Made by a program: the position numbers and the translations under genes
The notes under the pieces: generated by a model
The model's input: only the letters and a program-made list of their open reading frames with translations
Database searches by the model: none
Told to the model about the DNA's origin: nothing
Assembly (NCBI GenBank): GCA_031268615.1
Contig: JAIRWZ010000010.1
Coordinates: 1-13,181 of the forward strand
DNA: 13,181 nt
Direction of reading: 5' to 3'
Origin: Actinomycetes bacterium
GTDB lineage: Bacteria; Actinomycetota; Coriobacteriia; WRKU01; WQUG01
Part shown: positions 1-13,181 of the stretch, piece by piece
How the letters are laid out: each line of letters starts with the position of its first letter
How positions within the stretch are numbered: the stretch's first letter is position 1

Positions 1-889
1 TATCCGTCGGAAGTCCAATGGGCGGAATGAACCCGACAGGGTTATCCGTTACCTCATCACTGGCTTCGTCGGTCCAATTAACGAATTCGTAGTACTCTGC
101 AGCCGTAGCCTCTGACCCGAGCAATTCGCCTGTCGCAGCGCCAGTTGTTTCAGTAGCGCGCGAAACACTACCGCCGATATTCGCCACAACATCGCCGTCG
201 GCGCCCTCGGCACGAAAATCATACTTCACTGTCAAGGCGTTTTCTTCATAATTGGCATATACATTGACAGCTGTCGATTCCTCGCTTGGCGCCATAACCG
301 GAAAAGCGGTTGGTTCAAAAGCTGATTCTGTTCCCACTACCTCATCGTCATCATTTGTCCAGTTCACAAAGTGATATCCCGTCTTTCGGTACGAGTCGGC
401 ATCTATCTCCGCATCGGAAAGATTAGCACCCAGACCGGGATATACGGATTTGCTGGACGACAATAGCGAATCGTCAAATCCATCATAATAGTTGTACACG
501 ATTTCCTGTGGAGCGAAAACGGCGTTATAGGTTGCGGTTGCAGTAAACGATTCAGTCCAAGTTGTTTCTGTCGAGCTCGTCTCAGAACTGGTTAACCAGC
601 CCGAAGTCGTCTCATCGCTAAACCAGCCCACAAAATAGAAATTGGGCGCTGGCGTCGCCACCAGTGTCGTTTCCAGTGTCGCGCCGATAGTGGTAACGGT
701 AGAAGTCGTCACCAGTCCGCTCAAATGTCCACCTAGATAGTCAGTCTGAAGTTCTCCCTCTTCATCTAGGGATACTACCACCGTGTCTACGGTTACGTCT
801 GCCACCGCAAACACGGGGAACAGTACGGATAGCAGCATCGCCACCGCCATAAGCAGTGACACTTTGCGTCTTGCATAAAACTTTTTCAT
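1..889 (-). CDS. Secreted InlB-repeat-like surface protein, C-terminus cut off by window edge
   Basis: Translating the minus strand from the ATG at 889 gives an open frame of 296 codons that leaves the window without a stop. Residues 1 to about 30 form a clear Sec signal peptide: MKKFYARRK, then a hydrophobic run ending VFAVA before DV. The mature part is acidic and rich in Thr, Ser and Val. It contains several short motifs (FYFVGWF, YHFVNWT, YEFVNWT) typical of InlB B-repeat/Listeria-Bacteroides repeats, each preceded by a beta-strand-rich stretch. Such repeats are usually found in exported adhesins or stalks, so a cell-surface role is inferred. A ribosome binding site (AAAGGA, five bases upstream) supports this start. 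It is the last gene of the cluster and follows the RCC1/InlB protein after a 127-base gap. Any anchoring signal or enzymatic domain would lie outside the window. Confidence 0.85.
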   Translation of the reverse strand, partial: MKKFYARRKVSLLMAVAMLLSVLFPVFAVADVTVDTVVVSLDEEGELQTDYLGGHLSGLVTTSTVTTIGATLETTLVATPAPNFYFVGWFSDETTSGWLTSSETSSTETTWTESFTATATYNAVFAPQEIVYNYYDGFDDSLLSSSKSVYPGLGANLSDAEIDADSYRKTGYHFVNWTNDDDEVVGTESAFEPTAFPVMAPSEESTAVNVYANYEENALTVKYDFRAEGADGDVVANIGGSVSRATETTGAATGELLGSEATAAEYYEFVNWTDEASDEVTDNPVGFIPPIGLPTD

Positions 890-945
890 AGTATTCCTTT
901 CTTTGTCTCCCAGTTATTTCCTGTACTTCGCACTCGGTATGTCAT
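886..945 (-). CDS. Possible 19-residue leader peptide overlapping the next start
   Basis: An ATG at 945 opens a small frame encoding MTYRVRSTGNNWETKKGIL. Its TGA stop overlaps the ATG of the downstream surface protein as ATGA. Other junctions in this cluster use the same four-base overlap, so translational coupling is plausible. The only nearby Shine-Dalgarno-like sequence is a GAGG about 12 bases upstream; a stronger AAAGGAGG lies 23 bases upstream, which is too far to be ideal. The peptide has no recognisable domain. The overlap could easily be chance in so short a frame, so this is a weak call. Confidence 0.2.
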   Translation of the reverse strand: MTYRVRSTGNNWETKKGIL

Positions 946-1016
946 AACTATGTCTCGCCTCTTAACCACCTCCTTTCTGTCAGTTTCACATCCTTTATCT
1001 GCAGTTTTTCAGTGAA
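890..1016 (-). other. Largest intergenic gap in the cluster (127 bases)
   Basis: This is the only gap of any size between genes in the window. No strong hairpin followed by a U-run is seen, so there is no convincing terminator after the RCC1 gene and readthrough is likely. I also found no well-spaced -35/-10 pair. It holds the orphan Shine-Dalgarno sequence described separately, most of the possible leader peptide, and the ribosome binding site of the following gene. Confidence 0.6.
969..976 (-). promoter_or_regulatory. Orphan strong Shine-Dalgarno sequence
   Basis: The minus strand reads AAAGGAGG here, a near-perfect complement of the 16S rRNA 3' end. No ATG, GTG or TTG lies at the usual 5-12 base spacing: the one GTG overlaps the motif itself, and the first ATG (945) is 23 bases away. 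It may mark a decayed or recoded start, serve as a ribosome standby or regulatory site for the leader or downstream gene, or be a chance match. Confidence 0.35.
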
Positions 1017-3269
1017 TTATCCGTATATTGGTGGTTTTTCACACCCGCATCCACAATCACATTTTCCGCAAGGTTTCATTTTCTTGCATACAGGGCATCT
1101 TGGTTCTCTCAGTATTGATTTTTCCCGTTTCACGGTAATCTTATAAATAGACTTCTTTGTCGTATCTTGTGCAATCACCCGTATCTGCACTGTTTTTGAC
1201 TGACCCTTTGCAAGCGCCACCTTTATCTTGCCTTTGGGCAGCTTTTTCCACTTACCCTTCTTGCCCAAACGATACGTCATTTTCGACGAGCCACTTTTGC
1301 GTTTAGGTGTCAGTGTGACTGACTTCTTTCCTGCCGCAATCGTCAGTTTGTATCCGGATTTCTTTGACGCACTAAACCCCGGCTTTACTTTGCCAGACGA
1401 AGTCTTTAACGACTTTATGGTCGATACCGTATTAACCCATTTAGCGGTATAGCGCAGACCCATCACGTCAACTTTACGAGTCGGCTTTGCTTTTTCACTC
1501 TTGCGATACCAACCCACCAGACGATAATTGGTCCGGGATACCTTGGGCAGGGCACCCATTGCCTTGCCTTTCTGAACCCATCCGGTGTTAATGGTCTTCC
1601 CCTGGGAAATAAAGCGCACCGCATAATCCAGGCGCCAGTGAGCGTAAAACGTATACGTTTGTGCCTTGCTGAACGCATACGATGAGGTCAGGCGAGTGCC
1701 TCCTGACACAGCGGTATACCAACCCAGGAAAACATTGCGACTGTCGGCTGGCTTGCTGGTCGGAAAATCTGCCGCAGGGAAAGAAGACAACTTCCCCGGC
1801 ACATAAACCGTCTTATACCGGGACGCTTGCCCATTGCGACCATCAAACTTCACCGTGACAACAGCAGTTGACCAGTGTGCGTACAGGGTGACATTGCGGT
1901 TCACCACATAAGATATGTTCACCTGTGTTCCGCCCGTTGCTGCCGTGAACCATCCTTGAAAGCCGGCATTCGCACGAACGGGTACGGGCAATTCACCCAC
2001 AGCGCGACCTTGCATTACCTGCCGCGCCGCCACTGCTGCGCCGCCCTGCGTATTAAAAGTAACCGTATACTTTGGCAGGGGCGTACCCCACTCTTCTCCC
2101 ACAACCAGCCTTGGGGCTGTGACATTCTCTGTGCCTGCTATCCGTCCCAGATACGTTCCCGACCCCCAGGAATACAGAGTTCCACCGGAGGTTATGGCAG
2201 CCGAAACATTACTGCCCGCAACCGCTGATGCCACACTGCCCACAACACGGATTTGTACCGGTGTGGTCTGTCTGGCTACAGTCGCTCCATTACCGACCTG
2301 CCCGTAACCATTCGCACCCCAACCCCAAAGCGTTCCGTTCGTGCGCACAACAAAGGTGTGAGCCTCCCCGATTGATGCCTGCTTCACCGACCCGGCAGAA
2401 GGTATCAAAAGCTCCGAACCTGGCAGACCGTAATAGCTGGTGGTCGCATTGCCACTTCCCGTTTGGGCGCTTCCGTTATACCCCCAGGTATATAGGTTGT
2501 CAGTTGATCTGGAATTACTAACCCACGCCCCGGTGACAGCCCCCGTCGAGGTGCGGTCACTTAACTCCACCATCGTCCAACCGCTTGCCGACCCTTTGCG
2601 CTGCGGAGAAAAGTACACGACTGTTCCGCCCGCTGTCATCTGCACCCTGCCCCACACCCAGCCAGTCCCATCATTTTTGACCCCGGCAGCACTTTGCCCA
2701 CCAGCCGCAATCGTCATCCAGGTGTTGCTGTCCACTTGCCTGGGCGTCCCCACCAGACCACTGGCAAAGCCATTGCCCAAACCCAGACACCCCGCGGCTG
2801 CGTTACCCCAGGCGTACAGCCTCCCATTCGTTTTGAGTGCCAGAGAAAAATCATATCCGGCGGCAACCATCTTCCAATCAGTATCAGTACCAATGCGTAT
2901 TGGTTGATTCCGACCGCTCGTTGAACCATCGCCCAATTGCCCGAACGCATTGCTTCCCCAGGTCCAGAGGCTGCCGTCCGCTTTAATGGCAAGGGTGTGC
3001 AATCCACCGGCATCCACGTACTTCCAGGCAGAAGTCGAAGCAACCAGCGCCGGCGTCGCCTGCGAGACAGCAGTCGTGCCCAGTCCCAGTTGTCCGGACG
3101 CATTGTTTCCCCAGGTCCAGAGACTGCCGTCCTGTTTCAATGCCACCATGAAATTATCGCCAATAGCCAAATTGCCGGCACTGGAATAGGCAACAGCAAC
3201 TGAAGGAATTGTAAAAAGAACCATGACAACTGCAATAAGAATGGAATATATTCTTTTATGTTTGTTCAC
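1017..3269 (-). CDS. Secreted seven-blade RCC1 propeller protein with InlB-type repeats and Cys-rich tail
   Basis: This 750-residue protein starts with GTG, chosen because AAGGAGG lies six bases upstream; the ATG one base earlier is followed directly by a stop. Residues 1-27 are a Sec signal peptide ending in AVA. Residues about 32-390 carry seven RCC1-type blades, marked by WTWGNN (51), WTWGSN (102), YAWGNA (152), WVWG (204), YTWGYN (260), WGWGAN (315) and YSWGSG (366). Several blades keep the GQLG-type follow-on, so a closed propeller is expected. Three InlB B-repeat-like modules follow (about 401-467, 471-546, 549-611, with GW[FY] and YAHW). A Lys-rich domain at 614-715 resembles the cadherin-like beta sandwich found in similar exported proteins. 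The last 25 residues hold seven cysteines from CPVC to CGC. No LPXTG or hydrophobic anchor is visible. RCC1 propellers usually mediate protein binding, so a surface adhesin or scaffold role is likely but unproven. Confidence 0.9.
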
Positions 3270-3275
3270 ATTAAA

Positions 3276-3282
3276 CCTCCTT
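3276..3282 (-). promoter_or_regulatory. Ribosome binding site deciding a GTG start
   Basis: AAGGAGG on the minus strand lies in the 15-base gap between the upstream kinase stop (TAG, 3285-3287) and the GTG at 3269, with six bases of spacing. It supports the GTG as the true start of the RCC1 protein and shows that the gene can be initiated efficiently without relying only on coupling. Confidence 0.8.
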
Positions 3283-3284
3283 CA

Positions 3285-4961
3285 CTAATGTTTTTCTTTT
3301 GGCCAGCATCTGGGACAAGGTTTTCGGGTCACATTCTTATTGGTAAAGGCAGCGAGACCAGGATTAGGAAAAAGGGATTTTGCTCTGTACAAACTTATTG
3401 CGTAGTATTCTGCCTTGCGGTCAAAGTCTGGACAGGACCATTTATGGTAATACTTCTCGCTCTTCTTGTTTGTTGTAAAAACTACATTCTTGTTGATAGA
3501 ATCTGCTTCAGCTTTCAGTTCAGCATAGTCATCCGGACCCTTCAGCGCTTTGTCACGCTCTGCAACTACTGCGTCATAGCCCTCTTGGTACACAGGTTCC
3601 TTCTCTGTATCAAAAATTGTTACCTTGTCATAGGCATCCTGGGTGACCACAGTGCCCTTTGCATCAGTAATAATCGTTGGCGTAGTTGGCGTAGTTGGAG
3701 GCTCGTAACCAGAACGACCATTCGCCACCAGTACAACAATCAGCGCAATAACCGCAATGCCCGCTATCAGATACGGTATCCACTGACCAAAGCGTTTCGT
3801 CCCGCGCGCTTCCACGTTCGGTTCCGGCACGGTTTCTGTCACCGATACCATCGGTTCCGGAGGCAATTCCGGCGGTATCGATATGACGGTTGGTTCCGAC
3901 AAGGCTTCAGACGTCGGTTCACTCGTCGGCTCCGGCACTGCTGGCGCCGTAACTTCCCCAGCTGCTGCCCCGGCAAAGTCAGCAAAACTGCGCTGTGGCT
4001 TGACCTCCACTGCTTTTCGCCTACCTCCCCGCCTTCCGGCACCGGCACGCGCACCTGCGCCCACATCCGCCGGCTCCGCCGTCAACCATGCCGCCTCCCA
4101 TGCCGCAAGCATCGCGCCGGCGTCACGGTAACGGTCCATGCGCTCTTTACTCAAAGCCCGCAAAATCACCGCTGCCAATGCCGCAGCGCGCCCCACATCA
4201 ACCTCCGGCATGTTCGCAATTCCGCCGCTGCCGGCAAACACAGCCAAATCCGGCGTGGGCTCATGCACAATGCGATGAATCACGGTCGCGTACTGCGTCG
4301 AAGTCGCCTCTCCAAAAGGATTCGCCCCTGCCAGCATCTCGTATGCAATCGCGCCCAACGCGAACACATCACTGCCCACATCCACCGTCTCGCCACGAAT
4401 CTGTTCAGGCGACATATAGGCGGGTGTCCCCATCATCGTGCCCGCCTGCGTCAGAGTAGACGAGTCCTCCACATGGGCAATCCCAAAATCCGCCAGCTTG
4501 ATACGCTCATCCGAGGTCACGAATATGTTTTCTGGCTTCAAATCACGATGGACAATCCCCCGTTTATGCACATAAGCGACCGCCTCCAGCAGCTGTTTCA
4601 TCAGGTCATACACCTGCGCTACCGGCATCGACTGCCCGTCCAGCTGGTTCAGCAGCTCGCGCAAGGTCGGACCCTCCACCAGTTCCATCACAAACACCGG
4701 GCGATCGTCATACACGTCCGCCGCATACACCGACACAATGCCTGCATGCGTCAGCCGCGCCGCCGCACGCGCCTCCCGCACAAACCGTGCGTTAAACTGG
4801 CTCAGCTTCTCCGCGTCTACCCCGCTTGGCAACTTCGGCTCTTTCAGCGCCACCTCGCGCTCCAGCGCGCCGTCCCAGGCACGCCACACCTTCGCCATCG
4901 AACCCTCGCCCAACAGCGCCCTCAGTTCAAAGGGTCCAATGTGATCGTAATTCTGTGTCAT
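3285..4961 (-). CDS. Membrane Ser/Thr protein kinase with extracytoplasmic Cys/His domain
   Basis: This 558-residue protein has an N-terminal Hanks-type kinase domain (about 10-290). Catalytic motifs are intact: glycine loop GEGSMAKV (18-25), VALK with Lys40, HRD at 138-140 with LKPEN, DFG at 158-160, and GTPAYMSPE ending at 186. It should phosphorylate Ser/Thr in the cytoplasm. A basic, then Pro/Glu/Thr-rich linker (about 300-390) leads to one membrane segment (about 395-414). A short outer part follows with a PTTPTT run, a charged helical stretch (about 455-490), and a C-terminal motif H506-x3-C510 with C549-P-R-C552. This arrangement resembles the small Ada-like metal-binding modules (YHxxxC...PCxxC) found in secreted proteins; it contains no PASTA repeats. 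The start overlaps the upstream stop as ATGA and has GAGGG just before it. The tail may sense a metal, redox state or ligand, or be structural; this is inference. Confidence 0.93.
   Translation of the reverse strand: MTQNYDHIGPFELRALLGEGSMAKVWRAWDGALEREVALKEPKLPSGVDAEKLSQFNARFVREARAAARLTHAGIVSVYAADVYDDRPVFVMELVEGPTLRELLNQLDGQSMPVAQVYDLMKQLLEAVAYVHKRGIVHRDLKPENIFVTSDERIKLADFGIAHVEDSSTLTQAGTMMGTPAYMSPEQIRGETVDVGSDVFALGAIAYEMLAGANPFGEATSTQYATVIHRIVHEPTPDLAVFAGSGGIANMPEVDVGRAAALAAVILRALSKERMDRYRDAGAMLAAWEAAWLTAEPADVGAGARAGAGRRGGRRKAVEVKPQRSFADFAGAAAGEVTAPAVPEPTSEPTSEALSEPTVISIPPELPPEPMVSVTETVPEPNVEARGTKRFGQWIPYLIAGIAVIALIVVLVANGRSGYEPPTTPTTPTIITDAKGTVVTQDAYDKVTIFDTEKEPVYQEGYDAVVAERDKALKGPDDYAELKAEADSINKNVVFTTNKKSEKYYHKWSCPDFDRKAEYYAISLYRAKSLFPNPGLAAFTNKNVTRKPCPRCWPKEKH
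3681..3698 (-). repeat. Two copies of a 9-bp unit coding for PTT
   Basis: The plus strand reads cgtagttgg twice in direct tandem, preceded by a partial copy. In the kinase frame it encodes the PTTPTT run just outside the membrane segment. Being a multiple of three, changes in copy number would alter linker length without shifting the frame. Confidence 0.6.
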
Positions 4962-7621
4962 AATCCCTCTTTCACCTCTTCGGCAGTATCATTTTTGAAG
5001 TGAGTACGTCCAGACCTTTTAGTCGCTGCATAGATACCGATGACCGCGCATATGCCAATCGCTGCCACCAGCAAAAGCAGTCCTGTACTGTCATCAGCCA
5101 TCCCACCACCAGTAACCACCACAGTCGCCACCATTGAAGTTTCCGCCTCAGGGGCAATTTCTCTTCCTGTTGCCTCGCTGATTATTTTTTCCTCATTCTG
5201 GATGAGCTGTTTCATTTCTTTATAGGTCGGTTCTTCCGGCATACTTGCCGTATCTATCTCGGGTGTAGAAAGAATTTCGGCACTGGCACCAACAGAGCCC
5301 CCGACAAATACCAAATTATTCCAATCATTATGTGACTCCAGCACACTGAATACCTTTCCATATGCCGTATACCCGCCTGAGGTCCACTCCCGTCCCAAAT
5401 CCATTTTGATAACATCTTCTGTATCACCATCACCGTTGTAATCGACACCGTGCCCGGGCAATATCCATATTGGTTTGCCGTTATATGTCTTTGTTTTTTC
5501 ATCATATCCAGGCCATTTCCTATTTTTTGAGATTTGGGTAATGAATCCTCTGCTCTCAGTCACATTGTCTAAATCAATCCCCTCGGTTTCTGACAACTTT
5601 TTTTCAACAAGAGGAGGCATCTCATAACTTGAATAATCCAGTAGGAAACCTGTGCTTTCCCCTAATTTTGAACTATAGGGAATCCCACTGAGAAAAAGAT
5701 AGTTCATAATGCTAAGATAATTAGGTTTATACAAAGTATGATCTGGATTGTCATCAATAGAGCGCCCTCCATGCCCTAATCCGAGCGTATGACCCAGTTC
5801 ATGCATGAAAGTCGCCGATATAGCCCTATCTCGTACACTGGAAGAAATATCTTTATCGTATATAAAATGTGCAGTAGAAACCCAAAAGTATTGGCTGACG
5901 TTACCATTAGCCAACCCCATGGTCTTACCAGAAGAATTGTCGAGCATAAGCGCATGGCGAAATACTCTCTGCCGCGATTCACTAAGATTATTTTTTACCA
6001 GCTCTCCCCATTCGACATCACTCGGTTCTCCCTCAAAATAAGCAACCGTATTGCTCTCTGAAAGCCCTCCCCATTTCTTCCCCGTAACAAAATCAATCGA
6101 ATCAGAACCCGCATCAATGTGAAGGTTAATGCCATGCTTTTTGAAAGCCTCGTAGACCATGCGTAATTGGCGTTGGGTCGGCGCAAGACTGCGACCTAAT
6201 CCATCAACCATGTAATCAACTTCTAAGAAAACATCTTTCACGTTAATATCTGCGCCCATCTCTTTGAGAGAAAGTCCGGCAATGCCATTGAGCTCCCACT
6301 CATCAGGTAATCCATCCAGATCTGTATCAACCATCTCTATGATAGAGTCGGCAAACGATAGCAGGCTTTCCCAAAAATCAGAAGCATTTATATCAGCAAG
6401 AATACCCCCAGTTCCGTCCGCCAAAGGCCGGTAGGTGTCGTATAATTCTGTAGTAGTCACTACTGACGTCGTAATTTTTTGATTCGCATGTAATGTCAGG
6501 GCATCAACCATTTCATCCATATCACTAATTTCAAAGTTGTTCTCTGTCTTGTATCCAGCATCGGTTAAAACAATCGCGAATTTACTCGCTCTGACATTCC
6601 ACGGAATACCTTCAGAGTCCGGCTCACTTTGCAAAATGCCGAGGGCATCGAGAACCGTTTCAGGGTCATCTCCGCCACCATCGACAACAATACTGTCCAA
6701 AGTCTCGATTCCTTCTTCAGCAGAAGAGTGCCAAAATGTGTCTCCGTTGAACAACGGCTTCGTGGAATCCTCTCCGTCAGCTGTTATATCGCGATACTCT
6801 ATAAATCCAACCCTTAGCGAAATACCGCGATCTCCCAAATACCGCATAAATGAAGCCAGATTACTTTTCACATTGTTTATTTCATCGCCCATCGATCCTG
6901 TGGTATCAATTACGAATACCAAGTCGACGGGATTGCTCACTCCAACAGACGATTTTGCCGCAGAATATAATCTTGACGTACTTTCACTTTCGGATATGGC
7001 ACTATTTAATACCAGATTCTCTTCCGCATAGTCAATCGCAGAATTTGTTGCAATCATTTCTATAATCTGACCAAGTTCATCAAGATTATAATGTGCTGCA
7101 AAAAGTACACGATATTGTTCCAATGCCTCTTGATATCCAACAATTTCACCATCGTATTGGGCAGCCAATTTTTCGACTTCCTCGCGAGTGGTTCCCTCTT
7201 TCACGGTAATCAGCAACTCGTTGTCAATGTACTGAATACCCGTGTCGGGATCAGTCTTTATGTTTTCTGGTGCGGAACGATAGAACGACAGTGTTTCGTC
7301 ATAGACTACCTGGCGGCTGGCTGTGGTTTCACTGCTTTCAACGCTCGCAGTACCACTTGTCTCGGTGCTGCCTCCACCACCCCCGCCTCCTCCTCCGCCG
7401 GAAGCGATAAGCACTCCGATGATTACGAGCGCCAGCAGCAAGCCTATGGCAGCATAGAGCCATGTCTGTTTGGACGCGCCTGCCTTGCTCTCTTCCGGTG
7501 AGTCTTTGCCAGTTGTAACAGTGGAATGCTGCGAGACATCGTCAGCCACCAACGCAGCGCCGCAATTCAGACAAATCGTGGCACCGTCAAAGTTTTCCTG
7601 TTGGCAGTGGGGACATTTCAT
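4958..7621 (-). CDS. Membrane-anchored zinc ribbon-vWA-metzincin metalloprotease
   Basis: This 887-residue protein combines several modules. Residues 1-24 form a zinc ribbon (CPHC at 3-6, CLNC at 17-20), expected in the cytoplasm. A membrane segment (about 53-73) and ten glycines (75-84) follow. Residues about 130-205 resemble the I9/fervidolysin-type prodomain of subtilases (ELLITV...VGYQEALEQYRV...IDYAEENLVL), although no subtilase is present. A vWA domain (about 232-430) has the metal site DTTGS (239-243), GGGDDPE and D354. A calcium-repeat-like motif DTDLDGLPDEWE (432-443) precedes a metzincin protease domain with HELGHTLGLGH (607-617) and the Met-turn SIMNY (637-641). DYNGDGD (727-733) may bind calcium. 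A second membrane segment (about 846-866) and a short charged tail end the protein. The catalytic region should lie outside the membrane. It overlaps both neighbours as ATGA. The substrate is unknown; nearby surface proteins or the envelope partners are candidates. Confidence 0.92.
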   Translation of the reverse strand: MKCPHCQQENFDGATICLNCGAALVADDVSQHSTVTTGKDSPEESKAGASKQTWLYAAIGLLLALVIIGVLIASGGGGGGGGGGSTETSGTASVESSETTASRQVVYDETLSFYRSAPENIKTDPDTGIQYIDNELLITVKEGTTREEVEKLAAQYDGEIVGYQEALEQYRVLFAAHYNLDELGQIIEMIATNSAIDYAEENLVLNSAISESESTSRLYSAAKSSVGVSNPVDLVFVIDTTGSMGDEINNVKSNLASFMRYLGDRGISLRVGFIEYRDITADGEDSTKPLFNGDTFWHSSAEEGIETLDSIVVDGGGDDPETVLDALGILQSEPDSEGIPWNVRASKFAIVLTDAGYKTENNFEISDMDEMVDALTLHANQKITTSVVTTTELYDTYRPLADGTGGILADINASDFWESLLSFADSIIEMVDTDLDGLPDEWELNGIAGLSLKEMGADINVKDVFLEVDYMVDGLGRSLAPTQRQLRMVYEAFKKHGINLHIDAGSDSIDFVTGKKWGGLSESNTVAYFEGEPSDVEWGELVKNNLSESRQRVFRHALMLDNSSGKTMGLANGNVSQYFWVSTAHFIYDKDISSSVRDRAISATFMHELGHTLGLGHGGRSIDDNPDHTLYKPNYLSIMNYLFLSGIPYSSKLGESTGFLLDYSSYEMPPLVEKKLSETEGIDLDNVTESRGFITQISKNRKWPGYDEKTKTYNGKPIWILPGHGVDYNGDGDTEDVIKMDLGREWTSGGYTAYGKVFSVLESHNDWNNLVFVGGSVGASAEILSTPEIDTASMPEEPTYKEMKQLIQNEEKIISEATGREIAPEAETSMVATVVVTGGGMADDSTGLLLLVAAIGICAVIGIYAATKRSGRTHFKNDTAEEVKEGL
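7370..7399 (-). repeat. Ten-glycine codon run forming a linker
   Basis: Ten consecutive GGN codons (mixed GGC, GGA, GGG, GGT) encode a polyglycine linker immediately outside the first membrane segment of the vWA-metzincin protein. The mixed codon use makes simple slippage less likely than a pure repeat would. Confidence 0.75.
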
Positions 7622-9069
7622 TGCAAATATCCAATCTGAATGATAGTTTCACCGACACGTAGCCAGTCACCGGGACTGAGCACGGTGGGATCGACGAGGG
7701 TTGCATTATTGACCAGCGTGCCGTTGCGGCTGCCCAAATCAGTCGCACACAGCATGCCATCAGCATTGGAATCCAGTCGGACGTGCTGGCGGCTGATAAG
7801 CCCATCAGAAAAGGTGGTGCTACCCACGGAATAGTCCCTGCCAATAATGACGGGCAGATCAACGGCTTCGGTACTGACCGCGCCATCCGGAGTGGTAATA
7901 GTCAGACAAAGACCGGGTCCGCGCCCTGCGTATCGCGCAGGTGAACTGGCAGGGGTGGACGTACTCACTCCTAATTCTGCTGCAGGCTTTGGCGCGGCAG
8001 GTGTCAAGCCTTTTAGCACCAGCCAGATTCCTGCGCCGCCCGCCGCAATAACCATCGCTGCTATCAGCAGTCCCGCTTGTCCGCTGGCAAACGCCAGTAT
8101 CAGCAGCAGCAACGCTGCCGCGCCGCCAGCAGCCAGCCAGCCGGTGGCCGATTTTGTCGGCTTGGGGACGCTGATTTGGAAGTCCTCGGTTTGGGTCGGC
8201 TCAACCTGCTGCAGGGCGAAGGGACGCCCGCGCTTCTGAGAAAGAAAGTGATACTGTTCGCGTTCAAAGGCTTCGTTCAGCGCGCGCCGGTACTGTTCTC
8301 CCGTCGGCCAACGGCGATCCGGCGCCTGGCGTAAACCGCGCGCAATAACAGCACTGATAGCCGGCGCCACACTGAAAAGCGGCAGGATTTCAGAGGAGCG
8401 GGTGCGCAGTATGATTTCGTCGCGCGTCGCCCCCTCGGTCGCGCCGAAGGGATTCGCCAAGGTCAGCATTTCATAGGCTACCACGCTGAAACTGAAGAGG
8501 TCAGCGCGTGCGTCTGCGCTTTCACCGGCAATCTGTTCAGGCGCCATGTAGCCGGGGCTGCCCACCACAATGCGCTCCTCCCCGCCGTCGGAGCTGACCA
8601 CATGCGCCACACCGAAGTCGGTAAGTTTCGCGTAACCATTGGCGGTGATGAAAATGTTATCAGGTTTAACGTCACGGTGCACAATGCCCTGACCATGCGC
8701 ATAAGCGAGCGCGTCTAAGAGCTGGAACCATATCGTACGTATCTGGTCGGGCGTGAGCTGACGTTGGTCAATGAGATGCGCAAGCGTAGCGCCTTCCAAA
8801 AGCTCCATCACGATGGCGAAGCGTCCGTCAAAGACCCCCGCCTCATAGACCGTAATGATGTTGGGATGATTCAGGCGCGCGACGGCATGACCTTCCTGCA
8901 AAAAACGTGCGTTGAGTTCGTCTATGAGGTCTTGGGGCATGCCATCTGCGTGCAGCGGTTCCTTGATGGCGACTTCACGCTGTAGGCGGGGATCCCAGGC
9001 GCGCCAGACAACTGCCATCGCGCCGCGACCCAGCTCTCCACGCAGTTCGTATTGTCCAAAGGTGGGCAT
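7618..9069 (-). CDS. Ser/Thr protein kinase with two membrane segments and C-terminal FHA domain
   Basis: This 483-residue protein starts with a complete Hanks-type kinase domain (about 7-270): glycine loop GRGAMAVV (14-21), VAIK with Lys36, HRD at 131-133 with VKPDN, DFG at 151-153, and GYMAPE ending at 178. Two closely spaced hydrophobic segments (about 311-328 and 332-353) form a hairpin that returns the chain to the cytoplasm. An FHA domain follows (about 387-483) with GR (410-411), SRQH (426-429) and DLGSRNGT (444-451), the conserved phosphothreonine-binding pattern. The protein can therefore both write and read phosphothreonine on the same membrane face, and may bind its own or a partner's phosphorylated sites. 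It overlaps the PP2C stop by one base (TGATG) and the next start by four (ATGA), linking kinase and phosphatase supply. GAGG lies ten bases upstream of the start. Confidence 0.95.
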   Translation of the reverse strand: MPTFGQYELRGELGRGAMAVVWRAWDPRLQREVAIKEPLHADGMPQDLIDELNARFLQEGHAVARLNHPNIITVYEAGVFDGRFAIVMELLEGATLAHLIDQRQLTPDQIRTIWFQLLDALAYAHGQGIVHRDVKPDNIFITANGYAKLTDFGVAHVVSSDGGEERIVVGSPGYMAPEQIAGESADARADLFSFSVVAYEMLTLANPFGATEGATRDEIILRTRSSEILPLFSVAPAISAVIARGLRQAPDRRWPTGEQYRRALNEAFEREQYHFLSQKRGRPFALQQVEPTQTEDFQISVPKPTKSATGWLAAGGAAALLLLILAFASGQAGLLIAAMVIAAGGAGIWLVLKGLTPAAPKPAAELGVSTSTPASSPARYAGRGPGLCLTITTPDGAVSTEAVDLPVIIGRDYSVGSTTFSDGLISRQHVRLDSNADGMLCATDLGSRNGTLVNNATLVDPTVLSPGDWLRVGETIIQIGYLQ

Positions 9070-10307
9070 CAGCGAGCCGCCTCGTTTTTTATCTCGGGCG
9101 TAGATTCCTGGCCTTCTATTGCTTGCACTTTTTTCCAGTCATTTTTCTGGAGCCAGATTGAACCCAGTTCCCCTTTACCGGAGTGTTCGTTAAAGTACGG
9201 AATCAGAATCTTTTGTATGTCTTTCTTTTTGACTTCCTTTAGGTCATTCCTAAATTCTTTTTCGCTTTCCAGCTGCTCGTCAGCTTTATCAAGGTCTCTT
9301 TGGAGGTCTCGAATTGTTTCTGAAGCCTCCCTTGACAGTTTTTCCCCTTCTGATTCTGGAGAAATACCAGGCATTTCGGGTGAGACAAAAGGATTTCCCA
9401 TAAATGTCAGGGTCAGCAACATCGCAATTACTGTCGCGAGTAAAACCAGCCACTGCCTTTTGACCGGGCGACTCCACCAGGTCTTGAAACGTTCGAAGGG
9501 TGGTGTTTGTGTCTGTATTTGTGTTTGCGGCACCTGTGCCTTGAAGCTGTCCCAGTCTTCTGCTGCCAACAAAACGGTACAGTTATCGTCAGTATCACTT
9601 GACAGCGCCTTGGAGGTCAAGGCAGTCGCGGCTTCTTCCGGTGTTTTAGCGGTGGCAAGAGTTCGTGCCATCTGCTTTGCGCTGACCACCGTAGAGACGC
9701 CATCGCTGCAGAGTAGAACAACATCACCCGGCGCTAACGTGGCTTCATCAATTTCTGCTTCCTCACCATTGAACCCCAGCGCTCTTTCAATAACATTACG
9801 TTTCGGGTGTTTCTGCGCCTGCGCTTCAGTCAGCGTGCCCTCAGCTAAAAGGCGTCCCACCACAGAATGATCCGTCGTGATTTGTTCGGCTTTCCCACGG
9901 TGTACACGATAGGCACGGCTGTCACCCACGTGCGCAATCCAGGCTTTGGTGGGACTGAGAAAAGCACCAACGAAAGTTGCGCCCATGTTGGCTTTGTCCA
10001 GACGCCTGGTTTCTGAGAGAATAGCCTCGTTGGCACGTTGCACGATTTCTTGCAGCGCCTGGGCAACATCCAGTTTAATTTGGTTATCCTGGACCATATC
10101 CAGCAAAGCCTCAACGTAGTCGCGTGCTGTGTCACAGGCAATTTTGCTGGCAACCTCTCCCCCCTGATAACCACCCATGCCATCGCTCACTACTATAAAA
10201 GCAGTAATGTCAGCGACAAAAAGGTTGCCCCCGGACAGGTCTTTGTAATAGTAGTTATCTTCGTTATGAGACCGGGGTCCGGCAATGGAGTCAGCCGCAA
10301 GTTTCAT
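9069..10307 (-). CDS. Membrane-anchored PP2C-family protein phosphatase
   Basis: This 412-residue protein has a PP2C (PPM/Stp1-like) domain at about 1-250 with all usual metal-ligand motifs: HNED (14-17), SDGMGGYQGGE (41-51), GDSRAY (128-133), DHS (146-148), SDGV (201-204) and DDN (240-242). It should remove phosphate from Ser/Thr in the cytoplasm and oppose the two kinases of the cluster. A Gln/Thr-rich linker (261-270) leads to one membrane segment (about 285-303). The outer part (about 318-363) is strongly charged with heptad-like spacing and is probably a coiled coil, followed by about 45 residues of unknown fold. A membrane-tethered PP2C with an outer domain is less common than the soluble form and suggests regulation or placement from outside. 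The ATG directly follows the upstream TAA with no gap; GGAGAGG lies just upstream. Confidence 0.95.
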   Translation of the reverse strand: MKLAADSIAGPRSHNEDNYYYKDLSGGNLFVADITAFIVVSDGMGGYQGGEVASKIACDTARDYVEALLDMVQDNQIKLDVAQALQEIVQRANEAILSETRRLDKANMGATFVGAFLSPTKAWIAHVGDSRAYRVHRGKAEQITTDHSVVGRLLAEGTLTEAQAQKHPKRNVIERALGFNGEEAEIDEATLAPGDVVLLCSDGVSTVVSAKQMARTLATAKTPEEAATALTSKALSSDTDDNCTVLLAAEDWDSFKAQVPQTQIQTQTPPFERFKTWWSRPVKRQWLVLLATVIAMLLTLTFMGNPFVSPEMPGISPESEGEKLSREASETIRDLQRDLDKADEQLESEKEFRNDLKEVKKKDIQKILIPYFNEHSGKGELGSIWLQKNDWKKVQAIEGQESTPEIKNEAAR

Positions 10308-12110
10308 TTATCCGACCTCTCCTGCGCCACGGGTCTTTCTGCCGGAAAGTACAATAGTCAGTATCAACATGAAACCCAATGCAATACCGGCTAACATGAG
10401 AAATTGCATTGAGTGGTCAGGGGCGATGCTGCGGGCTTGTGGCGCCGCAGTTAAAACGATTTGTTCAGGAGTAAAACTCTGATAGATAGTGATGAAATTG
10501 TCGCTTAGACTTTTCGTATCTCCTGACTGATAGAAGTTTCCACCAGTCGCTTGAGCGATTTTCTTGAGAAACTTTACGTCTGCTTGCCCGGCTCCGGCAA
10601 AAGCCAGCGTATCTATTGATATGCCGGCATCTGCCGCCTTTTGTACCGGACCCGCCAAAAGTGCTTTGCCAGTCTTTCCCCGAGTAGGGACCCCGTCAGA
10701 AAGCAAAAGGATGTGTTTGTCGGCACACAGAGGTACGCTGTCAAGTATCTTGAGAGCAGCGTTCAACCCCTTTTCCATGTCGGTGTTACCGGCAGCATGT
10801 ATGTCAGATACCGCAGAGATTGAAGTTTTATTTGCGTCGGTGGCAACTGATTCTATACGCGTGTTAAAACCTAAGACTTCTACCTGTTCGGGAAAAGTCA
10901 GCGGCTCTGCTTTGTGCGCTGCTACGGCTTTAAGAAAGTCTGTAGCAGCAGTTTTGGCAGCAGCCAGTTTTGTATCACGCTTGTCCAGTTTCTGCAGCAT
11001 AGAGCCTGACGTGTCGAGGGTCAGGACGGAAGCCAGCGCGGTTATGGGGGCGGGCGCGTTGAACCATTGCCTGTAGAATTCCCGAACAGCAGATTTGACT
11101 TCTGCCGAACTGGCATAAGAATCGATAGCCGTCAGTCGCTCCACCAGTTTTGCGTCTACCGCGTCAGTTTTTTGACCTCCCCATTTGGTCGCAGTCTCCC
11201 ACTGTGCTGACAAATCAATCGCCTGTGAAATCGTGGCGCGTGCCTGCACTTCCGTCTGCTGCGCACAGATATTTTCCGGGATTTCCATGTCCCCCGGTTC
11301 AAGAGCGCCATCAGTCGATCCAAAGCCTATATCACCCACAACACCCCTAACATTGAGAGTTTTGATAATGGCAGGAATGGGTCGGGCGTCTATCTCTGTG
11401 AGCAATGCGCTGTTCGGCACCACGTCCCCCCGGTCAAAACCGGCGGCAGTGGTCAGCCTGTTCCAGAGTTTCAAGCGTGGGTAGCGTTCCTGCACGCGAT
11501 AACCCCCATGAGGCGTACCCAGAAACACCAAACCGACCACGTCGGCTCTGTCTGATTGACGCGTTGTAGCGAGATCGGCAACATAGCGCCGAGTCTGTAG
11601 CCCGGTCACACCTACGCTGACAATGACGGTTTTCGGACAGGCGCCTGATTTTGCTATTTTGTCCAACGCCCAGACAATGTCTTCTGCCGTAATGGGCTCT
11701 GCAGCACTACTGCCCAGGAGAAAAGTTGCAGGTTGCGTCGCGGCAGAGGTCGCTGCAGACGATGCAGATGTGGACGTACTCGCTTCGCCTTGCCACAAGG
11801 ACGGCGCGAGAGCAGTTTCCAGCGTGAGATGAGCGTCGCTTGCAAGCGTTGTCGCGTCTGCTCCCAACCAGTGGAAGCGAAAGAGATCGAGGTCGCCAAG
11901 GGACGCATCGACCAGCAGCACCGAGGGCGTTTGCGACAGGGCGGACAGAGGTGCAGCGGCTGTCGCTGGTGCGCGTAGAACCAGCATCGGCACCAGGGTC
12001 AGAGCACAGACCAGAGCACAGACCAGAACCAGGATTGCCAAACGCTGGCAGGCGCGGCTATGGGACGGCGCTGGCAGTGCCGATGGCATATTGATGACGT
12101 TGCTGCGGAT
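10308..12110 (-). CDS. Membrane protein with nucleophile-less lipase-like domain and vWA domain; start uncertain
   Basis: The open frame reaches back to a TTG at 12155 (615 codons, numbering used here), which lacks a ribosome binding site and overlaps the FHA gene by 32 bases. GGAGGT at 12117-12122 instead points to codon 16, an ATC (12110); the first ATG is codon 23 (12089). A membrane segment lies at about 38-60. Residues about 75-295 look like an alpha/beta hydrolase of the lipase type: VFLGTPHGG (210-218) and a late STDG (280-283) match lipase landmarks, but the expected GHSxGG elbow reads SVGVTGLQ (180-187), with Gly in place of Ser. A vWA domain (about 374-565) has a complete metal site: DTSGS (381-385), T458 and D487. 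A second membrane segment (about 584-603) precedes a short basic tail. The folded domains should face outside. The hydrolase part may now bind a lipid or protein rather than cut it. Confidence 0.85.
   Translation of the reverse strand: MRSNVINMPSALPAPSHSRACQRLAILVLVCALVCALTLVPMLVLRAPATAAAPLSALSQTPSVLLVDASLGDLDLFRFHWLGADATTLASDAHLTLETALAPSLWQGEASTSTSASSAATSAATQPATFLLGSSAAEPITAEDIVWALDKIAKSGACPKTVIVSVGVTGLQTRRYVADLATTRQSDRADVVGLVFLGTPHGGYRVQERYPRLKLWNRLTTAAGFDRGDVVPNSALLTEIDARPIPAIIKTLNVRGVVGDIGFGSTDGALEPGDMEIPENICAQQTEVQARATISQAIDLSAQWETATKWGGQKTDAVDAKLVERLTAIDSYASSAEVKSAVREFYRQWFNAPAPITALASVLTLDTSGSMLQKLDKRDTKLAAAKTAATDFLKAVAAHKAEPLTFPEQVEVLGFNTRIESVATDANKTSISAVSDIHAAGNTDMEKGLNAALKILDSVPLCADKHILLLSDGVPTRGKTGKALLAGPVQKAADAGISIDTLAFAGAGQADVKFLKKIAQATGGNFYQSGDTKSLSDNFITIYQSFTPEQIVLTAAPQARSIAPDHSMQFLMLAGIALGFMLILTIVLSGRKTRGAGEVG
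12001..12024 (-). repeat. Perfect 12-bp tandem duplication in a membrane segment
   Basis: The plus strand reads agagcacagacc twice in direct tandem. In the vWA/lipase-like protein this encodes a repeated Val-Cys-Ala-Leu within the N-terminal membrane helix. The unit is a multiple of three, so it lengthens the helix by four residues without a frameshift. Confidence 0.75.
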
Positions 12111-12116
12111 GCCGGT

Positions 12117-12122
12117 ACCTCC
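12117..12122 (-). promoter_or_regulatory. Ribosome binding site without a canonical start
   Basis: GGAGGT lies directly after the FHA gene stop (TAA, 12124-12126). At ideal spacing (seven bases) the in-frame codon is ATC (12108-12110). The nearest upstream candidates (TTG 12155, GTG 12146, TTG 12140) precede this site, and the first ATG is 28 bases downstream. It therefore suggests either a rare ATC start or a coupled start at 12089. Confidence 0.6.
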
Positions 12123-12123
12123 G

Positions 12124-13071
12124 TTATTTCGTGAACGCAAAGACACTGTCGCCAATACGAATCTGGTCGCCGGTGTTCAGATATTGCTGCCCGCTAATGG
12201 CGACTTCGTTGACGTAGGTGCTGTTAGCGCTGCCCAGGTCAATGACAGCCCAATTGCCACCGTTATAGAGCAGTTTGGCGTGTTCGCGCGAGGCTTTGCC
12301 ATCGGACAGAACGATGAAACTGGAACTGTCGCGACCCAATTTGATATCCTGCGCAGGGAGGTTCCATGCCTGACCAGTGTTCGCGCCGGCGATGGCACGT
12401 AGGCTGGCACCGCTGGCAGGACGTTCGATGATGGTGGCTGCGGTCGGCGCCTTTTTGTCGAAAATGGTAGCGGCACCGGCGTTGGCGGACGGCGCAGAGG
12501 CAGGACGGGACATAGGGGCGGGAACCGAGTTGGCAGAAACGGAGGCGGAGGTACTCTGGCTGGCAACACCGCCGATGCCGCGTTCCAGTTCTGCGAAACG
12601 GTTGTTGAGGGCACCCATGAATTCAGTCGACGGACGCGCACGCTGGACCGTGCTGGCATACACAATAACCGCTACGATAGATACAATGACACCCAACAAG
12701 GCGACTAGCGCAATAGTTGGACCATAGCCGCCCAACAGCCACCTGACGTTCCAGTTGATGGCGCCGGGATAAATGATTGGCGGAATTTCTCCTGTCAGCC
12801 GCGCTAAGTTATTAACGCCATCGAAAGTACCGGTGTAGCGGAAAATAAAAGCCGGCGCAATAAGAAACACACCAACAATGGAGAGAATGCGTGAAGTCAG
12901 CGCCTTCTCACCCTTATTTTTATTGGTGGAATCGAAGAAAATCCAGATGGCAATGCCCAGTGTCGCGAGCAAGAATAAATACATACCCCACTCGAAGAGC
13001 CAGCCGTAGTTTTGAACTTTTGCGAGAGCATCTTCTAATGCTTTCATAGTGTACGGAAATGACCCAGTCAT
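12124..13071 (-). CDS. Three-pass membrane protein with C-terminal FHA domain
   Basis: This 315-residue protein has three predicted membrane segments (about 24-47, 61-78, 116-139), with a positively charged flank after the third that places the C-terminal half in the cytoplasm. A Ser/Ala/Pro-rich linker (about 145-225) holds two similar motifs, ATIFDKK (201-207) and ATIIERP (212-218), whose threonines could be phosphorylated. An FHA domain (about 225-315) keeps GR (246-247), SREH (261-264) and DLGSANST (278-285), expected to bind phosphothreonine peptides. It probably acts as the membrane hub that reads or gathers kinase targets. It is the first gene of the visible cluster. The ATG at 13071 has AAAGGA nine bases upstream; an in-frame ATG at codon 9 is possible but lacks a comparable site. 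Confidence 0.92.
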   Translation of the reverse strand: MTGSFPYTMKALEDALAKVQNYGWLFEWGMYLFLLATLGIAIWIFFDSTNKNKGEKALTSRILSIVGVFLIAPAFIFRYTGTFDGVNNLARLTGEIPPIIYPGAINWNVRWLLGGYGPTIALVALLGVIVSIVAVIVYASTVQRARPSTEFMGALNNRFAELERGIGGVASQSTSASVSANSVPAPMSRPASAPSANAGAATIFDKKAPTAATIIERPASGASLRAIAGANTGQAWNLPAQDIKLGRDSSSFIVLSDGKASREHAKLLYNGGNWAVIDLGSANSTYVNEVAISGQQYLNTGDQIRIGDSVFAFTK

Positions 13072-13181
13072 AATTTAGTATCCTTTCTTTCCTATTGATG
13101 AATGCTTACTTTTGTCGTATGCGCACCTGCACACCTTTTTCTCTGGTTTATGATTACGTTAAGGTTCAACGAACTGTCTGC
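13072..13181 (-). promoter_or_regulatory. Upstream region of the cluster with ribosome binding site and small inverted repeat
   Basis: No coding frame is evident in these 110 bases, so the cluster promoter may lie here or just beyond the window edge. AAAGGA (near 13081) is the ribosome binding site of the FHA gene. An inverted repeat GTTC-aac-GAAC lies at 13164-13174, overlapped by CGTT...AACG (13157-13171). These arms are only four bases, so they are a weak operator candidate. No -35/-10 pair with good spacing was found. Confidence 0.3.

Follow-up and report, generated by a model that had tools for sequence, protein, structure and literature searches.

On balance, and judging from sequence comparison, we favour the view that the window (the whole stretch of DNA analysed, 13,181 nucleotides) contains one representative of a membrane phospho-signalling system that is conserved in this bacterial class and apparently undescribed. 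The model rests on a core of three genes, g1-g2-g3, together with kinases and a second double-anchored vWA protein that occurs in 7 of the 12 related loci, and no description of such a gene cluster was found in the literature searched. The window equals one entire contig (C70) of the draft genome G000, whose 157 contigs add up to 1.07 Mb at 62% completeness, and the cluster may continue beyond either end.

Organisation of the cluster

According to the ORF coordinates, seven consecutive genes are indeed encoded on the minus strand with overlapping or near-zero junctions, as the original prediction had it, and all features given below lie on this strand. In the order of transcription they encode a TM-FHA protein (g1), a pseudohydrolase-vWA protein (g2), a PP2C-TM protein (g3), a kinase-TM-FHA protein (g4), a vWA-metzincin protein (g5), a kinase (g6) and an RCC1/InlB protein (g7). 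The overlap of g1 and g2, which starts with TTG, is 32 bp; g2 and g3 abut, g3 and g4 share 1 bp, the g4/g5 and g5/g6 junctions are 4-bp overlaps, and a 15-bp gap separates g6 from g7. A further gene, g8, follows after 127 bp and is cut by the contig end. Pfam and the kinase motifs recovered the predicted inventory of two intact kinases, one PP2C, two FHA domains, two vWA domains and the RCC1/InlB protein, and hydropathy placed TM segments in each of g1-g6, the one in g3 being weak, in line with the claim that the first six products are all membrane proteins. Both g2 and g5 have a membrane anchor at each end by hydropathy, and from these flanking segments their vWA domains would be extracytoplasmic.

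The conserved core

The most specific marker of the cluster is g2 (10308..12155), a pseudo-alpha/beta-hydrolase with a vWA domain held between TM segments at residues 41-59 and 585-603, whose relatives over most of its length were found in 12 genomes. Its vWA domain (10692..11027; Pfam VWA_2 6e-8) carries the MIDAS motif DTSGS at residue 381, and DxSGS is invariant in 13 of 13 sequences, while the nucleophile-elbow Ser of the hydrolase head is missing: in the alignment, read by eye, the residue is Gly in 12 of 13 and Ser in locus L143. The next core gene, g3 (9069..10307), encodes a PP2C (Pfam PP2C_2 9e-18; an NCBIfam Stp1-type match at 5e-60 stays below cut-off) with a C-terminal TM segment and a short ectodomain.

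The core is completed by g1 (12124..13071), with three TM segments by hydropathy and a cytoplasmic FHA domain (Pfam 3e-16; PF00498 at residues 244-307, 12151..12342), which is 42-56% identical to 10 relatives. Just before the FHA domain it has two candidate phosphorylation sites of T-x-x-D/E type, T202 and T213 (12424..12474). In the alignment (n=11, without L140, in which an early stop breaks the g1 frame) T202, A211, A212 and T213 are invariant in 11 of 11 and D/E stands at +3 of both sites in 11 of 11, within a linker that is mostly variable; L143 has no g1 because its contig begins there at g2. The best PDB relatives of the FHA domain are OdhI and GarA, and FHA proteins of this type are described in PMC8546545 with an ETTS motif containing the threonine sites. 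Both have a conserved Thr shortly before a related FHA domain, and the twin sites recall the GarA/OdhI switches; g1 differs from these in being membrane-bound and in having T-x-x-D/E repeats in place of ETTS.

Conservation of the neighbourhood

The original prediction had named conservation of the neighbourhood across genera as the check to be made, and the genes are kept together in 12 further genomes from seven other genera. Altogether 13 of 396 class genomes hold g2, that is 8 of 153 genera in 6 families; in each of the 12 related loci g2 is followed by PP2C, in 11 of them it comes after TM-FHA, and in 11 kinases are encoded in the stretch near it. The distribution is patchy, with g2 in 0 of 8 genomes of the same family. 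The core tree roughly parallels the RodA-PBP tree, and the cluster apparently has been inherited vertically for the most part. Plasmids contained no relative of g2, only partial matches to g5, and the g2 and g1 alignments found no relative in viral contigs; a phage or plasmid origin was rejected on the absence of g2 relatives from plasmids and of g1 and g2 relatives from viral contigs.

Pattern scans of genome contigs with g2 and g5 gave no match, probably because single-sequence patterns overlook distant relatives, which the whole-genome search recovered. An initial g2 search among 79 relatives was apparently negative, locus L108 was reached through a weak g5 match in G257, and nine further loci (L099-L103, L106, L107, L109, L110) contained no cluster. 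The in-frame stop in three g2 matches (G697, G287, G158) is the gene's own end stop. In a phylum search of 396 genomes with the g2 profile no match besides the window covered the hydrolase part, and the 21 further genomes with a match had it in the vWA region. One of these, G399, has two loci with chassis-type vWA-FHA proteins, TM-FHA proteins and kinases, one of them also with a PP2C bearing PASTA repeats; among 31 genomes of its class G399 itself is the single one with the chassis.

Kinases and their ectodomains

The kinase g4 (7618..9069; Pfam Pkinase 8e-47, FHA 5e-12) has a TM hairpin between its catalytic and FHA domains, and its full-length relatives occur in 5 of 12 related loci; g6 (3285..4961; Pkinase 1e-47) continues after its TM segment into an ectodomain that has no Pfam match. 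The catalytic Lys, HRD and DFG motifs are intact in 35 of 36 cluster kinases, g4 and g6 included, the exception being a kinase of G399. In a quick tree, 16 housekeeping kinases are separated with an SH-aLRT of 80 from 35 cluster kinases, which are joined by one of G399. The ectodomains of cluster kinases belong to different domain families, and in G257 six kinases are 83-96% identical in their catalytic domains and 18-39% in their ectodomains. Third-position identity in these six catalytic domains is 0.49-0.81, and with third positions so diverged recent gene conversion is not favoured. In L136 and L138 there is a single kinase each, which ends at its TM segment, and no second vWA protein is seen in the stretch.

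The second vWA protein and the variable surface proteins

From its N-terminus g5 (4958..7621) comprises a zinc ribbon (a Pfam match below cut-off), a TM segment, a propeptide-like domain, a vWA domain (Pfam 2e-10), a metzincin region and a second TM segment, as assigned from Pfam, motifs and relatives. The metzincin region (residues 428-779; 5285..6340) has the signature HExxHxxGxxH as HELGHTLGLGH at 607 and a Met-turn as IMNY at 638, is 34% identical over 380 positions to L091, an RCC1-metzincin fusion, and matches Pfam Reprolysin_3 weakly (0.0017, below cut-off). To five proteins with HExxH and MNY g5 is 28-34% identical over 292-419 aligned positions. CLCA proteins also combine a metalloprotease and a vWA domain in one surface protein. 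The CLCA vWA is among the PDB matches of our vWA profile, and homology of g5 to CLCA-type proteins, which share with it a zinc protease and vWA in one surface protein, was compared at the vWA domain only.

No full-length relative of g5 was found in 296 class genomes. In 7 of 12 related loci its place is taken by a vWA protein that is likewise anchored at both ends, in most cases with a head of another kind, be it GDSL, lipase-type, caspase-like or cell-wall-binding (several of these assignments are below the Pfam cut-off), and 5 of the 11 aligned, two of them from G399, have a cytoplasmic FHA tail. The likeness of g5 to this chassis is confined to the C-terminal TM segment (E 5e-5, 32 residues). 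The second vWA protein was not seen in the fetched stretch of the other 5 of 12 loci (L136, L138, L139, L140 and L143), and the genome of L143 has it on another contig.

The RCC1/InlB-repeat protein g7 (1017..3269; Pfam RCC1 and List_Bact_rpt, with an N-terminal TM segment or signal by hydropathy) finds no match by BLAST within the related stretches, and the membership of g8 (2..889), which carries InlB-type repeats (Pfam Flg_new_2 8e-10), is doubtful. The predicted coupling of a signalling set to vWA proteins, a metzincin and an RCC1/InlB protein stands in part: the core with its vWA protein g2 is conserved and a second vWA protein recurs in 7 of 12 related loci, but the metzincin and the RCC1/InlB protein are not conserved. 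Among the N-anchored neighbours scanned in the class loci, peptidoglycan-type enzymes are 13 of 24 as against 1 of 10 in controls (Fisher p 0.024), a weak enrichment given that both sets are non-random and that with three further G399 proteins it becomes 13 of 27 (p 0.056). What these neighbours suggest is a role at the cell wall, not specifically proteolysis.

Relation to known systems and alternative explanations

TerY-P triads consist of vWA, PP2C and kinase neighbours, and the cluster resembles them in this combination; it differs in lacking TerD and in having vWA domains that seem extracytoplasmic. TerD (PF02342) was found in 0 of 14 genomes (the 13 g2 holders and G399) and in 2 of 14 controls, and a Ter island was rejected with regard to TerD, as the original prediction had supposed. 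An FHA protein with a vWA partner is also a feature of the ArnA-ArnB pair, and PDB entry 8s05 was matched by both our vWA and FHA profiles. Arn proteins are soluble motility regulators, whereas the vWA domains of the cluster would lie outside the membrane. In Sulfolobus the vWA protein of this pair, phosphorylated by Ser/Thr kinases, pairs with the FHA protein, and the pairing survives mutation of the known sites (PMC6509490).

The cluster encodes together a TM kinase, a PP2C and an FHA reader, as does the threonine phosphorylation pathway of type VI secretion (PpkA/PppA/Fha1), and the vWA of PpkA is described in PMC3224232 as an extracellular sensor; in our case vWA domains belong to separate double-anchored hydrolase-type fusions, often beside several kinases. 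One could suppose a degenerate or distant type VI-like or type VII module (similar to T7SSc or T7SSd) that regulates secretion with an ATPase elsewhere in the genome, and some data agree with this: according to PMC11217815 the TM kinase of T7SSc is accompanied by a PPM phosphatase and a vWA protein, T7SSd, also with a TM kinase and with FHA domains on its ATPase, is reported from Olsenella, and locus L079 of the same class has FtsK, AAA, FHA, PP2C and kinases together. We consider it highly improbable. The vWA protein of T7SSc (TscE) is reported there as cytoplasmic, while those of the cluster have flanking TM segments; no FtsK or AAA gene occurs among the cluster proteins scanned; and T6SS structural genes were found neither in the window nor among scanned cluster proteins of relatives. 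The claim that secretion genes are lacking also agrees with a single FtsK_SpoIIIE match in 6 of the 14 genomes (drafts; 8 of 14 have further matches), three of the six being class members of 93-99% completeness; a type VII ATPase therefore seems dispensable, and type VII secretion as a requirement was rejected. Still less probable to us is a conflict or defence system. PADLOC kinase models PD-T4-6 and mad6 match g4 and g6, and GAP1-N2 systems contain kinase-PP2C-vWA sets (PMC7159879), but the other six window proteins have no PADLOC match at 0.01, GAP1, nuclease and AAA genes are absent from the window proteins, heads and ectodomains seem extracytoplasmic, and the rough agreement of core and RodA-PBP trees is unlike a mobile defence island; with PADLOC matches to kinases only, this candidate was rejected.

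Unlikely, too, is a branch duplicated from the housekeeping FhaA/FhaB-PP2C-RodA-PBP-PknB operon and serving peptidoglycan homeostasis with extra sensors, even though this operon has the same building blocks, occurs in the relatives examined and in G000 has its end on contig C71, where a PASTA kinase and fused RodA-PBP are encoded, and many neighbouring enzymes in relatives are of peptidoglycan-acting types. Cluster kinases group separately from both housekeeping kinases (the support of 80 given above), RodA and PBP are absent from the scanned cluster proteins, neither RodA/PBP genes nor a PASTA-type PknB are in the window, and the housekeeping stretches showed nothing equivalent to the vWA proteins. 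It is also very unlikely that the window as a whole just brings together, at one place, membrane genes that are unrelated to one another, with the genes of the metzincin and RCC1 proteins merely transcribed by read-through from a signalling operon: related loci offer no complete equivalent of g5, g7 or g8, and the GC content is 52.2% in the window compared with 55.5% and 56.2% in two other contigs of the genome, yet g5 is flanked by 4-bp overlaps on both sides, and in relatives, too, the slot before the later kinases is occupied by a vWA protein anchored at both ends, whose head is often of hydrolase type. For g7 and g8 such an explanation is plausible.

Proposed model and implications

Returning to the conserved phospho-signalling system that we favour, we propose that kinases with exchangeable ectodomains may detect cell-wall or surface ligands and that their common catalytic domain would phosphorylate g1 at its twin T-x-x-D/E sites, perhaps other partners too. 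Reading of the mark would fall to the FHA domains, present on g1 and g4 and in some relatives also on the second vWA protein, and its removal to the PP2C. The outcome may be assembly or activity of an extracytoplasmic vWA complex, whose hydrolase head, here the metzincin protease, would act on surface proteins or on the envelope; signalling could run in either direction. We may even suggest, as a doubtful but conceivable extension, that an extracellular hydrolase is gated, via a vWA stalk, by a phosphothreonine that FHA domains recognise in the cytoplasm, an integrin-like inside-out control in which kinase ectodomains and hydrolase heads would be exchangeable cartridges on a conserved chassis, tuning sensing and cutting to the species.

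If this is true, bacteria would have a further phospho-signalling route, one that reaches extracellular enzymes from a cluster encoding neither a secretion system nor a transcription factor. The cluster would offer a predicted twin phospho-site, a predicted reader, several kinases that share a catalytic domain but differ in their sensors, and various surface hydrolases at one position of the locus. With its FHA-vWA pairing the cluster recalls the type VI pathway as well as the Arn module of archaea, an indication that the coupling of threonine phosphorylation to vWA proteins may be recurrent.

Results

The minus strand of the window, which is the entire contig C70 of a draft genome (G000; 1.07 Mb, 157 contigs, 62% complete), carries eight genes, g1 to g8 in order of transcription. 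The seven-gene cluster noted in the original prediction is confirmed by gene calls, Pfam and hydropathy, and its composition and order are observed directly. The junctions from g1 to g7 are a 32-bp overlap of g1 and g2 (given a TTG start), an abutment, overlaps of 1, 4 and 4 bp, and a 15-bp gap. Pfam matches are FHA in g1 and g4, vWA in g2 and g5, PP2C in g3, kinase in g4 and g6 and RCC1/InlB in g7; according to hydropathy all of g1-g6 have transmembrane (TM) segments, and g2 and g5 are anchored at either end. We call g5 a metzincin from its motifs HELGHTLGLGH and IMNY and from its likeness to five proteins that contain MNY and an HExxH motif, to which it is 28-34% identical across 292-419 positions, the Pfam support by itself being weak. 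The GC content (52.2%) is slightly under that of two other contigs of the same genome (55.5%, 56.2%). The ectodomain tail of g6 (window 3285-3722), which has no Pfam match, ends in YYH...C...PCPRC, a pattern that by eye resembles a small metal-binding domain. In another genome of the phylum (L091 of G468, 649-3747, minus strand) an RCC1-repeat and metzincin fusion with an N-terminal TM segment or signal unites within one protein the kinds of domain that g7 and g5 have separately.

A g2 profile built from the window and its relative G257 matched, at a cut-off of 1e-12, 14 of the 396 genomes searched in the class, which is probably Coriobacteriia; 13 of them, the window's included, have g2 over the greater part of its length (8 of 153 genera, 6 families). 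In the remaining one, G748, the match is to the other vWA protein only. In the 12 related loci the signalling core was seen directly to be kept together: g1 lies upstream of g2 in 11 (L143, where the contig ends at g2, is the exception), PP2C follows g2 in all 12, and kinases lie within the fetched stretch in 11 (L137 stops at a contig end). Five loci have a complete g4-like kinase-FHA protein and seven have a second double-anchored vWA protein in the stretch; G086, the genome of L143, has one on another contig. The metzincin and RCC1 proteins, which had been counted into the system, turn out to be local to the window. No g2 was found at 1e-12 in any of the eight same-family genomes (59-94% complete). 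One g1 relative (L140 of G710, about 2440-3393) has an early in-frame stop within the matched span; either the gene is broken or the assembly is wrong.

Both a RodA-PBP tree and a g1+g2+PP2C tree, the latter with a root of our choice, separate G086, G108 and G088 from the remaining holders, G000 among them (97/97; 100/100), and split the six f4 genomes in the same way; they conflict over G257 and G188 as sisters. We read from this comparison that the cluster has probably descended mostly vertically, with many losses.

A housekeeping operon of the order kinase-FHA-FHA-PP2C-(about 930 aa)-kinase occurs in seven relatives' stretches (L069, L071-L074, L076, L077; in one of them an FHA frame was not called). 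Contig C71 (L068) of the window's own genome carries the end of this operon, with a PASTA kinase and a RodA-PBP fusion by Pfam, which makes the window a second set distinct from it. A separate kinase group is also observed in a quick tree of 52 domains (53 gathered by BLAST, one duplicate removed), drawn under a long-branch warning from the tool, where 35 cluster kinases, the window's included, and one from G399, a genome of the same phylum outside the class, stand against 16 housekeeping ones (SH-aLRT 80), with two label changes for cluster and one for housekeeping kinases, as against about 14 if shuffled. A same-family genome (L070 of G002, 96-2850) has a second kinase, small membrane protein and PP2C set; the small protein weakly matches the TM part of g1 in BLAST (E 6e-5) and has no FHA by Pfam.

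The second double-anchored vWA proteins share a chassis of vWA, beta-sandwich and TM (alignment A5, 11 rows); in PDB searches its vWA part matched many vWA proteins and its beta-sandwich a C-terminal part of subtilisin-like proteases. The heads differ between loci: GDSL (L135, L137), a PGAP1-type alpha/beta hydrolase (L141) and CWB2 (L142) over the Pfam cut-off, GDSL (L134), Lipase_2 (L144) and C25 (L108, L145) below it, and a caspase-like head (L133) by eye only. In L141, L142 and L144 the protein ends C-terminally in a cytoplasmic FHA domain. A divergent set outside the class occurs in G399 (L157 and L158). Its two chassis proteins, of the order vWA-TM-zinc ribbon-FHA, lie close to kinases, TM-FHA proteins and a PP2C that carries PASTA repeats; the head of one is PHP-type (PHP_C over cut-off), whereas none was recognised in the other. 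Within the class of G399 the chassis occurs in 1 of 31 genomes. In the window this slot is taken by g5, whose BLAST likeness to the G257 chassis protein is confined to the last TM (E 5e-5), so that g5 is a slot analogue rather than a proven homologue. G245 has a relative of the N-terminal third of g5 (residues 1-302, E 1e-16), and its 19.9-kb stretch has no kinase match.

Ectodomains of 13 relatives' kinases, a subset of those found, matched Beta-lactamase2 (2), BofC_C (3), C-type lectin (2), F5/8-type (3), DUF6273 (1), YARHG (1) and, below cut-off, DUF6287 (1); two kinases had no match and two had two kinds. The six kinases that G257 has in addition to its kinase-FHA protein are 83-96% identical in the catalytic domain and 18-39% in the ectodomain, where some pairs align over as few as 14 residues, and some of these ectodomains belong to one and the same family (BofC_C in three). 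With third codon positions only 0.49-0.81 identical, the likeness of the catalytic domains is probably maintained by selection rather than recent copying.

Discussion

By title or abstract start, no paper describing the cluster was found among the best matches listed in the open-access full-text literature; the known systems used for comparison are those of PMC11217815, PMC3224232, PMC7159879, PMC6509490 and PMC8546545. Among 14 genomes (13 g2 holders and G399) none has TerD and six have a single FtsK-type match. A different cluster with a type VII-like look (FtsK, AAA, FHA, PP2C, two kinases) lies in L079 of G033, of the same class (2031-17153).

Judged by its neighbours, the system may have its setting at the cell wall. 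Peptidoglycan-type enzymes make up 13 of 24 scanned N-anchored proteins of class loci (Beta-lactamase2 5, GH3 3, amidase 3, VanY 1, YkuD 1), the others being M28 (2), transglutaminase (1), a ChW/PKD surface protein (1), DUF6273 (1) and six without a function-bearing match; ten N-anchored controls from unrelated class loci gave one such enzyme (YkuD) and one transglutaminase. Fisher p is 0.024, with a small control and neither set random, and 0.056 once three G399 neighbours lacking peptidoglycan-type domains are added.

Motif conservation is directly observed in g1, whose linker is mostly variable among 11 aligned sequences (two of the 13 loci excluded), with T202 and A211-A212-T213 invariant and D or E at +3 of T202 and T213 in all 11. 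FHA domains can prefer pT-x-x-D, and the PDB entries closest to the g1 FHA domain are OdhI and GarA, including one named Rv1827 pThr 22. The kinases would phosphorylate g1, FHA domains would read the mark and PP2C would reverse it. The target may be a vWA-hydrolase complex outside the cell. By eye, 12 of 13 g2 heads have Gly where the nucleophile Ser would stand, while the MIDAS DxSGS of g2 is invariant.

The interpretation given in the original prediction is partly supported, and on balance we lean, with some reserve, towards the locus as a conserved phospho-signalling system. Its signalling core is real and conserved, and the system belongs with the kinase-phosphatase-FHA systems of bacteria, its cartridge-like extracytoplasmic output being unusual.
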